Of a stretch of DNA of 64,000 nt, positions 1 through 64,000 are shown in pieces; position 1 is the stretch's first letter, and each line of letters starts with the position of its first letter. The DNA is from Streptomyces sp. NBC_01591 (GTDB taxonomy: Bacteria; Actinomycetota; Actinomycetes; Streptomycetales; Streptomycetaceae), in NCBI RefSeq assembly GCF_035918155.1, contig NZ_CP109327.1, positions 3,224,001 to 3,288,000 on the forward strand, in the 5' to 3' direction. The translations under genes and the position numbers were made by a program. A model generated the notes under the pieces. That model was not told where the DNA came from, made no database searches, and saw only the letters and a list, made by a program, of their open reading frames with translations.

Positions 1-749
1 TCCGTCATCGGGTCGTAGAACCGCGGGTCCAGCACATGGTCGTCCAGCGGGACGGCCACCTGGAGCGTCCCCTCCGCCTCGCCGAGGAAGAGCGCCGGGT
101 CGTTGCAGTCCGCGTACCCCACCGCGTCCAGGCCTCGCTGCGCCGCGCACCCCGCCCATCCGTGGTCGGCGACGACCAGGTCCGGCAGAGGTCTGCCCTC
201 GCGCTCCAGGCCGTCCAGGATGGCGGCCATCGGGGCGGGCGAGTGCGTGTGCCAGAGGGTCGCGCCGCGCTCCTGCACCGCGACGTCCGCGAACTGGAAC
301 ACCATGCCCTCGTCGGCGATCAGCCCCCCGGGGATCCGTACGATCTCGCATCCGGCGGCCCGCAGCGCGTCCGCGGTCTGCCGGTGCACATCGAGGAGCC
401 CGCCCGGGTGCCCGGTCGCGAACAGCACCCGCTCCGACCCCGCCGCCGCCTTCCGCAGCCGCGCCGCCATCCGCTCCAGGGCGTCGACCGTGAGCTCCGG
501 GTCGATGGTGTCCTGCCCGAAGCGGTGCTCCGGGTCGTCGCTGACCCCGCAGCGCTCGGCCATCACCGCCAGCACGTCCTGCTCGTCCCGCCACCGGTCC
601 CCGAGCTCCAGGCCCAGCCAGTAGTGGCGGTCGCCGTTGGCGAGCTTGCGGTAGTGGGAGAGGTTGTTGTCGCGCGGTGTGGCGACGTCTCCGGCGATAC
701 GCGTACGGACGAGGTGTTCGACGAGGGCGGCACGGCTGGGTATCGGCAT
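1..749 (-). CDS. Phosphatase-like conserved protein, 3' end cut by window edge
   Basis: The reading frame starts at an ATG (complement of 747-749) and stays open for 249 codons to the window edge, so the C-terminus is missing. The protein begins MPIPSRAALVEHLVRT and continues with TPRDNNLSHYRKL. From memory this is a conserved Streptomyces protein that automatic pipelines call phosphatase. I see no diagnostic catalytic motif, so that name is weak. It has no signal peptide or membrane segment and is probably cytoplasmic. It is transcribed away from the window, and about 100 bp separate it from the end of the upstream TetR gene on the same strand, so co-transcription is possible. Codon use is typical of the neighbourhood. 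Confidence 0.6.
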   Translation of the reverse strand, partial: MPIPSRAALVEHLVRTRIAGDVATPRDNNLSHYRKLANGDRHYWLGLELGDRWRDEQDVLAVMAERCGVSDDPEHRFGQDTIDPELTVDALERMAARLRKAAAGSERVLFATGHPGGLLDVHRQTADALRAAGCEIVRIPGGLIADEGMVFQFADVAVQERGATLWHTHSPAPMAAILDGLEREGRPLPDLVVADHGWAGCAAQRGLDAVGYADCNDPALFLGEAEGTLQVAVPLDDHVLDPRFYDPMT

Positions 750-853
750 GCACCCATTGTGCCGTCAGGTGTGCGCAGTGTGCTGGGTGTCTTGCACGAC
801 GGACCGATCGGACCTGCCTGCCGCCGCTTTTGGCCTGATCCGAACGAGAGGCC

Positions 854-1459
854 CTACGCGCGGGCCGCCGCCTCGAACGCCCCGCGTGCCAGCCGGTGCA
901 GCAGTGCCGCCGTGTCCGCGCGGTCCGGCTGCGCGCCGGGCCGGCCGAGGTGCGGGGTCGAGTTCAGCAGACCGAAGACGGCGTGGACGGCGGCGCGGGC
1001 CTCGTGCTCGGGCAGGTCCGGGTACATCTCGCGGACCACCTCCACCCACACCTCGACGTACTGCCGCTGGAGCTGGCGGACCCGCTTGCGGTCGGCGTCC
1101 CGGAGACGGTCCAGCTCGCGGTCGTGGAGGGTGATCAGGGGGCGGTCGTCGAGGGCGAAGTCGATGTGGCCCTCGATGAGCGCGTCGAGCAGGGCCTGCG
1201 GGGAGCTGTCCCCGCACGCCGCGTCCTCCGAGACGCGCAGCTGCCCGCCCGCCAGCAGCCGCTCGCTGATGCCGACCAGCAGCTCGGCGAGCATCGCGTC
1301 CTTGCCGGGGAAGTGGCGGTAGAGCCCGGGGCCACTGATGCCGACGGCGGCACCTATCTCGTCGACCCCGACACCGTGGAAGCCGCGCTCGGCAAAGAGG
1401 CGGGCGGCCTCCTTGAGGATCTGCTCGCGGCGGGTGGGGGCGTCCGTCCTCGTGGTCAT
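854..1459 (-). CDS. TetR-family regulator of the acyl-CoA catabolic operon
   Basis: 201 aa. The N-terminal helix-turn-helix (residues about 10-55, with REQILKEAARLFAERGFHGV and GLYRHFPGKDAML) is a typical TetR_N domain. The C-terminal half is a ligand/dimer domain. The gene lies next to the divergent branched-chain acyl-CoA carboxylase operon. A near-perfect palindrome sits 22 bp upstream of its start, and two more copies lie before the operon. This suggests an autoregulated repressor of the operon that senses an acyl-CoA intermediate; the ligand is inference. The DUF418 and small membrane genes lie between repressor and operon. The ATG at 1459 begins the HTH-proximal sequence. A TAGAAT -10-like box lies at 1467-1472 on the minus strand. 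Confidence 0.9.
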   Translation of the reverse strand: MTTRTDAPTRREQILKEAARLFAERGFHGVGVDEIGAAVGISGPGLYRHFPGKDAMLAELLVGISERLLAGGQLRVSEDAACGDSSPQALLDALIEGHIDFALDDRPLITLHDRELDRLRDADRKRVRQLQRQYVEVWVEVVREMYPDLPEHEARAAVHAVFGLLNSTPHLGRPGAQPDRADTAALLHRLARGAFEAAARA

Positions 1460-1481
1460 GGATTCGATTCTAGACAGTCCG

Positions 1482-1497
1482 GTTAGCGAACGTTAAC
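1482..1497. promoter_or_regulatory. Candidate TetR operator, copy 1
   Basis: GTTAGCGAACGTTAAC is an imperfect palindrome just upstream of the TetR start and beside its probable -10 box. It fits the consensus GTTARCGNNCGYTAAC shared with 3285-3300 and 3313-3328 before the divergent carboxylase operon. This is consistent with one repressor controlling both promoters. Confidence 0.65.
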
Positions 1498-1568
1498 CAG
1501 AGCGCGGCCGTACCGCGCCGCCGAGGGGCGAGCAGCTCGGGCCGGGAACGAAGGAATCGACGAGGGAA

Positions 1569-1832
1569 TCAACCGTGATTCACTGCGAACAGGGCGCCCA
1601 TGACCAGCAGGATGCCGACCCCGAAGACGGCACCGATTCCAGGGTTCCTGCGCCGCACAACAGCCCGGACGAGCATTCCGGCAACCAGAACCCAGCCCGA
1701 CGCATAGACGATCCAGGCGGCTCTGCCCGACGAGTGGTCGTCTCCCGCCTTGAACAGCACCCACGCCACGAAAGCGAAGAGTGCCGGTGCGGCCCATAAG
1801 TTGCGCTCGACGACTTCCTGGCGTTCCGACAA
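1569..1832 (-). CDS. Small three-helix membrane protein with a TTA codon
   Basis: 87 aa from a TTG start at 1832 that is preceded by a strong GAGGAGGGG ribosome site 6-7 nt away. An alternative GTG at 1865 overlaps the stop of the upstream DUF418 gene (GTGA), giving 98 aa, but its ribosome site is weaker. Three hydrophobic segments cover most of the protein: about residues 12-30 (WAAPALFAFVAWVLF), 37-57 and 64-84. Its position directly after the DUF418 membrane protein suggests translational coupling and a shared envelope role. Codon 12 is TTA (complement of 1797-1799), the codon read by the bldA tRNA in Streptomyces, so expression may be limited to development. No family is recognised. Confidence 0.6.
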   Translation of the reverse strand: MSERQEVVERNLWAAPALFAFVAWVLFKAGDDHSSGRAAWIVYASGWVLVAGMLVRAVVRRRNPGIGAVFGVGILLVMGALFAVNHG

Positions 1833-1861
1833 CGCACCCCTCCTCGAACCATCCCTGCCGC

Positions 1862-3100
1862 TCACCGGCCGTCCGCCGCCTTCCCGGGTCGCGTCCACAG
1901 TGTCACCGCCCGCAGCAGCCACTCCACCGGCCCGAGCCGGTACCGGCGCATCAGCCGCCCGCTCAGGGCGAGCTGGCCGGCGTACAGCACCAGCGCCCCG
2001 CCGACCGCCGCCGCGGCGCCCGTGCGACCGTACAGGCCGAGCCCGTACCCGGAGAAGACCAGGGCCATGACGAGGGACTGGGTCAGGTAATTGGTCAGCG
2101 CCATCCGCCCGGCGGGCGCGAGGACCCGGGCCGTCGCGGCGCCGCCCGGGGTGGCGAACCACAGCAGCAGCCCGGTGGCGTACGCGGCCGAGAGCGCCGG
2201 GGCCGCAACCGTACCGACTGCCAGACCCAGCAGCGTCCAGCGCTCCGGCAGCGGGCCCACGAGCCCCGCGGCGGAGAGGGCCGCCCCGGGGACCCCGACG
2301 GCCAGACCCGTCAGGCAGATGCGGCGCAGCCGCGCCCGGTCGGCGAGCGCGGCCGCGCCGAGCCACTGCCGCCGTCCGGCCACGAACCCCACGAGAAAGG
2401 CGGCGACGACGAACCCGCCCATCAGCGGGACGGCCGCCAGCATCTCGGGCAGGGCACGGATGTTGGCGCCGACGACCTCGGCGAAGCCGCCCTGGTAGGC
2501 GGCGGTCAGCTCGGCCTTCACCGTGGCGGATTCGCCCAGGTCACCCGGGTCGAGCAGCGCCGCCCCCAGCCCGATCAGCAGCAGGAACCCGCCGGCGACG
2601 CCGAACACCCACAGTGCCGCCCGCCAGGCCCTGGCGGGTCCGGCGTTCCGGGCGGCCAGCAGGACCAGTCCGAACAGGGCGTAGATCATGAGGATGTCGC
2701 CGGTGTACAGCAGCACCGCGTGCGCAAGCCCGAGTACGAACAGCCCGGCCAGCCGCCGTGACATCCGGGGCGCGAAGCGCTCCCCGGCACGGGCTGCCGA
2801 GTCCATCTGGAGAGTGAAGCTGTATCCGAAGAGGAAGGAGAAGAGCAGGTAGAACTTCGACTGCGCGAGGAGAACGACCAGCCATTCCACGGCTCCGTCC
2901 GCCGCGTGCACACCCGCGAGCCCGCCCCTGGCACCGGGAGGTCCGGCGGTCGTCATGAGATTCACGACCAGGATCCCGGCGAGCGCGAACCCGCGCAGGG
3001 CGTCCACTTCGAGGATGCGTGGCCTCCTGGCCACTCCCCCGGCCGCCTCCCCGGCCACCTCCCCGCCCACGTCCCGCACCGTCTGTGACTGCTGCGTCAT
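1862..3100 (-). CDS. DUF418 polytopic membrane protein (YeiB-like)
   Basis: 412 aa. After a cytoplasmic N-terminus comes ILEVDALRGFALAGILVVN, the hallmark DALRGFA start of DUF418/YeiB and of heparan-glucosaminide acetyltransferase-like proteins. About ten hydrophobic helices follow. The C-terminal part contains the conserved MALTNYLTQS and the R-YRLGPVEWLLRAVTLW region of the DUF418 domain. The family is thought to include membrane acyltransferase-like proteins, but the substrate is unknown. The stop overlaps a possible GTG start of the next small membrane gene. The divergent promoter region with two palindromes lies just upstream, so this gene may respond to the same TetR protein. Confidence 0.85.
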   Translation of the reverse strand: MTQQSQTVRDVGGEVAGEAAGGVARRPRILEVDALRGFALAGILVVNLMTTAGPPGARGGLAGVHAADGAVEWLVVLLAQSKFYLLFSFLFGYSFTLQMDSAARAGERFAPRMSRRLAGLFVLGLAHAVLLYTGDILMIYALFGLVLLAARNAGPARAWRAALWVFGVAGGFLLLIGLGAALLDPGDLGESATVKAELTAAYQGGFAEVVGANIRALPEMLAAVPLMGGFVVAAFLVGFVAGRRQWLGAAALADRARLRRICLTGLAVGVPGAALSAAGLVGPLPERWTLLGLAVGTVAAPALSAAYATGLLLWFATPGGAATARVLAPAGRMALTNYLTQSLVMALVFSGYGLGLYGRTGAAAAVGGALVLYAGQLALSGRLMRRYRLGPVEWLLRAVTLWTRPGKAADGR

Positions 3101-3284
3101 CCGCTGTTTCCCCCCGAAGGCCCTTGTCGGTCCGTGACCGGCTCCGCTCCAGGTCAGGGAGCGGCGCGGGCCATTATTCCGACCGGTCCGCGCCGCCCGC
3201 CGCCCGTGAGTCGTTCATGGCCGATACCGATCGCACACCCGCCGAAAGCGCTGCGCGCACCGACCCGTCGCTCTGGACAAGGCT

Positions 3285-3328
3285 GTTAGCGCTCGTTAAC
3301 CTGAGGATGAACGTTAACGGTCACTAAC
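3285..3328. promoter_or_regulatory. Two tandem candidate TetR operators before the carboxylase operon
   Basis: GTTAGCGCTCGTTAAC (3285-3300) and GTTAACGGTCACTAAC (3313-3328) are palindromes of the same type as 1482-1497. Their centres are 28 bp apart and they end 31 bp before the carboxylase ATG, a good place for repression. The intergenic region from 3101 to 3359 holds nothing else recognisable. Confidence 0.65.
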
Positions 3329-3359
3329 TACTGCGGTACGGGCAAGGGGGCTCGACACG

Positions 3360-4967
3360 ATGCAGCAGGCACCGGTGCTGGCGAGCGCGGCCGATCCCGC
3401 CTCCGAGGCCTGGAAGGCCAACGAGGCGGCGCATCACGCGCTCGCCGACGAGCTGCGTGAGCGGCTCGCCACGGCCAGGCTCGGCGGGGGTGAGAAGTCC
3501 CGCGCCCGGCATGTGGCGCGCGGCAAGCTGCTGCCCAGGGACCGGGTGGACACCCTGCTCGATCCGGGCTCGCCCTTCCTGGAGCTGGCCCCGCTGGCGG
3601 CCGAGGGGCTGTACGGCGGCGCCGCCCCGGCGGCCGGAGTGATCGCCGGAATCGGCCGGGTCAGCGGCCGGGAGTGCGTGATCGTCGCCAATGACGCGAC
3701 CGTCAAGGGCGGCACGTACTACCCGATGACGGTGAAGAAGCACCTCCGTGCCCAGGAAGTGGCGCTGGAGAATCGTCTCCCCTGCCTCTACCTCGTCGAC
3801 TCGGGCGGCGCGTTCCTGCCGATGCAGGACGAGGTCTTCCCGGACCGGGAGCACTTCGGGCGGATCTTCTACAACCAGGCCCGGATGTCCGGGGCCGGGA
3901 TTCCGCAGATCGCCGCGGTGCTCGGTTCGTGCACGGCGGGCGGGGCGTACGTCCCGGCGATGAGCGACGAGGCCGTGATCGTCCGCAACCAGGGCACGAT
4001 CTTCCTGGGCGGTCCCCCGCTGGTGAAGGCCGCGACCGGCGAGGTCGTCACGGCCGAGGAGTTGGGCGGCGGCGAGGTGCACTCCCGTACGTCGGGGGTG
4101 ACCGACCATCTCGCCGAGGACGACGCGCACGCGCTGCGGATCGTGCGGAACATCGTGGCCACCCTGCCGGACCGGGGCGCGCTGCCGTGGTCCGTGCAGC
4201 CCGTCGAGGAGCCGAAGGTCGATCCGGCGGGTCTGTACGGCGCCGTCCCGGTCGACTCCCGCACCCCGTACGACGTACGGGAGGTGATCGCCCGGGTCGT
4301 CGACGGCTCGCGGTTCGCCGAGTTCAAGGCCGAGTACGGTACGACGCTGATCACCGGCTTCGCCCGTATCCACGGCCACCCGGTCGGGATCGTCGCCAAC
4401 AACGGCATCCTGTTCTCCGAGTCCGCCCAGAAGGGCGCCCACTTCATCGAGCTGTGCGACCAGCGCGGCATCCCGCTGGTCTTCCTGCAGAACATCTCCG
4501 GCTTCATGGTGGGGCGGGACTACGAGGCCGGCGGCATCGCCAAGCACGGCGCCAAGATGGTGACGGCGGTCGCCTGCACGCGCGTCCCGAAGCTGACCGT
4601 CGTGGTCGGCGGTTCGTACGGCGCGGGCAACTACTCCATGTGCGGCCGGGCCTACTCCCCCCGCTTCCTGTGGATGTGGCCCAACGCGAAGATCTCCGTC
4701 ATGGGCGGCGAGCAGGCCGCGTCCGTCCTCGCGACGGTCAAGCGCGACCAGCTGGGCGACGACTGGAGCACGGCGGACGAGGAGGCCTTCAAGGCCCCGA
4801 TCCGCGAGCAGTACGAGACGCAGGGCAACGCGTACTACGCCACGGCCCGGCTCTGGGACGACGGCGTGATCGACCCGATGGAGACCCGGCAGGTGCTGGG
4901 ACTCGCCCTGACCGCGTGTGCGAACGCCCCGCTGGGTGAGCCCGGCTTCGGCGTCTTCCGGATGTGA
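3360..4967 (+). CDS. Methylcrotonyl-CoA carboxylase-type carboxyltransferase (beta) subunit
   Basis: 535 aa, full length for an acyl-CoA carboxylase beta subunit. Both crotonase-like halves of the carboxyltransferase are present. The N half contains [20 protein letters not shown] and [13 protein letters not shown] with an oxyanion-type glycine run. The C half contains [20 protein letters not shown] and [15 protein letters not shown]. The FLPMQ and [10 protein letters not shown] patterns resemble 3-methylcrotonyl-CoA rather than propionyl-CoA carboxylases. It should transfer carboxylate from biotin to 3-methylcrotonyl-CoA in leucine breakdown. The biotin partner begins 8 bp downstream, followed by HMG-CoA lyase, the expected leucine pathway order. 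Tandem operators precede the gene. Substrate choice is inferred from motifs and context. Confidence 0.92.
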
Positions 4968-4974
4968 GGAACAG

Positions 4975-7080
4975 ATGACGATGTTCGACACGGTTCTGGT
5001 CGCCAACCGCGGCGAGATCGCGGTACGGGTCATCCGCACGCTGCGGGAGCTGGGCGTCCGCTCGGTCGCCGTCTTCAGCGACGCGGACGCGGACGCCCGG
5101 CACGTCCGGGAGGCCGACACGGCGGTACGGATCGGGCCCGCCCCCGCCGCCATGAGCTATCTGAGCGTGCCCGCGCTGCTGGACGCGGCCCGTCGCACCG
5201 GCGCGCAGGCTGTCCACCCGGGATACGGATTCCTCGCCGAGAACGCGGGCTTCGCGCGGGCGTGCGCCGAGGCGGGGCTGACCTTCATCGGCCCGCCCGC
5301 CTCCGCCATCACGCTGATGGGCGACAAGATCCGGGCCAAGGAGACGGTCGCGGCGGCCGGGGTCCCGGTGGTGCCCGGCTCCTCGGGCAGCGGGCTCACC
5401 GACGGCCGGCTGGTCGACGCGGCCCGCGAGATCGGCATGCCGGTGCTGCTGAAGCCCTCGGCGGGCGGCGGCGGCAAGGGCATGCGGCTGGTGCGCGACG
5501 AGACCCTGCTCGGGGACGAGATCGCGGCCGCCCGCCGCGAGGCGCGGGCCTCGTTCGGCGACGACACCCTGCTGGTGGAGCGGTGGATCGACCGCCCCCG
5601 GCACATCGAGATCCAGGTGCTGGCGGACGCCCACAGCAACGTGGTCCACCTCGGCGAGCGCGAGTGCTCGCTCCAGCGCCGCCACCAGAAGATCATCGAG
5701 GAGGCGCCCTCGGTCCTGCTCGACGGGGAGACCCGGGCGGCGATGGGCGAGGCGGCCGTCCAGGCGGCCCGCTCCTGCGGCTACGTGGGCGCCGGCACGG
5801 TGGAGTTCATCGTCCCGGGCAACGACCCCGCCTCGTACTTCTTCATGGAGATGAACACCCGCCTCCAGGTCGAGCACCCGGTCACCGAGCTGATCACCGG
5901 CCTGGACCTGGTGGAGTGGCAGCTGAGGGTCGCGGCGGGCGAGCAACTCCCTTACGGACAACAGGACATCACACTCACCGGCCACTCGATCGAGGCCCGG
6001 ATCTGCGCCGAGGACCCGGCCCGCGGCTTCCTGCCGTCCGGCGGCACGGTCCTCGCGCTGGACGAGCCGCAGGGCAACGGGGTCCGGACGGACTCCGGGC
6101 TCGGCGAGGGCGGCGCGGTCGGCAGCCTGTACGACCCGATGCTGTCGAAGATCATCGCGTACGGCCCCAACCGGGCCACCGCCCTGCGCCGGCTGCGTGC
6201 CGCGCTCGCGGACACGGTGATCCTCGGCGTCCCGACCAACGCCGGTTTCCTGCGCCGACTGCTCGCCCACCCGGCGGTGGTGGCGGGCGATCTGGACACG
6301 GGCCTGGTGGAGCGCGAGGTGGACGGGCTGGTGCCGGAGGGGGTGCCCGAGGAGGTGTACGCGGCGGCGGCGCTGCTGCGGCGGTCCGCCGGTGCGGACG
6401 GGTCCCGGGCCGATGCCTCCGCCGGTGCGTCCGGCTGGGTCGACCCGTTCTCGGTGGCGAGCGGCTGGCGACTCGGCGGCACCCCGGCCCGCACGGTGCT
6501 CGACTTCCGGCTGCCGGGCCACGACCCGGTGCAGGTCTCGCTGCGCTCCTGCCCGGCCGGTACGGAGCTGACGTTCGGCCATGTCGGGGAGGGCGCACAG
6601 CCGCCGGAGCCCGTGACGGGTGCCTGCGGTCCGCTGGCCCCACTGCCCGGCGGCAGGGAGACGGCCAGGCTGGTCGAGGTCTCCGGGCACCGCCTCACCC
6701 TCGAACTCGCCGGTGTCACCCATGCGTTCACCCACGCCGCCTCACCGGACGGCGTATGGCTCGGCCGGGACGGCGACAGCTGGCACGTACAGGATCACGA
6801 CCCGGTGGAGGCGTCGCTGGCCGGCGCGGGCCGTTCCGGGGCGGACACGCTCGCCGCGCCCATGCCCGGGACGGTCACCGTGGTGAAGGTGGCGGTCGGG
6901 GACGAGGTCGTGGCCGGACAGAGCCTGCTGGTGGTGGAGGCGATGAAGATGGAACACGTCATCTCCGCCCCGCACGCCGGGACCGTGACCGAACTGGATG
7001 TCAGCGCCGGCGCCACGGTCGCCATGGACCAGGTCCTGGCCGTGGTGGCCCCCGTCGAGGCTCCCGGGGAGGAAGCATGA
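4975..7080 (+). CDS. Biotin carboxylase/biotin carrier (alpha) subunit of acyl-CoA carboxylase
   Basis: 701 aa. The start is ATG 4975, with GAGGA just upstream, in preference to an in-frame ATG at 4981. Residues 1-450 form biotin carboxylase: VLVANRGEIAVRVIRT, the glycine-rich ATP loop SAGGGGKGMRLV, and EMNTRLQVEHPVTE. A less conserved linker follows. The C-terminal biotinyl domain ends the protein, with VEAMKMEH and biotin-accepting Lys at about residue 658. It charges biotin with CO2 for the beta subunit encoded 8 bp upstream. Its stop overlaps the lyase start (ATGA), so the four genes form a tight operon. The pairing fits methylcrotonyl-CoA carboxylase. Confidence 0.93.
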   Translation: MTMFDTVLVANRGEIAVRVIRTLRELGVRSVAVFSDADADARHVREADTAVRIGPAPAAMSYLSVPALLDAARRTGAQAVHPGYGFLAENAGFARACAEAGLTFIGPPASAITLMGDKIRAKETVAAAGVPVVPGSSGSGLTDGRLVDAAREIGMPVLLKPSAGGGGKGMRLVRDETLLGDEIAAARREARASFGDDTLLVERWIDRPRHIEIQVLADAHSNVVHLGERECSLQRRHQKIIEEAPSVLLDGETRAAMGEAAVQAARSCGYVGAGTVEFIVPGNDPASYFFMEMNTRLQVEHPVTELITGLDLVEWQLRVAAGEQLPYGQQDITLTGHSIEARICAEDPARGFLPSGGTVLALDEPQGNGVRTDSGLGEGGAVGSLYDPMLSKIIAYGPNRATALRRLRAALADTVILGVPTNAGFLRRLLAHPAVVAGDLDTGLVEREVDGLVPEGVPEEVYAAAALLRRSAGADGSRADASAGASGWVDPFSVASGWRLGGTPARTVLDFRLPGHDPVQVSLRSCPAGTELTFGHVGEGAQPPEPVTGACGPLAPLPGGRETARLVEVSGHRLTLELAGVTHAFTHAASPDGVWLGRDGDSWHVQDHDPVEASLAGAGRSGADTLAAPMPGTVTVVKVAVGDEVVAGQSLLVVEAMKMEHVISAPHAGTVTELDVSAGATVAMDQVLAVVAPVEAPGEEA

Positions 7081-8018
7081 CGACGTCCCGCACCCTGCCC
7101 ATGACCGTGCCGGCCCAGGATCTGCCCGCCCGGGTCCGGATCCACGAGGTCGGCGCCCGCGACGGGCTGCAGAACGAGAAGGCCGTCGTACCGACCGAGG
7201 TGAAGGCGGAGTTCATCCACCGGCTGGCCGCCTCGGGCCTGACCACCGTCGAGGCGACCAGCTTCGTGCACCCCAAGTGGGTGCCCCAACTGGCCGACGC
7301 CGAGGACCTGTTCCCCCGCCTCGCCGACATCGGGGGCGTCGCCCTGCCCGTCCTCGTACCGAACGAACGCGGCCTGGACCGGGCCCTGGCGCTCGGCGCC
7401 CGCCGGATCGCCGTGTTCGGCTCGGCGACCGAGACGTTCGCCGCCCGCAACCTCAACCGCACCGTCGACGAGTCCCTCGCCATGTTCGAGCCGGTCGTCG
7501 CCCGCGCCAAGGCCGACAAGGTGCACGTCCGCGGCTATCTGTCGATGTGCTTCGGCGACCCGTGGGAGGGGCCCGTCCCCGTCCACCAGGTCGTCCGGGT
7601 CGCCAAGGCGCTGATGGACCTCGGCTGCGACGAGCTCTCCCTCGGCGACACCATCGGCGTCGCCACGCCCGGCCATGTACAGACCCTGCTCGCCGAGCTG
7701 AACGAGGAGGGCGTGCCCACCGACACCATCGGCGTGCACTTCCACGACACGTACGGCCAGGCCCTCTCCAACACACTTGCCGCGCTCCAGCACGGGGTGA
7801 CCACCGTGGACGCCTCCGCGGGCGGCCTCGGCGGCTGCCCGTACGCGAAGAGCGCGACCGGAAATCTCGCCACCGAGGACCTCGTGTGGATGCTCCAGGG
7901 CCTCGGCATCGAAACCGGGGTCGATCTCGACGCGCTCACCGCCACCAGCGTGTGGCTCGCCGATCAACTGGGCCGACCCAGCCCGTCCCGTACCGTCCGC
8001 GCGCTCTCGGTGCGATAG
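7077..8018 (+). CDS. Hydroxymethylglutaryl-CoA lyase
   Basis: 313 aa from an ATG that overlaps the previous stop (ATGA), with GGGAGGAA upstream. The TIM-barrel HMGL-like domain is complete: VGARDGLQNEK near the N-terminus (Arg and Asp of the metal/substrate site), SFVHPKWVPQ, the HFHDTYGQ metal-binding histidines, and GGLGGCPYA with the catalytic-loop cysteine. It cleaves HMG-CoA to acetyl-CoA and acetoacetate, the last leucine step. Its place directly behind both carboxylase subunits supports leucine catabolism. The next gene starts 30 bp downstream. Confidence 0.93.
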   Translation: MTTSRTLPMTVPAQDLPARVRIHEVGARDGLQNEKAVVPTEVKAEFIHRLAASGLTTVEATSFVHPKWVPQLADAEDLFPRLADIGGVALPVLVPNERGLDRALALGARRIAVFGSATETFAARNLNRTVDESLAMFEPVVARAKADKVHVRGYLSMCFGDPWEGPVPVHQVVRVAKALMDLGCDELSLGDTIGVATPGHVQTLLAELNEEGVPTDTIGVHFHDTYGQALSNTLAALQHGVTTVDASAGGLGGCPYAKSATGNLATEDLVWMLQGLGIETGVDLDALTATSVWLADQLGRPSPSRTVRALSVR

Positions 8019-8048
8019 ACAACCGTCCCACAAGGAGTGACCCCTGCC

Positions 8049-9215
8049 ATGTCCCTGGACCACCGGCTGACCGCCGAACACGAGGAACTGCGGCGCACCG
8101 TCGAGGAGTTCGCGCACGACGTGGTCGCGCCGAAGATCGGCGACTTCTACGAACGGCACGAGTTCCCGTACGAGATCGTGCGGGAGATGGGGCGGATGGG
8201 CCTGTTCGGCCTGCCGTTCCCCGAGGAATACGGCGGCATGGGCGGCGACTACCTCGCCCTCGGGATCGCCCTGGAGGAGCTGGCCCGGGTCGACTCGTCC
8301 GTCGCGATCACGCTCGAGGCCGGGGTCTCGCTCGGCGCGATGCCCATCCACCACTTCGGCACCGAGGAGCAGAAGCGGCAGTGGCTGCCGAAGCTCTGCT
8401 CCGGCGAGGCGCTCGGCGCGTTCGGCCTGACCGAGCCGGACGGCGGTTCGGACGCGGGCGGCACCCGGACGACGGCTGTACGCGACGAGGCCACCGGCGA
8501 GTGGGTGATCAACGGCTCCAAGTGCTTCATCACCAACTCCGGCACGGACATCACGGAGCTGGTCACGGTGACGGCGGTGACCGGCCGCAAGGAGAACGGC
8601 GCCCCGCGCATCTCCTCGATCATCGTGCCGTCCGGCACCCCCGGCTTCACGGTCGCCGCCCCGTACTCCAAGGTCGGCTGGAACGCCTCGGACACCCGCG
8701 AGCTGTCCTTCTCCGACGTCCGCGTCCCGCTGGCGAACCTGCTGGGCGAGGAGGGCCGCGGCTACGCCCAGTTCCTGCGCATCCTGGACGAGGGCCGGAT
8801 CGCCATCTCCGCCCTGTCCACGGGGCTGGCGCAGGGCTGCGTCGACGAGTCGGTGAAGTACGCCAAGGAGCGCCACGCCTTCGGCCGGCCGATCGGCGCC
8901 AACCAGGCCATCCAGTTCAAGATCGCCGACATGGAGACGCGGGCCCACATGGCCCGGGTCGGCTGGCGCGACGCGGCGTCACGCATGGTCGCGGGCGAGC
9001 CGTTCAAGAAGGAGGCGGCGATCGCGAAGCTGTACTCCTCGACGGTGGCGGTGGACAACGCCCGCGACGCGACCCAGATCCACGGCGGCTACGGCTTCAT
9101 GAACGAGTACCCGGTCGCCAGGATGTGGCGCGACTCCAAGATCCTGGAGATCGGCGAGGGCACGAGCGAGGTCCAGCGGATGCTGATCGCCCGCGAGTTG
9201 GGGCTCCCGGCCTGA
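8049..9215 (+). CDS. acdH: Acyl-CoA dehydrogenase (AcdH-type)
   Basis: 388 aa. I chose ATG 8049 (MSLDHRL) over the GTG at 8037, which lies on the AAGGAG ribosome site. The fold is complete: FGLTEPDGGSDAGG and the FAD-binding signature, GRPIGANQAIQFKIADM, and IHGGYGFMNEYPVARMWRD. GEGTSEVQR near the C-terminus keeps the Glu (about residue 370) used as catalytic base in medium- and branched-short-chain enzymes. In isovaleryl-CoA dehydrogenases that position is Ala and the base is elsewhere. This favours the AcdH type, known in S. coelicolor for valine/isoleucine oxidation, although the operon otherwise looks leucine-specific. It is the last gene of the operon. Confidence 0.88.
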   Translation: MSLDHRLTAEHEELRRTVEEFAHDVVAPKIGDFYERHEFPYEIVREMGRMGLFGLPFPEEYGGMGGDYLALGIALEELARVDSSVAITLEAGVSLGAMPIHHFGTEEQKRQWLPKLCSGEALGAFGLTEPDGGSDAGGTRTTAVRDEATGEWVINGSKCFITNSGTDITELVTVTAVTGRKENGAPRISSIIVPSGTPGFTVAAPYSKVGWNASDTRELSFSDVRVPLANLLGEEGRGYAQFLRILDEGRIAISALSTGLAQGCVDESVKYAKERHAFGRPIGANQAIQFKIADMETRAHMARVGWRDAASRMVAGEPFKKEAAIAKLYSSTVAVDNARDATQIHGGYGFMNEYPVARMWRDSKILEIGEGTSEVQRMLIARELGLPA

Positions 9216-9264
9216 CACGGTGACGGCGTGGTCCGGGCGGGCGGACAGACGGTCGGCTCGTCCC

Positions 9265-9357
9265 GCCCGGCCAGTCCTCGCGCACCATCCCGAACAGCAC
9301 GGTGTCGTACCGCTCGCCCGCCACCAGCACGGCGCCCCGGCGCCGGCCCTCCGTCCC
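9265..9357 (-). pseudogene. Relic: C-terminal tail of a GNAT acetyltransferase
   Basis: The minus frame reads GRRRGAVLVAGERYDTVLFG and then MVREDWPG, the typical last 30 residues of RimJ/RimL-like acetyltransferases. Nothing of the acetyl-CoA-binding core precedes it. The frame then runs on into antisense of acdH. It lies between acdH and the XRE gene, exactly where synteny with S. coelicolor breaks, and is best read as a deletion scar. Confidence 0.45.
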
Positions 9358-9408
9358 CGAACGGCGGGCGCGAGTCGACACTGAACACCGTTCGTCGCGC
9401 AGGTCGGC

Positions 9409-9993
9409 TCAGGCCGTGGCAGCGGGACCGGTCGGCAGGTGGACCGTCATGATCAGGTCGCAGGGTTCGGTGCCCGCGCCGCGATAGGCATGCGGGGTGT
9501 CGCCGTCGAACGTGGCGGTCTGTCCGGCTTCGAGGGGGTGCTCGGTGCCGTCGACGACCAGGGTCATCCGGCCGGAGGTGATACTGACGGTTTCCACGAC
9601 CCCGGCCTGATGGGGATGGCTGGGGTATTCCTCGTCCGGTTGCAGTTGCCAGCGCCAGACCTCGACGGGTGCCGGGCCCGAGGTCGTCAGCATGAGCCGG
9701 GCCTCGCTGCCCCTCGCTCCGGTCCACAGCGGCGCCACGGCGTCGGCGGCCACGACGCGGACGCGACCCTCGGGCGACCCCTGCATCAGGGCGGACACCG
9801 AGATGCCGAGGGTGTCGGCCAGCCGGACCAGCGTGGCCAGGTTGGGGTTGCCCTGGGCCTTCTCCAGTCCCACCAGAGCGCCCTTGCTGACCTGGGCGCG
9901 CCGGCTGAGCTCCTCCAGGGACAGGCCCGCGCGGGTGCGGGCCGCCCGGACATTGTGCGCGACCGTGCGCAGGGCTGCGGCCGTCTCGGCCAC
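9409..9993 (-). CDS. XRE-family regulator with cupin sensor domain
   Basis: 194 aa from a GTG start with AAGGA 10 nt upstream. Residues about 10-65 form a helix-turn-helix (RAARTRAGLSLEELSRRAQV, SKGALVGLEKAQGNPNLATL). Residues 105-185 form a cupin_2 barrel (EYPSHPHQAGVVETVSITSG with metal-type histidines, and FDGDTPHAYRGAGTEPCDL). Such proteins are cytoplasmic repressors that sense a small molecule in the cupin. It is divergent from an EamA transporter followed by a B3/B4 protein; this threesome recurs in actinobacteria as I recall it. A perfect inverted repeat at 10010-10024 in the shared promoter is the probable operator. Confidence 0.88.
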   Translation of the reverse strand: MAETAAALRTVAHNVRAARTRAGLSLEELSRRAQVSKGALVGLEKAQGNPNLATLVRLADTLGISVSALMQGSPEGRVRVVAADAVAPLWTGARGSEARLMLTTSGPAPVEVWRWQLQPDEEYPSHPHQAGVVETVSITSGRMTLVVDGTEHPLEAGQTATFDGDTPHAYRGAGTEPCDLIMTVHLPTGPAATA

Positions 9994-10009
9994 CTGATCA
10001 CCATCCTTG

Positions 10010-10024
10010 CAAGTGGATCACTTG
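10010..10024. promoter_or_regulatory. Candidate XRE operator and promoter region
   Basis: CAAGTGGATCACTTG is a perfect 6-bp inverted repeat with a 3-nt centre, 17 bp upstream of the XRE start. Downstream, on the plus strand, TTGACA (10047-10052) is followed 19 nt later by TACGGT (10072-10077), a plausible promoter for the transporter gene. The direct repeat GTGCGGTCGTT (10033-10043 and 10076-10086) brackets that promoter and may be a second binding site. Confidence 0.5.
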
Positions 10025-10110
10025 AATGCACCGTGCGGTCGTTTGGTTGACACGACCCGGTCGGTTCGTTGTACGGTGCGGTCGTTCCACTGAATAGTAA
10101 GGGATGCTCT

Positions 10111-10947
10111 GTGCTCGCTCTGCTGCTGGCCCTGGGCAGCTCACTCGCCTACGGGTGCGCCGACTTCCTCGGCGGCCTCGGCGCCCGCAAGGCACACGTG
10201 CTGCGTACCGTGATGATCGCGGCCCCGGCCAGCCTCGCGGTCGAGCTGCTGCTGTGGCCCTTCCTCGGCGCCTCGTTCAGTGCCGGCGCCCTCGGCTGGG
10301 GTGCCGCGTCGGGGGTCGCCTCGGCCGCCGCGTTCGCCATGCTCTACCGGACCCTGGCGATCGGCCCGATGAACGTGCTGTCGCCCGTGACCGCGCTGGT
10401 GTCCGCCGCGCTGCCGGTCGGGGTGGGGCTGATGCAGGGCGAGCACCTGGGCGCCGCCGGACTGGTGGGGCTGCCGCTCGCGCTGGCGGCGGTGGTGCTG
10501 GTCAGCGCCGGACACGGCGCCGGGTCCGCGCGTCCCTCCCGTACCGCGCTGCTGCTGGCCCTCGGCGCGGGCGCCGCCATCGCCCTCCAGCTGGTCTTTC
10601 TGCACCAGGCGCCGTCCGACAGCGGTGTGGCCCCGCTGATCGTGGGCCGGGCGGTCTCCTCTGCCATCACCCTGGCCGCGGCGGGGCTGCTGCACCGCAG
10701 GCTGGGATCCGAGCGGCCCGCGTACGCGATGTCGGCCGCCGCGGGTGTGTTGGACTCGCTCGCGAACCTGATGTTCCTGCTCGCCGCCCGCAGCGGGGAC
10801 CTCACCGTCGTCGCCGTGATCACCGCCCTCTACCCGGCAGGCACGGTCCTGCTCGCCCGCGGCCTGCTCGCCGAACGCATCCACCGCGGCCAGCTCGTCG
10901 GCCTGGGCACCGCCGCCGTCGCCGTCGGCCTGCTCGCCCTGACCTGA
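10111..10947 (+). CDS. EamA/DMT-family exporter
   Basis: 278 aa with about ten hydrophobic helices in two EamA repeats, starting VLALLLALGSSLAYGCADFL. The chosen GTG at 10111 has TAAGGGA 7 nt upstream; an in-frame TTG at 10069 lies inside the promoter and is unlikely. Drug/metabolite transporters of this kind export amino acids or small metabolites; the substrate here is unknown. The gene is divergent from the XRE-cupin regulator and 58 bp upstream of the B3/B4-domain gene, so regulator, transporter and putative editing enzyme look like one unit. Confidence 0.85.
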   Translation: MLALLLALGSSLAYGCADFLGGLGARKAHVLRTVMIAAPASLAVELLLWPFLGASFSAGALGWGAASGVASAAAFAMLYRTLAIGPMNVLSPVTALVSAALPVGVGLMQGEHLGAAGLVGLPLALAAVVLVSAGHGAGSARPSRTALLLALGAGAAIALQLVFLHQAPSDSGVAPLIVGRAVSSAITLAAAGLLHRRLGSERPAYAMSAAAGVLDSLANLMFLLAARSGDLTVVAVITALYPAGTVLLARGLLAERIHRGQLVGLGTAAVAVGLLALT

Positions 10948-10965
10948 CCCGAGCCCACCGCCCAC

Positions 10966-10988
10966 CACCGCACCGCACCGCACCGCAC
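10966..10988 (+). repeat. CACCG pentanucleotide microsatellite
   Basis: Four to five consecutive CACCG units lie just before the ribosome site (AAGGA, 10990-10994) of the next gene. Unit-number changes would shift the leader length but not the reading frame. Confidence 0.6.
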
Positions 10989-11005
10989 CAAGGAACGGAA
11001 CCCCC

Positions 11006-11713
11006 ATGCCCGCCTTCCACCTCACCCCCGCCGTCGCGGACGCGTTCCCCGACACCCTCATCGCTCTGGTCACCGCCACCGGCATGCGCGGCCACGAGCC
11101 CTGGCCCGGCACAACCACCGCCCTGGCGGACCTGGAGCAGCAGCTCGCCGACGGAACCTGGCAGCCCGCCGACGAGACGGACCCCCGGATCGAGGCGTGG
11201 CACACCGCCTACCGCTCCTTCGGCACCAACCCGCGCCGCATCCGCCCCAGCGTCGACGCGCTCGGCCGCCGCCTCGCCAAGAGGGGTGCCCTGCCGCGTA
11301 TCAACCCGGCCGTCGACTCCTACAACGTCGTCTCCGTCCAGCACGGCCTGCCCGCCGGGGCCTTCGACCTGGACCGGGTCACCGGCGAGGTCGTCATCCG
11401 CCGGGCGGACGGCACCGAGTCCTTCACCCCGCTCGGCGAACCCGACACCACCGAGAGCCCGAAGCCCGGCGAGATCATCTACGCGGACACCACCGATGTC
11501 CTGACCCGCCACTGGAACCACCGCGACGCCCACCGCACCCGCGTCACCGAGGACTCCACGCACGTCGCCTTCGTACTCGAAACCCTCCACGCCACCTGCG
11601 ACGGCCACCTCCTCACCACCGCGGCCGGGGAGTTGCAGGACCTGCTCGCCCCGCACGCCGAACAGACCGCGGTGCACTACCTCGACCTGGCACAGCCCCG
11701 GGTCACCATCTGA
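11006..11713 (+). CDS. B3/B4 tRNA-binding-domain protein
   Basis: 235 aa. The core (residues about 60-200) shows the B3/B4 pattern, including AWHTAYRSFGTNPRRIRPSV, LPRINPAVDSYNVVSVQHGL and PAGAFDLDRVTGEV. This is the domain used for editing in phenylalanyl-tRNA synthetase beta chains. Free-standing versions are thought to hydrolyse mischarged aminoacyl-tRNA or related esters, but most are untested. The context next to a DMT exporter and a cupin-type regulator suggests handling of a toxic amino acid: export plus removal of mischarged tRNA. That link is inference. The start ATG has AAGGA about 11 nt upstream. Confidence 0.85.
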   Translation: MPAFHLTPAVADAFPDTLIALVTATGMRGHEPWPGTTTALADLEQQLADGTWQPADETDPRIEAWHTAYRSFGTNPRRIRPSVDALGRRLAKRGALPRINPAVDSYNVVSVQHGLPAGAFDLDRVTGEVVIRRADGTESFTPLGEPDTTESPKPGEIIYADTTDVLTRHWNHRDAHRTRVTEDSTHVAFVLETLHATCDGHLLTTAAGELQDLLAPHAEQTAVHYLDLAQPRVTI

Positions 11714-11736
11714 GCCCCCTGGGCGGGGCCGGTGCG

Positions 11737-12498
11737 TCAGTAGCGGTGGCCGGGCCAGTGCGGGTCCTCCCAGCGGGCGGGGCCGGTGAGGCCGAGGAGC
11801 CGTATCCGGTGGAGCAGTTCGTCGGGTGCGCCGTGGGCGATGAGGCGGGGCCGGGCGTGGTCCAGCAGCCAGGCCGTCAGTTCGGCGCGCTTCTCGTCCT
11901 CGTCATCCCACGCGTCCCAGGGAAGAGCGTCACCGAGCAGCTCGTACTCCCAGTGGTCGGCGGCTGCGACAAGGTGCCGGTCGGCCGTGGTTCCGGACTG
12001 CGACTCCCAGTGGGCGAGCCACGGGCGGAGCGTGCCGGACGCCTCGGCGTTCAGGGCGAGGAGGTCGTGGGCCGGGAAGGCGGGGGTCGGGTCGGTGAGC
12101 GTGTCGGACCACCAGGCGTGAAGGAACTCCCGTACCGCCGCGGCCTGTTCGTCGGGCCACTGCTGCCAGCGGCCTCGGGCGAACGAGCGGCCGATGTCGT
12201 CCGGATCGCGGAAGGGATCGGTGCGGCCCGCGACGAGGGACCGGGCGAACTGAGGGAGTATCCGGCGCAGCACCGACGGGTGGTCGCTCCAGTCGGGAGC
12301 CTGCCAGGTGCGTCGCAGGAGATCGTGGTCCAACTCGACGTCCGGGACCTTCAGTCGGGCGAGATCCTCGGCGCTGCCCCAGTGGCACTCGCAGTTGTGC
12401 TCGTCGGGATGGGCGGTCATTCCGCGGAAGGTGCTCGCGAGGCCGTCGAGTGCGGCGTCGAGGCGACGGCGGGCGGAGTGCGGGACAGGGGGTGCCAT
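11737..12498 (-). CDS. Conserved hypothetical protein
   Basis: 253 aa from ATG 12498 (MAPPVPHSARRRLDAALDGL). A much longer open frame upstream is Pro/Arg-rich and looks non-coding. The protein is acidic and rich in Trp and Leu, with HNCECHWGSAEDLARL (one His and two Cys close together), DHPSVLRRILPQFARSLVAG and AHWESQSGTTADRHLVAAAD. It appears soluble, with no signal peptide or membrane helix. I do not recognise the family. It is convergent with the B3/B4 gene (23 bp between stops) and follows the MFS gene on the same strand after about 250 bp. Confidence 0.6.
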   Translation of the reverse strand: MAPPVPHSARRRLDAALDGLASTFRGMTAHPDEHNCECHWGSAEDLARLKVPDVELDHDLLRRTWQAPDWSDHPSVLRRILPQFARSLVAGRTDPFRDPDDIGRSFARGRWQQWPDEQAAAVREFLHAWWSDTLTDPTPAFPAHDLLALNAEASGTLRPWLAHWESQSGTTADRHLVAAADHWEYELLGDALPWDAWDDEDEKRAELTAWLLDHARPRLIAHGAPDELLHRIRLLGLTGPARWEDPHWPGHRY

Positions 12499-12608
12499 GG
12501 GCGTTCGCCTTCGGGGCTCCGGAGGCTGACGCCGTCCGAAGGTCGCCACCTTACCGGGAGGGGCCGACGGTGCGGCCGGCCGGCCCGACACGACGCCCCG
12601 GGCCGGCT

Positions 12609-12643
12609 CCGTCAACCAGCGGCAGTGCAACGCCGGTTGACGG
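12609..12643. promoter_or_regulatory. Inverted repeat upstream of the hypothetical gene
   Basis: CCGTCAACC (12609-12617) and GGTTGACGG (12635-12643) form a perfect 9-bp inverted repeat with a 17-nt spacer between the MFS stop and the next gene. It could be a weak terminator or an operator. It is the only structure seen in this 246-bp gap. Confidence 0.35.
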
Positions 12644-12744
12644 ACCGGGCTGCCCGCGATGCCGTCGGCCCGCATGTCGCTCGGGCCGGGGATCCGCCCG
12701 CTCCCCGAGTACGGGTACGGGAAGGCGTCATGCGAACCCGCAGG

Positions 12745-14193
12745 TCAGGCTTTGACCGTGGCCTGTTCCGGAGTGGCGTCGGTGTCGGCTCCGGCCTCGA
12801 CGCGGCGCGCGGCCGGGATGGCGGCGGCGACAGCCGCCGCGACCAGGGCGACGCCGCAGCCGATCAGCAGTCCCGTACGGAAGCCGTCCTCGGAGGTGAG
12901 GCTGTAGCCGCCCATGGTGACGTTCATGTGGGAGAGGACCACGCCGATCACGGCGGCGCCGAACGAAGTGCCGAGGGAGCGCATGAGCGTGTTGAAGCCG
13001 TTGGCGGCGGCGGTCTCGGACAGCGGGACCGAGCCCATGATCAGTGCGGGCATCGCACCGTACGCCAGGCCGACACCGCTGCTGGTCACCATGCCCACCA
13101 CCATGAGGCCCCACGCGGAGCCCATGAGCACCAGCGCCAGGCCGTAGCCGACCGCGATGATCAGGACGCCGCACACCAGGGTGAACTTCGGGCCCCGGGC
13201 GTCACTGAGCTTTCCGCCGAGCGGGGAGACGATCATCATCATGATGCCGCCGGGCGCCAGCCACAGGCCCGCCGCCAGCATCGACTGGCCCAGGCCGTAG
13301 CCGGTGGCGGAGGGGAGCTGAAGAAGCTGCGGCGAGATCAGCATGCTGGCGTACATGCCGAAGCCGACGAAGACGGAGGCGAGGTTGGTCATCAGCACCC
13401 GGGGACGCGCGGTGGTGCGCAGGTCGACCAACGGGTCCCGGGTACGCAGCTCCCACAGGCCCCAGGCGAGCAGCACCACGACGGCGGCGGTGAACAGGCC
13501 GAGCGTGGTGGCCGAGCCCCAGCCCCAGTCAGCGCCCTTGGAGACCGCGAGCAGCAGGCAGACCAGGCCCGCCCCGAGACCGAGCGCACCGAGCACGTCG
13601 AACCGCTGGCCCTTGGCTCCGGCCGGCACGTCGGGGATCAGGAACCAGATCAGCACCGCGACCACGGTGGCCAGGCCGGCCGAGCCCCAGAACAGCACCC
13701 GCCAGTTCGTGTACTGGGCGACCGCCGCGGCGATCGGCAGGCCGAGCGCGCCGCCGATGCCCATGGAGGCGCTGACCAGCGCGATGGAGGAGCTGAGCTT
13801 CTCCGCCGGGACCACATCACGCAGCAGGGCGATACCGAGTGGCAGCACGCCCATGCCCATGCCCTGCAGACCCCGGCCGACGATCATGGGGACGACGGAC
13901 GAGGAGAGCGCGCACACCACCGAACCGACCACCAGCGGCACGGAGCACACGAGAAGCATCCGGCGCTTGCCGACCATGTCGCCCAGACGTCCGGAGACGG
14001 GCACGCAGACGGCGGACACCAGCAGGGTGACGGTGATCACCCACGCCGCGTTCGAGGGGGTGGTGCTCAGGATCTGCGGCAGCTCCGCGATGAGCGGGGT
14101 GACCAGGGTCTGCATGATCGCCGCCGTGGTGCCGGCGATGGCCAGCGTGGCGACGACGCCGCCGGTGCGGGTTGATGGCTGGGGGGCGCCCAT
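12745..14193 (-). CDS. DHA2-family MFS drug exporter
   Basis: 482 aa with 14 predicted membrane segments, typical of DHA2 (EmrB/QacA) pumps. Motif A-like GRLGDMVGKRRMLL follows the second helix, and motif C-like GGALGLPIAAAVAQ with WRVLFWGSAG marks an antiporter. ATG 14193 has GGAG upstream. It is divergent from a MarR regulator, with three copies of one palindrome in the shared promoter, the usual arrangement of an inducible efflux pump and its repressor. It is probably a proton-driven exporter of a hydrophobic compound; the substrate cannot be told from sequence. Confidence 0.9.
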   Translation of the reverse strand: MGAPQPSTRTGGVVATLAIAGTTAAIMQTLVTPLIAELPQILSTTPSNAAWVITVTLLVSAVCVPVSGRLGDMVGKRRMLLVCSVPLVVGSVVCALSSSVVPMIVGRGLQGMGMGVLPLGIALLRDVVPAEKLSSSIALVSASMGIGGALGLPIAAAVAQYTNWRVLFWGSAGLATVVAVLIWFLIPDVPAGAKGQRFDVLGALGLGAGLVCLLLAVSKGADWGWGSATTLGLFTAAVVVLLAWGLWELRTRDPLVDLRTTARPRVLMTNLASVFVGFGMYASMLISPQLLQLPSATGYGLGQSMLAAGLWLAPGGIMMMIVSPLGGKLSDARGPKFTLVCGVLIIAVGYGLALVLMGSAWGLMVVGMVTSSGVGLAYGAMPALIMGSVPLSETAAANGFNTLMRSLGTSFGAAVIGVVLSHMNVTMGGYSLTSEDGFRTGLLIGCGVALVAAAVAAAIPAARRVEAGADTDATPEQATVKA

Positions 14194-14251
14194 CCGGGAC
14201 TCCTCGGGTGTGTATCGGAAAAGGGTTCGGAAGAAGGTTCGAAAGGAGATT

Positions 14252-14300
14252 ATGCATCGTACATACTCTATGCATCGAGCATGTCATATGTACGCTGCAT
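14252..14300. promoter_or_regulatory. Three evenly spaced MarR operator-like sites
   Basis: ATGCATCGTACAT (14252-14264), ATGCATCGAGCAT (14270-14282) and, on the minus strand, ATGCAGCGTACAT (14288-14300) start exactly 18 bp apart. Each is itself partly palindromic (ATG..CAT). They fill the divergent promoter region between the pump and the MarR gene. Confidence 0.65.
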
Positions 14301-14376
14301 GGGCCTGTGGGAGAATGGAAGCCGACATTCGGAAACACGCCGGGACGCCCGGACGACAGCAGGAGGCGGCAGGCGC

Positions 14377-14832
14377 ATGACCAGGCCCACCCACGAGGTC
14401 GAGTACGAGCAGATGCTCCTCAGCCGCCACGGCCTCCTGCAGAACAAGGGCGGTCGGCGCAAGGACGGCCTGATGGACCACAGCGCCTACATCCTGCTCA
14501 GCCGCGTCCGCGTCCAGGGGCCGATGTCGATCGGTGAGCTCAGCGACGCCTTCGGGCTCGACGCCTCCACCCTCAACCGGCAGACCGCGGCCGCCATGCG
14601 CGCCGGACTCGTGGAACGCATCCCGGACCCCGAAGGCGGCATGGCCCGCAAGTTCCGGATCACCGACGAGGGCGCCCGCATGCTCGACGCGGAACGCGAG
14701 GGCCTCGTCCGCTCCCTGGAGCGGGTCATGGCCAACTGGTCGGACGAGGACATTTCCGGCTTCGCCACCTACCTGAGGCGCTTCAACACCGACATCGAGC
14801 GCCTGGGCGGCCGCCCCTGGCCGCGCCCCTGA
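14377..14832 (+). CDS. MarR-family repressor
   Basis: 151 aa from ATG 14377 with AGGAGG 10 nt upstream; upstream in-frame ATGs lie within the operators. The winged helix covers about residues 30-110: SAYILLSRVRVQGPMSIGEL, LDASTLNRQTAAAMRAGLVE as recognition helix, and DPEGGMARKFRITDEGARML as the wing. The C-terminal helices make the dimer interface. It is divergent from the DHA2 pump and almost certainly represses pump and self until a ligand binds. A hairpin-free gap of about 120 bp separates it from the broken GNAT gene. Confidence 0.92.
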   Translation: MTRPTHEVEYEQMLLSRHGLLQNKGGRRKDGLMDHSAYILLSRVRVQGPMSIGELSDAFGLDASTLNRQTAAAMRAGLVERIPDPEGGMARKFRITDEGARMLDAEREGLVRSLERVMANWSDEDISGFATYLRRFNTDIERLGGRPWPRP

Positions 14833-14956
14833 CCGTTCGCGGCACATGGTCCGTGCCCGACTCGCACGACCGCGGCGCCTCATCGGAAGGGTCCGCGGTG
14901 CGGCCGACCGGGCAATCCGCTCGACAGCGCGCCGCACCGCGCGGCAGAGTCCGTCC

Positions 14957-15187
14957 ATGAAGCCGCAGCACTGGCCCCTGTACGGGCTCCGCCTCCGCAC
15001 GCCCCGCCTGGAACCACGCCTCCCCGACCTGGAGTTGCTGGACGGCCTCGCGCCGGTCGCGGCCGTGCGGGGAGCGCCGGTCACCCTGCAACGGCTGCGG
15101 ATGGACCGGGCACGCCGGGAGGAGTGCCGGAGCGTCGAGGTCACCGTCGGGGGACTCGGCGGCTGCCGGGGGGAGTTCGGGGCATGA
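14957..15187 (+). pseudogene. Internally deleted GNAT acetyltransferase
   Basis: 76 codons. The first part, MKPQHWPLYGLRLRTPRLEP, is the usual start of a Streptomyces GNAT enzyme. After about 35 residues the frame jumps to VRGAPVTLQRLRMDRARREE, which resembles the last 40 residues of the same family. The roughly 100-140-residue acetyl-CoA-binding core between them is missing, apparently by an in-frame deletion near 15060. The product would be inactive. It overlaps the next gene (ATGA), which keeps translational coupling. Confidence 0.6.
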
Positions 15188-15543
15188 CGCTGCTGGTGCA
15201 CACCTTCGTGTACGACGAGCCGGGGAAGCTGCGGCTGCTCGACGACCCCGAGGACGGCAGCGACATGGCCGGGTTCGAGAGCAGCCGGACCAAGCTCTGG
15301 GGCTCGGAGCGCGCCCGTGCGCTCGGGGCACGGTTCTTTCCCGAGCTGGCCGCCGACGACCTCTACGTACAGCCGGAGGACATCGAGGAGTTCCTCGCCG
15401 AGTGCGAGCTGCTGCGCGGGCACACGGCGGAGCTCGGTGCGCACAGCGGCTACCGGGAGGACTACGTGGCGGCCCGGCTGGCCAACATCACCCGGGCCGC
15501 GCTGCGGGCCCGGTCGGTGGGCGGCGGGGTCCTGGTCTGGTGA
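15184..15543 (+). CDS. Conserved hypothetical protein coupled to the broken GNAT
   Basis: 119 aa, starting at an ATG that overlaps the stop of the deleted acetyltransferase. It begins MTLLVHTFVYDEPGKLRLLD and is acidic and leucine-rich, with predicted helices EDIEEFLAECELLRGHTAEL and YREDYVAARLANITRAALRA. There is no signal peptide or membrane segment. I do not recognise a family. The coupling suggests it once worked with the acetyltransferase. A strong hairpin follows. Confidence 0.6.
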   Translation: MTLLVHTFVYDEPGKLRLLDDPEDGSDMAGFESSRTKLWGSERARALGARFFPELAADDLYVQPEDIEEFLAECELLRGHTAELGAHSGYREDYVAARLANITRAALRARSVGGGVLVW

Positions 15544-15579
15544 GCGGCGACGACGGCCGGGGACGAGTGGAGCGCGGGC

Positions 15580-15629
15580 ACCGGGGCCGTCCGGCGACCG
15601 GAGGCGCGCGGTCGCCGGACGGCCCCGGT
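15580..15629. terminator. Bidirectional terminator between convergent genes
   Basis: A perfect 21-bp stem (15580-15600 with 15609-15629, loop GAGGCGCG) lies between the hypothetical gene and the convergent hexosaminidase, 5 bp from the hexosaminidase stop. Confidence 0.85.
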
Positions 15630-15633
15630 CAGC

Positions 15634-17292
15634 TCACTCGGCGGCCCAGGGGACCTGCGGCGCCCGGTAGTAGTTGACGCCGAGCGCCGAGAGCCGCGGC
15701 CCCTGCGCCCCCAGCCGCACCTTGTACGCGTCCCAGTCGTGCGTGGCCGCGGGCGACCAGCCGAGCTCCGCGACCCCGGGGAGCCGGGGGAACGCCATCT
15801 GCTCGATCTCGTCGCTGCTGGTCAGGGTCTCCGACCAGAGCGGCGCCTCGACGCCGAGGACCGAATCCTCCGGGGCGCCGGCCAGGTACGTCGCCGGGTT
15901 CCAGTCGTACGAGCGCTGGACCGAGACGTAGCCGGCCCAGGCCAGGCCCAGCTTGGTGTCCTTGTCGTACTTCATGTCGAGGTAGCTGCGGTCGGCCGGG
16001 GACAGCACCAGCTTCGTGCCGTTCACGGCGGCGTCCGCGACCTGCTTGCGCTCGGCGGCGCCCGTCCTGTCGTAGCCCCAGTACTGGGCGACCGCACCCT
16101 TCACCGGAGTGCCCCCGGTCAGCTGGTGCCAGCCGACCACGGTCTTGTCGTACTTGCCGACGATGGCCTGCGCCTTGTCCATGAAGGCCACATAGTCCTC
16201 GTGGCTGGTGGAGTGCGCCTCGTCGCCGCCGATGTGGAGGTACTTGCCGGGGGTGAGCGCGGCGAGCTCACGGACCACGTCGTCCACGAAGTCGTATGTG
16301 ACGGCCTTCGGGACGCAGAGCGAGCTGAAGCCGACGTTGGTGCCGGTGTACAGCGGCGGCGCGACCCCGTTGCAGTTCAGCTCCGCGTACGAGGCGAGTG
16401 CGGCGTTGGTGTGGCCGGGCAGGTCGATCTCCGGTACGACCTCCAGGTAGCGGGAAGCCGCGTACCGGACGATCTCCTTGTAGTCGCTCTTCGTGTAGTA
16501 ACCGCCGGGGCCGCCGCCGACCTCCGTCTGCCCGCCGTACGTGGCGAGCCGCGGCCAGGAGTCGATGGCGATCCGCCAGCCCTGGTCGTCGGAGAGGTGC
16601 AGATGGAGCTTGTTCATCTTGTAGAGGGCGAGCTGGTCGATGTAGCGCTTGACCTCGCCGACGGAGAAGAAGTGCCGTGAGACGTCGAGCATCGCGCTCC
16701 GGTACGCGTAGCGCGGCGCGTCCGTGACCGTGCCGCCCGCGACCGTCCACGGACCCTTCTGGGGGCTCTTCTTCTCCACGTCGGCCGGGAGCAGCTGGCG
16801 GAGCGTCTGGACGCCGTGGAAGAGCCCTGCGGGCTTGCGTGCGGTGATGGTGACGGCGCCTCGGCCGGACTTCAGGCTGTAGCCCTCGGTGCCCAGTTCG
16901 CCGTTGTGGGGGTCGAGGCGCAGCCGGATGCCGTTGCCGGCGTCGCCGGTGACCGGCAGCGCGTATCCGGTGGACGGGCGCAGGACGCCCGCCAGGTAGT
17001 CGCCGATCCGCCGGGCCTCGCCGGAGCCTGCGACGCGGATCCTGGTGTCCGCCGTGATCGTGTACGGAGTGCCACCGGGCCTGGCCTCGACGGGGGCGGG
17101 CACGATCTGGTCGAGCGGGCGGGGCGAGGCGGCGGCGGCCGGGCCGCTGTTCGCCGCCGGTCCTTCCGGTGCCGCGCCGATACTGGAGATCCCGGCCGCC
17201 GTGACGAGCAGCAGCGAGCCGAGAAGGCGGGGAAGGGCGGTGCGCTGTGTCCTGTGCAGTCTCACAAGCCGGGTCCCTTTCGACGGGTTCAC
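15634..17292 (-). CDS. Secreted beta-N-acetylhexosaminidase (GH20)
   Basis: 552 aa from a GTG start (MNPSKGT) with GGAG about 10 nt upstream. An Arg-rich N-region and hydrophobic core (LLGSLLLVTAAGISSIGAAP) form a signal peptide. An N-terminal GH20b domain precedes the catalytic barrel. HIGGDEAHST carries the catalytic Asp-Glu pair at about residues 357-358, and HLHLSDDQGWRI and VPEIDLPGHT are family motifs. It removes GlcNAc from chito-oligosaccharides outside the cell. S. coelicolor SCO2786 is the recalled ortholog. A DasR-type operator lies 62 bp upstream. Downstream neighbour glmS also belongs to amino-sugar metabolism. Confidence 0.93.
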   Translation of the reverse strand: MNPSKGTRLVRLHRTQRTALPRLLGSLLLVTAAGISSIGAAPEGPAANSGPAAAASPRPLDQIVPAPVEARPGGTPYTITADTRIRVAGSGEARRIGDYLAGVLRPSTGYALPVTGDAGNGIRLRLDPHNGELGTEGYSLKSGRGAVTITARKPAGLFHGVQTLRQLLPADVEKKSPQKGPWTVAGGTVTDAPRYAYRSAMLDVSRHFFSVGEVKRYIDQLALYKMNKLHLHLSDDQGWRIAIDSWPRLATYGGQTEVGGGPGGYYTKSDYKEIVRYAASRYLEVVPEIDLPGHTNAALASYAELNCNGVAPPLYTGTNVGFSSLCVPKAVTYDFVDDVVRELAALTPGKYLHIGGDEAHSTSHEDYVAFMDKAQAIVGKYDKTVVGWHQLTGGTPVKGAVAQYWGYDRTGAAERKQVADAAVNGTKLVLSPADRSYLDMKYDKDTKLGLAWAGYVSVQRSYDWNPATYLAGAPEDSVLGVEAPLWSETLTSSDEIEQMAFPRLPGVAELGWSPAATHDWDAYKVRLGAQGPRLSALGVNYYRAPQVPWAAE

Positions 17293-17353
17293 ACCTGTGG
17301 ATCTCCTGAGCAACCGAACCATCACCATGCGTATCGTGCGCCTCACGGATGGT

Positions 17354-17369
17354 CAAGGTGTAGACCACT
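17354..17369. promoter_or_regulatory. Candidate DasR operator (dre)
   Basis: CAAGGTGTAGACCACT matches the recalled dre consensus ACTGGTCTAGACCACT at 12 of its last 13 positions. It lies 62 bp upstream of the hexosaminidase start and 32 bp before the divergent DUF4429 gene. DasR is the GntR repressor released by glucosamine-6-phosphate. Confidence 0.75.
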
Positions 17370-17400
17370 TCCCCGTTCATGCGGCTGACAGAATCTGCCC

Positions 17401-18297
17401 ATGGCGGAAATAACACAGCGCGACGGAACCTGGACCTTCGACGGCGAAACGGTGCGGATCGTGCCGGGCCGGGGGAAGGGCGTCCACCCGCTCCGGCAGG
17501 AGCTGGGGGAATGCGTCGTCCCGCTGCAGGCGCTGGCGGGCATCTCCTTCGAGCCGGACCGCAAGGGCGGCCGGCTGCGACTGCGGCTGCGCGACGGCGC
17601 GTGCCCGGTCCTGCGCGCGGCCGGCGGCCGGCTCAAGGACGCCTCGGATCCCTACCAACTGGCCGTGGAGAAGGACCGGAGCGGGCTGGCGGAGTACTTC
17701 GTCGACGAGGTGCGCAACGCCCTGCTGGTCGAGCAGGTGCCCACCGGCGCGGTGGACGCCTTCCTGCTGCCGGGGCCCTCGGTGCCGGTCGCCGGTGGCG
17801 GCGGGGACGGCACGGCCTCGTTCGACGGGGAGACCGTCCGCCTCACCTGGAACTGGAAGGCCAATGAGGACAAGATCTCGGGCGGCCCGGTCGCGTTCCC
17901 GGTGTCGGAGGTGACCGGCGTGCACTGGGTGCCCCCCATGGGTCTGGAGAACGGGCATCTGCGCTTCGTACGGCGCGAGGGCCCGGCGTCGGCCCCGGCA
18001 CCCGAGGACGACCCGTACTCACTGGATCTGTGGGGGCTGTCCAAGAAGGAGTACACGGCGGTCCTGGTCGCGGCGGCGGTCCTGGTACGGCTGCCCGACG
18101 CGGCGGCGGGGGCGGGCCCGGCCCCCGGGAGCGCCGCGCCCGCGGAGATCGCGGCCCCGGCCGCACCGGCACCGTCCGGCGACGATCACGACGCGCTGCT
18201 GCGCCGGCTGCGCGAGCTCGGCGAGCTGCACCGGTCCGGGGTCCTCACCGACGACGAGTTCACCGCCGCCAAACAGGCCGTGCTCAAGAGCCTGTAG
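17401..18297 (+). CDS. DUF4429 protein with C-terminal SHOCT domain
   Basis: 298 aa. Two DUF4429 beta-rich repeats (about residues 1-125 and 135-215) both contain the pattern FDGETVR and end near DPYQLAVEKD and DPYSLDLWGL. A flexible Ala/Pro linker leads to a SHOCT domain at the C-terminus: LLRRLRELGELHRSGVLTDD then EFTAAKQAVL. SHOCT domains are often oligomerisation or membrane-targeting modules; the function is unknown. It has no signal peptide. It is divergent from the hexosaminidase, with the DasR-like site in its leader. Confidence 0.85.
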   Translation: MAEITQRDGTWTFDGETVRIVPGRGKGVHPLRQELGECVVPLQALAGISFEPDRKGGRLRLRLRDGACPVLRAAGGRLKDASDPYQLAVEKDRSGLAEYFVDEVRNALLVEQVPTGAVDAFLLPGPSVPVAGGGGDGTASFDGETVRLTWNWKANEDKISGGPVAFPVSEVTGVHWVPPMGLENGHLRFVRREGPASAPAPEDDPYSLDLWGLSKKEYTAVLVAAAVLVRLPDAAAGAGPAPGSAAPAEIAAPAAPAPSGDDHDALLRRLRELGELHRSGVLTDDEFTAAKQAVLKSL

Positions 18298-18384
18298 GCG
18301 GTCCGAGACCGCAATCACACCCGACCCTGCCCGATATCGGGCAGAATTGTTGCGTAAGCGCCCCGCCCACAGCAATATCAACGA

Positions 18385-18660
18385 GTGCTCGAACGCCGCC
18401 CGTCGCATGACGACCTCATCGACCACCTGGTGCGCAGCACCGCGCTCCAGCGCGGTGAAGCCGCCCGGGTGATCCTTGACGTGCTGGCGTACTTCGACGA
18501 GACGACCGACGACTTCGTCCGGCGCCGCCACCGCGAACTGCAGTCCGGCGGCCTGGTCAACGCGGAGATCTTCGAGCGGATCGCGGCCGAGCTGCCGCAC
18601 CGGGCGGTCGCGCCGCCGGAGCTCTCGCTCCGCCAGCTGCGCCGCATCGTCTACGGCTGA
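18385..18660 (+). CDS. Small conserved protein upstream of glmS
   Basis: 91 aa, GTG start, no clear ribosome site. The sequence is helical and charged: DLIDHLVRSTALQRGEAARV, ILDVLAYFDETTDDFVRRRH, and the C-terminal PPELSLRQLRRIVYG. It is soluble. It resembles the conserved small gene that precedes glmS in S. coelicolor (recalled SCO2788). It lies 43 bp upstream of glmS on the same strand, so it is probably co-transcribed. Function unknown. Confidence 0.7.
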   Translation: MLERRPSHDDLIDHLVRSTALQRGEAARVILDVLAYFDETTDDFVRRRHRELQSGGLVNAEIFERIAAELPHRAVAPPELSLRQLRRIVYG

Positions 18661-18703
18661 GCAACGGGCACCACAGGTACGTCGATGGAGGGGCAGAGAC
18701 TTT

Positions 18704-20533
18704 ATGTGCGGAATCGTCGGATACATCGGGAAGCGTGACGTGGCTCCGCTGCTGCTGGAAGGGCTGCAGCGGCTGGAGTACCGGGGTTACGACTCCGCGG
18801 GCATCGTCATCACCGGCAAGGCGTCGGCCGGCAAGCCCGCCGCGCTGAGGATGGTCAAGGCGAAGGGCCGGGTCCGCGAGCTGGAGGCCCGCGTTCCCAA
18901 GCGCTTCACCGGCACCACCGGTATCGCCCACACCCGCTGGGCCACCCACGGCGCCCCGAGCGACGAGAACGCGCACCCGCACCTGGACGCCGACAACAAG
19001 GTCGCCGTCGTCCACAACGGCATCATCGACAACGCCTCCGAACTCCGTGCGAAGCTCGTCGCCGACGGTGTCGTCTTCCTCTCCGAGACCGACACCGAGG
19101 TGCTGGTCCACCTGATCGCCCGTGCCCAGGCGGAGACCCTGGAGGAGAAGGTCCGCGAGGCGCTGCGCTCGGTCGAGGGCACGTACGGCATCGCCGTCAT
19201 GCACGCCGACTTCAACGACCGCATCGTGGTCGCCCGCAACGGCTCCCCGGTCGTGCTCGGCATCGGCGAGAAGGAGATGTTCGTCGCCTCGGACGTCGCC
19301 GCGCTGGTCGCCCACACCCGCCAGGTCGTCACCCTGGACGACGGCGAGATGGCCACCCTCAAGGCCGACGACTTCCGTACGTACACCACGGAGGGCTCGT
19401 CCACGACGGCCACGCCGACCACCGTGGAGTGGGAGGCCGAGTCGTACGACATGGGCGGCCACGACACGTACATGCACAAGGAGATCTCCGAGCAGGCCGA
19501 CGCCGTCGACCGGGTGCTGCGCGGCCGGATCGACGACCGCTTCGCCACCGTGCACCTGGGCGGCCTCAACCTGGACGCCCGCGAGGCGCGCGGGGTCCGC
19601 CGGATCAAGATCCTGGGCTGCGGCACCTCGTACCACGCGGGCCAGATCGGCGCGCAGCTGATCGAGGAGCTGGCCCGTATCCCCGCGGACGCCGAGCCCG
19701 CCTCCGAGTTCCGCTACCGCAACCCGGTCGTCGACCCGGACACGCTGTACGTCGCGGTCTCGCAGTCCGGTGAGACGTACGACGTGCTGGCCGCCGTCCA
19801 GGAGCTCAAGCGCAAGGGCGCCCGGGTGCTCGGTGTCGTCAACGTGGTGGGTTCGGCGATCGCCCGGGAGGCCGACGGCGGTACGTACGTCCACGCCGGC
19901 CCCGAGGTGTGCGTCGTCTCCACCAAGTGCTTCACCAACACGGTCGTCGCGTTCGCGCTGCTCGCCCTGCACCTGGGCCGGATCCGGGACCTGTCGGTCG
20001 CCGACGGCAAGCGGATCATCGAGGGGCTGCGCAGGCTGCCCGGCCAGATCAGCGAGATCCTGGCGAACGAGGACGAGATCAAGAAGATGGCGGCCGAGTA
20101 CGCGGACGCCAAGTCGATGATGTTCATCGGCCGGGTGCGCGGCTACCCCGTCGCCCGTGAGGCCTCTCTGAAGCTCAAGGAGGTCTCGTACATCCACGCC
20201 GAGGCGTACCCGGCCTCGGAGCTGAAGCACGGGCCGCTGGCGCTGATCGAGCCCGCGATGCCGACGGTCGCGATCGTGCCGGACGACGACCTGTTGGAGA
20301 AGAACCGCGCCGCGATGGAGGAGATCAAGGCCCGCAGCGGCCGCATCCTCGCCGTCGCCCACCAGGTTCAGGAGAAGGCCGACCACACCATCGTCGTACC
20401 GAAGAACGAGAACGAGCTGGACCCGATCCTGATGGGCATCCCGCTCCAGCTCTTCGCGTACCACACGGCGCTGGCCATGGGCCGTGACATCGACAAGCCG
20501 CGCAACCTGGCGAAGTCCGTCACCGTCGAGTAG
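18704..20533 (+). CDS. glmS: Glutamine-fructose-6-phosphate aminotransferase
   Basis: 609 aa, the usual length. MCGIVGYIGKRDVAPLLLEG starts with the catalytic Cys2 of the N-terminal glutaminase, followed by LEYRGYDSAG and HTRWATHG. Two SIS domains follow: ILGCGTSYHAG and VSQSGETYD in the first, and GRVRGYPVAREASLKLKEVS with ASELKHGPLALIEP in the second. It makes glucosamine-6-phosphate, the precursor of peptidoglycan amino sugars and the DasR effector. The ribosome site GGAGGGG is 10 nt upstream. Two hairpins follow the stop. No glmS ribozyme is seen in the 43-bp leader. Confidence 0.97.
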   Translation: MCGIVGYIGKRDVAPLLLEGLQRLEYRGYDSAGIVITGKASAGKPAALRMVKAKGRVRELEARVPKRFTGTTGIAHTRWATHGAPSDENAHPHLDADNKVAVVHNGIIDNASELRAKLVADGVVFLSETDTEVLVHLIARAQAETLEEKVREALRSVEGTYGIAVMHADFNDRIVVARNGSPVVLGIGEKEMFVASDVAALVAHTRQVVTLDDGEMATLKADDFRTYTTEGSSTTATPTTVEWEAESYDMGGHDTYMHKEISEQADAVDRVLRGRIDDRFATVHLGGLNLDAREARGVRRIKILGCGTSYHAGQIGAQLIEELARIPADAEPASEFRYRNPVVDPDTLYVAVSQSGETYDVLAAVQELKRKGARVLGVVNVVGSAIAREADGGTYVHAGPEVCVVSTKCFTNTVVAFALLALHLGRIRDLSVADGKRIIEGLRRLPGQISEILANEDEIKKMAAEYADAKSMMFIGRVRGYPVAREASLKLKEVSYIHAEAYPASELKHGPLALIEPAMPTVAIVPDDDLLEKNRAAMEEIKARSGRILAVAHQVQEKADHTIVVPKNENELDPILMGIPLQLFAYHTALAMGRDIDKPRNLAKSVTVE

Positions 20534-20538
20534 ACCCC

Positions 20539-20615
20539 GCGTACGGGACAGCCCGTACGCACGCCCATACGCACAGAACGGCCCCGTACCCGCCGCCACC
20601 GCGGGTACGGGGCCG
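20539..20615 (+). terminator. Tandem hairpin terminator after glmS
   Basis: GCGTACGGG-ACAG-CCCGTACGC (20539-20560) is followed by a perfect 15-bp stem CGGCCCCGTACCCGC / GCGGGTACGGGGCCG (20579-20615, 7-nt loop). No T-run follows, as usual in Streptomyces. The next 270 bp before the convergent universal stress gene hold nothing recognisable. Confidence 0.85.
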
Positions 20616-20886
20616 CTCGCCTTCGGCGGGCCGCCGTCCACGACCCCGGTGTGACCGATACCCGACGCCAACAGGGCGCGTCCCGGGGCGAGATGGCCGC
20701 GGGCGGAGGTACCGGCGCTTCCCGCAGAGATGTCGCCGTCAACGGCGAACCCCCTTCGCGAGCGCACGATCCGTTTCCGTCCGTACATCAACTGCCGGTT
20801 TACGCAGGCGATTTGACGCCATGCGGAACGAGGACGTCACACCGGACCACGGGAGTGACGGAAGAGGTCGCCGGGGCGTCGGGCGT

Positions 20887-21408
20887 TCAGGGGATGACGA
20901 CGACCGGGCGCTGCGCACGCCGCGCGAGGCGCCCCGCCACCGAGCCGAAGATGCGGCCGACGATGCCGTGCGTGGAGCCGACGACGATGGCGTCGGCCGA
21001 GTACTCCCGGCCGACCTCCTCCAGCTCGTGGCAGATGTCCCCGCCCCGCTCGACGAGGACCCAGGGAACCTCGGAGAGGTAGTCCGCGCAGGCGAGCTCC
21101 AGGCCGAGCACCTCGGTGCGGTGATCGGGCACATCCACGAAGACGGGCGGCTCGCAGCCTGCCCAGACCGTGGTCGGCAGCCGGTTGGCGACATGGACGA
21201 TGATCAGGCCGGAACCCGATCTTCGGGCCATTCCGATGGCATAGGCGAGGGCGCGCTCACTGGAGGTCGAGCCGTCGAAGCCGACCACGACCCCGTGACG
21301 GAACGCGGGATCGCACGAATGACGTGTTTCTTCGACCGTCTGCGGGTCCGACACGTGGTCGGCCACCTGCTTACGGTCGGCGGGTTCGGGGATTTCGTGA
21401 CCGGCCAT
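20887..21408 (-). CDS. Universal stress protein (UspA family)
   Basis: 173 aa from ATG 21408. After a charged 45-residue N-terminus the UspA fold begins at GVVVGFDGSTSSERALAYAI, and it ends with the ATP-binding signature VVGSTHGIVGRIFGSVAGRL followed by ARRAQRPVVVIP. The GSxxG-type loop suggests ATP binding. Such proteins respond to starvation and redox stress in actinobacteria. Upstream in-frame extensions lack family similarity. It is convergent with glmS and divergent from adpA, with about 980 bp between the two divergent starts. Confidence 0.88.
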   Translation of the reverse strand: MAGHEIPEPADRKQVADHVSDPQTVEETRHSCDPAFRHGVVVGFDGSTSSERALAYAIGMARRSGSGLIIVHVANRLPTTVWAGCEPPVFVDVPDHRTEVLGLELACADYLSEVPWVLVERGGDICHELEEVGREYSADAIVVGSTHGIVGRIFGSVAGRLARRAQRPVVVIP

Positions 21409-22387
21409 CGGTGTCTCGGCGAAGAGAGTCCTCGTGAGGAGAGCGACTTGGGGAAGGTGCGTCAGCGGGCGGTGTTGCGGTGTCCGGGAATCATCTTCCC
21501 AACCCCTTACCCCCAAGGGTACGGCGCCACTCCTCCACTGCCCAGACCCGCGCAAAGCGCGCGCGACGTTTCACGGAGCATGCCCGAGGCGGACCCGTAT
21601 GGCAATGCCGCTTGTGCTGTACACCGACGCCACCGGGCCCGGGCGGCCGCCCTCGGTGACCGGACGGAGCCGTATCCGTCACCCCTCCGGGGCGCCGGAG
21701 GAGCTCCGTCCTCCCGGTCGGCCGCCGAATGGATCACCACCCCGCCGCCGACCGCCGGGGCCGGCGACCCGACCCCGCGAGTCACATCGCACCCCTTCCG
21801 GACCGTCCGTCCCGTTCGCGGCGATCCGCCCGGCCGGGATCCGACACCGGCCCGCCCGGCCGGGATCCGACACCGGCCCGCCCGGCGGAATCCGATCGCA
21901 GCCGGTTGCCACCGGCCCATTCCGTACGATCAGCCGTCCGACCTGCCCAGGGGGCGCAAAGAAGCGGTTGATCACCCGGGTTGTGCGCCGGTTCAATGAC
22001 TGAATCACACATGCACAACCGTCTATTTTCAGCCAACTTCACACCCATGCCGATACCTTGCCGAATTGGCCGATCAACCCCCTTGTCACCAGGCAGGAAG
22101 AGACCGCGCGGTACGCTTCCACCCAACGGGGACGGGCCATGAACGCCAGGCGCCCTTCCCTGCACGGCCGCCGGATGAAACGCTTCGTGATCGAATGCTT
22201 CCCGCCAAGTTGCCTTGTCGACATAACGCCGGTTGGTGAACTTGTCACGCCGGCACCACGGGACGCAGTAGATTCGATCTTGGGTTTCGAATGTCCGGGG
22301 AACTCGTGCAGGACCGAGGGGACAAGTGCAGGTGCGACAGGCCCGTAAGGACCAGGGAGACGCGAACACCGAGGGGGGCTTAGCGTC
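21409..22387 (+). promoter_or_regulatory. Long adpA upstream region
   Basis: About 980 bp without a convincing gene separate the universal stress gene from adpA. Long leaders with several regulator sites are known for adpA in other Streptomyces (adpA autoregulation, BldD). A 26-bp tandem repeat lies at 21828-21896. From about 21980 the base composition becomes AT-richer (for example 22005-22075), which suits promoters. A small plus-strand open frame at 22058-22348 has no coding look. GAGGGGGG lies just before the ATG. Confidence 0.5.
21828..21896 (+). repeat. 26-bp tandem repeat, about 2.6 copies
   Basis: The unit starting CGCCCGGCCGGGATCCGACA occurs at 21828-21853 and 21854-21879, followed by a degenerate partial copy to about 21896. 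It lies in the adpA upstream region. Confidence 0.75.
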
Positions 22388-23623
22388 ATGAGCCAGGACT
22401 CCGCCGCCGCAACGGAGGCTGTACGGAAGCTCAGTGGCCGTCGACGACGAGAAGTCGTCGCCGTGCTGCTGTTCAGCGGCGGCCCCATCTTCGAGAGTTC
22501 GATCCCGCTTTCCGTGTTCGGAATCGACCGCCAGGACGCGGGAGTTCCGCGCTACCGACTCCTCGTCTGCGGCGGGGAAGAAGGGCCGCTGCGGACCACC
22601 GGGGGACTCGAACTCACCGCGCCCTACGGGCTGGAGGCGATCAGCAGGGCCGGCACCGTGGTGGTGCCCGCCTGGCGTTCGATCACCTCGCCGCCGCCCG
22701 CCGAGGCGCTGGAGGCGTTGCGCCGCGCCCACGAGGAGGGCGCCCGCATCGTCGGGCTGTGCACGGGCGCGTTCGTGCTCGCCGCCGCGGGCCTGCTGGA
22801 CGGCCGCCCGGCGACGACACACTGGATGTACGCACCGACGCTGGCCAAGCGCTACCCGTCGGTCCACGTCGATCCGCGTGAGCTCTTCGTCGACGACGGC
22901 GATGTGCTCACCTCCGCCGGAACGGCCGCCGGGATTGATCTCTGTCTGCACATAGTCCGCACGGACCACGGCACGGAGGCCGCCGGGGCACTGGCCCGTC
23001 GGCTCGTCGTGCCGCCGCGGCGCAGTGGCGGCCAGGAGCGCTATCTCGACAGGTCTTTACCAGAGGAGATCGGCTCCGACCCGCTCGCCGAGGTCGTGGC
23101 CTGGGCGCTGGAGCATCTGCACGAGCAGTTCGACGTGGAGACGCTGGCCGCGCGCGCCTACATGAGCAGGCGGACCTTCGACCGCAGGTTCCGTTCGCTC
23201 ACCGGCAGCGCACCGCTCCAGTGGCTGATCACCCAGCGGGTGCTGCAGGCGCAGCGGCTGCTGGAGACGTCCGAGTACTCGGTCGACGAGGTGGCGGGCC
23301 GCTGCGGCTTCCGCTCGCCGGTCGCGCTGCGCGGACACTTCCGGCGTCAGCTGGGCTCCTCCCCCGCCGCGTACCGGGCCGCCTACCGGGCCCGCCGTCC
23401 GCAGGGCGGTGGCGCGGAGCCCGTGGCCGCGGTGACCGAGCCGGTCGTGCCCGCCCAGGGCGGTGCGTCGGTCCGGCGTGCCACGGCCACGGCCACGCCG
23501 CCGGGCCCGCATGTCATCACGTCGCCGCCGCCCGGCCCGGGCCAGTCGGAGCAGGGGAAACCCGGCCCCGACGCGTACACGACCGGACGCCCGACCCTGC
23601 CGGGTCAACGGAGTGCCCCGTAG
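22388..23623 (+). CDS. adpA: AdpA, central developmental regulator, with TTA codon
   Basis: 411 aa. The N-terminal DJ-1/PfpI-like domain (about residues 24-200, GLCTGAFVLAAAGLLDGRPA, TTHWMYAPTLAKRYP) is a dimerisation module. The AraC/XylS DNA-binding domain follows (about residues 232-335: AARAYMSRRTFDRRFRSLTG and RVLQAQRLLETSEYSVDEVA). A Pro/Ala-rich tail ends the protein. AdpA switches on differentiation and secondary metabolism genes. Codon 224 is TTA (23057-23059, in DRSLPEE between the two domains), the bldA-dependent leucine codon conserved in adpA. The orn gene starts 10 bp downstream, the same order as in S. coelicolor and S. griseus. Confidence 0.97.
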   Translation: MSQDSAAATEAVRKLSGRRRREVVAVLLFSGGPIFESSIPLSVFGIDRQDAGVPRYRLLVCGGEEGPLRTTGGLELTAPYGLEAISRAGTVVVPAWRSITSPPPAEALEALRRAHEEGARIVGLCTGAFVLAAAGLLDGRPATTHWMYAPTLAKRYPSVHVDPRELFVDDGDVLTSAGTAAGIDLCLHIVRTDHGTEAAGALARRLVVPPRRSGGQERYLDRSLPEEIGSDPLAEVVAWALEHLHEQFDVETLAARAYMSRRTFDRRFRSLTGSAPLQWLITQRVLQAQRLLETSEYSVDEVAGRCGFRSPVALRGHFRRQLGSSPAAYRAAYRARRPQGGGAEPVAAVTEPVVPAQGGASVRRATATATPPGPHVITSPPPGPGQSEQGKPGPDAYTTGRPTLPGQRSAP

Positions 23624-23632
23624 GGTGGGGCC

Positions 23633-24235
23633 ATGAACGATCGCATGGTGTGGATCGACTGCGAGATGACCGGGCTCTCGTTGACGGAAGACGCACTCAT
23701 CGAGGTGGCCGCGCTGGTCACCGACTCGGAGCTGAACGTGCTCGGTGAAGGGGTGGACATCGTGATCCGCCCGCCGGACGCGGCCCTGGAGACCATGCCC
23801 GAGGTGGTGCGGCAGATGCACACCGCCTCGGGTCTCCTCGACGAGCTGGCCGGGGGCACCACCCTGGCCGACGCCGAGGCCCAGGTGCTGAACTATGTCC
23901 GCGAGCATGTGAAGGAGCCCGGCAAGGCCCCGCTCTGCGGGAACTCGGTCTCCACCGACCGCGGCTTCCTGGCGCGGGACATGGCGGCCCTGGAGCGCTA
24001 CCTCCACTACCGGATCGTCGATGTCTCCTCGATCAAGGAGCTGGCGCGCCGCTGGTACCCGAGGGCGTACTTCAACAGCCCGGCCAAGAACGGCAACCAC
24101 CGGGCGCTCGCGGACATCCGTGACTCCATCACGGAGCTGCGCTACTACCGTGAGGCGGTCTTCGTGCCGCAGCCCGGTCCGGACTCGGAGCGCGCCAAGG
24201 CCATCGCGGCACGCGTCGCGCCGCCCGCACCGTAG
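23633..24235 (+). CDS. orn: Oligoribonuclease
   Basis: 200 aa DEDDh exonuclease. [20 protein letters not shown] holds the first Asp-Glu pair, [20 protein letters not shown] the second Asp, and [14 protein letters not shown] the catalytic His and last Asp. It degrades 2-5-nt RNAs and pGpG, the breakdown product of cyclic di-GMP, in the cytoplasm. It follows adpA by 10 bp, as ornA does in other Streptomyces, where loss affects sporulation. GGTGGGG serves as ribosome site. Confidence 0.96.
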
Positions 24236-24361
24236 GACCTTGTGAAGCCGCTGGTCATAGCCCTTTCGGGGGCTGGGATCAGCGGCTGAACAACTGGGGA
24301 GCGAGCACCCTCTCGGACCCTGTACACTTTTTCTCGGCCGGTCAGAAAAAGACCGGGCATG

Positions 24362-24434
24362 GTGGGTATAGCTCAGATGGTAGAGCACCTGGTTGTGGTC
24401 CAGGATGTCGCGGGTTCGAGTCCCGTTACTCACC
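24362..24434 (+). tRNA. tRNA-His (GTG)
   Basis: The 73-nt cloverleaf has acceptor GTGGGTA pairing with TACTCAC, D-stem GCTC/GAGC, anticodon arm CCTGG-TTGTGGT-CCAGG (anticodon GTG) and T-arm with TTCGAGT. G at 24361 and C at 24434 can form the extra G-1:C73 pair typical of tRNA-His. CCA is not encoded. A TACACT -10-like box lies at 24323-24328. Confidence 0.96.
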
Positions 24435-24441
24435 CTGAAGG

Positions 24442-24473
24442 GAAGGGCCCCGGTCTTCGGACCGGGGCCCTTC
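24442..24473 (+). terminator. Terminator after tRNA-His
   Basis: Perfect 14-bp stem GAAGGGCCCCGGTC / GACCGGGGCCCTTC closed by a TTCG tetraloop. It ends 42 bp from the end of the converging LacI relic. Confidence 0.9.
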
Positions 24474-24515
24474 TCGTGTCTGAGCCCCCCTCAGCGGGCC
24501 GCCGTGTGACGGCCG

Positions 24516-24791
24516 TCACGAGGAGTCGCGGACGACCAGTTCGGTGGGGAGCACGATCTGCGGATACTCCTGGGTCTCGCTCGCGATCTCCTTGAGCAGT
24601 ACGCGGGCCATCGTGCGGCCCATCTCCTCGATCGGCTGGCGCACGCTGGTGAGGGCCGGGTCCAGGTGGCGGGCCACCGCCGAGTCGTCGAAGCCGATGA
24701 GGGCCACATCGTCCGGGATGCGCCGGCCGGCCTCGCCCAGCGCCTGGCGGGCGCCTGCGGCCATGACGTCGGAGGCGGCGAAGACCGTCAT
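24516..24791 (-). pseudogene. C-terminal remnant of a LacI-family regulator (CebR-like)
   Basis: The frame reads [20 protein letters not shown], then [20 protein letters not shown] and ends ELVVRDSS, which is the last 90 residues of a LacI sugar-binding domain. The HTH and most of the effector domain are missing. Just upstream, at about 24791, the sequence switches to a beta-glucosidase fragment. In S. coelicolor the orn/tRNA-His neighbourhood is followed by a cebR-type LacI gene (recalled SCO2794), so this is probably its stump. An ATG at the junction could start a 91-aa peptide, but it would lack DNA binding. Confidence 0.75.
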
Positions 24792-24795
24792 CGAT

Positions 24796-24993
24796 CGGGC
24801 GGGAGATGGCGGCCAGGTCGCCGTCCTGGACCAGCTTCGGCCAGTCGACCAGGTGCGAGGTGCCGGCGATCAGGTCCTCCGGGTACGCACCGCGCAGCAT
24901 CGGGCCGGTGAAGATCCGGTTGCCCACCGCGTCGATCCGGCGGGCGTCGGCCGCGCTGCCGGTCAGCGAGCGGACGTGGTGGAGGTTGAGACC
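24796..24993 (-). pseudogene. Internal remnant of a GH1 beta-glucosidase
   Basis: The minus frame encodes [20 protein letters not shown], then [20 protein letters not shown] and [14 protein letters not shown] up to AISRPID, a central piece of a family 1 glycosidase like BglC. Both ends are missing. It is fused head to tail with the LacI stump at about 24791-24796 and abuts the stop of the spermidine-synthase-like gene. A cebEFG-bglC cellobiose operon has apparently been deleted here. The orientation relative to the LacI stump differs from the divergent layout I recall, so an inversion may also have occurred. Confidence 0.7.
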
Positions 24994-25000
24994 GCGGGTT

Positions 25001-25981
25001 CTACCCGAAGGCCGAGGGCGGCGGCGCCGGGGACGGCCTGGCGTCCGCGTCGCTCACCGCCGCCGCGCCGCCGGTGAAGTCGGCCAGCACCCGCCCGTGT
25101 TCGACACGTCCGGGATGCGGGTCGGTCGCGACCCGGCGGGTCAGCTCCGCAACCTTCAGCGGCAGGTCCGAGGCGAGCAGCACGGCGTTGCCGAAGCGGC
25201 GGCCGCGCCACACGGTCGGGTCGGCGGCGAGCGCCAGTTCGGGGAAGATCGTGGCCGCGGTGGCGATCTGGCCGCGCAGATGGGTCAGCGGCGGCCCGTC
25301 CGCGAGGTTGGCGACATAGCTCCCGCCGGGTTTCAGGACCCGGCGGACCTCGGCGAGGAACTCGGTGCTGGTGAGGTGTGCGGGGGTACGGGCCCCGCTG
25401 AAGACATCGGCGATGACGAGATCCGCCCAGCCGTCCTGGATCTTCCCGAGCCCGGCGCGGGCGTCGGTGGCCCTGACCCGGATTCTGGCCTGCGGGTCCA
25501 ACGGCAGTTCCCGGCGGACCAGTTGGACGAGTGCGGCGTCCACCTCGATGACCTGCTGGGTGGAACGGGGGCGGGTCGCGGCGATGTAGCGGGCGAGCGT
25601 GAAGGCCCCGCCGCCCAGGTGCACCACGTGCAGGGGCTGTCCGGGGGGTGCGACGAGATCGGCGATGTGGCCGATCCTGCGCTGGTACTCGAAGGAGAGG
25701 AACGTGGGGTCGTCGAGGTCCACGTGGGACTGCGGGGCGCCGTCCAGCGTCAGCGTCCAGGCGTGCGGCCGCTCCCGGTCGGGCACCAGCTCGGCGAGGG
25801 AACCGTCCACCGGTTCGGCGAGGGGCTCCGTCCTGCGCCCGGCGCGCCCGGCACCGCGTTCGGCCCTGCCCCCGTCCTTGCCCTCGGCCCTGTTCCCGGC
25901 CTGCTCGGTCCTGTTCCCGGCCTTGCGGTCGGATCGCTTACGGGCGCCCGCACCCCCGCTCGACGCTCCTCGACGTGCCAC
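25001..25981 (-). CDS. Spermidine synthase-like methyltransferase-fold protein
   Basis: 326 aa, GTG start. The first 50 residues are low-complexity and basic (Lys/Arg/Gly/Ala). The rest is a Rossmann AdoMet-type fold like spermidine synthase: [20 protein letters not shown], the glycine motif [18 protein letters not shown], the acidic [12 protein letters not shown], and [20 protein letters not shown]. The usual polyamine-binding Asp pair is not obvious. Many actinobacterial proteins of this type have unknown substrates. No membrane segment is seen. The stop directly abuts the beta-glucosidase relic. Confidence 0.75.
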
Positions 25982-26089
25982 CGCTGCTCGTGCCTGCTCA
26001 CTGCTCTTCGCTCCGGACCGGTACGGAACCGGCCGTGCCGGGGAAACCCGCCCACCTGCCCATTATGGGCGCGGGAGAGGAACCGGCGG

Positions 26090-26536
26090 TCAGCGGCAGT
26101 TGTCGGCCGCTTCGATCAGCCGGGCCGCCTGGTCGAGGGCGGCCCGCAGCACGGCCGGGTCGGTGACCGGGGCGTCGTCCTCGGGCGGCAGCAGCCAGCC
26201 GCTGCCGGTGACGGGCGGCTCGGCGGGGATGCGCAGCCCGCGGCCTGCGGTCTGCGTACAGGCGCTGCCCGGTACGTCCCACGCCTCGGCGGTGCCCGGG
26301 GGCACGAGGAAGCCGAGGGTGTCACAGGCGCCGTCGTGCAGGACCGGGCCGACGTCCTGCTCGGCGTCCCGGCGCAGGATGTCCACGGCCTCCAGACCCT
26401 GGCGGGCCGGAACGGTCACCAGCTCGCAGGGTTCGCCGCCGTGGTCCTCGGTGGCTGTGGTGGGCGCCGGAGCGCCCGTCGCGGCCGGGGTCGTCGCAGT
26501 CGTCCCCGAGTCGGTCTCCGTGCCGAGATGCAACAA
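26090..26536 (-). CDS. Conserved hypothetical protein
   Basis: 148 aa from a TTG at 26536 with AGGAGAGG at good distance; longer upstream reading lacks similarity. A Thr/Ala-rich N-terminus precedes the compact part (about residues 35-148): EPCELVTVPARQGLEAVDIL, DGACDTLGFLVPPGTAEAWD and ending AARLIEAADNCR. Three cysteines are spaced through it. It appears soluble. Similar short proteins occur in other Streptomyces, but I cannot name the family. It is divergent from the XRE-TPR regulator with about 250 bp between starts. Confidence 0.6.
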   Translation of the reverse strand: MLHLGTETDSGTTATTPAATGAPAPTTATEDHGGEPCELVTVPARQGLEAVDILRRDAEQDVGPVLHDGACDTLGFLVPPGTAEAWDVPGSACTQTAGRGLRIPAEPPVTGSGWLLPPEDDAPVTDPAVLRAALDQAARLIEAADNCR

Positions 26537-26789
26537 GGGACCTCTCCTCTCATCGCCGGGCGGAGCCGGATTCCGTCTCCTCAGGGACCAACGCGCCGAC
26601 GGCGTCAAGGGCTACGGTGCCACGCCGCCGCAAAGGATGGCAGTTCATGGCAGATTGCGGGCAATATGTCCTCTTTGTCGGCAAACGCAATATGTGTGAC
26701 TCGTCACAGCGGGTACGTTCTTGCCCCGCCGGGACACCGGAAGCAGGAGCCCCGGCTGCAGAAGATCTGCAGAAGAGAGGTCCTCGCCC

Positions 26790-28148
26790 ATGGTGTCGAC
26801 AGGGGCAGTTCCCAACCTCGCCTTCCGGCGGCTGCGCGGCCCGCGCTCCGCCGGGGAGTTCGCTGCCGCGGTACGCAGATCCGCCCGCGAGATCGGCGAG
26901 CAGGTCGCGTGCGACGCCCGGTACATCGGACGCGTGGAGTCCGGGGAGATCCGCTGCCCCAACTACGCGTACGAACGGGTCTTCCTGCACATGTTCCCCG
27001 GAACGACCCTGGCGGACCTGGGCTTCTCACCGCGTGAATCCGTACGCGGCCGGGGAGCGCGGGCCACTGCCGAAACTCCACCGCCCCCCACGCTACACAG
27101 CGACACCGACGAGGAGAGCGACGTGCTGCGTCGCGTATTCATGACCGGCGGCACCACCGCGATGGCGACCGCGACCCTGGGCCTGGGCCTCGGTGGCACC
27201 TCCGCCGCTGCCGCCGCCCTGCCCGATCCGCACAGGGTCGGCGAGACCGAGGTGAGCGCCGTCGAAAAGGCGGTGCGGCAGATCCGGCTGCTCGACGACC
27301 GGCACGGCGGTGACGGCCTGTACCGCAGGGCGTCCCAGCCGCTGCGGGCGGCGTACGCGCTGCTCGACTCCGGGACGGCCACCAAGCGCTCCACCGCCGA
27401 CAGGCTGCATGCCGGAGCGGGCGAGCTGGCCATCTCGGTGGGCTGGCTGGCCCATGACTCGGGCCGGCTCGAGGACGCCCGCTCGCACTATGCGGAGGCG
27501 CTCGCCACGGCGCGGGTGGCCGGTGACGCGGGGCTGGAGGCGCATGCGTTCTGCAATGCGTCGTTCCTGGCCCGGGACACCGGGCGGCCCCGCGAGTCCG
27601 TGCGCGCGGCGGAGGCCGGACAGCGGGCGGCGCAGCCGCTGGGCTCGCCCCGGCTGCTGGCGCTGCTCGCGCTGCGGGAGGCGGGGGGCCGGGCGGGGCT
27701 CGGGGACCGTACGGGCTGCGACCGGGCGATCGGCCGGGCGCACACCGCGTTCGGGCGCGGTCCGTCCGACGCCGATCCGGAATGGATGACCTTCTTCCGG
27801 GAGGCGGAGCTGGAGATGCTGGAGGCGCAGTGCTGGTCGGCGCTGGGCGACTGGTCGCGGGCGGCCCGGCACGCGCGGCGGGCCACCCGGCTCCAGGACC
27901 CGCACTTCACCCGGAACATGGCGCTGTACCGGGCCGAGCTGACCTGGGACCTCGCCCGCGCGGGCCGGGCCGCGGAGGCGGCGACGACGGGCCATCAGGT
28001 GCTGGACCTGCTGGACCGCGTCCAGTCGACCCGCATCCGGGCGATGCTGGCCCAGGCGGTGGGGGTGCTGATGCCGCAGCGGGACGTGGCGGAGGTACGG
28101 GGGTTCCTGGAGCGGTACGCGGAGGCGACGGAGGCCGCCACCGCGTAG
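26790..28148 (+). CDS. XRE/TPR regulator of the NsdA type
   Basis: 452 aa from ATG 26790 with an AGAGAGG ribosome site. The N-terminal 70 residues resemble a helix-turn-helix (SAGEFAAAVRRSAREIGEQV, ACDARYIGRVESGEIRCPNY). A hydrophobic Ala/Gly stretch at about residues 110-145 (MTGGTTAMATATLGLGLGGT) follows. From residue 160 the protein is alpha-helical TPR repeats (RLEDARSHYAEALATARVAG, WSRAARHARRATRLQDPHFT). This layout resembles NsdA/NsdB-like regulators that repress sporulation and antibiotics in S. coelicolor. The hydrophobic patch is odd for a DNA-binding protein and could be a membrane or Tat-like segment. Target genes are unknown. Confidence 0.75.
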   Translation: MVSTGAVPNLAFRRLRGPRSAGEFAAAVRRSAREIGEQVACDARYIGRVESGEIRCPNYAYERVFLHMFPGTTLADLGFSPRESVRGRGARATAETPPPPTLHSDTDEESDVLRRVFMTGGTTAMATATLGLGLGGTSAAAAALPDPHRVGETEVSAVEKAVRQIRLLDDRHGGDGLYRRASQPLRAAYALLDSGTATKRSTADRLHAGAGELAISVGWLAHDSGRLEDARSHYAEALATARVAGDAGLEAHAFCNASFLARDTGRPRESVRAAEAGQRAAQPLGSPRLLALLALREAGGRAGLGDRTGCDRAIGRAHTAFGRGPSDADPEWMTFFREAELEMLEAQCWSALGDWSRAARHARRATRLQDPHFTRNMALYRAELTWDLARAGRAAEAATTGHQVLDLLDRVQSTRIRAMLAQAVGVLMPQRDVAEVRGFLERYAEATEAATA

Positions 28149-28163
28149 ACGCGAGAGGCCCTG

Positions 28164-28235
28164 GGCCGTGTCCGTGAAGTCCCGCCTGGCTCGCGACGCC
28201 CTCCGGGCGTACGGCGGGACGTTACGGACACGGCC
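28164..28235. repeat. 72-bp imperfect palindrome (MITE-like or terminator)
   Basis: GGCCGTGTCCGTGAAGTCCC (start of a 23-bp arm, 28164-28186) pairs with 28213-28235 at 21 of 23 positions, with a 26-nt loop. The right arm ends at the first base of the stop of the convergent histidine phosphatase gene. Arms of this type recur in Streptomyces genomes near insertion sequences. Here it can also end transcription from both sides. Confidence 0.65.
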
Positions 28236-28831
28236 TAGTGGTCCAGGTGGCCCGTGTCGTTCCAGCGTTCGATCGCGGGCGCGCCGTACGCCCATCCCAG
28301 CACCGACAGCGACGTCGGATCGAGCCGGATGCGCGCCGCGAACGACACGTCCTCGCCGAGCCACCGCGCCCCCAGCGCCCGCAGGATGTGACCGTGGGCG
28401 AAGACCAGCACATCGCGGTCGGCCGAGCGGGCCCACGCCACGATCTCGTCGGCGCGGGCGGACAGCTCGGCCAGGGTCTCCCCCTCCGGCACCCCGTCAC
28501 GCCAGATGAACCAGTCCGGACGGATCGCCTTGATCTCGGCCGGGGTCATCCCCTCGTACGCCCCGTAGTCCCACTCCATGAGCGCGTCCCACGGCTCGGC
28601 CCGGTCCGCGAATCCCGCGATCTCGCAGGTCTCCCTGGCCCGCAGCAACGGGCTGGTGCGTACTTCCAGGCCCGGCAGGTCCGCCCACGGCCTGCGCCGC
28701 AGCCGCTCGCCGAGGAGCTTCGCGCCCGCACGGCCGGTGTCGAGCAGCGGGATGTCCGTCCTGCCGGTGTGATTGCCCTTGACGGACCATTCCGTCTGGC
28801 CGTGCCGGGCGAGCAGGATACGCGGTGCCAT
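28235..28831 (-). CDS. Histidine phosphatase (phosphoglycerate mutase-like)
   Basis: 198 aa from ATG 28831 with AGGGAG upstream. The N-terminal [20 protein letters not shown] carries the RHG motif with the phospho-accepting His (about residue 9). The second catalytic His is in [20 protein letters not shown]. Acidic [15 protein letters not shown] is the usual proton donor segment. It removes phosphate from small metabolites; the substrate is not predictable. The C-terminus GHLDH ends right at the palindromic element. It is divergent from the PAP2 gene. Confidence 0.9.
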
Positions 28832-29077
28832 GACGGCTCTCCCTGAACTGAGATCTGAGGCCGGTGATCGGGACGACACGGATCATCCGGTTTTCCCATC
28901 ATCGCGCACGTGATCGCGAGGCAACCTTCGGGGCCGAACCGACGTCCCACTCTGCGCGGAGAAATCTGTACGCACCCGGGGCTCCGGAAAGGACCCCTGG
29001 CCGAACCCCGACCGACCCACGCCGTACGGTTGAACGCCCGCCGTCGGTCGCATGAACACATGATGGAGAGCTTCCGG

Positions 29078-30070
29078 ATGCAGCATGCCAGCACCGCGCC
29101 CGTGCCGCGCCCGCGGCCCCGTTGGTGGACCGAGCTGCCGCTGCTGGCTCTGGTGTACGCGGCCTATTCGGCGGGCCGGCTGGTGGCGCGCGGCGACGTG
29201 TCCACCGCCGTCGACCACGGACTGAGCATCCTGCGCCTGGAGAAGGCGCTCCACATCAACGCCGAGCACCCGCTCAACCGGCTGTTCACCGCGCACCCCT
29301 CGATCGGCATACCCTCCGACTTCGCGTACGCGTCCCTGCACTACCTCGTCACCCCGGCCGTCCTGATCTGGCTCTTCCGCCGCCGCCAGGAGGTGTACCG
29401 CAGGGCCCGCACCTGGCTGATGACCTCCACGATGTTCGGCCTGATCGGCTTCACCCTGCTGCCGACCTGCCCGCCCCGGCTGCTGGAGGCCCAGTACGGC
29501 TTCGTCGACACGATGGCCCAGTACAGCTCGTACGGCTGGTGGGGCACGGAGGCCAGCGCCCCGCGCGGCATGGGCGGAATGACCAATCAGTACGCGGCGA
29601 TGCCGAGCCTGCACGTCGGCTGGGCACTCTGGTGCGGAATCCTGCTGTGGCGCCACAGCAAGAACCCGTACATCCGGGCCGCCGGCATCGCCTACCCCCT
29701 GATCACCACGTTCGTGGTGATGGGCACGGCCAACCACTACCTCCTCGACGCGGTCGCGGGCGCCGCCGTGATGGGCGTCGGAGCCCTGCTGGCCCGGCCC
29801 GTGATGCGTCTCGCGGACCGGATCGGTGACCGGGTCCAAGCGCGCTTCCCACGGTTCGCCCCGGTCGCGAAGTCCCCGATTGTCAGTGCCGGATGCAAGA
29901 CTTCCGCGGGTGAGCGAATCCCTGGCCAGCGGACCACCTCCGCAGACTCCCCCGATGCCGCGGCATCGGCCGACGCAGGCGCCTCGGCCGGTCGCGTACC
30001 CCGGGCCGACCCAGGCGCCCCCGCAGGAGCGGGAGCAGCGGGGGACGACGCTCCGGCAGCGGCTCGCTGA
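29078..30070 (+). CDS. PAP2/inositol-phosphorylceramide-synthase-like membrane phosphatase
   Basis: 330 aa from ATG 29078, which has GGAGAG 7 nt upstream; ATGs at 29060 and 29063 lack this. Six hydrophobic segments start with LPLLALVYAAYSAGRLV. Catalytic motifs are AAMPSLHVGWALWCGILLW (PSxH) and GTANHYLLDAVAGAAVMGVG (HxxxD), the PAP2_3/AUR1 form. It would dephosphorylate or transfer lipid head groups at the membrane. The last 55 residues are Ala/Gly/Pro-rich and overlap the next gene by 161 bp in another frame. In that stretch the nuclease frame has better codon use, so the PAP2 tail is probably a read-through extension. Confidence 0.85.
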   Translation: MQHASTAPVPRPRPRWWTELPLLALVYAAYSAGRLVARGDVSTAVDHGLSILRLEKALHINAEHPLNRLFTAHPSIGIPSDFAYASLHYLVTPAVLIWLFRRRQEVYRRARTWLMTSTMFGLIGFTLLPTCPPRLLEAQYGFVDTMAQYSSYGWWGTEASAPRGMGGMTNQYAAMPSLHVGWALWCGILLWRHSKNPYIRAAGIAYPLITTFVVMGTANHYLLDAVAGAAVMGVGALLARPVMRLADRIGDRVQARFPRFAPVAKSPIVSAGCKTSAGERIPGQRTTSADSPDAAASADAGASAGRVPRADPGAPAGAGAAGDDAPAAAR

Positions 30071-31142
30071 GCTGCGAGGACCGACCGTCCCGCCTCGTCC
30101 GCTGGACGCCCGCGCGCTGGCCGCCCTCGCCGCCAACCCCGGCTGCCGGCGCCGCGCCCTGCTGGACGGCGCCGGGGTGGACAAGGCGGTGCTGGCCACG
30201 GCGCTCGGTTCGCCGGCCCCCTTCGGGCAGTCGCAGTTCGCCTTCGTCCGGGGCAACGCCTTCGAGGCCAAGGTCAAGGCCGACGGCGGCACGGAGCTGA
30301 TGCGGCTGCTGCACGAGCGCCTCGGCGGCGGTGGTGAGGCGCCGCGCGAGGTCTCGGTGCCCGATCTGACCGCGGCGGGCCCCGAGGGCCGCGCGGCGCG
30401 TACGGCGCTCGCTCTGCGGGAGGCGACCGAGGCGGGTGGCTGGGCGCTGCTGGACCACCCGATGCTGGCCCTGGAGGTGGCGGGCTCCCCCGCCTATCTG
30501 GAGCCGGACGCGGTGGCGGTGCACCCCGACGGCACGTGGACGGTCGTCGAGATCAAGTCCTTCCCCATGATCGACGGCTCGGCCGACGCGGCGAAGGTCG
30601 GCGCGGCGGCCCGGCAGTCCGCCGTCTATGTGCTGGCGCTGGAGCGGATCGCGGAGCTGACCGAGGGCGCCGAGGTCGGCCACCGGGTGCTGCTGGTCTG
30701 CCCGAAGGACTTCTCCAATCTGCCCACCGCCTCGGTCGTCGACGTACGCAAGCAGCGCGCGGTCACCCGCCGTCAGCTGACCAGGCTGACCCGGATCGAG
30801 GACATCGCGGCGACCCTGCCCGAGGGCACCACCTTCGACCTGGAGTGCTCCCGGCAGCAGCTCGACGCCGCGGTCGAATCGGTCGGCGCGGCGTACGCCC
30901 CGGAGTGCCTGGCCGCCTGCGAGCTGGCCTTCCACTGCCGGGCGAAGGCACGCGAGGCCGGTGCGGTGGAGGCGCTGGGGCGGAGTGTGCGCGGCGAGCT
31001 CGGCGGGCTGACCACGGTGGGCGAGGTGCTGGCGGCCGCCGCGGGCAAGGAGGGCGACCCGGCGGATCCGACGGTCGCGGCCCTGCGGCGCGCGGCGGCC
31101 CTGCGCGCCGAGGCGCTGGAGGGCGGTCCGGCATGTCGCTGA
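29910..31142 (+). CDS. Cas4/AddB-like Fe-S PD-(D/E)XK nuclease
   Basis: 410 aa from GTG 29910 (VSESLAS). A Pro/Gln-rich N-terminus is followed by the nuclease core: RGNAFEAKV (Glu about 119), LEPDAVAV (Asp 200), VVEIKS (Glu 214, Lys 216) and RQSAVYVLAL (QxxxY), the RecB-family signature. One Cys before the core (GCRRRALL, about 79) and three after (CLAACELAFHC, about 333, 337, 343) match the 4Fe-4S clamp of AddB, Cas4 and Dna2. It probably degrades or trims DNA ends. Its stop overlaps the next gene by 10 bp, and an SF1 helicase ends the operon, so the proteins likely act as one complex. I know of no studied example of this operon. Confidence 0.75.
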   Translation: MSESLASGPPPQTPPMPRHRPTQAPRPVAYPGPTQAPPQEREQRGTTLRQRLAELRGPTVPPRPLDARALAALAANPGCRRRALLDGAGVDKAVLATALGSPAPFGQSQFAFVRGNAFEAKVKADGGTELMRLLHERLGGGGEAPREVSVPDLTAAGPEGRAARTALALREATEAGGWALLDHPMLALEVAGSPAYLEPDAVAVHPDGTWTVVEIKSFPMIDGSADAAKVGAAARQSAVYVLALERIAELTEGAEVGHRVLLVCPKDFSNLPTASVVDVRKQRAVTRRQLTRLTRIEDIAATLPEGTTFDLECSRQQLDAAVESVGAAYAPECLAACELAFHCRAKAREAGAVEALGRSVRGELGGLTTVGEVLAAAAGKEGDPADPTVAALRRAAALRAEALEGGPACR

Positions 31143-32743
31143 TCAGCACCCTGGCCCGACTGGAGGCCGTGGAGAGCGGCCGGGCGCAGCCGACGACGAC
31201 GGTCCGGCACCGCCATCTCACCGACCGGCCTCTCGTCGTGGTTCCGCTGACCACGGCCGGTGAGGCGGGTGCCCCGCTGGGCGCGCTCGTCGGAACGGAC
31301 CGGGAGGCGCCCCGGCTGCTGGCGGTCTCGCAGCCGCGCGACCGGGATCTGCGGTTCGCGTTCCTCGCCGAGCTGGCCGAGGCGGTGCTGCCGCACATCG
31401 AGGCGTACGAGGATGTCGTCGAGCCGGCCGAGCGCAACGAGACCGATCCGGGTACCGGGAAGAAGGTCAAGGTCGAGGTCGAGCTGTGCGCGGACGCGCC
31501 GCAGATCGTCGTGCCGAGCCGGGCGGGCATCGAGTTCGTCCGGCTGCTGGGTCGCTCCATGCGGTTCCGGCGCACGGCCGAGGACGACCCCGACACCCCG
31601 TACCCCGCCCCTGCCCGGGTCCCGCTGCTGGGCCGCTGGCTGACGCACTACGGGGAGCGGGCCAGGGTGCCCGGCTCCTCGCTGCTGCTCGCCGCGACCG
31701 ATCTGCTGAACCGGCACTGGGCGACCGGGCAGAGCAGCCTGGAGGATCAGCATCTGGGTGCGCTGCTGGCCTGGATCGACGCACCGACGGGCGAGCCGGG
31801 CGCCGCGGCGGCGCTCCGTGCCGAGCTGGAGCGGGACGGCGAGGGACAGCTGCTGTGCCCGCCGGCCGGTCCGGCCACGGACCCGGCGTTCGACAACCGG
31901 CTGCTGGCGCCCGCCATCGAGAAGTACGACCGGGCGCGCACCTCGCTCGCGGCCGCCGAGGACGGTCTGGCGGCCGATGCCCGGCTCGGCGAACTGACGG
32001 CCGCCGAGCGGGAGATCAGGGCCCTGCTGGCCAGGGTGACGCGGCCGACGTGGGACGCGGTGTGGCGGGGGCTCGACCTGCTGCGGGAGCTCCCCGAGGG
32101 GTCCAGGTCCGAGGACCGCTGGACCAGGGACCGCTGGTCGTTCACCGGTCACCGGGACCGGGTGCGTTCGGGCGAGCCGCCGCAGCCGCGCCGGGACGAC
32201 GCGGTGACGGCGGCGCAGAAGCTGGCCTCGCGGGAGACGGCGCAGGCCCAGCTGGAGGCGCAGGAGGCGCTGGACGATCCGCTGGTGCTGGCCGGGCGGC
32301 GGCTGGCCGGTGAGGCGTTCGTCGCCGAGGTGACGGAGGTGGTGATGGCGTACAGCGAGTCCAAGCGCCCGTCGCCGCGCCCGCTGGTCACGGTCCGTAC
32401 GGACGAGCACCCGCATCTCGGCGAGCGCACCAAGGTGTACCGCTCGCTGGACGGCAGGCCGCAGACCGCCGAGTTCGTGGAGTACGCCGAGCCGACGGAC
32501 GGGGGCGCGCCGCTGCTGGTGCTGCGGATCCTCGACCGGATGGGCCGGAGCAAGGAGCCGGCGCCGGGTTCGGTGCCCGAGCCGGGCGACCGGATCGCCT
32601 GGACGCTCTTCGAGCACGATCAGCGCGGCGGCCCGAAGCTGCCGGACCCGGAGGAGACGCCCTGGACGCACGGCGGGCCGCCGGGCGCCGCTGCCGGGCA
32701 CGCCGAGAGCCCCGATCCCGTGACCGCGGAGGACCTTCTGTGA
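31133..32743 (+). CDS. Unknown middle protein of the nuclease-helicase operon
   Basis: 536 aa, starting inside the nuclease gene (10-bp overlap) and ending inside the helicase start (GTGA). It is soluble and acidic, with a beta-rich N-terminus (RPLVVVPLTTAGEAGAPLGA, RFAFLAELAEAVLPHIEAYE), a helical middle (YDRARTSLAAAEDGLAADAR, WDAVWRGLDLLRELPEG) and a C-terminal beta segment (KVYRSLDGRPQTAEFVEYAE, LLVLRILDRMGRSKEPAPGS). I recognise no domain. Tight overlap on both sides implies a fixed ratio with nuclease and helicase; it may be a scaffold or substrate-recognition subunit. That role is inference. Confidence 0.65.
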   Translation: MSLISTLARLEAVESGRAQPTTTVRHRHLTDRPLVVVPLTTAGEAGAPLGALVGTDREAPRLLAVSQPRDRDLRFAFLAELAEAVLPHIEAYEDVVEPAERNETDPGTGKKVKVEVELCADAPQIVVPSRAGIEFVRLLGRSMRFRRTAEDDPDTPYPAPARVPLLGRWLTHYGERARVPGSSLLLAATDLLNRHWATGQSSLEDQHLGALLAWIDAPTGEPGAAAALRAELERDGEGQLLCPPAGPATDPAFDNRLLAPAIEKYDRARTSLAAAEDGLAADARLGELTAAEREIRALLARVTRPTWDAVWRGLDLLRELPEGSRSEDRWTRDRWSFTGHRDRVRSGEPPQPRRDDAVTAAQKLASRETAQAQLEAQEALDDPLVLAGRRLAGEAFVAEVTEVVMAYSESKRPSPRPLVTVRTDEHPHLGERTKVYRSLDGRPQTAEFVEYAEPTDGGAPLLVLRILDRMGRSKEPAPGSVPEPGDRIAWTLFEHDQRGGPKLPDPEETPWTHGGPPGAAAGHAESPDPVTAEDLL

Positions 32744-34074
32744 CGGCCGTATTCGACCCGGGCGCCCAGGCCGCGCGGGCGACCGACGCGATCCTCGCCG
32801 ACACCCTGGGCGGTACGTCGCGCGGCATCGTGGTGGACTCCCCGCCGGGCGCGGGCAAGTCGACGCTCGTGGTGCGCGCCGCCCTCGAACTCGCGTCGGC
32901 CGGGCATCCGCTGATGGTGGTCGCGCAGACCAACGCCCAGGTCGACGACCTGGTGGTGCGGCTGGCCGAGAAGGATCCGGGGCTGCCGGTCGGCCGGTTG
33001 CACAGCAATGACACCGACCCGTACGACAAGGTGCTGGACGGGCTGGCCAACGTACGGAAGTCGGCGAAGGCGTCCGATCTCGCCGGGCTCGACGTCGTCA
33101 TCTCGACGGCAGCGAAGTGGGCCCATGTGAAGAACGTCGAGCCGTGGGGCCACGCGATCGTCGACGAGGCGTACCAGATGCGTTCGGACGCGCTGCTGGC
33201 CGTCGCGGGGCTCTTCGAGCGGGCGCTGTTCGTCGGCGATCCCGGCCAGTTGGACCCGTTCTCCATCGTGGGCGCGGACCAGTGGGCGGGGCTCTCGTAC
33301 GACCCGTCCGCGAGTGCGGTCTCCACGCTGCTCGCGCACAATCCCCAACTGCCGCAGCACCGGCTGCCGGTGTCGTGGCGGCTGCCCGCCTCCGCCGCGC
33401 CGCTGGTCTCGGACGCGTTCTACCCGTACACCCCGTTCCGCAGCGGTACGGACCACGGCGACCGGCGGCTGTCGTTCGGTGTGGCGTCCGACGGCTCGGC
33501 CCCGGACCGGGTGCTGGACGAGGCCGCGGAGTCCGGCTGGGGTCTGCTCGAACTCCCGGCCAGGCACACCCCGCGCACCGACCCGGAGGCGGTGCGCGCG
33601 GTGGCCCTGGTCGTCCGCCGGCTGCTGGACCGGGGCGGCGCGGCGACGAGCGAGCGCTCCCCCGACCCGGTTCCGGTGACGGCGGACCGGGTCGCGGTCG
33701 GCACCGCCCATCGCGACCAGGCCGCGGCGGTGCGGGCGGCGCTCGCGGAGCTGGGTGTGAGCGGCGTCGCAGTGGACACGGCGAACCGGCTCCAGGGCCG
33801 CGAGTTCGATGTGACGGTGGTCCTGCACCCGCTCTCCGGCCGCCCGGACGCCACGGCCTTCCACCTGGAGACGGGCCGGCTCTGCGTGCTGGCTTCGCGC
33901 CATCGGCACGCCTGCATCGTGGTGTGCCGGGCGGGCGTCACCGAGCTGCTGGACGAGCACCCGTCGACGGAGCCGGTGCAGCTGGGCGTCACGGTGAAGT
34001 TCCCGGACGGCTGGGAGGCGAACCATTCGGTGCTGGCGCATCTGGCGGAGCACCGGGTGCGGTGGGAGAGGTGA
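32740..34074 (+). CDS. SF1 helicase, Dna2/UPF1-like
   Basis: 444 aa, GTG start overlapping the previous stop, with GGAGGA upstream. Walker A VVDSPPGAGKSTLVV lies at about residues 31-45, Walker B AIVDEAYQM at about 139-147, motif III FVGDPGQLDPFS, then motif V VDTANRLQGREFDVTVVL and motif VI LASRHRHACIVV. The set and order match SF1B helicases of the Dna2/UPF1 group. The protein is short because the nuclease is a separate polypeptide. Together with the Fe-S nuclease gene it looks like a split Dna2 or AddAB-type DNA-end processing machine, for repair or for defence. Confidence 0.82.
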   Translation: MTAVFDPGAQAARATDAILADTLGGTSRGIVVDSPPGAGKSTLVVRAALELASAGHPLMVVAQTNAQVDDLVVRLAEKDPGLPVGRLHSNDTDPYDKVLDGLANVRKSAKASDLAGLDVVISTAAKWAHVKNVEPWGHAIVDEAYQMRSDALLAVAGLFERALFVGDPGQLDPFSIVGADQWAGLSYDPSASAVSTLLAHNPQLPQHRLPVSWRLPASAAPLVSDAFYPYTPFRSGTDHGDRRLSFGVASDGSAPDRVLDEAAESGWGLLELPARHTPRTDPEAVRAVALVVRRLLDRGGAATSERSPDPVPVTADRVAVGTAHRDQAAAVRAALAELGVSGVAVDTANRLQGREFDVTVVLHPLSGRPDATAFHLETGRLCVLASRHRHACIVVCRAGVTELLDEHPSTEPVQLGVTVKFPDGWEANHSVLAHLAEHRVRWER

Positions 34075-34173
34075 CGGCGGCCGTACCCCCGGTCCGGCAG
34101 TGCCCCGGGCCCTCTTGCGGGACGTTGGACAATGGAGGGTGGCCAGCGGGCCGACCCAAGGAGGCAACACCAC

Positions 34174-34515
34174 ATGGCACAACCCGAGCGGAACGAGCAG
34201 CAGCGGCTGCGCCCCGCGCCCCTGCTCTTCGAGCCGTCGGCGGCAGTCGCCGATCCTGAGCACTTCTTCGACCTGGAGTCGATGGACGATCCGAAGGAGT
34301 TGCTGTCCCGCGCCACCGAGCTGACCGTGGCGTTCCGTGCCGCGACCGACCGGGCGGTCGAGTTCCAGGCGATCGCCGCCGCCCAGCTGGCCGATCCGCG
34401 CCGGTTCGACCGGCTCACGACCGCGGACATCGCGCGGCGTGCGGAGTGGACCGAGGACTATGCCAAGAAGATGGTCGAGTTCGGCCGGAGCCTGCTGGGC
34501 GGCGCCGCGCCCTGA
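34174..34515 (+). CDS. Small conserved protein downstream of the helicase
   Basis: 113 aa from ATG 34174, with AAGGAGG 9 nt upstream. It starts MAQPERNEQQRLRPAPLLFE and then forms a helical region: DDPKELLSRATELTVAFRAA, FQAIAAAQLADPRRFDRLTT, ADIARRAEWTEDYAKKMVEF. The last part resembles a small helix-turn-helix but is not diagnostic. It lies 99 bp after the helicase on the same strand and may be the operon's last gene or stand alone. Confidence 0.65.
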   Translation: MAQPERNEQQRLRPAPLLFEPSAAVADPEHFFDLESMDDPKELLSRATELTVAFRAATDRAVEFQAIAAAQLADPRRFDRLTTADIARRAEWTEDYAKKMVEFGRSLLGGAAP

Positions 34516-34720
34516 CGGCCGTACGGACCTGGGAGCGGCCGTACGGGCCAGGCAACGGCCGTCGTGCGCGGCCGGAATTCCCCGGCAGGCCGCCCGGTCC
34601 TGACTCCGGGTAGAACCACTGGCATATGCCCGGGCGCAAGATACTCCCCCTCACCCCGCCCTGTCCCGGTTTCCGACAACTCTCGGAATCCACTTGATCA
34701 CTCCCGGTAGACATGTCGGC

Positions 34721-35437
34721 ATGACCGCATGGCTGCCCGACAATTCGACCCTGCACCACGGCGACGCCCCCCACCACGGCGCCGATGTCTTCGCCGTTCT
34801 GCGGAACCAGGCCGCGAACCACACGGCGCATGTCACGGCGGCCGGTGCCGCCTGGCTGGCCGGCGCCGCCGCCTATCCGCGCAGCACACTGGCCCAGTGG
34901 GAGGCACGCCCCTCCTCGCCCGGGGTGCTGCCGTGCGGGTCGGCCTTCGACGTGGTGAACGTGCCCACTCTCTTCGGGCGCCGGATGCTGGAGCACCTGT
35001 GGTCCGACGGCCCCGGTTCCGGGCCGGTGGCCACGCACCGCGGACGGATGCTGCTGTTCGCCTCCCCCGGCACCGCCCAGCGGCTCCCCTCGCTGCTCGA
35101 CTGGGAGGAGTGGGGCGGCGGGCCCGAACCGCGGGCCGCCATGGGACCGCGGGGGCATGACGACGAGGGTGACGGCAACAGCAAGGTCCCGCCACTGCTC
35201 TGCCACGGCACCGGGGACGCGGTGACCGTCCCGCCCCTGACCTGCACCTCCACCACCCCCGGCCCCCGCTGGCTGGTCGCCCCCGACACCCGCAGCCCCT
35301 GGCTGCCGGGCCCCGACGTACTGCTCTGGGCCTGTGTGCGGGTGACCCGGTCGGCGCCCTCGTCGGTGGCCCGGAATTCGATTTTTCCTCCCGCCGATCC
35401 GGATGCTAATGTCTACGACGTCAGCAGGCGCCGCTAG
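34721..35437 (+). CDS. Primase/polymerase-like (Prim-Pol family) protein running into tRNA-Lys
   Basis: 238 aa from ATG 34721. Sequence such as AAAYPRSTLAQWEARPSSPG, VLPCGSAFDVVNVPTLFGRR, GPVATHRGRMLLFASPGTAQ and LLCHGTGDAVTVPPL resembles a set of Streptomyces proteins annotated from memory as bifunctional DNA primase/polymerase N-terminal domain proteins. The metal-binding acidic triad of active primases is not evident, so it may be a degenerate relative. The stop lies 10 nt inside the tRNA-Lys gene (SRRR is encoded by tRNA sequence), so the tRNA promoter lies inside the coding region. Its position after the nuclease-helicase operon may be functional or chance. Confidence 0.5.
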   Translation: MTAWLPDNSTLHHGDAPHHGADVFAVLRNQAANHTAHVTAAGAAWLAGAAAYPRSTLAQWEARPSSPGVLPCGSAFDVVNVPTLFGRRMLEHLWSDGPGSGPVATHRGRMLLFASPGTAQRLPSLLDWEEWGGGPEPRAAMGPRGHDDEGDGNSKVPPLLCHGTGDAVTVPPLTCTSTTPGPRWLVAPDTRSPWLPGPDVLLWACVRVTRSAPSSVARNSIFPPADPDANVYDVSRRR

Positions 35438-35501
35438 CTCAGTTGGTTAGAGCAGCTGACTCTTAATCAGCGGGTCCGGGGTTCGAGTCCCTGGCGGCGC
35501 A
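35428..35501 (+). tRNA. tRNA-Lys (CTT), copy 1
   Basis: The 74-nt cloverleaf has acceptor GCGCCGC/GCGGCGC, D-loop AGTTGGTTA, anticodon loop CTCTTAA (anticodon CTT) and T-loop TTCGAGT; CCA is not encoded. It is identical over its length to the copies at 42280 and 49660. The flanking GTCAGCAG just upstream is shared by all three. Confidence 0.97.
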
Positions 35502-35507
35502 CAGACG

Positions 35508-35541
35508 GAAGAAGCCCCCCGCGGAAGCGAGGGGCTTCTTC
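35508..35541 (+). terminator. Terminator after tRNA-Lys copy 1
   Basis: GAAGAAGCCCC pairs with GGGGCTTCTTC, with a small inner CGC/GCG stem and GGAA loop. It lies 6 nt after the tRNA and 38 bp before the end of the convergent protease gene. Confidence 0.85.
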
Positions 35542-35578
35542 GTGTTCGCGGGGGCTGGACGGGAGGGACCAGCCCCTT

Positions 35579-36820
35579 CTACGTTCCGGTGGCGATCCGG
35601 ACCGTCCAGGCACCCGACGGCGTCCGGTCGGCGACCTCGACCCTCGTGTGTCCGCCGGGGATGCTGTACGTCTCACCGACCCGCAGCGGGGCGTCCGCGA
35701 GCGGCGCGTAGACCGAGCGGTCCCAGCAGGCGTCGGTGCGGGGGTGGGTGTCGATGACGTCGACCGGGCCGCCGCCGGACGGGGTCCCGTTGCGCACCCG
35801 GTAGAGCAGGACGCCTTCGGTGCAGGTCGTGCTGTCGTTGCCGGTGGCGCTGCGGGCCTCGATGGCCACGGCACTGCCCTCACCGGTCCTGATCACCGCG
35901 AGCCGGGTGCCGAGGGAGGCCCCGGGCTCGGGCGCGGCGGCCATCGGCTCCAGGGTGACGTCCCGGCTGCTCTGGACGCAGACCACCTGCCTGCGGTCCA
36001 GCCAGCCCAGCTTCCACTTGTGCCAGCCGAAGAAGTCCGGCGCGAGTCCGAACTGGCTGCCCATCACGTCCCAGTCGCCGACGTAGGTGTCCCAGTCGCC
36101 CTTGCCGTCGGACGGCCGGTGGTAGAGGTCCGGCAGGTCGAAGACGTGCCCGGTCTCGTGGGCCAGCACATTGCGGTCCGGCGGGTGCTGTTCGAAGACG
36201 GTGACGACGCGGCGGATGTCCGTACCATCGGCGCGCAGCGGCTGGTCGAAGTTGACGACCTTGGTGGCGTCGGAGTCGACGCCCGGGGCGTCCGGGTCGG
36301 CGACCAGATAGACGATGTCGTACCGGGAGAAGTCGACCTTCGGATCGGCCGCGGAGACGGCGTCGCGCAGATAGGTGCCGCGCCGGTCGTTGTCCCAGTC
36401 ACGGCGTATGCCGTACTGGCCGGACGTCTTGGGCATCCGGATCCACTGCCGCATCGGGTGCGGGCGCAGGGTGAACTTCCCGTACGAGGCGCGCTGGAAG
36501 AACTGAGTGGTGGCGGGGAAGTGGTCGGCGGCGAGTTCGCCGGGGGTCATGGCGGGGCTGTGGTCCGGGAAGGCGAGGAAGATCACGACCGCGTCGAGGG
36601 GGTGGTCGGGGCGGGGGTAGGCGCCGTTCCAGTCGCCCACCCCGAGCGAGTGGTGCGCCTCGGTCCGGGGCAGGGCGCAGGGTCCCGCCTCACCGGTGGC
36701 GGCCACGGCGGGCCCGGCGACGAGGGAGGTGGCAGCGAGCGCCAGAAGAGACGTCACGGCGGCGGCCACACCGCGCAGGCTCGGCCTCTCCACTCCCCCG
36801 GCTCTGTGCTGACGCGGCAC
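35579..36820 (-). CDS. Secreted M6-family metalloprotease-like protein
   Basis: 413 aa from GTG 36820, chosen because GGAGG lies 5 nt upstream. A signal peptide (VAAAVTSLLALAATSLVAGPAVA) is followed by the M6 (immune inhibitor A) domain: PLDAVVIFLAFPDHSPAMT near the start and the zinc site LAHETGHVFDLPDLYH (HExxH plus downstream acidic ligand). VGDWDVMGSQFG contains the Met-turn. A beta-rich C-terminal region (PGGHTRVEVADRTPSGAWTV) ends the protein. It probably acts as an extracellular peptidase. It is divergent from cdgA. Confidence 0.88.
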   Translation of the reverse strand: MPRQHRAGGVERPSLRGVAAAVTSLLALAATSLVAGPAVAATGEAGPCALPRTEAHHSLGVGDWNGAYPRPDHPLDAVVIFLAFPDHSPAMTPGELAADHFPATTQFFQRASYGKFTLRPHPMRQWIRMPKTSGQYGIRRDWDNDRRGTYLRDAVSAADPKVDFSRYDIVYLVADPDAPGVDSDATKVVNFDQPLRADGTDIRRVVTVFEQHPPDRNVLAHETGHVFDLPDLYHRPSDGKGDWDTYVGDWDVMGSQFGLAPDFFGWHKWKLGWLDRRQVVCVQSSRDVTLEPMAAAPEPGASLGTRLAVIRTGEGSAVAIEARSATGNDSTTCTEGVLLYRVRNGTPSGGGPVDVIDTHPRTDACWDRSVYAPLADAPLRVGETYSIPGGHTRVEVADRTPSGAWTVRIATGT

Positions 36821-37202
36821 ATCTACCTCCGGGTGCGAGATGCGGTCACGCACCCACCCTGTGATGATTTGAGGCTTTCGTCCTGTTGAGCTGCCCCAGT
36901 CGAGTCAGCGGCCGACCAGGGCCCTCGTCCTCACGGACAGTCACAATCGATCACCGAGGTATTGCAGAAGAACGCAATCGCTCAGAAACGATCGGTTGCG
37001 GGCAAATCGGAGCCGCGGGCGAATGGCCCATGCGGGGCGAACGCGGGGCTTGGAAGCGTCGGGCGCTGGAATGGCCGACGCACCAGCCTCTATGCTTCAC
37101 CAGGCTTTCCCGCGCGGTTTCCGCCTCCGACCCAGGCGCTCCACGCGGCGGGCCAGTCCGGCCACACCTGTTCAGGACGGAACTGCACGGCGGGAGCGAA
37201 CG
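36821..37202 (+). other. Intergenic region between the metalloprotease and cdgA
   Basis: This 382-bp divergent region shows no convincing gene. The in-frame extension of cdgA back to 36996 is basic and low-complexity, so I treat it as non-coding. BldD is reported to control cdgA in S. coelicolor, but I could not find a clear BldD box by eye. The inverted repeat TCAC-N11-GTGA at 36846-36864 is the only symmetric element noted, and its spacing does not fit BldD. Confidence 0.4.
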
Positions 37203-39071
37203 GTGAGCGGAACCTCCGAAGAGCCCGGGCTCGCGGCGGGCAGACCCCGGCATTCCGCAGGACCACCGACCACGGATCGTCACGCTCCGTGGCCCCGTGC
37301 CGGGGCCGGGAGCTCCGAGCCGCACGGCTACCGGGCCGCGTTCCGGGCCGCCGCGCTCCCGATGGCCGTCGTCGATCACGAGGGCCTGGTCGTCACCGCC
37401 AACGAGGCCCTCGGCGGCTTCCTCGGCCGCTCCGCCGCGGCGCTGACCAACCAGTCCGCGGCCGATCTGCTCGACCTCGCGGCGGACGGCCGCACCTGGC
37501 ACGCGTACCGCGAGGTGCTGCACGGGCGGCGCTCACGGTTCCGCTGCACCCACCGGCTCAAGCACCCCGACGGACGCGCGCTGTGGGCCGAAGTCACCGT
37601 CGTACCGATGCCCGAGCAGGAGGCCTGCGCGGGCGACGGCTCCGGGCCCGGCCGGGTGCTGCTCTCCGTCTCGGACATCAGCGACCGGCGCGAGCTGCAG
37701 AAGCGGCTGCGCCACCTCCAGATGCACGACCCGGTGACCCGGCTGCCCAACCGGACGCTGTTCTTCGAACGGCTCTCGGCCGCCCTGGAGACCCCGGCGT
37801 ACGATGACAGCGCCTCCGGCCATGGCCGGGTCGGACTCTGCTACCTGGATCTGGACGGCTTCAAGGCCGTCAACGACACGATGGGCCACCGGATCGGCGA
37901 CCGGCTGCTCGCCGCCGTCGCCGCACGGCTCACCGACTGTGCGGCCCAGGACGGCCCGCACCGCCCCGGCGCCCATCTCGTGGCGCGCCTCGGCGGCGAC
38001 GAGTTCGCGATCCTGGTCGAGGACTCCGCCGGTACGCAGCAGCTCACCGATCTGGCCCGCACGGTCCTGGCCGCACTGCAGCAGCCCTTCGACCTGGCCG
38101 GGCAACGGCTCACCGTGTCCGCCTCGATCGGAGTGGTGGAACGGTCCGTGAAGGGCACCTCCGCCACCGGTCTGATGCAGGCCGCCGACACCACGCTGTA
38201 CTGGGCGAAGGCGGACGGCAAGGCCCGCTGGACGGTCTTCGACCCGGAGCGCAACGCGCACCGGATGACCCGGCAGACGCTCTCGTCCAATCTGCGGCCC
38301 GCCGTGGAGCGCGGCGAGTTCACCATCGAGTACCAGCCGCTGGTCGACATGGCCGATGGCGTCGTGTGCGGGGTGGAGGCCCTGGTCCGCTGGAACCATC
38401 CCCAGTTCGGCATGCTGTCGCCGAATCGGTTCGTTGCGATCGCCGAGGAGGACGGCTCGATCGTCCAGCTCGGCCGGTGGGTGCTGCAGTCCGCCTGCCG
38501 CCAGGCCCGGCGCTGGCAGCTGGAGCACCCCGCCGATCCGCCGCTGTTCATCAGCGTCAATGTCGCCGTACGCCAGGTCTGGGACTCCGACCTGGTCACC
38601 GATGTGGCGGAGATCCTCGCCGAGACCGGCCTCGATCCCTCGCTGCTCCAGCTGGAGCTGACCGAGTCCGCGGTGATGGGCTCGGCGGGCCGCCCGATCC
38701 AGGCCCTCCAGTCGCTCAGCAACATGGGCGTGCGGATCGCCATCGACGACTTCGGTACCGGCTACTCCAACCTCGCCTATCTGAGCCGGCTGCCGGTCTC
38801 GGTGCTGAAGCTTGACGGCTCGTTCGTACGCGGCTTCCGCTACGACGACGGCGCCCACCCGAGCCCGGCCGACGAGACGATCGTCGAGGCGATGGTGCAG
38901 CTGGCGCACCGGCTGGGCCTGACCGTCACCGCGGAGTGCGTGGAGACGACCGGCCAGGCGGAACGGCTGCGCAGGATCGGCTGTGACACCGGGCAGGGCT
39001 GGCTGTACTCGCGTGCGGTCGCCCCGGAGCGGATCGCCGAGCTGATCGGCACCCGCCCGATGCAGGGCTGA
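37203..39071 (+). CDS. cdgA: PAS-GGDEF-EAL cyclic-di-GMP enzyme (CdgA-like)
   Basis: 622 aa from GTG 37203 with GGGAG 7 nt upstream. A PAS sensor domain lies at about residues 40-165 (FRAAALPMAVVDHEGLVVTA). The diguanylate cyclase domain has an intact GGDEF at about 264-268 and the substrate-binding LDLDGFKAVNDTMGH. The phosphodiesterase domain has EAL at about 392-394, DDFGTGYSNLAYL and the metal/catalytic LKLDGSFV and ECVET motifs. Both sites look active, so it may make or break cyclic di-GMP, which controls development through BldD. Synteny points to SCO2817 (CdgA). No transmembrane segments are seen. Confidence 0.9.
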   Translation: MSGTSEEPGLAAGRPRHSAGPPTTDRHAPWPRAGAGSSEPHGYRAAFRAAALPMAVVDHEGLVVTANEALGGFLGRSAAALTNQSAADLLDLAADGRTWHAYREVLHGRRSRFRCTHRLKHPDGRALWAEVTVVPMPEQEACAGDGSGPGRVLLSVSDISDRRELQKRLRHLQMHDPVTRLPNRTLFFERLSAALETPAYDDSASGHGRVGLCYLDLDGFKAVNDTMGHRIGDRLLAAVAARLTDCAAQDGPHRPGAHLVARLGGDEFAILVEDSAGTQQLTDLARTVLAALQQPFDLAGQRLTVSASIGVVERSVKGTSATGLMQAADTTLYWAKADGKARWTVFDPERNAHRMTRQTLSSNLRPAVERGEFTIEYQPLVDMADGVVCGVEALVRWNHPQFGMLSPNRFVAIAEEDGSIVQLGRWVLQSACRQARRWQLEHPADPPLFISVNVAVRQVWDSDLVTDVAEILAETGLDPSLLQLELTESAVMGSAGRPIQALQSLSNMGVRIAIDDFGTGYSNLAYLSRLPVSVLKLDGSFVRGFRYDDGAHPSPADETIVEAMVQLAHRLGLTVTAECVETTGQAERLRRIGCDTGQGWLYSRAVAPERIAELIGTRPMQG

Positions 39072-39102
39072 CGCGGCCCTGCCTCCCTGCGTGGGGACCG
39101 GG

Positions 39103-40200
39103 TCAGGCCGTGGGCAGCCCGTACGCGTCCGCGATCAGTTCGTAGCTGCGCAGCCTCGCCTCGCCGCCGTGGGCGTTGGCGGTGATCATGAGTTCGTCGG
39201 CGCCGGTGCGCTTGGCCAGGCCGTCGAGGCCGGTACGGACCTCGTCCGCCGTGCCGTGGACGATATTGGCGAGCCAGCTGTCGACGAACTCGCGCTCCAT
39301 CGGGCTGAAGGCGTACGCCTCCGCCTCCTCGGGTGTCGGGACCAGGCCGGGGCGGCCGGTGCGCAGCCGGACCATGGACAGGGCGCCGGAGAGCACCTGG
39401 CGGCGGGCCTCGCGTTCGTCGTCGGCGGCCAGTGCCGAGACACCGATCAGGGCGTACGGGGCGTCGAGCACCGCGGACGGCCGGAACGATTCCCGGTACA
39501 GGTCGAGCGCCGGCACCGTGTTCTGGGCGGAGAAGTGGTGGGCGAAGGCGAAGGGCAGGCCGAGCACACCGGCCAGCCGGGCGCTGAAGCCGGAGGATCC
39601 GAGCAGCCAGACCGGCGGGCGGGCCGGCGACTGGACGCCGCCGTCGGACGTGGCCTGGACCGGGCCGGGGACCGCGTGGATACGGGCGTAGGGGTGGCCG
39701 TCGGGGAAGTCGTCGTCCAGGAACCGGGTCAGCTCGGCGAGCTGCTGCGGAAAGTCGTCCGCGCCCTCGTTCAGCCGGTCGGTGCGGCGCAGGGCGGCCG
39801 CCGTCGCGCCGTCGGTGCCGGGGGCGCGGCCGAGGCCGAGGTCGATGCGGCCGGGGGCCATGGCTTCCAGGGTGCCGAACTGTTCCGCGATGACGAGCGG
39901 TGCGTGGTTGGGCAGCATCACGCCGCCGGAGCCGAGCCTGATGCGCTCGGTGTGTGCGGCGAGGTGGGCCAGGATCACGGCGGGCGAGGAGGAGGCGACG
40001 CCGGGCATGGAGTGGTGTTCGGCGACCCAGTAGCGGTGGAATCCGCGGCGCTCGGCGAGCTGTGCGATGTCCACGCTCGTGCGCAGCGCCTGGGTGGCGG
40101 TGCGGCCCTGCCCCACGGTCACCAGGTCCAGTACGGAGAGCGCAACGGCGGCCGTTCCCTCCGCCTTGCCACGGATCTCGTCGCCTCGAATCTCGTCCAC
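39103..40200 (-). CDS. LLM-class flavin-dependent oxidoreductase (YhbW-like)
   Basis: 365 aa from GTG 40200 with GGAGAGG about 7 nt upstream. The luciferase-like barrel shows [40 protein letters not shown] and [20 protein letters not shown], the strongly conserved start of the YhbW/LLM group. It probably uses FMN supplied by a reductase; the substrate is unknown. It is cytoplasmic. It is convergent with cdgA (31 bp between stops) and shares its strand with the racemase-like gene across about 95 bp. Confidence 0.9.
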
Positions 40201-40294
40201 GTGCTGACCTCTCCGGTGATGCGCCTACGTCCGGCTCGTACGTCCGGAAGCGCATAACAGGAGGTTGTCTCCGGTTATTCCCGACGACCCACCC

Positions 40295-41098
40295 CTATTC
40301 CCCGGCGGCCCACCCCCGCTTCCCGCCGTGCGCGCGTTCCCGTCCCTCGCCCCAGGCGACCACCGGGGCCGGGGGTGCCTCCCGCTCGGCGAAGAGCTTG
40401 CCGAGCCTCGGGGACCACGAGCGGCGGCGGGCCAGCCGCAGCCCCTCGCGGACGGTGACCTGGTTCCCGGTGAGGACCGGCTTGCCGAGGAGTTCCTCCA
40501 GGTCCGCCTCGTGCCCGGCGGTGTGCAGGGCGGTGTCGGGCAGCAGCACCGCATCGGCCTCCGGCCGGTCGGCGGCCACGGCGAGTTCCTTCACCCGGTC
40601 CAGGTCCCAGGCGGCGGCCTCGGCGGCCGAGCCGAGCGAGGCGGCATGGGTGACGGCCACGTCGATGCCCGCGGCGTGGAGGAAGTCGGCGAACAGGCCG
40701 GTGATGCGCTCGGGGTAGGTGGAGGCAACGGCGACCCGGTCGGCGCCCAGCTCCCGTACCGCGTGGGCGAAGCCGAGCGAGGTGCTGGAGGCGGGCACGC
40801 CGGTCGCTCGGGCCAGGGCGGCGGCCTGTTCATGGGCGCCCTCCCAGCCGTACAGGAAACTGCCGCCGCCGCTCGCCCACACGACGCACTCGACCCCGGC
40901 ACGCTGCAGTTCCTCCACCCCGGCGGCCAGGTGCTCGGGCGAGCCGGTCCGTATCAGCGCGTCGATCACGTAGGCGTCCTCGTCGATGTCGGTGCGGTTC
41001 ACCACCAGCCTGACGGCGTCGAGCAGGATCTCCATCCGCGGGAAGTCGTCCTCCGCGAAGTGGCCCGGGTAGAGAAGTCCGACGGTCGTCATGTCCAC
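40295..41098 (-). CDS. Maleate isomerase/Asp-Glu racemase-like protein
   Basis: 267 aa. I chose GTG 41098 because AGGAAGGG sits 7 nt upstream; ATG 41092 is two codons in. The fold of maleate cis-trans isomerase and arylmalonate decarboxylase is suggested by VGLLYPGHFAEDDFPRMEIL, ECVVWASGGGSFLYGWEGAH, the Thr/Ser-rich ATGVPASSTSLGFAHAVREL, and ADAVLLPDTALHTAGHEADL. The two catalytic cysteines of this superfamily are not both visible: the first position reads ASGGG. Activity is therefore uncertain. It is divergent from the D-hydroxyacid dehydrogenase. Confidence 0.7.
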   Translation of the reverse strand: MDMTTVGLLYPGHFAEDDFPRMEILLDAVRLVVNRTDIDEDAYVIDALIRTGSPEHLAAGVEELQRAGVECVVWASGGGSFLYGWEGAHEQAAALARATGVPASSTSLGFAHAVRELGADRVAVASTYPERITGLFADFLHAAGIDVAVTHAASLGSAAEAAAWDLDRVKELAVAADRPEADAVLLPDTALHTAGHEADLEELLGKPVLTGNQVTVREGLRLARRRSWSPRLGKLFAEREAPPAPVVAWGEGRERAHGGKRGWAAGE

Positions 41099-41239
41099 AG
41101 GCTTGCCCTTCCTGTTCCCGTTTCCTCCCAGTATTCCCCCATATGCCCTGATGACCCTGGTGCCCTGTTGACGGGTGTGGGCACGGGTGCGAGCGTGGTC
41201 AATCCGCACCTCCCAGACGCAGCGGAGCGACCGCCTCTC

Positions 41240-42199
41240 ATGCCAGAGCCCACCCTGCTCGTCCTGGACACCGACCCGTCGCCGCGTCTCGGCCGGCTGA
41301 CCGGCCGGGCCCGGATCCGGTACACGGACGAGGCGGGGCTCGCCGCACGGCTCCCGGCGGCCGATGTGCTGCTGGTGTGGGACTTCGCCTCCGACGCGGT
41401 ACGGGCGGCCTGGCCCGGCGACGGGCCGCGCCCGGCGTGGGTGCACACCGCGAGCGCGGGCGTGGACCGGCTGCTCTGCCCGGAGCTGACGGCCTCCGAC
41501 ACGGTGGTGACCAACGCCCGGGGCATCTTCGAGCGGCCGATCGCCGAGTACGTGACCGGCCTGGTGCTGGCGTTCGCGAAGGACCTCCCCGGCACGCTGG
41601 AGCTCCAGCGGCGGCGGCAGTGGCGCCACCGCGAGAGCACCCGGCTCGCGGGCAGCCGCGCGGTGGTCGTCGGCGCGGGCCCGATCGGGCGGGAGATCAC
41701 CAAGCTGCTGGTCGCGCTGGGGGTCCAGGTGGCGCTCGTGGGGCGCAGGGCGCGGCGCACCATCCACGGCACGGAGGACCTGGACCGACTGACCGCCCTG
41801 GCCGACTGGGTGATCTGCGCGGCTCCGCTGACCGAGTCGACCCGCGCCATGTTCGACGCCCGGTTCTTCGGGCTGATGCAGCCGTCTGCCCGCTTCATCA
41901 ATGTGGGGCGCGGGCCGCTGGTCGTCGAGGACGATCTGGCCGAAGCGCTGCGCAGGCGCTGGATCGCGGGCGCGGCGCTCGATGTGTTCGAGCAGGAGCC
42001 CCTGGGGCCGCAGAGCCCGCTCTGGGACGTACCGGATCTGATCGTGTCACCGCACATGAGCGGTGACACGGCGGGCTGGCGGGATCGGCTGAGCGAGCAG
42101 TTCGTGGCGATGTACGAACTCTGGGCGGCCGGGGAGCCCCTGCCGAACGTGGTGGACAAGCGGCGCGGTTACGTCCCCGTGCGGGAGCCGGGCGAGTGA
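41240..42199 (+). CDS. D-2-hydroxyacid dehydrogenase
   Basis: 319 aa from ATG 41240. The NAD-binding domain has VVVGAGPIGREITKLLVALG (GxGxxG) and later NVGRGPLVVEDDLAEALRRR and ALDVFEQEPLGPQSPLWDVP. The catalytic Arg lies in FINVGRGP context, and the Glu in EQEPL. The usual His appears in IVSPHMSGDTAGW. The first domain contains TNARGIFERPIAEYVTGLVL. It reduces 2-keto acids or oxidises D-2-hydroxyacids; the exact substrate is open. It ends 80 bp before tRNA-Lys copy 2. Confidence 0.9.
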   Translation: MPEPTLLVLDTDPSPRLGRLTGRARIRYTDEAGLAARLPAADVLLVWDFASDAVRAAWPGDGPRPAWVHTASAGVDRLLCPELTASDTVVTNARGIFERPIAEYVTGLVLAFAKDLPGTLELQRRRQWRHRESTRLAGSRAVVVGAGPIGREITKLLVALGVQVALVGRRARRTIHGTEDLDRLTALADWVICAAPLTESTRAMFDARFFGLMQPSARFINVGRGPLVVEDDLAEALRRRWIAGAALDVFEQEPLGPQSPLWDVPDLIVSPHMSGDTAGWRDRLSEQFVAMYELWAAGEPLPNVVDKRRGYVPVREPGE

Positions 42200-42279
42200 T
42201 CCGGAGCCGACGGCGGACGGGCTTGTTCTGCCGTGTCACCAGCACCCCTCGGGAGCAGGTATTATTTTCGAGTCAGCAG

Positions 42280-42353
42280 GCGCCGCTAGCTCAGTTGGTT
42301 AGAGCAGCTGACTCTTAATCAGCGGGTCCGGGGTTCGAGTCCCTGGCGGCGCA
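42280..42353 (+). tRNA. tRNA-Lys (CTT), copy 2
   Basis: Same 74-nt sequence and anticodon loop CTCTTAA as the copy at 35428. A TATTAT -10-like box lies at 42260-42265, and the shared GTCAGCAG precedes the tRNA. Confidence 0.97.
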
Positions 42354-42358
42354 CAGAC

Positions 42359-42408
42359 AACGCACTGGGCGGTTCACGTACACACGTGAACCGCCCAGTG
42401 CGTTTTTT
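42359..42408 (+). terminator. Strong intrinsic terminator after tRNA-Lys copy 2
   Basis: A perfect 21-bp stem (42359-42379 with 42384-42404, loop ACAC) runs into a T6 tract, rare in this GC-rich genome. It insulates the following MFS promoter from the tRNA. Confidence 0.93.
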
Positions 42409-42423
42409 GTTGCCCATCGAGAT

Positions 42424-42474
42424 GTACGAACGTTTTACACACTCGTACTAGACAAGCGTTTTAAACGCTCGTAC
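42424..42474. promoter_or_regulatory. Two tandem TetR-type operators before the MFS gene
   Basis: CGTTTTACACACTCGTAC (42431-42448) and CGTTTTAAACGCTCGTAC (42457-42474) are direct copies 26 bp apart with 16 of 18 identical. The second contains the perfect palindrome AGCGTTTTAAACGCT (42455-42469). GTACGA/TCGTAC flank the first. No regulator gene is adjacent. Confidence 0.65.
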
Positions 42475-42484
42475 ATTTCCTGGC

Positions 42485-44011
42485 ATGACGAACGCCACGA
42501 GCACCACCGCCGAGCGCGGCCATCTCGCCGGCCGCCGGGAATGGACCGCCTTCGCGGTCCTCCTGCTGCCCCTCCTTCTCGTCTCGATGGACATCTCCGT
42601 CCTCTTCTTCGCGATCCCGTCCATCGACCGGGACCTCGCACCCAGCGCCACCCAGCAGCTCTGGATCTTCGATGTGTACGCCTTCGCCCTGGCCGGCCTG
42701 CTCATCACGATGGGCTCGCTCGGCGACCGGATCGGCCGTCGCAAGCTGCTGCTCCTGGGCGCGGTCGCGTTCAGTGCCGCTTCCGTCGCCGCCGCGTACG
42801 CCGACAGTCCCGAGATGCTGATCGCGGCCCGCGCCCTGCTCGGGGTCGGCGGGGCGACGCTGATGCCCTCCACCATGGGGCTCGTACGGAACATGTTCCG
42901 CGACGAGCGCCAGCGCGGCCGGGCCGTGGGCATCTGGTCGGGGGCCATGGCGGGCGGGATCGCGCTCGGCTCGGTGCTCAGCGGGGTCATGCTGGAGCAC
43001 TTCTGGTGGGGCTCGGTCTTTCTGATCAATGTGCCGGCGATGGTGCTGCTGCTGGTTCTGGTGCCGGTGCTGGTCCCGGAGTTCAAGGACCCGAACCCCG
43101 GACGGTTCGACTTCCTGAGCGTGCCGCTGTCGATGGGGGCCGTGCTGCCGGTGGTCTACGGTGTCAAGGAGAGTGCCGCCCACGGGCTCGATGTGCGGAA
43201 CGCGCTGATCGTCGCCGCCGGGCTGGTCGTCGGCCTGTTCTTCGTCCGCCGCCAGCGCGGCCGCTCCGACGCGATGATCAGCAGGGAACTCTTCCGCCAC
43301 CGCGGCTTCGCGGCCGGGATCGGGCTGAACGCGCTGGCCGCGTTCGCCATGATGGGCTCCTCGTTCTTCACCACGCAGTATCTGCAGTCGGTGCTCGGCA
43401 TGAGCACGATGGAGGCCGCGCTGTGGTCCATGGCGCCGTCCCTGGCGGTGGGCGCCGCGGCCCCGACGGCCACGGCGATCGCCCAGCGGACCGACCGTGC
43501 GCGGGTCATCTGCGCCGGTTTCGTCATCGCCGCCGCCGGCTTCGCCATCCTCGCCCTGACCGGTACGGACTCCCTGTGGCTGCTGCTCGGCGGCTGCGCC
43601 GTGATGAGCTGCGGCATCGTCACCGTGATGGCGCTCGTATCGGACCTGGCGCTGTCCACGGCCCCGCCGGAAAAGGCGAGTTCGGCGGCCTCGCTGCTGG
43701 AGACCGGCCAGGAGTTCGGCGGTGCGATGGGGATGGCCCTGCTGGGCGCGGTGGCCACCGCGATCTACACCGCGGACATGCCGGGCTCCGCTCCGGAGGC
43801 CGCCCGCAAGACGCTCGCCGGTGCGGTGGCCACGGGTGACGGTTCGCTGATCGCGGTCGGGCGGGAGGCCTTCGTGCACAGCATGCAGTACGCCTCGGTC
43901 GCGGGAGCCGTGCTGTTGCTGGCGGGAGCGGTGCTGGCCGCGACGCTGCTGCGGAGGGCCGCGGGGGCGGCGGAGGAGGCCGCGCAGGAGGTGCCGGCCC
44001 TGGCGAACTAG
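42485..44011 (+). CDS. DHA2-family MFS drug exporter
   Basis: 508 aa with 14 hydrophobic segments. The first holds LLPLLLVSMDISVLFFAIPS with the DHA2 Asp. GSLGDRIGRRKLLLLGAVAF is motif A and GIALGSVLSGVMLEHFWWGS motif C of antiporters. It resembles actinomycin/methyl-viologen-type exporters. Operators with AAACG palindromes sit immediately upstream, so expression is inducible by some ligand of a regulator encoded elsewhere. The gene ends in a 4-bp convergent overlap with the acyl-CoA ligase stop. Confidence 0.9.
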   Translation: MTNATSTTAERGHLAGRREWTAFAVLLLPLLLVSMDISVLFFAIPSIDRDLAPSATQQLWIFDVYAFALAGLLITMGSLGDRIGRRKLLLLGAVAFSAASVAAAYADSPEMLIAARALLGVGGATLMPSTMGLVRNMFRDERQRGRAVGIWSGAMAGGIALGSVLSGVMLEHFWWGSVFLINVPAMVLLLVLVPVLVPEFKDPNPGRFDFLSVPLSMGAVLPVVYGVKESAAHGLDVRNALIVAAGLVVGLFFVRRQRGRSDAMISRELFRHRGFAAGIGLNALAAFAMMGSSFFTTQYLQSVLGMSTMEAALWSMAPSLAVGAAAPTATAIAQRTDRARVICAGFVIAAAGFAILALTGTDSLWLLLGGCAVMSCGIVTVMALVSDLALSTAPPEKASSAASLLETGQEFGGAMGMALLGAVATAIYTADMPGSAPEAARKTLAGAVATGDGSLIAVGREAFVHSMQYASVAGAVLLLAGAVLAATLLRRAAGAAEEAAQEVPALAN

Positions 44012-45741
44012 TGCGGGTCCACCCGCGTTGCCGCTGTGTCCTCAATCGCCGGACGAGCTTGAAATTCAAGCCCGCCCGGCGATTGAGGACAAAATGCGGC
44101 GCGCCCGTGTGCCTCGTACTCGCGCAGCAGAGCGCTCAGTTGCTCCTCGTCGAACGGCACGTACCCGACGCCGGTCCCGTTCCACCACACGGGATCACCG
44201 CACCGGAACCCCTCGCGGCGCAGCCCCACCCGATGCACCTTGTTCGTCGCCGTCACCGGCATCGCCGGGACGATCCGCACGAAGCCGGGGGCCATCTTCG
44301 TACCCAGGTCCGTCTGCGCCGCGAGGAACGCGGCGAAGGCGGACGGGTCGAAGGCGGCCCCCTCCCGCATGGCGAGCGCCGCCATCACCTGGTCCCCGGC
44401 GACCGGGTCCGGCACCGCGTACACCGCCACGGCCGCCGCGTCGCCCCAGCGGGCCAGGATGTTCTCGATCACCGCGGCGGCCAGGTTCTCGCTGTCCACC
44501 CGCAGCCGGTCGTCGGTACGGCCCGCGAAGTAGAGGAAGCCGTCGGCGTCGCGGAAGAAGAGGTCCCCGGTCCAGTACCAGCCACCGCGCATCCGCTCGG
44601 CGTCCGCCGCCTCGTTGCGCCAGTAGCCCTCGAAGGGCGTACGCCCCCGGTTGACCAACTCCCCGATCGCCTCGGCCCCGTTGGTCAGCCGGCCCGCCTC
44701 GTCGAAGACGGCGGTGGCCCGTTCCTCTCCGGTTTCCGGGTCCACGACCGCGAGATCGTCGCGGGCCGACGCCTTCCCGATCGCCCGCTCCGGGGTGTTC
44801 CCGGTCCGCTGGATCGCCGCACCGCCCTCGGAGGAGCCGTAGCCCTCGACCAGCCGCACCCCGAACCGCTCCCGGAACCGGGCCGCGTCCACCGCACCGG
44901 CCTCGGTGCCGAAGCCGAGCCGCAGCGGGTGCTCGCCGTCGTCCGGGCGCTCGGGGGTGGCCAGCAGGTACTGCACGGCGCGGCCGACATAGGTGAAGTA
45001 CGTCGCCCCGTGCGCCCGTACGTCGTCGAGGAATCCGGAGGCCGAGAAGCGGCGGCGGAGCGCGACGGCGGCCCCGCCGGCCAGTGCGGGCGCCCAGTCG
45101 GCGATCACCGCGTTGCCGTGGAACATCGGCATGCAGATGTAGTGGACGTCCTCGCGCCGGACGCCGAAGTGGTCGACGAGCGACTTTCCGGCCGCCGCCA
45201 GCCGCCCCTGGGTGCAGATCGCGGCCTTGGGCGCGCCGGTCGATCCGGAGGTGAAGTAGAGCAGCATCCGGGTTCCGGGGCCGACGCCCGTCCACCGCGT
45301 GTCGCCCGGCTCGGCTCCGGCGTACGGGGCGAGGAGTTCGGCGTACGCGTCGGTGTCGGTGACCAGCATCCGCACACCCGGGAGGTCCAGGCCGTCCAGC
45401 AGCGGCAGGTGGGCGCGTTGGGTGACCAGGGCCCGGCAGTCGGTGTGCAGGATGTCGCGGGCCAGTTCGGCGCCGCGCCGGGTGGGGTTGATGCCGGCCA
45501 CGGCGGCCCCGGCCAGGGCCGCCGCGCTCAACCAGAGGGGAAATTCGGGGGTGTTGTCCAGCAGCACCCCGAGGTGCGGTTCGCCGCCCGCCGACAGCAG
45601 ATCCGCCAGGAGCACGGCCCGTGCGGCAGCGCCCGAGGCGACCTGGTGATGAGTGAGGACGGTGTCCTGGTATCTCAGTCCGGGCCGGTGGTCGCCCCAT
45701 TGGCGCTGTACGAGCTCCGCTACGGTGCCTGCGCTCCTCAT
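44008..45741 (-). CDS. AMP-dependent acyl-CoA ligase with REP-derived C-terminal tail
   Basis: 577 aa from ATG 45741. The adenylation motif LLYFTSGSTGAPKAAICTQG is intact, with VEGYGSSEGGAAIQRTGNTP, GWYWTGDLFFRDADGFLYFA and the C-terminal hinge GRTDDRLRVDSENLAAAVIE. The final catalytic Lys region reads VTATNKVHRVGLRREG, so Lys is present. It would activate a fatty or aryl acid. The last 20 or so residues (CPQSPGGLEFQARPAIEDTA) are encoded by a 55-bp palindrome of the interspersed type and are not part of the enzyme family. It follows the LPMO gene after 26 bp on the same strand. Confidence 0.88.
   Translation of the reverse strand: MRSAGTVAELVQRQWGDHRPGLRYQDTVLTHHQVASGAAARAVLLADLLSAGGEPHLGVLLDNTPEFPLWLSAAALAGAAVAGINPTRRGAELARDILHTDCRALVTQRAHLPLLDGLDLPGVRMLVTDTDAYAELLAPYAGAEPGDTRWTGVGPGTRMLLYFTSGSTGAPKAAICTQGRLAAAGKSLVDHFGVRREDVHYICMPMFHGNAVIADWAPALAGGAAVALRRRFSASGFLDDVRAHGATYFTYVGRAVQYLLATPERPDDGEHPLRLGFGTEAGAVDAARFRERFGVRLVEGYGSSEGGAAIQRTGNTPERAIGKASARDDLAVVDPETGEERATAVFDEAGRLTNGAEAIGELVNRGRTPFEGYWRNEAADAERMRGGWYWTGDLFFRDADGFLYFAGRTDDRLRVDSENLAAAVIENILARWGDAAAVAVYAVPDPVAGDQVMAALAMREGAAFDPSAFAAFLAAQTDLGTKMAPGFVRIVPAMPVTATNKVHRVGLRREGFRCGDPVWWNGTGVGYVPFDEEQLSALLREYEAHGRAAFCPQSPGGLEFQARPAIEDTAATRVDPH
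44037..44091. repeat. 55-bp REP-like palindrome inside the ligase 3' end
   Basis: TGTCCTCAATCGCCGGACGA begins a 27-bp arm that pairs with 44065-44091 at 25 of 27 positions around a central A at 44064. The form CCTCAATCGCCGG...CCGGCGATTGAGG is, from memory, a common intergenic palindrome in Streptomyces. It can also serve as the terminator for the convergent MFS gene. Confidence 0.85.
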
Positions 45742-45767
45742 GGCGCCGCACGGTAACTGACTACACG

Positions 45768-46358
45768 TCAGAACTGAACATCGGAGCAGGCGTAGAACGC
45801 GTTCGCCGTGTCAGCGATGTTCCAGACGCTCAGGATGATGTGCTTCCCGCTCTTCTGGGTGGGGATGGTGCCCTGCTGGGTCAGGGTCGCCGGGGGCTGC
45901 TTGCCGCCGTACGGCACCGTCATGAAGGGCTGCGACTCCAGGTCGGCCCTGGTGAGCGGCTTGGTGGGGTCCCAGCCGTCCTTGGTGATGTAGTAGCGGA
46001 AGTCCGTCGTGGCGTGGCGGGCGGTGAACTGCCAGCGGAAGTTGAAGCCCTGGCCGCCGGTGACCTGGGTGGCGGGCCAGTTGCCGCCGCGCGGGTCGTC
46101 GAGCTGGGCGAACTCGCCGTGCCCGCCGGAGCAGATCTTGCCGTCGGCCGGACCTGCCGCCGGGAAGCCCTTCGGGCCCTCGACGCTCTGCGGCTCCCAC
46201 TGGATGTTGCCGCAGCCCGTCACCGTGCCGTTGGCGCAGAGCTTCTGGCGGCTGATGGGGTTGTCGGTGTAGCCGTGGCTGCTGGCACTGTTCGTCGCGA
46301 ACATCGAGACGCCCGCGATTGCCAGGCCGACCACGGCCGCGCTTGCCCTTTTACGCAT
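45768..46358 (-). CDS. Secreted AA10 lytic polysaccharide monooxygenase
   Basis: 196 aa. The signal peptide (MRKRASAAVVGLAIAGVSMF) is cut before HGYTDNPISRQKL, leaving His28 as the N-terminal copper ligand. The second ligand is His at about 115 in FTARHATTDF. Four cysteines can form two disulphides, and KHIILSVWNIADTANAFYAC is the typical AA10 end. There is no extra carbohydrate-binding module. It oxidatively cleaves chitin or cellulose. A DasR-type site 60 bp upstream favours chitin. In S. coelicolor the gene at this place (recalled LpmP, SCO2833) belongs to the cellulose tip locus, whose other genes are fragments here. Confidence 0.92.
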   Translation of the reverse strand: MRKRASAAVVGLAIAGVSMFATNSASSHGYTDNPISRQKLCANGTVTGCGNIQWEPQSVEGPKGFPAAGPADGKICSGGHGEFAQLDDPRGGNWPATQVTGGQGFNFRWQFTARHATTDFRYYITKDGWDPTKPLTRADLESQPFMTVPYGGKQPPATLTQQGTIPTQKSGKHIILSVWNIADTANAFYACSDVQF

Positions 46359-46416
46359 TGCTGTCGCTCCTCAAGAACGTGGGGGAGGTTCCATGAGCTG
46401 TGTTGCGCGCGCGCCC

Positions 46417-46432
46417 TGCGGTCTAGACCAAG
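46417..46432. promoter_or_regulatory. Candidate DasR operator upstream of the LPMO
   Basis: TGCGGTCTAGACCAAG contains the dre core GGTCTAGACCA, with 11 of 12 core positions matching TGGTCTAGACCA. It lies about 60 bp upstream of the LPMO start, nearly the same distance as the site before the hexosaminidase. Confidence 0.75.
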
Positions 46433-46513
46433 ACTTAGATTATTGACGGGCCATGAACATGTCCAGACCAATGGGAGTCCGATTCCGCTTGGGCCGACGG
46501 CCCCTCAGGCCCC

Positions 46514-48085
46514 TCAGGCTCCCTCCCCGCCGCTGCGTCCGGTGTAGAAGGCCACCGTCAAGTCCTTGACAAGGGACTTCCGTTCGTAGTCGTCCAGCTC
46601 CACGATGCCCCGCGTAATCAGTCGGTTGACCGTGTCGTCGACCGCGTCGACCACCGAAGTCAGCACGCTGTCCCGGTGCTTGGCGTCGATGGCGGCGATC
46701 CGGCGGCGCTGCATCGCCGCGGCGACCTCCGGGGCGTACTCGATTCCGGTCGGCTGCGCCGAGTACACCTCGATGCCGACGGGCTTGCAGTCCGCCTTCA
46801 GCATCCGGGTCAACGCGTCGCCGACCGCCTCGGCGTTGCGCAGGGTGTGCGCGTCCTCGTGGAAGGCGTCGGCCGGCAGCTGCGAGAGGACCCGGGCCAT
46901 CGCGGCCTCGACCTGCTCGCGCAGATACGTTTCGTGGTCGGCGACCCCGAGCGCCGCCCGCACGGTGTCCTTGATCCGCCACACCACGAGGACGACGACG
47001 CGCAGCGCCGTACCGTTGGAGTCCACGGCGGGGAGCGGTTCGCTGCGCCAGTGCCGCAGGCGTACGTCGACCCGGCGGCGCAGCAGCAGGGGGCTGATCC
47101 ACATCAGCCCGGTCCGCCGCACACTCCCCCGGTACTCGCCGAACAGCGTCAGCACCCAGGCGTACCCCACGCGTCCGCGGCTCAGGCCGCCGAGCGTGAA
47201 GAGCACCACCGACACCAGCGCGGCGAGCACCGCCCAGGCGCCGAGCCCGATCCCGTCGTACGGGCGCGAGCCGATCCCGAACCGGGCGAGCGCGGCGGCC
47301 GGCAGCGCGCCGATCCACCAGAGCACGGCGCCACCGGCGGCGACCCCGGCCAGCCCGGTGAGCAACGCCAGCCAGCCGGGGAGCGCGGGCCCCGGCCGCT
47401 CGGCGAGCCGTGGATCAGCGACCGGCGCCGGCCGCGTCGGGGGCCGCACCTGCGGCCCCCTCGGCGCGGGCGGCCGCCGCACCCCGGCCTGCGGCTGGTC
47501 GCCGCCGGCTCCCCGCCGCATCGCGCCGACGGGAAGCTCGGCCGCGTCGGCGCGGGCGGCGTCCTCGCGGAAGAGCAGGTGCACGGGGATGGCCGCGGTC
47601 CGCTCATTGGCGATGACCGCGTGGTGCCGCCCGGCCCCCCACAGCGTGTCGCCGGACTGTTCGACCCCGTCACTCCCGGAGACGGGGAGGGAGCCGAAGA
47701 CGGTGACGGGGGCCGTGCGGTGCCGGGGCGAGGGCGGGGAGGACGGGGGCGGGGTGCCGGAACCCGGGTCCGTGCGGTTCCCGGCCGCGACCTGGGCGGG
47801 TGCGACGCCCGGCACGGCGCCTGTTGCCATGGCCGGGACCGATACCGAGGCCGAGGTCGCGCCGAGCCCGGATTCCAGGTCCTCGCCCGGGACCAGATCC
47901 AGCACGAGGTCGACCACGGAGTCCGGTCCGTCGTCCGCGGCGGCCCCCGGCCCCGCAGGCCCCACACCGGTCTCCGGGCCGCCGTCCTCCCGCTGGGGCG
48001 GCGCCACCCGGTCCGGCTCCCGCTCCCCCTCCTGTCGCCTTCCGTTCTCCGGGGTTCCGGAGCTGTCCGACACCGTGGATCGCAT
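46514..48085 (-). CDS. SPFH/band 7 membrane protein with long disordered N-terminus
   Basis: 523 aa from ATG 48085 with GGAGG 5 nt upstream. About 235 residues rich in Pro, Gly, Asp and Ser come first and look disordered. Two hydrophobic segments follow (PGWLALLTGLAGVAAGGAVL and GLGAWAVLAALVSVVLFTLG). The rest is an SPFH/band 7 domain: WISPLLLRRRVDVRLRHWRS, VVVLVVWRIKDTVRAALGVA, and YLREQVEAAMARVLSQLPAD. Such proteins build membrane microdomains. The cytosolic C-terminal coil (RRRIAAIDAKHRDSVLTSVV) fits oligomerisation. It lies just after the NlpC/peptidoglycan-binding gene on the same strand (25 bp). Confidence 0.88.
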   Translation of the reverse strand: MRSTVSDSSGTPENGRRQEGEREPDRVAPPQREDGGPETGVGPAGPGAAADDGPDSVVDLVLDLVPGEDLESGLGATSASVSVPAMATGAVPGVAPAQVAAGNRTDPGSGTPPPSSPPSPRHRTAPVTVFGSLPVSGSDGVEQSGDTLWGAGRHHAVIANERTAAIPVHLLFREDAARADAAELPVGAMRRGAGGDQPQAGVRRPPAPRGPQVRPPTRPAPVADPRLAERPGPALPGWLALLTGLAGVAAGGAVLWWIGALPAAALARFGIGSRPYDGIGLGAWAVLAALVSVVLFTLGGLSRGRVGYAWVLTLFGEYRGSVRRTGLMWISPLLLRRRVDVRLRHWRSEPLPAVDSNGTALRVVVLVVWRIKDTVRAALGVADHETYLREQVEAAMARVLSQLPADAFHEDAHTLRNAEAVGDALTRMLKADCKPVGIEVYSAQPTGIEYAPEVAAAMQRRRIAAIDAKHRDSVLTSVVDAVDDTVNRLITRGIVELDDYERKSLVKDLTVAFYTGRSGGEGA

Positions 48086-48110
48086 ACCCGCCTCCGTCAT
48101 GTCCGTCTTG

Positions 48111-49475
48111 TCACCCGAAGAGTCGCCGCCAGGTCTCCGGACCGGGGTAGCCGTCGGCCGCTCCGCCCCGCCAGCCCTGAGCCCGTTGGAAAGCCTCGAC
48201 ATTGCGCCGGTCCGCCTCGGTCCACCGGGGCCCGGGTCCCGACGTGTAGTACTTGCCGAATCCCTTCTTCACCAACTGCTTGCCGAGCCTGCCGACATGA
48301 CTGTTGGACTGTCCGGGCCGGAAATAGCCCCGCCCGGGGAACTTCGAACCCGGGTTCGATTCGCCGTGACCGGCTCCCGTTCCGCCCCCGCCCCCGCTTC
48401 CGCTTCCGGTGCCGGGGATGTCGCGGCCGGTTCCGTTGGCCAGGAGCCGCCAGGTGGCGGGGCCGGGGAGGCCGTCCGCCTCCTTGCCCTTCCAGCCCTG
48501 GGCCTTCTGGAACGCCTGGGTCGCGCGCCGGTCGGCGTCGCCCCAGCCGGGCCCGGGGCCGACCTTGTAGAAGCGCTTGCCGCCCCGGTCCGTGAGCATC
48601 CTGCCGAGCTGGGTGACGTACTTGTTGCTGGCACCGGGGCCGAACTGCCCGGCGCCCGGGAACCCCTTCACCGACGAAGCGCTGCCCCCGTTTCCGCCGC
48701 TGAGCGCCTTGTAGCGGTACGCGACGTAGCTGCCGGAGTTGGTCCAGTACGCCATGGGCGTCGTCTTCTTGCGGGTGTGCGGCTTCGTCTGCTCGTACGC
48801 CGTGTAGTGGGTGTGCGTGTAGTCGGTCCAGCCGCCGAAGATCGTGACGTGCGAGCCCTTCGAGGGGTCGGCCGGGTTGTGGAAGAGCAGGATGTCGCCG
48901 GGCTGCAGCTCCTCCCGCGCGATCCGCTTCCCGAACGCGGCGAGGCTGCCTGTCCACTCGTTGCCGGGCAGGTTCCAGGCCATCGACACGAAGCCGGAGC
49001 AGTCCTGGCGGTAGCCGTCGGACCAGTACTTGACCATGCTGTACGGAACGTCGGCCGACACCCACTTCTTCGCGCGGTTGATGATGTCGGCCCGGCTGCT
49101 CTTGCGCAGCTTGGGCGTGGTGGTCGTGGACGAGGGCGGGCCCGAGGCGCCGCCGCCCCGCAGCGGTCCGGGCCCGCCCTGCGGGCTGTCCCCGCCCTGG
49201 TCGGTCCGGACGGCTCCGGCCGCCTCCGCCGCCCGGTCGTCCGTCGCACCCGTAGTACCCGTGGTGCTCGTCGCGCTCGCCGCCTCGGCGACGCCGGTGC
49301 TCAGCACCACTCCGGCCGCGGTGGCCAGCACCAGGGCGCGGCGTGCGCCATGGGCGGCCGGGTGGCCTCCGTACCGCATGGGCAGTGCACTGGCGGCGGT
49401 CCGCCGTTGTGCGGCGCACCCCGCACAGGTGCAGTCGATGGCGGGCACGTACTCCTCGAAAGCCGGCACAGTCAT
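48111..49475 (-). CDS. NlpC/CHAP-like cell wall protein with two peptidoglycan-binding repeats
   Basis: 454 aa from ATG 49475 with GGAGGGG 6 nt upstream. A Cys-rich N-terminus (CTCAGCAAQRR) precedes a hydrophobic export signal (ALVLATAAGVVLSTGVAEA). A Thr/Gly linker leads to an NlpC/P60-like domain: RQDCSGFVSMAWNLPG (catalytic Cys) and KGSHVTIFGGWTDY (His). Two PG_binding_1 repeats follow (about residues 285-345 and 385-454), each ending in DGLPGPATWRLLA or DGYPGPETWRRLF. It likely cleaves or anchors to peptidoglycan outside the membrane. The neighbouring SPFH gene suggests an envelope module. Confidence 0.85.
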   Translation of the reverse strand: MTVPAFEEYVPAIDCTCAGCAAQRRTAASALPMRYGGHPAAHGARRALVLATAAGVVLSTGVAEAASATSTTGTTGATDDRAAEAAGAVRTDQGGDSPQGGPGPLRGGGASGPPSSTTTTPKLRKSSRADIINRAKKWVSADVPYSMVKYWSDGYRQDCSGFVSMAWNLPGNEWTGSLAAFGKRIAREELQPGDILLFHNPADPSKGSHVTIFGGWTDYTHTHYTAYEQTKPHTRKKTTPMAYWTNSGSYVAYRYKALSGGNGGSASSVKGFPGAGQFGPGASNKYVTQLGRMLTDRGGKRFYKVGPGPGWGDADRRATQAFQKAQGWKGKEADGLPGPATWRLLANGTGRDIPGTGSGSGGGGGTGAGHGESNPGSKFPGRGYFRPGQSNSHVGRLGKQLVKKGFGKYYTSGPGPRWTEADRRNVEAFQRAQGWRGGAADGYPGPETWRRLFG

Positions 49476-49659
49476 GCGATTCCCCTCCGCACTCGTCAAG
49501 ATCTTTGGGCGCATCTGCACGGGCGCCAGTGTCTCAACTCTCCTGACATATCGCATTTTGACGGACAGAAGAGAAAAAACGACCATCCGACAGGCCGCGA
49601 CGGACGGTAAATGGTCAGGAGCACCCCCCGCCTTCGGGTAGAGTTCTCCGGGTCAGCAG

Positions 49660-49733
49660 GCGCCGCTAGCTCAGTTGGTTAGAGCAGCTGACTCTTAATC
49701 AGCGGGTCCGGGGTTCGAGTCCCTGGCGGCGCA
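49660..49733 (+). tRNA. tRNA-Lys (CTT), copy 3
   Basis: Identical 74-nt tRNA with anticodon loop CTCTTAA, again preceded by GTCAGCAG. A TAGAGT -10-like box lies about 20 nt upstream. Confidence 0.97.
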
Positions 49734-49741
49734 CGCAGAGT

Positions 49742-49774
49742 CAAAGCCCCCTCACCACGCGTGAGGGGGCTTTG
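49742..49774 (+). terminator. Terminator after tRNA-Lys copy 3
   Basis: Perfect 14-bp stem CAAAGCCCCCTCAC / GTGAGGGGGCTTTG with a 5-nt loop. Confidence 0.88.
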
Positions 49775-49943
49775 CTCATTCGTGAACCTCTCACACCGAA
49801 GCCTCCCGCACCGAAGCCTCGCGCCGGGCCTCCGCCCCGAGACGCCACCCACGGCGCCACCTTCAATCACTCCCCGCACAGGCGGCGCACAGTCGCCCCA
49901 CAGCTGCCACAGAGTCACCATCCGGTCACTCAGCGGCGCGGAC

Positions 49944-50453
49944 TCGGTGCTGGTCACGGGCGGCTCCAACGACTACCGCGGGCGCGGCGGATCGAATGTG
50001 CTCCAGGCGCGGCTGTACGACCCGGGGACGGACAGGTACCGCCGGGTCGCCGACCCGGCGGTGGGCCGCAACTACCACTCGGGGTCGGTGCTCCTGCCGG
50101 ACGGCCGCGTCATGGTCTTCGGCTCGGACCCGCTCCACGCGGACCGCGCGAGCACCCGGCCGGGCTTCTTCGAGCAGCGCATCGAGATCTACACCCCGCC
50201 CTGTCTGTACCGGAGTTCACGCCCGGCGCCGACGGCGGGACCGAAGAGCATCCGGCGCTGCGGTACGGGCGGTTTCACGACGGCGCGGGGGTCGGTGATC
50301 ACCTCGGCGAAGCTGATCCGGCCCAGTGCGGTCACCCATGTCACGGACACCGATCAGTGGTCGGTGGCGCTGGGGCTGAATCGGACGGCGGGCGGGATCA
50401 CGGTCACGGTGCCGGACAACCGGGCGTTGGTGCCGTCGGGTTGGTACATGCTG
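49944..50453 (+). pseudogene. glxA: Fragment of glxA (radical copper oxidase)
   Basis: The plus frame encodes VLVTGGSNDYRGRGGSNVLQ, then VGRNYHSGSVLLPDGRVMVF, GFFEQRIEIYTPPCLYRSSR and LIRPSAVTHVTDTDQ up to ALVPSGWYML. This is the C-terminal 170 residues of a GlxA-type kelch/DUF1929 galactose-oxidase-like protein, including the YH copper-site region. The N-terminal two thirds and the last stretch are absent. The open frame upstream has no similarity and includes tRNA flank. GlxA works with CslA in hyphal-tip cellulose synthesis; cslA is not in the window. Confidence 0.85.
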
Positions 50454-50462
50454 TCCGCCGGC

Positions 50463-50885
50463 CTTCGCCGAGAGCCGCCTGCCGAAATCCGTACTGGCCC
50501 GCGTGGTCTCGAAGTTGGAGACATTGACGGCGAATCCGTCGGCCGCCCCGATGCCCGCGCGGCGCAGCGGCCCGAAGAGCGCGTCGGGGCTGCGCCGGCC
50601 GACGTTGCCCGCGTCCACGTAGACGCGGGCGCCGGGCTGCCTCTTGAGCCGCTCGACCGCGCCCCGCAACAGGTCGTACCGCTCCTCGTGGAACTCCTGC
50701 GGTGTGCACCCGTCGACCATGTGCAGCAGCGCGTCGGGCTCAAGGACCACCGTGGCGCGCCGGTCGCCGATGCCCCGGGCGACGTCCTCCAGCCAGGTCC
50801 GGTACGCGTTGCCGTCGGCGGCGCCGCCTCTGGAGAACTGTCCGCAGTCGCGGTGCGGGATGTTGTAGAGGACCAGCAGCGCCTC
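50463..50885 (-). pseudogene. Fragment of a GH6 cellulase (CslZ-like)
   Basis: The minus frame encodes EALLVLYNIPHRDCGQFSRG, then GDRRATVVLEPDALLHMVDG, RVYVDAGNVGRRSP and GFAVNVSNFETT, the middle of a family 6 glycosidase with the catalytic-site Asp in LEPDALL. No start codon and no signal peptide precede it, and the C-terminal half is missing. It ends back to back with the glxA fragment at about 50455. A GH6 gene next to glxA in the csl cluster of S. coelicolor is the likely source, although the opposite orientation implies an inversion or a different parent. Confidence 0.8.
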
Positions 50886-50935
50886 CCCCCGGTGCGGGCG
50901 TCGGTGCGCTGCCGCATCCGTACCATCCTGACATC

Positions 50936-51616
50936 TCAGGCGCTGTCACCCGCGGACTTCTCACCGGTCAGGTAGGCGGAGACGACGACATTCGCGTCGT
51001 ACGAGTGCGTCGCCCGGTCGAAGGTGCCGCCGCAGGTGATCAGGCGGAGCTCCGCCCGGCCGTCCTTGCGCGGGCCGTACGCCTTGTCGGCGTCGAAGCG
51101 CGCCCGGGTGAAGACCTGGACGTCGTCAATGGTGAATTCGGCGACGGTTCCGTCGGCGCGGGTGATCTCGACCTTGGCGCCGGGGCGGGCCGCGCTCAGT
51201 CCGTAGAAGACGGCCGGTCTGGTCTCGGTGTCGACATGTCCGACGAGGAGGGCGGGGCCCTTGGCACCGGGCTCGGTGCCGCCGCCGTACCAGCCGACGG
51301 TCTGGGGCGTGTCGAACGGGGGCGGTTCGATCGCCCCGTCCTTGTCCAGGCCGCGGGCGACCACGGGAGCCTCGACGCCGATCGACGGGACCTCGACCCG
51401 CTCCGGCACCGCGCCCTCGATCGGGTCGTGCGGCGGGGGCAGCGGTACGCCGAGGGGGCGCCCCACCGCGGCGACATCGCCGGTGGTCGGGGCGGAACTG
51501 GCGCCGGAGCCGTCGGTGATGCCGCGGCCCCAGAGCCACAGGCCCAGCAGCAGGACGGCCCAGACCACTCCGGCGAGCAGCCTGCCGTGACCCGCCGGGC
51601 TGTCCGGGGCGGACAT
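50936..51616 (-). CDS. Class F sortase
   Basis: 226 aa with an N-terminal membrane anchor (LLAGVVWAVLLLGLWLWGRG). The sortase barrel holds the catalytic His in PALLVGHVDTETRPAVFYGL and the Cys in LRLITCGGTFDRATHSYDAN. The Arg usually expected near the C-terminus is not obvious in HSYDANVVVSAYL. It would sit outside the membrane and join proteins to the wall or to each other. It starts one base after the stop of a small secreted-protein gene, so the pair is coupled and that protein is a plausible partner. Confidence 0.88.
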   Translation of the reverse strand: MSAPDSPAGHGRLLAGVVWAVLLLGLWLWGRGITDGSGASSAPTTGDVAAVGRPLGVPLPPPHDPIEGAVPERVEVPSIGVEAPVVARGLDKDGAIEPPPFDTPQTVGWYGGGTEPGAKGPALLVGHVDTETRPAVFYGLSAARPGAKVEITRADGTVAEFTIDDVQVFTRARFDADKAYGPRKDGRAELRLITCGGTFDRATHSYDANVVVSAYLTGEKSAGDSA

Positions 51617-51617
51617 G

Positions 51618-52187
51618 TCAGTCCGAGGCCGGACGGCGACGGCGCGCGCTGCGGAACGCGACGGCGACGGCCGCGACGGCTGCCAGGGCCAGTCCGATCA
51701 CCGCGTGCACGGTGCCGGGGCCTTCCTGCCGGGCCTCCCGGTCGGCGAGCAGGGCGGTGCCGCCGCCTCCCGCGGGAACCGGGGCGAGGGGGGTGGCCCG
51801 GCCGCGGTCGACGACGGTGACCGTGCCGGCGGCCTCGGCGTCTTTGTCGTCCTTGCAGGCGACCCGGATGTCGTAGTCGCCCGGGGTGGCGTCCGAGCTG
51901 ATCCGGGCCTCGGCGAAGAGGCCCCCGCCCGCGGCGGGCGAGAAGCGCGCCTCCGAGACGAAGACATCGGATTCGCCGGTGGCCTCGCGGCCCTCGCAGC
52001 CCTCCAGCCGCAGATCCACCTCGCCGCCCGGTGCGACGGAGGACGGGGTCGCCGTCAGGGAGGCGCTGGATTCGCGGCCTTTCTCCTGGGCGGGCCCGGA
52101 GTCGGAGTCGGCCAGTGCGGCGGAGGCCGGCACCAGGGTCGCCGCGACGACCGCGGCGGCACAGAACGTGAGGGTTATGGAACGCAT
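51618..52187 (-). CDS. Secreted, C-terminally anchored small protein coupled to the sortase
   Basis: 189 aa from ATG 52187 with GGAGG upstream. The signal peptide MRSITLTFCAAAVVAATLVP is followed by an Ig-like beta domain (residues about 45-130, SLTATPSSVAPGGEVDLRLE, DVFVSEARF) with two cysteines. A Pro/Gly linker, a hydrophobic segment (VHAVIGLALAAVAAVAVAF) and RSARRRRPASD end it. There is no LPXTG-like motif before the helix, so it is anchored by the membrane helix or by an unknown signal. Tight coupling to the class F sortase suggests a joint function. Confidence 0.75.
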   Translation of the reverse strand: MRSITLTFCAAAVVAATLVPASAALADSDSGPAQEKGRESSASLTATPSSVAPGGEVDLRLEGCEGREATGESDVFVSEARFSPAAGGGLFAEARISSDATPGDYDIRVACKDDKDAEAAGTVTVVDRGRATPLAPVPAGGGGTALLADREARQEGPGTVHAVIGLALAAVAAVAVAFRSARRRRPASD

Positions 52188-52314
52188 CGTGAACCTCCTC
52201 AGTGCAGGTTCACCCCTCCGGAGGGTTTTCGCATCCGCAGGAGCGCGGGGGACGGGTCCGCGAGCACCGCCCGGAACCCTCCCCCGCTCCCCCCGGGGCC
52301 GTGCCCCGCCGGGC

Positions 52315-53103
52315 TCAGCCCGCGTCGATGAGATCGACCAGGTCGGCGATCGAGTCGACGACCGTGGACGGCCGGAAGGGGTACTTGTCGATGTCGGCGA
52401 CCGTGGTGAGACCGGTGAGGACGAGGAAGGTCTGCATCCCCGCCTCCAGGCCGGCCAGCACATCGGTGTCCATCCGGTCGCCGATCATGGCGCTGGACTC
52501 GGAGTGGGCGCCGATCGCGTTGAGCCCGGTGCGCATCATCAGCGGGTTGGGCTTGCCCGCGAAGTACGGGGCCTTGCCGGTGGCCTTGGTGATGAGGGCG
52601 GCGACGGACCCGGTGGCGGGCAGCGGGCCCTCGGCGGACGGGCCGGTCTCGTCGGGGTTGGTGCAGATGAAGCGGGCGCCGCCGTTGATCAGCCGGATCG
52701 CCTTGGTGAGCGCCTCGAAGCTGTACGTGCGGGTCTCGCCGAGGACCACGTAGTCGGGTTCGTGGTCGGTGAGGACGTAGCCGATGTCGTGCAGGGCGGT
52801 GGTGAGGCCGGCCTCACCGATGACGTACGCCGTGCCGCCGGGCCGCTGGTCGTCCAGGAACTGGGCGGTGGCCAGGGCGGAGGTCCAGATGTTCTCCACG
52901 GGCACGTCCAGGCCCATGCGGTTCAGCCGGGCGTGCAGGTCGCGGGCGGTGTAGATGGAGTTGTTGGTGAGGACCAGGAAGGGCAGCCCGGAGTCACGCA
53001 ACCGCTTGATGAAGGCATCCGCCCCGGGGATCGGCGTCCCCTCGTGGATCAGGACTCCGTCCATGTCGGTGAGCCAGGATGAGATCGGCTTGCGCTCTGC
53101 CAT
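52315..53103 (-). CDS. HAD-IIA family phosphatase (NagD-like)
   Basis: 262 aa from ATG 53103 with GGAG upstream. WLTDMDGVLIHEGTPIPGAD holds the DxD nucleophile motif, FLVLTNNSIYTARDL the second motif Asn/Thr, and FAGKPNPLMMRTGLNAIGAH plus SSAMIGDRMDTDVLAGLEAG the Lys and the metal Asp pair. The C2-type cap between them identifies subclass IIA. It dephosphorylates small sugar or nucleotide phosphates in the cytoplasm. Upstream is the GntR relic region. Codon use is normal. Confidence 0.92.
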   Translation of the reverse strand: MAERKPISSWLTDMDGVLIHEGTPIPGADAFIKRLRDSGLPFLVLTNNSIYTARDLHARLNRMGLDVPVENIWTSALATAQFLDDQRPGGTAYVIGEAGLTTALHDIGYVLTDHEPDYVVLGETRTYSFEALTKAIRLINGGARFICTNPDETGPSAEGPLPATGSVAALITKATGKAPYFAGKPNPLMMRTGLNAIGAHSESSAMIGDRMDTDVLAGLEAGMQTFLVLTGLTTVADIDKYPFRPSTVVDSIADLVDLIDAG

Positions 53104-53307
53104 GTGTGGGACTCCTGCCGTACGCCGTGTGCGGGGACGCCGGCGGCACCGCGTTGTGCAGCGCCGACGCCCCCGATTTTAGGCCGTTCGTTCGACCTGC
53201 CCCGACTGTCGGCGAGGAATTGAGCGTGGGACTGGACCCATTACCTTTTCGCGATGATCGACCGGAGGTCCATACCCCTGCCGTGAGTCCGGCGGGTTGT
53301 ACGAGAC

Positions 53308-54979
<1,672 letters not shown>

Positions 54980-54985
54980 CTACGC

Positions 54986-56113
54986 TCACACCCCGTCCGC
55001 GCCGCCGGACCGCCCGAACAAGGGGGCCAGGACCAGCTGAGCGGCCCCCTCCGCGACCGGCCGGTCCCCTCCCCCCGCGGCGGCGACCGGCACCGGCGCG
55101 TCGATACCGCCCCGCCGGGCGCGCTCGTCGATCACGGCGCCGACGCCCCGTACGTAGGCGTCGGGATCGGCGGCCACCGTGCGGCCGCCGAGCACCACCC
55201 GGTCGATGTCGAGCAGCCCGACGAGATTGGCGGCGCCGGTCCCCAGTACCCGGGCGGCCTCCGCGACATCCCCCCGGGCGACCGCGGCGAGACACAGCGC
55301 CTCGATGCAGCCTCGCCCCCCGCAGCCGCAGACCGGCCCGTCCAGCTGGACGGTCTGGTGCCCGAACTCACCGGCCGCGCTACGGGCCCCGCGATGCAGC
55401 ACCCCGCCGAGGACCAGCCCGGCGCCGAGCCCGGTCCCGAGGTGCAGATACGCGAAGTCGCCCCCGCCCGCCGCCCGCAGGGCGAGCCCGAGGGCGGCGG
55501 CGTTGGTGTCCTTGTCGACGACGACGGGCAGCCCGGTCCGTACGGCGAGCGCGTCCCGCAACGGATAGCCGTCCCACTGCGGGAACCCGGTGACGCGGTG
55601 CAGCACCCCGCCCGGGTGGTCGAGCGGGCCAGGTACCGCGACGCCGACTCCGAGCACCTGCCGGTCTTCCCGCCCCGCGCCCCCGCCCCGTACCGCCGCC
55701 ACCGCGTCCGCCACCGCGTCCGTCGCCGCCGCGAGCACCTCGTCCGCCGGGGCGCCGAGGTCCAGCGGGGCAGTGCGGCTCGCGGCGACCGCGCCGGACA
55801 GGTCGACGAGCACCACCGACAGTTCGTCACGGTCCAGGTGCAGGCCGACCGCGTACCCGGCGTCCGGCACCAGCCGCAGCACGGTGCGCGGTTTGCCCCC
55901 GGTGGAGGCCCGGTGGCCCGCCTCGGCCGCCAGGCCCTCGGCCCGCAGCCGGGCGGTGATCTTGCTGACGGCCTGCGGCGTGAGCCCCGTGCGCTCGGCC
56001 AGTTCGAGCCTGCTGATGCCGCGCTCGCCCGCCACCCGCAGCAGATCCAGCACCAGCGCGGCGTTGTGGCTGCGCAGCGTCGGCAGGTTGGCGCCGCTAT
56101 TGCTCCTGTTCAC
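54986..56113 (-). CDS. ROK-family transcriptional regulator
   Basis: 375 aa from GTG 56113; the 28 residues upstream in frame are Cys/Arg-rich and unlikely. The N-terminal winged helix (LDLLRVAGERGISRLELAER, LTPQAVSKITARLRAEGLAA) is typical of NagC/XylR-type ROK regulators. The ROK domain contains GLPVVVDKDTNAAALGLALR, the EFGHQTV region, and the zinc motif CGCGGRGCIEA. The kinase DxGGT phosphate loop is not preserved (LHLDRDELSVVLVDLSG), so it is a regulator rather than a sugar kinase. It is divergent from a sugar-type oxidoreductase, with an inverted repeat between them. Confidence 0.9.
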   Translation of the reverse strand: MNRSNSGANLPTLRSHNAALVLDLLRVAGERGISRLELAERTGLTPQAVSKITARLRAEGLAAEAGHRASTGGKPRTVLRLVPDAGYAVGLHLDRDELSVVLVDLSGAVAASRTAPLDLGAPADEVLAAATDAVADAVAAVRGGGAGREDRQVLGVGVAVPGPLDHPGGVLHRVTGFPQWDGYPLRDALAVRTGLPVVVDKDTNAAALGLALRAAGGGDFAYLHLGTGLGAGLVLGGVLHRGARSAAGEFGHQTVQLDGPVCGCGGRGCIEALCLAAVARGDVAEAARVLGTGAANLVGLLDIDRVVLGGRTVAADPDAYVRGVGAVIDERARRGGIDAPVPVAAAGGGDRPVAEGAAQLVLAPLFGRSGGADGV

Positions 56114-56143
56114 CGCACCATTGTCCCTGTCGCTTGCACTATG

Positions 56144-56156
56144 GCAACAGCGTTGC
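56144..56156. promoter_or_regulatory. Inverted repeat in the ROK/oxidoreductase promoter
   Basis: GCAACAGCGTTGC is a perfect 5-bp inverted repeat with a 3-nt centre between the divergent starts (56113 and 56170), a plausible ROK operator. Confidence 0.5.
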
Positions 56157-56169
56157 TTAAGTGGCAGGC

Positions 56170-57348
56170 ATGACTGGCAACGCGACTCACGAGACATCCG
56201 GGCTGTCCGAGACCCCCCTGCGCGTCGGACTCGTCGGCTACGGCCTGGCGGGTTCCGTCTTCCACGCCCCGCTGATCGCCGCGACCGACGGTCTCGTCCT
56301 CGACACGGTCGTCACCTCGAACGAGGAGCGGCGGGCCCAGGCACGCGCCGAGTTCCCCGGCGTACGGTTCGCCGCGTCGCCGCAGGAGCTGTGGGAGCGT
56401 GCGGACGGCCCCGACGCGCTCGATCTGATCGTGATCGCCTCGCCGAACAGGACCCATGTCCCGATCGCGACCGCCGCGCTGGAGGCCGGCCTGCCGGTCG
56501 TCGTGGACAAGCCGGTCGCCGGTACGGCGGCCGAGGCGCGCGGGCTCGCGGTCCTGGCCGAGGAGCGCGGGCTGCTGCTCTCGGTCTTCCAGAACCGCCG
56601 CTGGGACAACGACTTCCGCACTCTCGCCCGCCTGGTCGCGGACGGCGAGCTGGGCGACGTACAGCGCTTCGAGTCCCGCTTCGAGCGGTGGCGCCCGCAG
56701 CCGAAGGGCGGCTGGCGGGAGTCGGGCGACCCGCAGGAGATCGGCGGGCTGCTGTACGACCTGGGCAGCCATGTCGTCGACCAGGCGCTCACCCTGTTCG
56801 GGCCGGCGGCGCTGGTGTACGCGGAGTCCGATGTGCGCCGCCCCGGCGCCGCCGCCGACGACGACACGTTCATCGCGATCACCCATGTGAACGGGGTCCG
56901 CTCGCATCTGTACGTCAGTGCCACGACGGCCCAGCTCGGCCCGCGCTTCCGGGTGCTCGGCCGGACCGCCGGCTATGTGAAGTACGGCCTCGATCCGCAG
57001 GAGGCCGACCTGCGCGCGGGCCTGCGTCCGGCGGCGGACCGGCCGTGGGGCGAGGAGCCGGAGGAGCTGTGGGGCCGGATCGGCTCGGGCGAGTCCCCGC
57101 TGACGGGCGGCGGCACCCCGGTCCGCACGCTGCCGGGCGACTATCCCGCGTACTACGCGGCGGTCGCCGACGCGCTGCGCGGAAAGGGTGAAAATCCGGT
57201 GAACGCCCTTCAGGCCGCGGCGGCGCTGGATGTCCTGGAAGCGGCCCGCCGTTCGGCCCGCGAGGGCGTCACCGTGAAACTGCCGCCCGCCACAACCCCG
57301 TCCGCCACCAATTCCGCTTCCGCCGATACAGAGGAGCAGCCCGTATGA
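56170..57348 (+). CDS. Gfo/Idh/MocA-family oxidoreductase
   Basis: 392 aa from ATG 56170 (an in-frame GTG at 56161 is also possible). The Rossmann domain begins LRVGLVGYGLAGSVFHAPLI (GxGxxG). VIASPNRTHVPIATAALEAG and VVVDKPVAGTAAEARGLAVL include the Lys of the conserved EKP-like motif, here DKP. GGGLLYDLGSHVVDQALTLF-type sequence (GGLLYDLGSHVVDQ) carries the catalytic Asp/His. It oxidises or reduces a sugar derivative with NAD(P). The gene overlaps UPF0303 by ATGA and is divergent from the ROK regulator, which probably senses its substrate. Confidence 0.92.
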   Translation: MTGNATHETSGLSETPLRVGLVGYGLAGSVFHAPLIAATDGLVLDTVVTSNEERRAQARAEFPGVRFAASPQELWERADGPDALDLIVIASPNRTHVPIATAALEAGLPVVVDKPVAGTAAEARGLAVLAEERGLLLSVFQNRRWDNDFRTLARLVADGELGDVQRFESRFERWRPQPKGGWRESGDPQEIGGLLYDLGSHVVDQALTLFGPAALVYAESDVRRPGAAADDDTFIAITHVNGVRSHLYVSATTAQLGPRFRVLGRTAGYVKYGLDPQEADLRAGLRPAADRPWGEEPEELWGRIGSGESPLTGGGTPVRTLPGDYPAYYAAVADALRGKGENPVNALQAAAALDVLEAARRSAREGVTVKLPPATTPSATNSASADTEEQPV

Positions 57349-57824
57349 GCCCCAACGCTCCGACCATCTCCGAGCTCATCGCCCAGGAGCGCCGACTTAC
57401 ACTGCCACATTTCAGCTACGACGACGCGTACGCGCTCGGCGACCTGCTCGTCTCGATGGCCCGGAAACGGCACGCCCCGGTCGCGATCGACATCCGCCGC
57501 GGCGCACAGCAGATGTTCCATGCCGCGCTGCCGGGTTCGAGCGCGGACAACGACGCCTGGATCGACCGCAAGCGCAAGGTCGTGGAACGGTACGGCGAGA
57601 GTTCGTACCTCGTCGGAACGCGGTTCCGGGCGAAGGGGACGACCTTCGACGACTCCTCGCGCCTGAACCCGAGCGTCTATGCCGCGCACGGCGGCTCGTT
57701 CCCCATCGCGGTCGAGGGCGCGGGCGTCATCGGCTCGGTCACGGTCTCGGGCCTGCCCCAGGCAGAGGACCACGCCATGGTGGTCGAGGCGCTGGAGCAG
57801 TTCGCGACGACGCTCGACACGTAA
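57345..57824 (+). CDS. UPF0303/heme-degrading-domain-like protein
   Basis: 159 aa, ATG overlapping the previous stop. Characteristic sequence includes FSYDDAYALGDLLVSMARKR, APVAIDIRRGAQQMFHAALP, and HGGSFPIAVEGAGVIGSVTV followed by SGLPQAEDHAMVVEAL. This is the HbpS-like/UPF0303 fold. Family members bind heme or act in protein quality control; the role with a Gfo/Idh oxidoreductase is unknown. It is cytoplasmic, with no signal peptide (unlike secreted HbpS). Confidence 0.88.
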   Translation: MSPNAPTISELIAQERRLTLPHFSYDDAYALGDLLVSMARKRHAPVAIDIRRGAQQMFHAALPGSSADNDAWIDRKRKVVERYGESSYLVGTRFRAKGTTFDDSSRLNPSVYAAHGGSFPIAVEGAGVIGSVTVSGLPQAEDHAMVVEALEQFATTLDT

Positions 57825-57884
57825 CGAAAGACGCGCGGGCGGGGCGGCCCCCGGACACACCCGGCGACCGCCCCGCCCCAACCG

Positions 57885-58745
57885 CTACGCGTCCTTGAGC
57901 TCCTGCCGCTGCCGCCCCAGCCCGGCGATCTCCAGCTCCACGACATCCCCGGCCCGCAGATACGGCTTGGGCTCCGGCTGACCGAGGGCGACCCCGGCCG
58001 GCGTGCCGGTGTTGATCACATCGCCCGGGTACAGCGTCATGAAGTGGCTCAGATACCGGACCACCTCGCCCACCGGGAAGATCTGGTCGGCCGTCGTGCC
58101 GTCCTGCTTCAGCTCGCCGTTGACCCAGAGCTTCAGCGGCAGCGCCTGCGGGTCGGCGATCTCGTCCGCCGTCACCAGCCACGGCCCCAGCGGGTTGAAC
58201 GTCTCGCAGTTCTTGCCCTTGTCCCAGGTGCCGCCGCGCTCGATCTGGAATTCGCGCTCGGAGACATCGTGCGCGGTCGCGTATCCGGCGACGTGCGCGA
58301 GCCCCTCCTCGGCGGATTCCAGGTAGCGGGCGGTGCGCCCGATGACGACCGCGAGCTCCACCTCCCAGTCGGTCTTGACGCTGCCACGCGGCACCAGCAC
58401 CGTGTCTTCGGGCCCGACGACGGTGTCCGGCGCCTTGAAGAACAGGATCGGCTCGGTGGGTATCGCCGCACCGGTCTCGGTGGCGTGGTCGTGGTAGTTC
58501 AGCCCGATGCACACGATCTTGCCGATCCGGGCGAGCGGCGGCCCGACCCGCAGCCCCTCGGCGTCGAGCTCGGGCAGCTCGCCGGGCGCGGCCGCGGCGG
58601 CCCGTACCCGGGCGAGCGCCGACTCGTCGGCGAGCAGGGCGCTGTCGATGTCGGTGACGATTCCCGACAGGTCGCGCAGGGTTCCGTTCCCGTCCAGCAG
58701 CGCCGGTCGTTCCGCGCCTGCCGTACCCACACGAAGCAGCTTCAA
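57885..58745 (-). CDS. Fumarylacetoacetate hydrolase family protein
   Basis: 286 aa from TTG 58745 (MKLLRVGTAGAER) with GGGAG 8 nt upstream; the ATG 75 bases further up adds unrelated residues. The FAH fold shows IGKIVCIGLNYHDHATETG, FFKAPDTVVGPEDTVLVPRG, the metal ligands in KTDWEVELAVVIGRTARYL, and GDVINTGTPAGVALGQPEPK. Enzymes of this group are acylpyruvases, oxaloacetate decarboxylases or 2-keto-3-deoxy sugar hydrolases. The sugar-type neighbours make a keto-deoxy sugar plausible, but this is inference. Confidence 0.92.
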   Translation of the reverse strand: MKLLRVGTAGAERPALLDGNGTLRDLSGIVTDIDSALLADESALARVRAAAAAPGELPELDAEGLRVGPPLARIGKIVCIGLNYHDHATETGAAIPTEPILFFKAPDTVVGPEDTVLVPRGSVKTDWEVELAVVIGRTARYLESAEEGLAHVAGYATAHDVSEREFQIERGGTWDKGKNCETFNPLGPWLVTADEIADPQALPLKLWVNGELKQDGTTADQIFPVGEVVRYLSHFMTLYPGDVINTGTPAGVALGQPEPKPYLRAGDVVELEIAGLGRQRQELKDA

Positions 58746-58881
58746 CGGTCTGTCTCCCTCTGGTCGAGATCGGGCCCGTCGGATGGGTGGCGGCCATCGC
58801 AGGCTTGTCCGATCGTCCAAGACGTCCGATCACTCTGCAAGACCCTGTTCACACTCTGGACCGGCGCACCAGCTGCCCCGA

Positions 58882-59652
58882 TTACGCCGCGGTGGCCATG
58901 GCGGCTCCGGCGGCCGGCATGTCGCGGTACAGGACGGCCCGCTCGATCGCGGTCCAGGTGGTGCTCGTGACGACGTACAGCGCGGCGGCGAGCGGGACGA
59001 CGGCCACGGTGAAGAGGGTGGCGAAGGACATCAGCGGCATCAGCTTCGTCATCGCGCCCATGCCGGGCACCGGCTGTCCGTCGGGGCCGGTGGCCGGGGT
59101 GACGGGGTTGGCGGCCATCTGCCGCTTCGTACGCCGGAAGTTGAACGTGGCCACGGCGGCGACGATCGCGAACAGGCCGAGGTAGACCAGTCCCTGCGCG
59201 CCGAACAGCCCGCCGTGCGCGAGCGCGTCGTGCCAGCGCTCACCGAGCGGGGCGTCGAAGAGCTGGTGGCCGAGCAGCGCGTTGGGTTCGCCGCCGATCT
59301 TCTGGCTGGAGAAGAGGTGGTAGAGCAGGAAGAAGGCGGGCATCTGCAGCAGGCTGGGCAGGCAGCCGGAGAGCGGCGAGACCTTCTCCTCCCTGTGCAG
59401 TTCCATGAGCGCCTTCTGCATGCGCTCGGGGTTCTTGCCGTGCTTCTTGCGCAGCTCGGCGATCTGCGGCTGGAGCCTGGTGCGGGCCTTCTGCCCCCGC
59501 GCCGCGGCCCGCGACAGGGGGTGCACGGCGAGCCGTACGAGCGCGGTGAACAGCACGATGGCGGCGGCGGTGGACGCGGTCTGGAAGAGCGGGTGCAGTG
59601 CATCGGCCAGCGCGCCGACCAGGTCGGCGAATGCGGACATGAAGACGGACAT
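58882..59652 (-). CDS. Membrane protein insertase, YidC/Oxa1 family (second paralog)
   Basis: 256 aa from ATG 59652 with GGAGGG upstream. The YidC core is present: FTALVRLAVHPLSRAAARGQ with the conserved Arg of the hydrophilic groove, the two-helix cytoplasmic loop (LQPQIAELRKKHGKNPERMQ), LSGCLPSLLQMPAFFLLYHL, and C-terminal MPLMSFATLFTVAVVPLAAA. It is shorter than the main YidC, which in Streptomyces sits near the chromosome origin after rnpA. It is preceded by a DUF6412 gene. It inserts proteins into the membrane; its clients are unknown. Confidence 0.9.
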   Translation of the reverse strand: MSVFMSAFADLVGALADALHPLFQTASTAAAIVLFTALVRLAVHPLSRAAARGQKARTRLQPQIAELRKKHGKNPERMQKALMELHREEKVSPLSGCLPSLLQMPAFFLLYHLFSSQKIGGEPNALLGHQLFDAPLGERWHDALAHGGLFGAQGLVYLGLFAIVAAVATFNFRRTKRQMAANPVTPATGPDGQPVPGMGAMTKLMPLMSFATLFTVAVVPLAAALYVVTSTTWTAIERAVLYRDMPAAGAAMATAA

Positions 59653-59776
59653 GGGTGAGCCCTCCGAGGGTCTCGTCGTGCCGGGAGGAAGTACGGACTC
59701 GGCATGACGGGCCGCGCGGGGCGCCCATGGGGCACCCGCTGGGGTGGCTGCTGCTGCTTGCTACTGCTGCGAGCCC

Positions 59777-60109
59777 CTACGCGGCCGTCGGAAGGGCGCG
59801 GCCGGGGGCTCGGGGGCGCCTGCGCCCCTTGGCGTCCGGGTCTCTCTGCGGAAGGAACGCGGTGCGTTTCTCCCGGTCGCGGATGGCGGTGCGGACCCGG
59901 GTGCGGGGCACCGGGGCGGCGCAGCGGGCGCTGATGACCGAGGCCACGGCGAGCGCGGAGCCGGCGGCGGCGGTCGCGGCGAGCGCGACCGCGGCGGAGA
60001 GGCTGCCGCCCTCGGCGAGGAGGACTTCGGTGATGAGGAAGAGCAGCAGCCCGGCGGGGCGGAGCAGCCGGGCGAGGCCATTGCGCAACCGGCTCACGTC
60101 ACCGTTCAT
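59777..60109 (-). CDS. DUF6412 small membrane protein
   Basis: 110 aa from ATG 60109 with AGGGGAGGGG upstream. Two hydrophobic segments (LLRPAGLLLFLITEVLLAEG and AVALAATAAAGSALAVASVI) form a hairpin. The basic C-terminal tail (RTRVRTAIRDREKRTAFLPQ) is cytoplasmic. It is the usual partner upstream of the extra YidC in Streptomyces as I recall it. The two genes are 124 bp apart on one strand. Function unknown, possibly an assembly factor or regulator of that insertase. Confidence 0.75.
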   Translation of the reverse strand: MNGDVSRLRNGLARLLRPAGLLLFLITEVLLAEGGSLSAAVALAATAAAGSALAVASVISARCAAPVPRTRVRTAIRDREKRTAFLPQRDPDAKGRRRPRAPGRALPTAA

Positions 60110-60174
60110 CGGCCCCTCCCCTCTTCCCCTGACCCGTGCCGTTCGCACACACGCGCGCCTGATGCTCTCCAGCC

Positions 60175-60250
60175 GTTATACACGATGGGACCGAATACGC
60201 GATGGGACCGGACACACGAGCGATGGGACCGGATACACGATGGGTCCGGC
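60175..60250 (-). promoter_or_regulatory. Promoter with four direct repeats upstream of DUF6412-yidC
   Basis: CGATGGGACCG or a one-base variant starts at 60183, 60200, 60221 and 60238 (spacing 17, 21, 17). A TATAAC -10 box lies at 60175-60180 on the minus strand, 66 bp before the DUF6412 start. The first repeats overlap the -35 region. A dedicated regulator is likely. Confidence 0.6.
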
Positions 60251-60272
60251 AGCCCCGTCCGCCCGGCGTCGG

Positions 60273-61820
60273 TCAGTGACCCGTTCCCACGGGAGCGCTG
60301 TCGCGTTCCACCTCCCGTTCCGCCTCCCGTTCCGGGCTCCGGAGCTCGTCCCGCGCGAGCACCTCGTCGTCCGGCCGCTCGTCGCGCTCGCGCGGCCCCG
60401 CGTACGTCACGGCGAGCGCGACGACGAGGTTGGCGCCGAGCGCCACGATGCCCGCGTTCACCCCCCACACCGGATCGTTCTCCGTGAACACGAACCCGCA
60501 CACCACACCCACGCCGACGACCAGACCGCTCATCGCCCCGAGCAGGGTCAGCCGCCGCCACATCAGCCCCAGCAGCACCATGGGGAGCAGCTGCGCCATT
60601 CCCTCGTACGAAATGAGGGAGAGCCGCACCAGGGTGTTCGGAGCGGTGTACGTGAGCAGCAGCGCGAGGCTCCCCGCGACCACGACGACCACCTGCGCGG
60701 CGCCCTTCTGCCGCCGCTCCCAACGCGGTACGAGCGAGAGCACACTGCGCCCCCACATCGTGCCGATGACCAGCATGAAGACGGCCATCGGCACGATCGA
60801 GGACAGCGCCGCCGCCACACCGATGACGCCGACCGCCCAGGCCGGCAGCGAGTCCACGACCAGCTTGAAGAGCGCCAGGTTGGACTCGGCGCCGACGAGC
60901 CCCGGCACGACGAAGAGGGCCGCCATGCCGAGCAGCATCGGCACGAAGAGCAGCACGTTGTAGGCGGGCAGCAGCATCGCGTTGCGGCGCAGCACGTCGG
61001 CGTTCTTCGCGCCGAGGTAGCCCGCGACGGTCGTCGGGAAGATCACCACGGTGAGCGAGTTGAGGAACGAAGTGGTGATGAACCAGGCCTGTCCGAGCCC
61101 GCTGTCCCCGTGCCCGGGGAAGGTCAGCCACTCGCTCTTCTCGGTGACGATCCGGTCGAGGAAGGGTCCGTACCCGTCGAAGTAGTGCATCGGTACGTAG
61201 ATGGCGAGGAAGCCGAGCGTGGCGATCACGAGGACGTCCTTGAGCACGGACACCCACGCGCTGCCGCGCAGCCCGCTCACCACGACGAACCCGGTGGTGA
61301 CGGCGAAGGCGATGAAATAGGCCCAATTCAGGCTGATGGCACCGTAGGAGATGGTCGAGACGACCACGCCCATGCCGGTGATCTGGAGCTGGATGTACGG
61401 CAGCAGGAAGACGGTCGCGAGGACGGCGACGAGCGCACCGAGCCAGGGCCGTCCGAAGCGGTGCGCCACCATGTCGGTGATCCCGACGAGCCCGTGCTTG
61501 CGCGCGTACGCCCAGAGCATCGGTCCGACGACGTAGCCGATGGCGTATCCGCAGGACATGTACGCCACCACGTAGAGCACCGGCGCCCCGTAGTTGTAGC
61601 CCCATCCCGCGGCGCCGAGGTAGCTGAAGCTGGTGTAGCCCTCGCCGGCCATCAGTACCCAGATGAAGACGGTCCCGAGGCTGCGCCCGCCCACAGACCA
61701 CTCGGCGAGCCCGCCACTCTCCCCGTTCCCCTTCCGCCGCCCGCGCGTGGCGAGCAGCCCGAGGGCGACGGTGGCGACCATGAAGACCCCGAAGACGGAG
61801 GTCGCGACGGCGGCGTTCAC
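60273..61820 (-). CDS. Sodium:solute symporter (MctP-like monocarboxylate permease)
   Basis: 515 aa from GTG 61820, which overlaps the stop of the DUF3311 gene (GTGA). It has 13 hydrophobic segments. Family motifs include VLMAGEGYTSFSYLGAAGWG, GLRGSAWVSVLKDVLVIATL and VIFPTTVAGYLGAKNADVLR. A charged Glu/Arg-rich tail ends it. The combination of a DUF3311 helper and an SSS permease is that of monocarboxylate permease MctP and acetate permease ActP/YjcH, so it probably takes up a short organic acid with sodium or protons. Confidence 0.88.
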   Translation of the reverse strand: MNAAVATSVFGVFMVATVALGLLATRGRRKGNGESGGLAEWSVGGRSLGTVFIWVLMAGEGYTSFSYLGAAGWGYNYGAPVLYVVAYMSCGYAIGYVVGPMLWAYARKHGLVGITDMVAHRFGRPWLGALVAVLATVFLLPYIQLQITGMGVVVSTISYGAISLNWAYFIAFAVTTGFVVVSGLRGSAWVSVLKDVLVIATLGFLAIYVPMHYFDGYGPFLDRIVTEKSEWLTFPGHGDSGLGQAWFITTSFLNSLTVVIFPTTVAGYLGAKNADVLRRNAMLLPAYNVLLFVPMLLGMAALFVVPGLVGAESNLALFKLVVDSLPAWAVGVIGVAAALSSIVPMAVFMLVIGTMWGRSVLSLVPRWERRQKGAAQVVVVVAGSLALLLTYTAPNTLVRLSLISYEGMAQLLPMVLLGLMWRRLTLLGAMSGLVVGVGVVCGFVFTENDPVWGVNAGIVALGANLVVALAVTYAGPRERDERPDDEVLARDELRSPEREAEREVERDSAPVGTGH

Positions 61821-62005
61821 CGGCGGTCCCCCCGCCGGGTCAGCCATACGGCGACGGGGGTCAGCAGGGTCGCCCCGAGCAGCCACACGAAGAGGAACGG
61901 CAGCCCGAGAATCACCGGGTCGACCCGGTTCACGAGCGGCAGCACCCCCAGGTAGAGCACGTAGGGGACCAGCAACCACAACAACTGCGGACGTCGTCTG
62001 AGCAC
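61817..62005 (-). CDS. DUF3311 small helper of the permease
   Basis: 62 aa from GTG 62005 (LRRRPQLLWLLVPYVLYLGV) with AAGG upstream. Two membrane helices: WLLVPYVLYLGVLPLVNRVD and GLPFLFVWLLGATLLTPVAV, the second followed by the conserved WLTRRGDRR. The family always sits before SSS permeases. The gene is too short for confident start choice; an ATG at 62047 overlaps the sortase end. Confidence 0.8.
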   Translation of the reverse strand: MLRRRPQLLWLLVPYVLYLGVLPLVNRVDPVILGLPFLFVWLLGATLLTPVAVWLTRRGDRR

Positions 62006-62030
62006 GTCAGGGAACCTTAGTGCGACGCCG

Positions 62031-62831
62031 CTACCGCGACCGGACATCCATGAGTTTTCCCCATACGACAAGCCGGTACCGAGAGGTGAATTCGGGCGTG
62101 CAGGTAGTGAGCGTCACATAGGAACCGGCCGTGGTGTACCCGGCGTACGGCTTCACGTTGCTGCGCGGGACGGCGGCGATGACACCGCTGTCGCGCGCAC
62201 TCGTCCGCGCGAGCGTCCGGTCGACGGTGTACGTGTACACGGCGTCCCGGGTCTCGACCGCGATCCGGTCCCCGCGCCGCAGCCGGTTGATGTACCTGAA
62301 GGGCTCGCCGTGCGTGTTGCGGTGCCCGGCGAGCGCGAAGTTCCCGGCCTGGCCGGGCTGCGCGGTGCGCGGGTAGTGCCCGACGTACCCCTTGTCGAGT
62401 ACGCCGCTCTTGCCGACGCCCTGCGCGACGGGCGCGACGAGCCCGAGCCGGGGGATGCGGATGACGGCGTACGCCTGGTCCCAGCGGGGCGCGGAGTGCA
62501 CGGCACGGCCCCCGCCCGACGGACCACCGGAACCACCGGACTCACCCGACCCACCTGGCTCGCCCGACTCATCGTGGCCACCCCCGGGATCACCGTCGGC
62601 CACTCCCCCGCGCTCCTCCCCCCACTCCCGCTGAAGAGCCCGCACCTGATGCTCGGCTCCGGCGCGGGCCTGCCGGTTGGTCCACCACAGCTGATGAACA
62701 ACGAGCAACAACAGGACGACGCCGAGGGTCACCACCAACTCGGCACCCGTCCAGAGCCCGCGCGCGGCGACCCTCCGCCCTCGCGAGTTCCGCTGCACCA
62801 CAACCGGTATCCGCTCCCGCACGGCCCGCAC
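62031..62831 (-). CDS. Class E sortase
   Basis: 266 aa from GTG 62831, a low-confidence start. An ATG at 62912 is also possible but overlaps the start of the divergent gene. After a basic N-terminus comes a membrane helix (GAELVVTLGVVLLLLVVHQL), a long Gly/Ser/Glu-rich linker, and the class E barrel: GNFALAGHRNTHGEPFRYIN (catalytic His), TLTTCTPEFTSRYRLVVWGK (Cys and Arg). Class E enzymes attach proteins with LAXTG to the cell wall. The LAATG surface protein at 53495 is the likely local substrate, although not adjacent. Confidence 0.88.
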   Translation of the reverse strand: MRAVRERIPVVVQRNSRGRRVAARGLWTGAELVVTLGVVLLLLVVHQLWWTNRQARAGAEHQVRALQREWGEERGGVADGDPGGGHDESGEPGGSGESGGSGGPSGGGRAVHSAPRWDQAYAVIRIPRLGLVAPVAQGVGKSGVLDKGYVGHYPRTAQPGQAGNFALAGHRNTHGEPFRYINRLRRGDRIAVETRDAVYTYTVDRTLARTSARDSGVIAAVPRSNVKPYAGYTTAGSYVTLTTCTPEFTSRYRLVVWGKLMDVRSR

Positions 62832-62910
62832 GATAGGCCCATGGCCGGTAACTCTCCAGGCCTGGAACCAACCCTCCGCCCCGGAGCCGTACAGCAGTAC
62901 GGTGTGGTTC

Positions 62911-63918
62911 ATGCGCCCCGACACGCCTGCCGACCACACCACCGAAGCCGAGCGCCTGCTGCGCGCCGCGGCGCGGTACCCCGAGGACCGTGAGCCGCTG
63001 CTCCTCCAGGCCGCGGCCCATCTGGAACTCGCCGGCGACCGCGCCCGCGCCACCACCCTCTACGACGAACTCCTCGGCTCCCCCGACCTCGAACTCGACC
63101 ACCCGCACCTGGTCAAGGCCCTCAACGCGGCCAACCTGTGGGAGTACGGCCACGAGGCGGAGGCCCGCGCGATCATCGAAGGCATCCGTGCCGCGGGCCC
63201 GCTCGACCCGGGGCCCTGGGAGATCGCGGCCGAGACCCTCGAAGCCCACGACGAGCTCGAAGCGGCCCACGACTACTTCTCGACCGCGCTGACGCTGCTC
63301 CTGGCGCCGGGCGAGGAGGTCCCGTACGCCACCCAGTCGCTGCTGTTCGGCCGCCACCGGGTGCGCAGACTGATGGGCGTCGACCACGACGCCTGGGACG
63401 AGCTGGCCGACACCCTCCACACCGCCGCCGTCCCGCTGGACGAGCTCCACGACCCGAAGCGCGTGTGGTCGCTGGGCTCCTCGGACCCGGGCGAGCTCCA
63501 GGCCGAGATCACCCGCCTCCGCGCCGAGTTGGGCACGTACCGCACCGCGCTGTCCCGGCCGTTCCCGGTCGCGGTGCTGCACTGGCCGGCCGCCGAACTC
63601 GCCGAACTCCTCACCGCCTACCCGGACCTGCGCGGCGAGTACCCCTCCCACCCCGACCACCTGGCCCGCCTGGAGGCCGCCCTCCGCGACCTCCACCAGG
63701 CCGGCACCCCGAACCTCGGCATCGTGACCGGCACGGTCCCGTCGTACGAGGCCTTCGCCGCCTCGGAGGCCGCGTCCCCGGCCGACCCGGACCTCCTCCC
63801 CCAGTACGCCACCACCCTCGCCGCCCGCGGCCGCGCAATCCCCTGGCCCCCGGCCCGCAGCGCGGCCTGCTGGTGCGGCTCGGGGCGGGCGTACCGGGAG
63901 TGCCACGGCGGCGAGTGA
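62911..63918 (+). CDS. SEC-C motif protein with TPR-like helices
   Basis: 335 aa from ATG 62911. No ribosome site is visible, but a TACGGT -10-like box lies about 10 nt upstream, so the mRNA may be leaderless. The N-terminal two thirds is TPR-like (LLRAAARYPEDREPLLLQAA, HLELAGDRARATTLYDELLG, EAHDELEAAHDYFSTALTLL). The C-terminus ends in CWCGSGRAYRECHGGE, the zinc-binding SEC-C motif with three Cys and one His. It is probably cytoplasmic with a protein-binding role; the exact function is unknown. It is divergent from the sortase. Confidence 0.85.
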   Translation: MRPDTPADHTTEAERLLRAAARYPEDREPLLLQAAAHLELAGDRARATTLYDELLGSPDLELDHPHLVKALNAANLWEYGHEAEARAIIEGIRAAGPLDPGPWEIAAETLEAHDELEAAHDYFSTALTLLLAPGEEVPYATQSLLFGRHRVRRLMGVDHDAWDELADTLHTAAVPLDELHDPKRVWSLGSSDPGELQAEITRLRAELGTYRTALSRPFPVAVLHWPAAELAELLTAYPDLRGEYPSHPDHLARLEAALRDLHQAGTPNLGIVTGTVPSYEAFAASEAASPADPDLLPQYATTLAARGRAIPWPPARSAACWCGSGRAYRECHGGE

Positions 63919-63934
63919 AGCATCAGCACGGGGC

Positions 63935-63981
63935 GCCTGGGGCCGCGTCGAGCACGCGTGTTGCTCAACGCGGCCCCAGGC
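63935..63981 (+). terminator. Terminator at the end of the window
   Basis: GCCTGGGGCCGCGT pairs with ACGCGGCCCCAGGC (14 bp), with an inner GAGCA/TGCTC stem after one mismatch. It begins 17 bp after the SEC-C gene stop. Confidence 0.9.
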
Positions 63982-64000
63982 CCGCTCCCTCCGCGATTTC

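Follow-up and report, generated by a model that had tools for sequence, protein, structure and literature searches.

We describe a three-gene locus of Streptomyces sp. NBC_01591 whose products probably constitute one Dna2-like helicase-nuclease split over three polypeptides: an iron-staple nuclease, a middle protein and a compact SF1B helicase. This reading follows from three features taken together, namely that the helicase is missing its 1B region, that the middle protein has a 1B-like barrel, and that the gene order is that of fused bacterial relatives. If it is correct, a Dna2-type helicase-nuclease, called sporadic in bacteria in the available excerpts of PMC7430649, belongs to the core genome of Streptomyces, where the core enzyme has so far been labelled 'hypothetical protein'. 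The locus would also supply natural, separable subunits (motor, 1B/central platform and nuclease) with which to probe each part of Dna2.

Among the matches listed from the open-licence PubMed Central literature, no paper on the trio was recognised. The excerpts available of a BREX paper (PMC12839542) and of a paper on defence in Actinobacteria (PMC10482375) do not mention it.

Gene layout and reading frames

The three ORFs lie on the + strand of the window (the whole 64,000-nucleotide stretch that was analysed), at 29910-31142 (GTG start), 31133-32743 (ATG) and 32740-34074 (GTG). As the initial annotation had described, neighbouring ORFs overlap, by 10 bp (nuclease and middle) and 4 bp (middle and helicase). 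GC content at third codon positions is 0.92-0.93, which is usual for coding DNA here. Unlike the one-polypeptide Dna2/Bad type, nuclease and helicase occupy separate ORFs, of three in all.

The nuclease start is uncertain. The GTG at 29910 (410 aa) lies inside the 3' end of the upstream PAP2 ORF (28910-30070). A 395-aa database record, shown as the window's own nuclease, spans 96% of the query, which fits a start at ATG 29955 (395 aa).

The nuclease

29910..31142, + strand: nuclease gene; iron-staple PD-(D/E)XK nuclease with a Cas4/AddB/Dna2-like fold; 410 aa, possibly 395
30144..30146, + strand: C79, first proposed cluster cysteine; 33/33 non-redundant homologues
30264..30266, + strand: nuclease residue E119; 31/33 non-redundant homologues
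30507..30509, + strand: nuclease residue D200; 32/33 non-redundant homologues
30549..30557, + strand: catalytic motif E214-I-K216; E 29/33, K 32/33
30615..30629, + strand: motif Q236-xxx-Y240; Q 31/33, Y 32/33
30906..30938, + strand: C333, C337 and C343, proposed C-terminal cluster cysteines; each 33/33

Conservation of the motif residues among the 33 non-redundant homologues is far above chance, in an alignment made without rows L014 (a stop codon in the chosen reading) and L012. Judged by sequence, the protein has the RecB-family nuclease motifs and the four-cysteine iron-staple pattern that the Dna2/Bad type requires. In a fold search, its structure model matches Cas4, AddAB and Dna2. The E, D, ExK and QxxxY residues and the one N-terminal and three C-terminal cysteines on which the initial annotation had based an AddB/Cas4/Dna2-type nuclease are thus all present and conserved, and the structure model has the nuclease fold. 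No Pfam, NCBIfam or PADLOC family scored over its cut-off for this protein.

The helicase

32740..34074, + strand: helicase gene, 444 aa; compact SF1B motor of Upf1/Dna2 type, with Walker A close to the N-terminus
32848..32862, + strand: Walker A, G37-A-G-K-S41; G37, G39 and K40 in 26/26
33163..33168, + strand: motif II, D142-E143; 26/26
33235..33249, + strand: motif III, G166-D-P-G-Q170; D167 and Q170 in 26/26
33775..33804, + strand: motif V, D346 to E355; T347, Q352 and G353 in 26/26
33877..33900, + strand: motif VI, R380 to R387; R380 and R387 in 26/26

Helicase motifs I to VI were all found, and Q146 and R214 are likewise present in 26/26 of the non-redundant set. Pfam AAA_11 and AAA_12 score over their cut-offs, and sequence matches include SMUBP-2, Dna2 and Upf1. 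No UvrD model is among the 15 Pfam matches, so the UvrD-type SF1A motor of AddAB/AdnAB was not found. Comparison by hhalign with fused Dna2-like helicases gives an E value of 9.7e-45; PADLOC 2.0.0 returned only partial matches to other helicase models. The SF1 helicase with motifs from Walker A to VI that had been proposed is therefore retained and placed in the Upf1/Dna2-like group, its fold being judged from the sequence.

We use the domain names 1B barrel and stalk as they are applied to Dna2. Only 36 residues precede Walker A, which indicates that the 1B barrel found at the N-terminus of Dna2/Upf1-like enzymes is lacking from this helicase. The alignments point to the same conclusion, because helicase residue 31 aligns to SMUBP-2 residue 209 and residue 33 to Dna2 residue 648, so that the 1B region has no counterpart in the helicase.

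The middle protein

31133..32743, + strand: middle gene, 536 aa; nothing over cut-off in Pfam, NCBIfam or PADLOC
31223..31882, + strand: residues 31-250; similar to the family B DNA polymerase exonuclease domain but with no conserved DEDD acid set
31883..32308, + strand: residues 251-392, proposed stalk; long helices in the model, and included in the profile match to the stalk/barrel region of the fusions
32312..32614, + strand: residues 394-494, beta-barrel; candidate for the helicase's 1B domain

The AlphaFold model (pLDDT 82.4) suggests, at moderate structural scores, a degenerate exonuclease-like domain followed by a helical stalk and a 1B-like barrel. The helicase ORF has no barrel and stalk in front of its motor; their equivalent may lie here, where a barrel-like fold coincides with a weak profile match (hhalign) between the C-terminal half and the same-place region of the fused proteins. 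None of 40 shuffled templates scored as high in that comparison, and the reversed score was 1.3 against a real score of 16.5; profile comparison of the first, shallow alignments had given a match for the helicase only. A search of a viral fold library returned nothing at E <= 0.001, and a family's absence from the fold-match lists does not exclude that family.

Closest to the barrel in fold are Sen1 and SETX, with Dna2 also alike. Together with SMUBP-2 and Upf1 among the helicase matches, this raises the idea that the complex acts on RNA, as do the helicase's Upf1/Sen1 relatives. We regard this as very improbable, because PD-(D/E)XK iron-staple nucleases such as Cas4, AddB and Dna2 act on DNA and because some copies of the trio are linked to SbcCD and Wadjet genes (see below).

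The sequence gave no proof that residues 31-250 descend from RNase_H_2 (PF13482), since hhalign shuffles scored as high in 10/40 and 12/40 cases. At E <= 1, the family matches of 14 middle proteins do not include RNase_H_2.

Fused relatives and a proposed split enzyme

In a class of fused bacterial proteins (loci L067-L072 and L075-L078; ORFs of 1105-1301 aa), TIGR03491, RNase_H_2 and AAA_12 occur in one chain. The order nuclease, exonuclease-type domain, helicase is that of the trio's genes, and the best global matches (nuclease, C-terminal half of the middle protein, helicase) are collinear. The helicases are clearly homologous. RNase_H_2 is recognisable in all four fusions scanned and its acids are conserved in the fusion alignment, whereas the trio's middle protein is without them. 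The window's genome has no match to TIGR03491 at E <= 0.001.

Mutual exclusion of the trio and TIGR03491 was examined and set aside: the two overlap in 2 of 48 trio genomes against 16 expected, but in 2 of 12 genera, assigned by hand, against 3.9 expected (p 0.33). In the two overlap genomes, the over-cut-off TIGR03491 matches that were fetched fall in helicase-less ORFs of 724 and 544 aa. Below the cut-off, one of these genomes (G107) has a further ORF, L079, of the fused type.

The middle protein had been proposed as a new subunit. It is indeed an unannotated 536-aa protein, but it does not appear wholly new, as it resembles the missing central part of a fused Dna2-like enzyme; in our best reading it is a missing piece of the helicase. 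We infer that the three proteins form a complex. Its third member would be an ATP-driven motor of two RecA domains without its own N-terminal 1B region, which the middle protein would provide in trans as a helical stalk and 1B-like barrel seated on a degenerate exonuclease-like platform. The first protein would place an Fe-S RecB-family nuclease in front of this motor. If it behaves like Dna2 and Geobacillus Bad, such a complex would load on 5'-ended single strands at single-strand/double-strand junctions, travel 5' to 3' and cleave the strand in front of it.

Co-occurrence and distribution

Nuclease, middle and helicase genes stand in this order in 71 of 80 loci, and seven of the other nine are cut by a contig end. 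The same order was found in 31 of 33 loci of a second set, which may repeat loci of the first. The survey suggested with the initial annotation thus shows that the genes co-occur as neighbours.

Some exceptions bear on whether the middle protein is instead a distinct subunit, active in its own right or regulatory, beside a helicase that alone is a minimal SF1 motor. In G261 the helicase gene has moved, one full-length copy being kept ~36 kb away, and in G638 it lies ~49 kb from the other two genes; two Micromonospora loci have the helicase with neither nuclease nor middle gene within about 6 kb. Such cases favour separateness, as do the retained catalytic motifs of the helicase and the fact that middle residues 31-250 fall in no known sequence family. 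However, this alternative leaves aside the absent 1B region and the barrel-like fold in which the middle protein ends, and the full-length helicase copy kept in G261 also speaks for the split enzyme. Furthermore, middle and helicase genes are paired on a Euzebya plasmid and, more weakly, on Mycolicibacterium and Rhodococcus plasmids, without a recognised nuclease. We therefore consider a separate subunit unlikely and prefer the enzyme split in three.

The window's copy is present in 62 of 63 Streptomyces genomes. It is thus core rather than patchy, the two outcomes that the proposed survey was to distinguish, and this argues against a patchy defence island. We suggest that the Streptomyces trio may be a core genome-maintenance enzyme acting on DNA ends, flaps or forks.

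Accessory copies and their neighbours

Many other copies of the trio form a cassette with a fourth gene. A dedicated copy of SbcCD (Mre11-Rad50) adjoins the trio, in two arrangements, in 14 of 91 loci (broken in two); this count takes in the 14 SbcD-linked loci irrespective of flank and the 77 unlinked loci only with enough flank. In these cassettes the same enzyme would be linked to SbcCD as a likely first-step end processor.

JetA, of the Wadjet system, is linked in 4 of 110 loci with downstream flank, a set that includes L001, L002, L006 and L022-L025 as the only first-sample core Streptomyces loci and counts one locus twice (L106 = L136). All four lie in one clade of a tree built without the short helicases of L094, L134 and L145 and without L095 and L101, which had no helicase. 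On plasmid NZ_CP108489.1 one accessory cassette has SbcCD on one side and a complete type I Wadjet on the other; another, on NZ_CP027023.1, is followed by JetA, JetB and JetC genes, and those of L168 and L187 by JetA and JetC.

These neighbours, and the fact that three plasmid records (one 11.85 Mb long) contain the middle protein, would suit an anti-phage or anti-plasmid defence system that includes the core Streptomyces copy. We hold so broad a role to be improbable. The window's copy is core, JetA linkage is confined to four loci, all in a single clade, the window's genome has no DUF3375 match, and the middle protein has no match in 50,697 phage records. In PADLOC 2.0.0, moreover, the nuclease and the middle protein match 0 families, and six neighbouring ORFs (26790-39071) match no model. 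For the window's copy, the 'defence system' of the initial annotation is accordingly not upheld.

For accessory copies beside SbcCD and Wadjet a defence role is plausible. The extra copies neighbour genes that deal with DNA breaks or act against plasmids, which points to a function in the handling of foreign or broken DNA. More tentatively, and with considerable doubt, a mobile cassette that joins a three-subunit Dna2 and a 281-aa partner to dedicated SbcCD might, with Wadjet, open and degrade foreign DNA as a self-contained actinobacterial counterpart of resection by Mre11-Rad50 plus Dna2. The Streptomyces core trio could then be a domesticated descendant that, having lost SbcCD and the partner, now maintains the linear chromosome.

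Comparison with known systems

According to the excerpts available of PMC7430649, Bad of Geobacillus stearothermophilus is a bacterial DNA2-like helicase-nuclease, a monomeric single polypeptide with a four-cysteine iron-staple RecB-family nuclease, an SF1B helicase and a conserved central domain described as of unknown structure; enzymes of its type are sporadic, with a second class in Mycobacteria and Rhodococcus. The trio has a like nuclease and helicase, distributed over three polypeptides instead of one, and its middle protein would offer a guess at the central region of bacterial Dna2-like proteins. Eukaryotic Dna2, ubiquitous and essential in eukaryotes, is in the same excerpts a single chain without the central domain of Bad. 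By sequence and fold matches it resembles the trio in its Fe-S nuclease and SF1B motor and, given the barrel-like fold of the middle protein, perhaps in its 1B barrel and stalk; it differs in being one chain.

Type I Wadjet (JetABCD) adjoins some cassettes, its genes and families being separate from those of the trio. HerA belongs to another type of motor than the trio's helicase, and NurA to another kind of nuclease. The likeness of the accessory cassettes to the archaeal mre11-rad50-herA-nurA operon is in gene linkage, because there, in the portions of PMC8910471 available, Mre11-Rad50 is genetically linked to a motor-nuclease pair for end resection. If our reading is correct, the cassettes similarly tie Mre11-Rad50 to a Dna2-like enzyme in bacteria.

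The trio's genes and neighborhood

The simplest account of the trio is that it encodes a putative Dna2-like enzyme whose chain is split in three at domain borders. Its genes are as follows.

29910-31142, + strand: nuclease gene, overlapping the middle gene by 10 bp
31133-32743, + strand: middle gene, overlapping the helicase gene by 4 bp
32740-34074, + strand: helicase gene, with a 444-aa product

Third-position GC is strong (0.92-0.93) in each gene, and each has homologues, the closest named ones coming from Streptomyces. The nuclease start codon is either GTG 29910 or ATG 29955. The window lies at 3.22-3.29 Mb on the first contig of a 10.25-Mb genome. After the helicase gene comes a 127-aa ORF (34132-34515) that matched no known family; other Streptomyces loci have conserved counterparts (62-66% identity for L023-L025). 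A PAS-GGDEF-EAL protein is encoded a few genes downstream of the trio (36996-39071), and at locus L095 a GGDEF-EAL-like ORF, recognized by eye, adjoins a nuclease-middle pair. Three identical tRNA-Lys(CTT) genes (35428-35502, 42280-42354, and 49660-49734), spaced by ~7 kb, are possible repeated integration sites.

Distribution and gene order

The middle protein was found in 37/37 same-genus genomes of a first sample, counting partial or split matches in G001, G010, G031, and G036, and in 27/28 of those listed in a second sample. With the samples joined, and the second taken as listed, this is 62 of 63 distinct genomes; G676, which is 100% complete, lacks both middle protein and helicase. The middle protein occurs in 48/296 genomes of the class sample and 13/296 of the phylum sample. 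All three genes stand in order in 31 of 33 loci chosen by the middle protein (in this count, the L023 middle gene is clear in one analysis only, and the L094 helicase is in two pieces). The two loci that depart from this, in G261 and G638, each have a single full-length helicase copy at a distance of ~36 kb and ~49 kb, respectively. Among named loci chosen by helicase (the best 80 of 548), 71 have the nuclease-middle-helicase order, 7 run into a contig end, and the remaining 2, both from Micromonospora, have a helicase with no nuclease or middle gene nearby. Named relatives with the full trio extend to Acidimicrobiia, to Gemmatimonadota (Candidatus Palauibacter, L144), and to Chloroflexota (Candidatus Viridilinea, L150). 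At L103, a transposase-like ORF (5809-6996, - strand; TnpB/OrfB type, by eye) lies between the middle and helicase genes.

Some plasmids carry a middle-helicase pair. In a Euzebya plasmid, a shorter middle protein precedes a related helicase; among 262 ORFs, this protein scores 36 bits (E = 4.9e-11). Mycolicibacterium and Rhodococcus plasmids give a weak profile match (about 8 bits, E = 0.02), and there the middle-like assignment depends on BLAST, by which these proteins resemble the one from Euzebya (E = 1e-11 to 1e-17). Among ORFs of the four plasmid stretches, none was hit by the nuclease profile. In the Mycolicibacterium and Rhodococcus plasmids, the gene runs (L133:1019-6125 and L134:1055-6137) comprise an AAA ATPase, a VWA-like protein, a small protein, the short middle-like protein, and the helicase, with no recognized nuclease.

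Correspondence to single-chain proteins

The helicase matches AAA_11 and AAA_12 over cut-offs, and its motif residues are invariant (26/26) at most positions checked. Among proteins of solved structure, its sequence relatives are SMUBP-2, Dna2, and Upf1, and in enzymes of this type the 1B barrel and stalk comprise roughly 180 residues. Because helicase residue 31 aligns with SMUBP-2 residue 209, this region is missing from the helicase; the motor's 1B region would instead be carried by the middle protein.

Single-chain counterparts were sought through TIGR03491, which is over cut-off in 99/296 genomes of the class sample. Among 14 fetched stretches, with ORF lengths counted from the first possible start, ten have an ORF of 1105-1301 aa with a Walker A motif; a 1227-aa ORF in L079 has AAA_12 but did not match the Walker A pattern, and L073, L074, and L080 have no Walker A ORF of fusion type. 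RNase_H_2 precedes AAA_11/AAA_12 in all four of the ten ORFs that were scanned.

Deeper profiles of the split proteins were compared with fusion slices by hhalign in global and local modes, with 40 shuffles and a reversed control. The collinear slice was the best global match for the helicase (E = 9.7e-45), the nuclease, and the C-terminal half of the middle protein. This half matched the stalk/barrel slice both globally (16.5; shuffles ≤11.2, reversed 1.3) and locally (26.6; shuffles ≤15.8). The nuclease scored 17.9 globally (shuffles ≤5.6, n = 40; reversed 10.1) and was not above shuffles locally (2/40 as high). The middle protein's N-terminal part did not rise above shuffles against RNase_H_2, whichever mode was used (10/40 and 12/40 as high). 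Probabilities from hhalign are low, about 4-6%, for both the nuclease and the middle protein.

Loss of nuclease active sites

A Streptomyces paralogue clade (L019, L021, L037, and L109) carries E119H, E214L, and K216R, and L100 carries E119T and E214A; single active-site positions also differ in L177 and L167. Because the first five loci lose catalytic residues and retain all four nuclease cysteines and the helicase motifs, the motor and Fe-S domain can apparently persist after cleavage is lost. The flanks of L019, L021, L109, and L100 showed no SbcD.

Accessory cassettes

Given enough flank, a fourth gene lies upstream in 52/71 copies outside the core Streptomyces clade and in 0/28 core copies. 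The one match of its 281-aa product, to a UVR motif, is sub-threshold, and a search of the window's genome did not find this protein; an uncharacterized example is P0244 (L117:2318-3163), upstream of the nuclease.

An SbcD homologue adjoins the cassette in 14 loci and is absent from 77 others with enough flank. SbcC accompanies it in all but L020, which has a partial SbcD and yielded no SbcC. The linked SbcCD genes are divergent from the cassette in 13 of 14 loci; the exception, Kibdelosporangium L204, has SbcD and SbcC after the helicase, in the same orientation. Linkage requires three changes on the helicase tree, where L204 stands apart from other SbcD-linked copies. Judged by sequence, cassette-linked SbcD is a distinct type: copies are 37-86% identical among themselves and 26-35% identical to the three other Streptomyces SbcD proteins compared. 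In the plasmid collection, cassette-type SbcD (>60% identity) occurs in two records, which are the two trio-bearing Streptomyces plasmids. SbcD is over cut-off in 18/18 genomes tested; G033, G022, G239, G685, and G691 have a strong copy elsewhere as well as the cassette copy, and in G039, G049, and G051 the cassette copy alone is over cut-off, the other match falling below. On plasmid NZ_CP027023.1, the cassette-side SbcC and SbcD genes look broken (L117:208-2137), unlike the trio and JetA/JetB, which are annotated as full ORFs.

NZ_CP108489.1 has the order SbcC-SbcD, 281-aa gene, nuclease, middle, helicase, JetA, JetB, JetC, JetD, with PADLOC calling JetA1 to JetD1. JetA, by similarity to this copy, follows the helicase in 4/110 loci, and G049 has a broken DUF3375 stretch after the trio. 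Because Wadjet occurs in 42% of Actinobacteria and is enriched at Streptomyces chromosome ends, according to PMC10482375, adjacency alone is weak evidence of joint function.

Relation to known systems

For the window's copy, a role in genome maintenance is favored, given that it is core to the genus and that none of the 6 ORFs neighboring the trio has a PADLOC match. Among studied proteins, the one closest in kind is Geobacillus Bad, which is a single chain, whereas the trio is three chains. PMC7430649 describes a central domain of unknown structure in Bad and a second class in Mycobacteria and Rhodococcus. The linkage of cassettes to SbcCD recalls the archaeal operon described in PMC8910471, in which end resection is a joint task of Mre11-Rad50 and HerA-NurA.
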